Part shown: positions 1 through 7,686 of the stretch, piece after piece
Numbering within the stretch: the stretch's first letter is position 1
Layout: each line of letters starts with the position of its first letter
Assembly: GCA_030590275.1 (NCBI GenBank)
Contig: JAUUYV010000071.1
Coordinates: forward strand, 1-7,686
DNA: 7,686 nucleotides
Reading direction: 5' to 3'
Source of the DNA: Porticoccaceae bacterium
Lineage (GTDB): Bacteria; Pseudomonadota; Gammaproteobacteria; Pseudomonadales; Porticoccaceae
Notes under the pieces: generated by a model
Seen by the model: the letters and a program-made list of their open reading frames with translations, nothing else
Database searches by the model: none
What the model was told of the DNA's origin: nothing
Made by a program: the position numbers and the translations under genes

Positions 1-281
1 ATGCAGGCAGGGGTAAAGAGCTTTTTGACGGCATCTGCTCCACCTGTCACGGTCGCAAAGGCGATGGTTATTTGGCAGGAGGTACGGGCACGGCTATTGG
101 CAAGTCGGGCACGATAAATATCGCTTCCGACGGTTTTCTACGTGCGACCATAAAAGATGGGCGATCAAATACACGTATGCTGGGGTTTTCTGGCCCCACA
201 GGTATGGCCGATTTAAGTGATCAGGAAATCGACGATATTATTATTTACTTACATCTACTAGCCAGCGAGGAGGGTTCCTAA
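1..281 (+). CDS. C-terminal fragment of a class I-type cytochrome c (partial, 5' end outside window)
   Basis: The reading frame is open from base 3 to a TAA at 279-281 and has no start inside the window, so the gene begins upstream. Seen directly: a heme c attachment motif CSTCH at bases 36-50, preceded by GKELFDGI and followed by GRKGDG, the usual surroundings of the heme in small class I cytochromes. Further on, RMLGF (Met codon 177-179) resembles the xMPxF distal-ligand motif; a second Met at 204-206 (GMADLSDQEI) is an alternative ligand. The protein ends in a helix with IIIYLHLL, the typical C-terminal helix. Role: a periplasmic electron carrier. Its stop lies one base before the molybdoenzyme start, so it is very probably co-transcribed and may exchange electrons with that enzyme. 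Only one heme motif is visible; more domains could lie upstream. It does not look like NapB, which carries two CxxCH motifs and a different sequence. Confidence 0.9.
   Translation, partial: AGRGKELFDGICSTCHGRKGDGYLAGGTGTAIGKSGTINIASDGFLRATIKDGRSNTRMLGFSGPTGMADLSDQEIDDIIIYLHLLASEEGS
267..274 (+). promoter_or_regulatory. Strong Shine-Dalgarno site for the NapA-like gene
   Basis: The sequence GAGGAGGG lies inside the last codons of the cytochrome gene and ends 8 bases before the ATG at 283. This favours ATG 283 over the in-frame ATG at 298. Both starts would keep the twin-arginine motif, so the choice changes only five N-terminal residues. Confidence 0.75.
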
Positions 282-282
282 G

Positions 283-3006
283 ATGAAACGAATCAAGATG
301 GATCGACGGGACTTTATAAAAAGTAGTGCCTTCATCGCCAGTACAGCGACGGGTGCCAGTTTGATGGTAGGCGCAAATCCTGAGCTTGAAGCGGCTAGCA
401 GTGGTACGGATGACACCAACACAGTGAGTAGAACCACGGCGTTGGCCCAATGCCCTTACTGTGGTGTGGGTTGTGGCACAGTGATACAAGCTGAAAATGG
501 CAAGATTGTCTCCATGCGCCCCGACAAAGAGCACCCCACTAATTACGGGTTACAGTGCATTAAAGGGTTGACTGCTGCCGAGCCTATCTATGTCGATCGC
601 ATGGAGGGGGATTCTTACGTACGTAAAGACGTTTGGGCCGAATGGCAAAAGCCGGGGCACGGCGATCTGGAATATATTAGTAAAACCAAAGGTTCTTTTG
701 ACGAAGAGCACTTTGTGCGTGTGTCCTATGAGAAGGCCAGTGAAATGGTTGATCACAAGATTGCCCATCTCGCCAAAAAGTACACGGGCAATTCGATAGG
801 GCTGTACGGCTCAGGCCAACTGACCATGGAAGGCCAGTATATGGAAAACCTGTTTATGAAAGGAGTGCTAGGCTCCAACACCATTGAGGCAAATGCTCGC
901 ATGTGCATGACCTCGGCGGTAACGGGCTACTTTAAAATTCTTGGTTCAGATACACCGCCACTGGCCTATGAAGATATTGAACTGAGCGACATGATCATGC
1001 ATTTTGGCCACAACGCCCGTGAGGCTCACCCTATCATTTTCTGGCGAGCGGCTGACCATAAAAAGAGCAAAGACATTCCCACGGTTGTCGTCGATCCGCG
1101 CTACACAGGCACCGCGAAAGGTTATGAAGATATCAACGCTGACAACTCTGTGCATGTACCTATTTTAAACGGGGATATCAGCTTTCTTAACGCCCTGGCT
1201 CACGTGCTTTTGAAGGATCACCCCGATGTGATTGACTGGGCTTTCCTGAGAGAGCATGTCACCGGTTGGCAGGAATATATTGATGCCGTAACCGATGAAT
1301 ACAGTCCCGAACAGGTACAGGATCGTATGGGGGGGCCGAATCATGAGGTGCCGCCGGAACTCATTCGTCGAGTCGCCGGTATGTTTGCCGACGCCACACG
1401 TAAACGTCTGGCACGCTCCAAAGGTCTTCAGGGCGCCGCCGGGGGTGCAGTAGAGGGTGGTTACGGTGGCGTGATTATTATGTGGGGTATCGGTTACAAC
1501 CAGTCTATCCATGGTCAGCACAATGTTATTTCCGTCATTAACTTACTAACACTCACCGGCAACCTGGCGAAGCCCGGTTGTGGACCATTCTCCATGACTG
1601 GGCAACCCAATGCCATGGGTGAACGCTTCACCGGAGGGCTAACAGGCCGTTTACCGTTTAACCAACCTTTAACTAATGACGAACATCGTGCCCATATCGC
1701 CAAACAATGGCGCGTACCGGAGCGTAACCTCGAGACTGCTATGAAAGCGCAGAACCCGGGTATGGCCGTGGGCATGATGGAGCGGGCCCTAAAGGGTGAA
1801 GTAAAGGCGATGTTTCTGGTTTACGCCACCCACGTCGATTTGCCGGATCAGGATAATCTTATTCGGCCAGCTCTAAATAAGACCTTTAATGTAGTGCAGG
1901 AAATCTATCGTCACGCACCGAACAACCTCTATGCCGATGTCATTTTTCCAGCGGCGAGCTGGGGTGAAGTGAATGGTGTTTATATTAGTTCCGAGCGGCG
2001 CCTAAATATTGTCGAGCAGGCCGTCATGCCGCCTCCCGGTTGCCGTCCCGACCTCGATATGGTGATCGATAAGGCCAAGGGTATCGGTAAATTACTAGGC
2101 ATGGATATGGACAATACTCTGCCCTATAAGCGGGGCGAGAACGGATTTTACGATGCCGAGGAAATTCTCCGGGATATTATTCGAGCCTCAGCGGGTACGG
2201 ATACAGACCTTACAGGTATTCTTGATGTGGAGCAGGTTGATGGTCTGTCTCCCTATGACCAGCTGAAGAAAATACGCGGTATTCAGTGGCCTGCACCGAC
2301 CTATGCTATTGCTAAAGCCGGTGGCACCAAGCGGCGATTTATGATGCAGGAAGGTGACTGGAAGACCCGACCCTACGGTTTTTTCCGCACTAAGGATGGT
2401 AAAGTTAATCTTAAAATGTGCCATCAGGATTACAGTGACCGCAAAGCAATTACTGAAAAGCTCATGGCTTTTGGTACAAAAGAGGGTCATTACACAATCG
2501 ACCATATGGATCTACTTAAAGAAGCTCGGGATAAAGGCTTAACCCCTGATTTGCCCGATGAGGAATATCGCGGCAAAATCTGGTCCGAGGTCCCCGATGA
2601 CAAATTCCCCTATTGGCTAGGCCTGGGTGTGGTTTATGAACATTTCCACACCGCAAAATCTATGCGTAGTCCGACCACCCAAAGGCTGGTGCCAGAGATG
2701 TATGTAGAAATGCATCCCGAGGATGCTAAGGATCTAGGCATCAAAGATGGCGATAAACTAAACCTGATTACTCGCCGTGGTCAATTTCAGGCTAAAGCTC
2801 AGGTGGGTACTAAAAGCCTGGTTCGTCCCGCTCGCAACAGTGTACCCCGCGGCTATATGTTTAGTCCCTGGAATTTATCCGTCGCCGATAGCGCCGATCC
2901 GAAAAAAAACAAATGGCTGGTCAATAAAACCTCTAGCCGGGTTTGGGATATTGTCTCTGGCCAGGTCGACTTCAAAAAACTGGCAATACGTATTGAAAAA
3001 GCTTGA
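283..3006 (+). CDS. napA: NapA-like periplasmic Mo-bisPGD oxidoreductase, Tat-exported (nitrate reductase family)
   Basis: Catalytic subunit of the cluster: a molybdopterin oxidoreductase expected to act in the periplasm. Seen: a twin-arginine signal (MDRRDFIK at residues 6-13, then a weakly hydrophobic Ala/Ser/Thr stretch to about residue 37); a [4Fe-4S] site with Cys57, Cys60, Cys64 and Cys92; Lys95 in CIKG, the usual electron-relay lysine; and ARMCMTSAV with Cys208 as the likely Mo ligand, matching ARHCMASAV of NapA. TGQPNAMGER (439-448) matches the active-site loop of NapA/NasA, with Arg448 in the conserved Arg position as in NasA. SSERR follows YADVIFPAASWGE. Residues about 780-905 form the C-terminal cofactor-binding domain, ending DFKKLAIRIE as in NapA. 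At 907 residues it is longer than typical NapA (about 830). Ends in TGA-TAA. Nitrate reduction is the default inference. No napB or napD is seen nearby, so the substrate is uncertain. Confidence 0.88.
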   Translation: MKRIKMDRRDFIKSSAFIASTATGASLMVGANPELEAASSGTDDTNTVSRTTALAQCPYCGVGCGTVIQAENGKIVSMRPDKEHPTNYGLQCIKGLTAAEPIYVDRMEGDSYVRKDVWAEWQKPGHGDLEYISKTKGSFDEEHFVRVSYEKASEMVDHKIAHLAKKYTGNSIGLYGSGQLTMEGQYMENLFMKGVLGSNTIEANARMCMTSAVTGYFKILGSDTPPLAYEDIELSDMIMHFGHNAREAHPIIFWRAADHKKSKDIPTVVVDPRYTGTAKGYEDINADNSVHVPILNGDISFLNALAHVLLKDHPDVIDWAFLREHVTGWQEYIDAVTDEYSPEQVQDRMGGPNHEVPPELIRRVAGMFADATRKRLARSKGLQGAAGGAVEGGYGGVIIMWGIGYNQSIHGQHNVISVINLLTLTGNLAKPGCGPFSMTGQPNAMGERFTGGLTGRLPFNQPLTNDEHRAHIAKQWRVPERNLETAMKAQNPGMAVGMMERALKGEVKAMFLVYATHVDLPDQDNLIRPALNKTFNVVQEIYRHAPNNLYADVIFPAASWGEVNGVYISSERRLNIVEQAVMPPPGCRPDLDMVIDKAKGIGKLLGMDMDNTLPYKRGENGFYDAEEILRDIIRASAGTDTDLTGILDVEQVDGLSPYDQLKKIRGIQWPAPTYAIAKAGGTKRRFMMQEGDWKTRPYGFFRTKDGKVNLKMCHQDYSDRKAITEKLMAFGTKEGHYTIDHMDLLKEARDKGLTPDLPDEEYRGKIWSEVPDDKFPYWLGLGVVYEHFHTAKSMRSPTTQRLVPEMYVEMHPEDAKDLGIKDGDKLNLITRRGQFQAKAQVGTKSLVRPARNSVPRGYMFSPWNLSVADSADPKKNKWLVNKTSSRVWDIVSGQVDFKKLAIRIEKA

Positions 3007-3048
3007 TAATGGGCGGGCCCTGATAGCCGATAATACTGGTAAAAATCG

Positions 3049-3624
3049 CTGAAACGACGAACCTTTATCAAGTCTGTGGGCCTCGGAGCAGCCGCGACTG
3101 GTCTGGATATTTCCGCCTCGGCGGCATCACCGCCGCCTCGCTATTTACGGCCACCCGGTGCACTCGCTGAAGACGCTTTCGAAAGCACCTGCATTCGCTG
3201 TGGTCAGTGTGGGGAGGTTTGTCCAAACCGTTGCATCAAGTTTTTTGGCCTGGAAAACGGCACCACCTCTTACGGTACACCTTATATTATTCCCCGCGAC
3301 CAGGCCTGCATTCTCTGCATGAAATGTGGCGATGTCTGTCCAACCGATGCCATCGAACCAATTGAACGCCTGATGGAACCGATTCTTAAACATGTCAGCA
3401 TGGGTAAGGCTCTGGTCGACGAAAACCTCTGTCTTTCTTATCAGGGCAAGACCTGCGGGGTCTGTTATCGGGCCTGCCCCTTGCAAGATGTAGCGATACG
3501 TACTGGTTTGCTGGAGCAGCCACACGTACTGGAAGATTGTGTAGGTTGCGGCCTGTGTGAGCGCTCCTGTATTCAGCTACCCCAGGCGATACGTATTATT
3601 CCCGATTACACTCACACATCATGA
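3049..3624 (+). CDS. napG: NapG-type ferredoxin with four [4Fe-4S] motifs, Tat-exported; probable CTG start
   Basis: Periplasmic iron-sulfur protein expected to pass electrons between NapH and the molybdoenzyme. Starting at CTG 3049 gives 191 residues beginning (M)KRRTFIKSVG, a near-perfect Tat motif. Upstream, the frame is closed by TAA at 3040-3042, and CTG is the only start-like codon before GTG 3076, which would remove the twin arginines. Four ferredoxin motifs are visible: Cys48/51/54/58, Cys87/90/93/97, Cys128/136/139/143 (the Cx7CxxCxxxCP form typical of NapG and NapF) and Cys164/167/170/174. The RPPGAL box (35-40) before cluster 1 is a family hallmark. The gene lies 42 bases after the NapA-like stop and overlaps napH by ATGA. 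No strong Shine-Dalgarno site is seen. It is a paralogue of the protein at 4688-5299. Family membership is secure; the exact start is less so. Confidence 0.87.
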   Translation: MKRRTFIKSVGLGAAATGLDISASAASPPPRYLRPPGALAEDAFESTCIRCGQCGEVCPNRCIKFFGLENGTTSYGTPYIIPRDQACILCMKCGDVCPTDAIEPIERLMEPILKHVSMGKALVDENLCLSYQGKTCGVCYRACPLQDVAIRTGLLEQPHVLEDCVGCGLCERSCIQLPQAIRIIPDYTHTS

Positions 3625-4682
3625 ATAAGATTGTTGTGAACGAGACCGGCACAAACAAGGCTGCGCACAGGCCCTTTTTCCTCTGGAAACATCTCAACAA
3701 ACTACGTTGGCTAAGCCTCACAATCGTATTTGCGATGTTAGTACTGATACCATTTCTCCATGTCTATCAAACCTACATTTCAGCACACACTTACGATTTA
3801 CTCAGTCCCCGTGAAAAACAAATCTACGATACGATGGAATGGATTAGCAGCCCTTTTGTCAGTGATCCGGAAGAACAGCTCGATGGACTTAAAGGCAACA
3901 CCTGGTCTGGTACCTTTGGCAATATTCAATTAAGCGACCCCCTTGCCGTACTCGGACAAATCGTTAGTAGCAGGGCATTTTACTGGCCATTTATTTTAAC
4001 GGCGCTTATCCCAATAATCCTGACGATAATATTCGGCCGCTTTTTTTGTGGCTGGATCTGCCCTGCAACCTTTCTTTATGAGCTAAATAGCAACCTCGGC
4101 GTACTGCTGCGCAAATCTGGTCTGCACATTGCCAATAAACGTTTTGATCGCCGTCTTAAATACCTGGTGCTGGCCATTGGGCTTACAATTGCCGTAATAA
4201 CAGGCTCTGTAGCCTTTGCCGCTATTTATCCTCCGGCAATTATTGGGCGAGAAATTTATTACGCTATTGCCCTCGGTGGTTTCGGCTCTGGTGTCGTATT
4301 CTTTTTGCTGACACTATTCTTTGATTTACTACTGACACGACGGGGCTTTTGTCGCTATCTCTGTCCAGGTGGTGCGCTCTATTCACTGCTCGGCCGCTTT
4401 CGACTATTGCGAATTAAACGTATTGTCGAAACTTGCAATGACTGTGCAAAATGTACGGCGGTTTGCGAGTTTGGCCTCGACCCTCTACACGACCAGTTTG
4501 GTCAGGAATGTAACAACTGTACCGCCTGTATCGCTGTTTGCCCAACGGAAGCGATGACCTTTTATTTTAGCCCACAGGATATTGCCAGGCAGGGGCCGGG
4601 GCATCTGGGCCGCAAATACAGGCAGCAAAACACGCTCCTAAATCGAGAAAAAGAAACCCCGGAACCGGTAGGGGAAAAGTAA
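3621..4682 (+). CDS. napH: NapH-type membrane iron-sulfur protein (quinol dehydrogenase subunit)
   Basis: Integral membrane partner of NapG; in nap systems NapGH oxidises quinol and delivers electrons to the periplasm. Seen in 353 residues: four membrane helices near 28-48, 119-139, 180-202 and 214-238; two CxxxCP motifs at the cytoplasmic side, FFCGWICP (Cys143, Cys147) and FCRYLCP (Cys244, Cys248), both characteristic of NapH; and two cytoplasmic [4Fe-4S] sites, Cys272/275/278/282 (the last in CEFGLDP) and Cys297/300/303/307. The segment SGTFGNIQLSDPLAVL matches the E. coli NapH region before helix 2. Compared with E. coli NapH (about 287 residues), the first periplasmic loop is longer (about 49-118) and there is a basic, charged C-terminal tail after about 316. 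Start ATG 3621 overlaps the napG stop as ATGA, suggesting translational coupling; no separate ribosome-binding site is evident. Confidence 0.93.
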   Translation: MNKIVVNETGTNKAAHRPFFLWKHLNKLRWLSLTIVFAMLVLIPFLHVYQTYISAHTYDLLSPREKQIYDTMEWISSPFVSDPEEQLDGLKGNTWSGTFGNIQLSDPLAVLGQIVSSRAFYWPFILTALIPIILTIIFGRFFCGWICPATFLYELNSNLGVLLRKSGLHIANKRFDRRLKYLVLAIGLTIAVITGSVAFAAIYPPAIIGREIYYAIALGGFGSGVVFFLLTLFFDLLLTRRGFCRYLCPGGALYSLLGRFRLLRIKRIVETCNDCAKCTAVCEFGLDPLHDQFGQECNNCTACIAVCPTEAMTFYFSPQDIARQGPGHLGRKYRQQNTLLNREKETPEPVGEK

Positions 4683-4687
4683 TTAGT

Positions 4688-5299
4688 ATGCGCCGGCGTA
4701 GTGTCCTCCAGTGGCTGGTATATTCGACGGGCGTAGTCGCTGCTGGGGCAATACCCTATGCCCTCAGCCGTTTGTTAGCGCCAGCCGAAAGTTTACTTGC
4801 CCGGCGGCATCTAAGGCCGCCTGGTGCCTTAAAAGATGATGCAGAGTTTGTCTCTGCCTGTATTGGCTGTGGGCTTTGCGGTGAGATTTGCCCGCCGCGC
4901 TGTATTCAATTTCATCAGCGTGATGGGGGTACACAGGTGAATACGCCCTATATCAACCCCGAAGTAAAAGCTTGCACTTTATGCGGCAAATGCACGGAGG
5001 TTTGCCCCACCGATGCTTTAATCCCCATCGAACGGGAAAAAGTCGATATGGGTGTTGCCCAGATAGATCGCAGCGCTTGCTATCCCTGGGTCGACCGGGG
5101 TATCTGTGGTGCCTGCGTGAGCATTTGTCCCCTCGGTGAACGGGCGATTAGCTTCAAGCAGTGGAATCAGTACCAGCCAGTGATTCAGGAAGCTTGTGTC
5201 GGCTGTGGCTTATGTGTTGAAGTATGCCCCCATCCTAGTTTACCGATTCGTATTGTGAAGCGCTCACAGGGTAGCGTTATGCGGCATACTGTTTCATGA
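4688..5299 (+). CDS. napG: Second NapG-type ferredoxin with four [4Fe-4S] motifs, Tat-like N-terminus
   Basis: A second periplasm-directed electron-transfer ferredoxin. Seen in 203 residues: MRRRSVLQWL, a Tat-type N-terminus lacking the usual Phe, followed by a hydrophobic stretch (9-30) more marked than in the first NapG, so it could be a membrane anchor rather than a cleaved signal. LRPPGAL (42-48) precedes four Cys groups: 58/61/64/68, 96/99/102/106, 131/140/143/147 (Cx8CxxCxxxCP, one residue longer than the usual spacing) and 170/173/176/180. The start ATG 4688 follows the NapH stop by five bases, with AGGGGA at 4670-4675 as a plausible ribosome-binding site. The RPPGAL box and the cluster layout show it is a paralogue of the 3049-3624 product, though substantially diverged. 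One copy may serve NapH and the other the enzyme or cytochrome; that division is inference. Confidence 0.87.
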   Translation: MRRRSVLQWLVYSTGVVAAGAIPYALSRLLAPAESLLARRHLRPPGALKDDAEFVSACIGCGLCGEICPPRCIQFHQRDGGTQVNTPYINPEVKACTLCGKCTEVCPTDALIPIEREKVDMGVAQIDRSACYPWVDRGICGACVSICPLGERAISFKQWNQYQPVIQEACVGCGLCVEVCPHPSLPIRIVKRSQGSVMRHTVS

Positions 5300-5325
5300 T
5301 GAGAAAACTCACGAGAAAAATATAG
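5296..5325 (+). other. Nine-codon mini-ORF bridging two genes
   Basis: An ATG at 5296 overlaps the TGA of the preceding ferredoxin gene (ATGA) and opens a nine-codon frame, MMRKLTRKI, closed by TAG at 5323-5325. The last G of that stop is the first base of the GTG start of the next gene. This stop/start chain could carry ribosomes from the ferredoxin gene to the weak GTG start. It may equally be chance, since no good Shine-Dalgarno site precedes the ATG. Confidence 0.3.
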
Positions 5326-5978
5326 TGAAGTACGCCAATTTATCGAAAGTAAAAAAAGGAAATTCGAAACAGCTTAAGCTTATTGCTCTGTTGAGCTGTT
5401 CTTTTATCGCTTTTTTTATCCCCCCGGCTGACGCTCACCATGTACTCGGTCGACCCGCTTATAGCTTGAACGAAGACTCCAATACGCCACCCAGCATGAA
5501 TATCGAAACGCTAATTGGTGATTTTTTTGTTACTGCCATGGTTTTTCCTGCCTTTCCGAAACCAGAAGAAGCTGGACGAATTAATTTGTACATCACCCGT
5601 CTCGGTACTAAACAGCCATTGAATTCTGACATCGAGTTCTCCGTACGTAATAACGGCTGGTTTAGCCCCATCTGGTTTGACAATAAATCCGAACAGCTGG
5701 GTGCCCAGGTTCTGGATGACAACGTCTATCGACAGGGCTTTAGCTTTCACCAGCGTGGCGATTATATTATTAGCGCCTCATTTTGGGATAAAGGCGAACA
5801 CTACATTATTGACTTTCCCCTGCGCGTTGGTGAGCCGCTGCTGATAGGCCCACTGGGTATTATCGTCACCCTGGTACTGCTGTTACTTATAGTGGTGACG
5901 GTCGTGCAACGCAAAAAAATACTGCGTAATAAATCCCGGGATGAAATATTGCTCCGCTCCAATTCCTTATCGTCTTAG
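5325..5978 (+). CDS. Unnamed periplasmic protein with signal peptide, probable Ig-like domain and C-terminal membrane anchor
   Basis: I do not recognise a named function. Seen in 217 residues: a long basic N-terminus (1-18), a hydrophobic signal core (19-33) and a probable signal peptidase I site after Ala-Asp-Ala (35-37), giving a mature protein that begins His38-His39 followed by VLGRPAYSLNED. A periplasmic domain of about 130 residues looks mainly beta. Its segments FFVTAMVFPAFPKPEEAG and HQRGDYIISASFWDKG resemble the edges of FixH/YtkA-type Ig-like domains. A transmembrane helix at about 171-194 is followed by a basic cytoplasmic tail (QRKKILRNK), so the topology is periplasmic domain out, tail in. 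There is no Cys in the mature domain. The start is GTG 5325, the only plausible start before the signal core. Its place between NapG- and NapF-type genes suggests an assembly or accessory role in the same system, possibly metal handling; that is inference. Confidence 0.82.
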   Translation: MKYANLSKVKKGNSKQLKLIALLSCSFIAFFIPPADAHHVLGRPAYSLNEDSNTPPSMNIETLIGDFFVTAMVFPAFPKPEEAGRINLYITRLGTKQPLNSDIEFSVRNNGWFSPIWFDNKSEQLGAQVLDDNVYRQGFSFHQRGDYIISASFWDKGEHYIIDFPLRVGEPLLIGPLGIIVTLVLLLLIVVTVVQRKKILRNKSRDEILLRSNSLSS

Positions 5979-6019
5979 TGTTGATTAGCTACTTTTAACT
6001 AGATAATGGCCAATACCTA

Positions 6020-6682
6020 ATGGACAGACGAGGTTTTTTTAAATCAGTATTTCGCAATACCACACAGGAAGTGGTTAAGCACGCTGATGTAAAAGTAAAA
6101 AAAGCGGCACAGCGCTGGATCCGTCCACCTTACGCTATCAACGAACTCGATTTCTTGCTGGCCTGTACCCGCTGCGGCGACTGCCTGCCTGCCTGTCCTC
6201 ATCAAGTAATTTTCCCTTTATCGGCCAGAGTTGGCGTTAAAGCGATCGGCACTCCGGCACTGGACTTAACCAATAAAGGCTGTCATCTGTGTGCCGACTG
6301 GCCCTGTGTTCAGGCCTGTGGGGAAGGGGCCTTACGCTTGCCTGAGCTAATTTCTAATAAGCCTGCATCATCAGAACAGCTATTGCTTTCGGAACAAGAT
6401 CTTAGTGAGGACTCGGATCGACAGGAATCCGCTGTGCTACCGTTACCAAAGCTGGCAAGCGCCAGCATCGATACCCAAAACTGCTTACCTTATAGCGGAC
6501 CGGAGTGCGGCGCCTGTGATACCAGTTGCCCAGTGCCTGGAGCTCTGGTTTGGGACCTGGAAAAGCCAGTCATTAATACTGCGATCTGTGTGGGCTGCGG
6601 TCTCTGTCGGCAGGCATGTATTATCGAGCCGAGAGCCGTCATAGTTGTAGCCAGAGTAGATAGGGATGACCTCGGAAGTTAA
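6020..6682 (+). CDS. napF: NapF-type cytoplasmic ferredoxin with four [4Fe-4S] motifs
   Basis: Iron-sulfur protein like NapF, which in nap systems stays in the cytoplasm and contacts NapA before export. Seen in 220 residues: MDRRGFFKSVF at the N-terminus, which looks like a Tat motif but is followed by polar, charged sequence (12-31) with no hydrophobic core, as in E. coli NapF (SRRG start, also not exported). IRPPYAINELDFL precedes CTRCGDCLPACP (Cys49/52/55/59). Further groups are Cys88/91/96/100 (CxxCx4CxxxC, a longer spacing), Cys155/163/166/170 and Cys190/193/196/200. It is longer than E. coli NapF (about 164 residues) mainly because of an acidic, Ser/Leu-rich linker at about 111-148 between groups two and three. 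It follows the previous gene by 41 bases with no clear ribosome-binding site and is the last gene of the cluster in this window. NapG is the main alternative assignment, but the absence of a signal core argues against it. Confidence 0.82.
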   Translation: MDRRGFFKSVFRNTTQEVVKHADVKVKKAAQRWIRPPYAINELDFLLACTRCGDCLPACPHQVIFPLSARVGVKAIGTPALDLTNKGCHLCADWPCVQACGEGALRLPELISNKPASSEQLLLSEQDLSEDSDRQESAVLPLPKLASASIDTQNCLPYSGPECGACDTSCPVPGALVWDLEKPVINTAICVGCGLCRQACIIEPRAVIVVARVDRDDLGS

Positions 6683-6797
6683 TGCTCTGCAAATCATTAT
6701 ACTGTGGTCCGATAGTTCCACTCCTGCCTTTCCTTCCCGATAATTTCCAGACCTGGACGACTTACAGAACATCGCCCATTAATAAGCGATTGTGGTA

Positions 6798-7686
6798 TCA
6801 GAACTTCGCCGTGAACATCAGCCAGGCTTTACTGGTATCAGTACCAAGGTCATCAGAATCATAGGCTGCGTATTTGAACAACACATTGTAATATTTGCTG
6901 ATTTGGTAGGTGGCGATAAAGTCGAGCTCAGTGCCATAATTCATGCTTCCAGTCTCAGCTTCAAAATCATGGTAGAAAGCAACGAGCTTGATATTACTAG
7001 CTTTAGTGACGATTTTTAGATAGCTATCTTTGATCCCGTTCGCAGGGGTCACTAGAAATTGGTCGGCAAAACCCTGGAACTTGTGCAGCGTTCCTAGAGG
7101 AGTTTTAAAGCTAGTTCCATTATCGGTACCCAGGACTTCGTGACCAAAGGAAATACTAGCCGGTTTGAATTTTGTTGTTAACTCAGCAAAGTAGTAGTCG
7201 GCTGAAAAATCATTGGGGTTGTCATTGTGCTGTTTCTGTTTTGCGGCGGCGAGTTGAATCCCTAAGCTGGCGTTCTCACCAAGCCCGGTCAGGCCATTGT
7301 ATTCCAGGCCGTAGGTTCTGCTTGATAGCGCGGCAGATTCGTCAAGGTCAAGGGTGTAATTATAGGCAGAGAGTGTGTGTCCATCGGCAATTTTGTAGCT
7401 GGCGATAAGCGCGTGAGTATCACCGTTAAATTCGGCGTCGGGGCCATTCGGACCAAACACGCGATTAATTTTCCACATGTAGCTGTAGTCGATAGTTAAA
7501 TTGTCGATAGGAGAGAGTCGCACTCTAGCGGCATCAAACGTTTGTTCGTTTTGACGCCAGGCGACACTACCAAGAAAACGCTGAGCGCTGTGGTTAATTC
7601 GCTGGCGGCCGAGTATCACTTTATTTTTTTCATCAAAAGCATAAATGATAAGAAGCTGATTAATTTCAGTGTAGTCGGGATCGGCA
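6798..7686 (-). CDS. Alginate-export-like outer-membrane porin, C-terminal part (5' end outside window)
   Basis: The frame is open on the minus strand from the window edge to TGA at 6800-6798, giving 295 visible residues. The N-terminus and signal peptide lie beyond base 7686, so the GTG at 7619 is an internal Val codon, not the start. Seen: ADPDYTEINQLLIIYAF, then GRQRINHSAQRFLGSVAW and WRQNEQTFDA, motifs I associate with the alginate export family (porins of the AlgE type and relatives). After these come repeated amphipathic beta strands alternating aromatic or hydrophobic and polar residues, with Asn/Asp/Gly-rich turns, and a C-terminal Phe (LMFTAKF), the signal used by the BAM assembly machinery. 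Expected role: a beta-barrel channel in the outer membrane for anionic or other small solutes; the real substrate cannot be read from sequence. Family members are usually about 400 or more residues, so roughly a quarter or more is missing. It converges on the nap-like cluster and is probably unrelated in transcription. Confidence 0.85.
   Translation of the reverse strand, partial: ADPDYTEINQLLIIYAFDEKNKVILGRQRINHSAQRFLGSVAWRQNEQTFDAARVRLSPIDNLTIDYSYMWKINRVFGPNGPDAEFNGDTHALIASYKIADGHTLSAYNYTLDLDESAALSSRTYGLEYNGLTGLGENASLGIQLAAAKQKQHNDNPNDFSADYYFAELTTKFKPASISFGHEVLGTDNGTSFKTPLGTLHKFQGFADQFLVTPANGIKDSYLKIVTKASNIKLVAFYHDFEAETGSMNYGTELDFIATYQISKYYNVLFKYAAYDSDDLGTDTSKAWLMFTAKF

Follow-up and report, generated by a model that had tools for sequence, protein, structure and literature searches.

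Results

Gene content of the locus

The window, meaning the entire 7,686-nucleotide stretch of Porticoccaceae DNA analysed here, begins at the first base of its 7686-base contig, and genes located 5' of the cytochrome gene lie outside the sequence. Between positions 1 and 6682 it carries seven genes, all on the plus strand and in the order that the initial annotation had given, followed by a convergent porin-like gene (Table 1). Intergenic gaps of 1–42 bases, or a short overlap, are found throughout the cluster and make a single transcription unit likely. The porin-like gene finds matches in just two of the 80 related loci described below (L068 and L069), and is therefore not counted as part of the operon. 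As first annotated, no napB, napD or napC gene is present in the window, since its proteins match none of these three families. The NapG- and NapH-like proteins themselves all score below the NCBIfam cut-offs of the respective equivalog models.

Table 1. Genes in the window and the evidence for their assignment.
Feature	Position	Strand	Evidence
Diheme cytochrome c, C-terminal half	3..281	+	PF00034 35.3 bits; one CXXCH (CSTCH)
NapA-like molybdopterin reductase, 907 aa	283..3006	+	PF04879, PF00384 and PF01568 over Pfam cut-offs; tree; residue table
NapG-like 4Fe-4S ferredoxin 1	3049..3624	+	NF007012 134.4 bits, cut-off 269; Tat motif KRRTFIK; Cys motifs
NapH-like membrane 4Fe-4S protein, 353 aa	3621..4682	+	NF007013 146.9 bits, cut-off 234; Fer4_5 46.5 bits
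NapG-like ferredoxin 2	4688..5299	+	NF007012 93.5 bits, cut-off 269; Tat motif MRRRS; Cys motifs
Unnamed protein	5325..5978	+	Signal-peptide-like N-terminus, His-His, Ig-like domain, C-terminal membrane helix
NapF-like ferredoxin	6020..6682	+	NapG model 99.1 bits, NapF model 65.4 bits, both below cut-off
Porin-like outer-membrane barrel protein, convergent	7685 to 6798	-	Weak Alginate_exp match, 26.8 bits

At its conserved start, the first NapG-like gene carries no ATG, GTG or TTG codon. The window reads CTG AAA CGA CGA there (3049–3060), three related loci (L001, L002 and L003) read GTG AAR CGR CGR, and the KRR(T/D)F Tat motif that follows is common to all. Either CTG would serve as the start codon, or this base may be a sequence error.

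The molybdoenzyme forms a separate family

The enzyme belongs to the DMSO reductase superfamily, with Fe4S4, molybdopterin and dinucleotide-binding domains over the Pfam cut-offs, a Tat-type signal, an N-terminal 4Fe-4S motif, the molybdenum ligand Cys208, and Arg448. The Tat signal is of the RRDFIK type and its RR is invariant across the alignment, unlike the cytoplasmic NasA and NasC. Against both canonical NapA models the enzyme stays below the cut-off (TIGR01706, 319.9 versus 930.55; NF010055, 338.2 versus 904), the former score being a third of what is required. The predicted structure, with a mean pLDDT of 62.4 and several active-site stretches below 50, was used for the fold only; NapA, formate dehydrogenase and arsenite oxidase share the top rank among its matches.

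A scan of one genome per species returned 235 stretches encoding a relative, from which the best 80 (76–92% identity) were retained. Relatives are 69–92% identical to the window enzyme and occur in Gamma- and Alphaproteobacteria, the nearest ones (91–93%) being those of L001 (genome G001) and L003 (genome G002). Carriers make up 24 of 369 genomes in a Gammaproteobacteria sample (75–84% identity; among them two partial matches, one split over two contigs), where a NasA-like protein comes next, aligned over part of its length at 42%. A Pseudomonadota sample contains 11 carriers in 398 genomes (69–79%), followed by matches at 34–37%, and the phage and plasmid collections yielded only matches below 60%. 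The 71 aligned proteins, namely the window enzyme and those of 70 of the 80 loci after an ORF filter had removed ten, share a lowest pairwise identity of 74%, with 390 of 907 columns invariant. By comparison, the aligned identity of the window enzyme is 29–34% to six NapA, 34% to two NasA/NasC and 29% to FdhF, and tblastn gives about 27–29% to plasmid-borne NapA and about 28–30% to NasA-like proteins. Of at least 120 homologues, those that bear a name go under molybdopterin(-dependent) oxidoreductase, ferredoxin-nitrate reductase, anaerobic selenocysteine-containing dehydrogenase or hypothetical protein. Among the titles and abstract openings listed from the open-access literature, none describes the family, which is no proof of novelty.

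In a maximum-likelihood tree of 19 of the 71 family proteins and 17 others, a single branch, 3.36 changes per column long and supported at 100/100, separates the family from 8 NapA, 5 NasA/NasC, 3 further NasA-like proteins and FdhF; family unity is recovered in 100% of 200 bootstrap trees. Rather than nesting inside ordinary NapA, the enzyme thus falls into a clade of its own. The tree comes with warnings, including long branches (FdhF, NasC, NasA and others), long branches that meet, and unusual composition in four rows, and the long branches leave the exact sister group of the family unsure. We incline to regard the family as a third branch beside NapA and NasA, a judgement made jointly with the full reading of the operon presented below. 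A further branch of the tree is formed by L091, L098 and L092; the last of these loci (L092:4314-6518) encodes a 734-residue NasA-like molybdoenzyme (CGYCSTGC) beside a NIR_SIR-type nitrite reductase protein.

Active-site residues

Cys208 (the molybdenum ligand), Met209, Asp223, Arg448, Asn406 and Lys94 are kept in all 71 family proteins and match the rows of NapA, NasA and NasC. Arg448 occupies the position of DdNapA Arg354, a possible place of nitrate binding according to the review PMC13223375. The surroundings have changed, since Arg720, Leu722, Trp725 and Ser729 of E. coli NapA (precursor numbers) correspond to Val, Tyr, Phe and Lys in 71/71 proteins. In the window enzyme, Val783 and Phe788 replace Arg720 and Trp725, the latter two being listed as conserved pterin contacts in solved NapAs, and Asp155 and Glu156 as substrate channel residues of NapA, in that same review. 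Glu195 of E. coli NapA, which follows the conserved Asp, has become Thr throughout the family (71/71), and the Arg of the NapA motif NQHTRG is likewise His in 71/71, as in NasC. The Sec/Cys-His pair that formate dehydrogenases carry at the molybdenum ligand is absent, with Cys-Met found in 71/71. Judged from these residues, the active site is of the nitrate-reductase type with a changed pocket.

Conservation of the operon

For 49 of the 80 loci, the sequence covers no less than 0.7 kb on the upstream and 6 kb on the downstream side of the enzyme gene. In 46 of these 49, six core genes, encoding the diheme cytochrome, the enzyme, NapG, NapH, the unnamed protein and NapF, keep this order. The second NapG was recognised in 35/49. 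A further membrane protein, about 510 residues long and with a weak likeness to NapH, is present in 30/49. Conservation extends to more distant members of the family (71–74%, n = 8), where all five sufficiently long loci retain the order and have the 510-residue protein; in two of the five, the second NapG went unrecognised.

The three exceptions to the order are L048, where NapF was not found, and two loci of giant sulfur bacteria that deviate more. L026 (Parabeggiatoa) has NapC, the diheme cytochrome and the enzyme only, with NapG-, NapH- and NapF-like genes not nearby, and L079 (Thioploca) has the enzyme only, again with the ferredoxin genes not nearby. NapG- and NapH-like genes are found in 47/49 loci, and we count the two without them nearby against the explanation that we prefer.

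The cytochrome and proposed quinol-side partners

The cytochrome at the contig start was initially annotated as a class I-type cytochrome c. This holds, with the correction that the protein is cut at its 5' end. The cluster of cytochromes from related loci has exactly two CXXCH motifs in 62 of 64 members (the others being a truncated one with one motif and a longer one with three), from which it follows that the window encodes the second half of a diheme protein truncated by the contig start. Full-length relatives have 227 aa (L001) and 222 aa (L003), the L009 cytochrome contains two class-I cytochrome c stretches, and the best PDB sequence matches of the L001 cytochrome are CcoP subunits of cbb3 oxidases. 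By sequence, then, the cytochrome is a tandem diheme class-I, CcoP-like protein, diheme like NapB although of another family.

Since CcoP-like cytochromes are of a kind found in oxidases, the direction of electron flow could be the reverse, with the enzyme acting as an oxidase (dehydrogenase) whose substrate would donate electrons, via the diheme cytochrome, to a terminal oxidase. We consider this improbable, given the NapG- and NapH-like genes in 47/49 loci, the linkage of NapC to the enzyme gene in 41/50 genomes, and the missing formate-dehydrogenase Cys/Sec-His pair.

The linkage of NapC emerged from 50 carrier genomes, of which 46 have a NapC/NirT gene (PF03264). Comparison of coordinates places it on the contig of the enzyme and within 9 kb of the enzyme gene in 41 of the 50; it is missing from G001, G002, G019 and G048. 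The noted lack of napC is therefore true of the lineage of the window, with none in G001 and G002, and does not carry over to most relatives. L001 and L003, the loci from G001 and G002, also lack the 510-residue protein. NapG/NapH and NapC are the quinol-oxidising modules in studied relatives. In the lineage of the window, NapG and NapH would thus be the sole quinol-oxidising candidates in the operon, and two lineages appear to retain one module each, either NapGH (G001 and G002) or NapC (L026), with the reservation that these genomes may be incomplete.

NapB and NapD follow canonical NapA

Since the window starts at the contig edge, the upstream region was read in the nearest relatives instead. 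The 9–10 kb upstream in L001 and L003 contain unrelated genes by ORF reading, and genome-wide searches of G001 and G002 returned no match to NapB, NapC or NapD. Across the 50 carriers, canonical NapA exceeds the TIGR01706 cut-off in 18 genomes. NapB is present in exactly those 18 and in none of the other 32. NapD passes its cut-off in 17, all within the 18, and in 0/32 carriers without NapA. In the eighteenth (G017), napA is truncated by the end of a contig; among the 32, G032 has one sub-threshold match (23.2 bits versus 28). We conclude from this distribution that NapB and NapD follow canonical NapA and not this enzyme. A separate search of 15 genomes also detected NapD in G014, the genome of L026, which is outside the 50; we count this against our preferred explanation. 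The presence of canonical NapA in 18/50 carriers implies that the enzyme is not simply a replacement for it. The genome of L077, Photobacterium profundum, encodes two canonical NapA proteins in addition to this enzyme. In P. profundum SS9, one periplasmic nitrate reductase (PBPRA0854) is raised at high pressure, according to PMC3669370.

The homology to NapA, NapG, NapH and NapF could also be accommodated by an ordinary nap operon with a shuffled order, whose napB and napD would lie elsewhere in the genome. This we regard as very improbable, because the family sits on its own branch (100/100), the TIGR01706 score is a third of the cut-off, and NapB and over-cut-off NapD are absent in 32/32 carriers without NapA, many of these being MAGs and possibly incomplete. 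On the grounds of the tree, the HMM cut-offs and the lack of NapB and NapD genome-wide, we reject it. The distinct electron route that the initial annotation had proposed is supported by the separate clade, by the absence of NapB and of NapD over cut-off in 32 of the 50 carriers, and by a diheme class-I cytochrome instead of NapB.

Genomic context and the substrate

Two loci adjoin nir or nap genes. In L009, MoeA and a MoCF_biosynth protein lie upstream; downstream are MoaA, a NirS-like cytochrome c/d1 protein of 570 aa, a tetrapyrrole methylase and another d1 protein, which is NirF-like. By flanks and full-length similarity, L009 is the only one of the 80 loci with nirS nearby. In L017:713-16555 (Thiotrichaceae), a canonical nap cluster (ferredoxin, NapD, NapA, NapG- and NapH-like) lies just upstream on the opposite strand, back to back with the new cluster, and the contig encodes a D1 protein at a distance of about 11 kb. 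An ABC transporter in L066 is read here as molybdate-type (Pfam gives general domains only), with similar genes in L054. The commonest non-core neighbour clusters are a DUF255 protein (8/80), MoaA (7/80) and Crp/Fnr-type regulators (7/80), others being read as a response regulator, a dehydrogenase and a likely spurious set of minus-strand ORFs. No gene for another acceptor recurs among the non-core clusters, each of which covers at most 8/80 loci with neighbours partly annotated. The large DUF255 (Thioredox_DsbH) gene is found near the cluster in L020, L047, L056, L068, L069, L071, L074 (downstream) and L076 (upstream), its assignment resting on Pfam matches in two members, L074 and L076.

Genome-wide, 20/50 carriers have d1 proteins scoring 369 bits or higher, 14 of these carriers reaching at least 485 bits, the range of the L009 NirS; those of lower score may be NirF or NirN. 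NirK passes its cut-off in 2/50 and NrfA exceeds 600 bits in 2/50, with G002 barely over the cut-off by one weak multihaem match. This leaves 26/50 carriers, G001 and G002 among them, with no d1 protein of at least 369 bits, NirK over cut-off or strong NrfA. NarG passes its cut-off in 4/50, with fragments in two more, and 27 carriers lack both NapA and any match to NarG. Of these 27, 8 have d1 proteins that reach 369 bits and 2 have NirK. Within the Gammaproteobacteria sample, d1 is found in 9/24 carriers and 63/345 non-carriers (one-sided Fisher p 0.027), a weak association from one test uncorrected for kinship. Taken as a whole, the context favours nitrate as the substrate, and is no proof of it.

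Two lines of evidence point to nitrate: the kept Cys-Met, Asp, Arg and Lys, and the loci beside nir (L009) or nap (L017) genes. Room for another oxyanion, and with it for the distinct substrate that the initial annotation thought possible, is left by the changed pocket, by canonical NapA in 18/50 carriers, and by the 26/50 in which none of the three kinds of dissimilatory nitrite reductase searched for was detected. The same chain could therefore serve a different physiological substrate, either another oxyanion or an N- or S-oxide (selenate, chlorate, iodate or an organic oxide, for example); nitrate would then be no more than a side substrate. The long stem of the clade and the replacement of the NapA pterin-pocket residues in 71/71 proteins would fit this alternative, which we nonetheless hold to be rather doubtful, as nitrate reductases have the same conserved Cys-Met, Asp and Arg, two loci adjoin nir or nap genes, and the partly annotated neighbourhoods show no recurring cluster for another acceptor.

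The unnamed and NapF-like proteins

The unnamed protein has an invariant His-His after a signal-peptide-like N-terminus, an Ig-like domain and a C-terminal membrane helix, an arrangement that would anchor it in the membrane with the Ig-like domain in the periplasm. It is probably a periplasmic factor for metal binding or assembly, and the invariant HH makes a copper "histidine brace" at the mature N-terminus a candidate feature. A FixH- or YtkA-like identity was considered and rejected, since searches of Pfam (E 0.001) and NCBIfam (E 0.01) gave no match. In the fold comparison, the protein was set beside the periplasmic copper/iron proteins CrdA and P19/FetP/FtrA, from which it differs by an identity of only 8–15% and by its C-terminal membrane anchor. 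The NapF-like protein has an IRPP motif and a twin Arg, and since it has no hydrophobic stretch, it is probably cytoplasmic.

Discussion

We lean towards a reading in which the molybdenum enzyme of the operon is a periplasmic, Cys-ligated reductase, exported by Tat and most likely converting nitrate to nitrite. Gene content and order, the separation of the family, its residues and the absence of NapB and NapD are what the analysis showed; the export, the direction of electron flow, the partners and the substrate are inferred as follows. At the membrane, the NapH/NapG-type proteins would oxidise quinol, joined in most relatives by the NapC/NirT cytochrome and in many by the second NapH-like membrane protein. 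Electrons would then pass to the tandem diheme class-I cytochrome c, a soluble protein in the position that NapB has elsewhere, and from there to the 4Fe-4S cluster of the enzyme and on to the molybdenum, where nitrate would be reduced to nitrite in the periplasm. We envision that maturation is helped by the cytoplasmic NapF-like protein and other factors, and not by NapD.

Should the enzyme reduce nitrate, surveys based on napA and narG miss a nitrate reductase, one that stands alongside d1 proteins in 8 of the 27 carriers without those genes. Should another substrate prove to be the physiological one, the family stands for an as yet unassigned anaerobic respiration. A bolder and less probable reading would make the family a third, so far unrecognised Nap/Nas-type group of periplasmic molybdenum reductases, widespread in Alpha- and Gammaproteobacteria, respiring an oxyanion other than nitrate through a chain of its own via NapGH and/or NapC and the tandem diheme cytochrome, with NapD-free maturation and a new putative metal-binding assembly protein. 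Our results point to a NapA-like enzyme that works without NapB and NapD, and the lineages that have NapGH without NapC, or NapC without nearby NapGH, provide a natural test of which module feeds it.

Comparison with known systems

Relative to the NapA systems, the enzyme shows about 27–34% identity, a separate clade and different pocket residues. The operon differs from those of NapA by lacking NapB and NapD and by having the diheme class-I cytochrome, the second NapG and the unnamed Ig-like protein, with the second NapH-like protein added in many loci. The nap operon types named in PMC13223375 are napEDABC, napDAGHB, napCMADGH and napAGHBFLD, and the present operon fits none of the four; the napCMADGH type also lacks NapB, and the initially proposed resemblance to the napAGHB(F)LD of Epsilonproteobacteria is partial only. 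With NasA and NasC the family shares the Cys-Met motif and the Arg, and with the NasC row NQxxHG. NasA and NasC have Ser or Gly where the family has Thr, neither having Glu, and the family is set apart from them by its Tat signal, its periplasmic-type partners and its separate clade, at about 28–34% identity. The nearest relatives of the window, in having NapGH without NapC, resemble the nap system of Wolinella succinogenes, which Kern, Mager and Simon reportedly described as NapC-independent in 2007. The Wolinella enzyme is a true NapA and works together with NapB and NapD.
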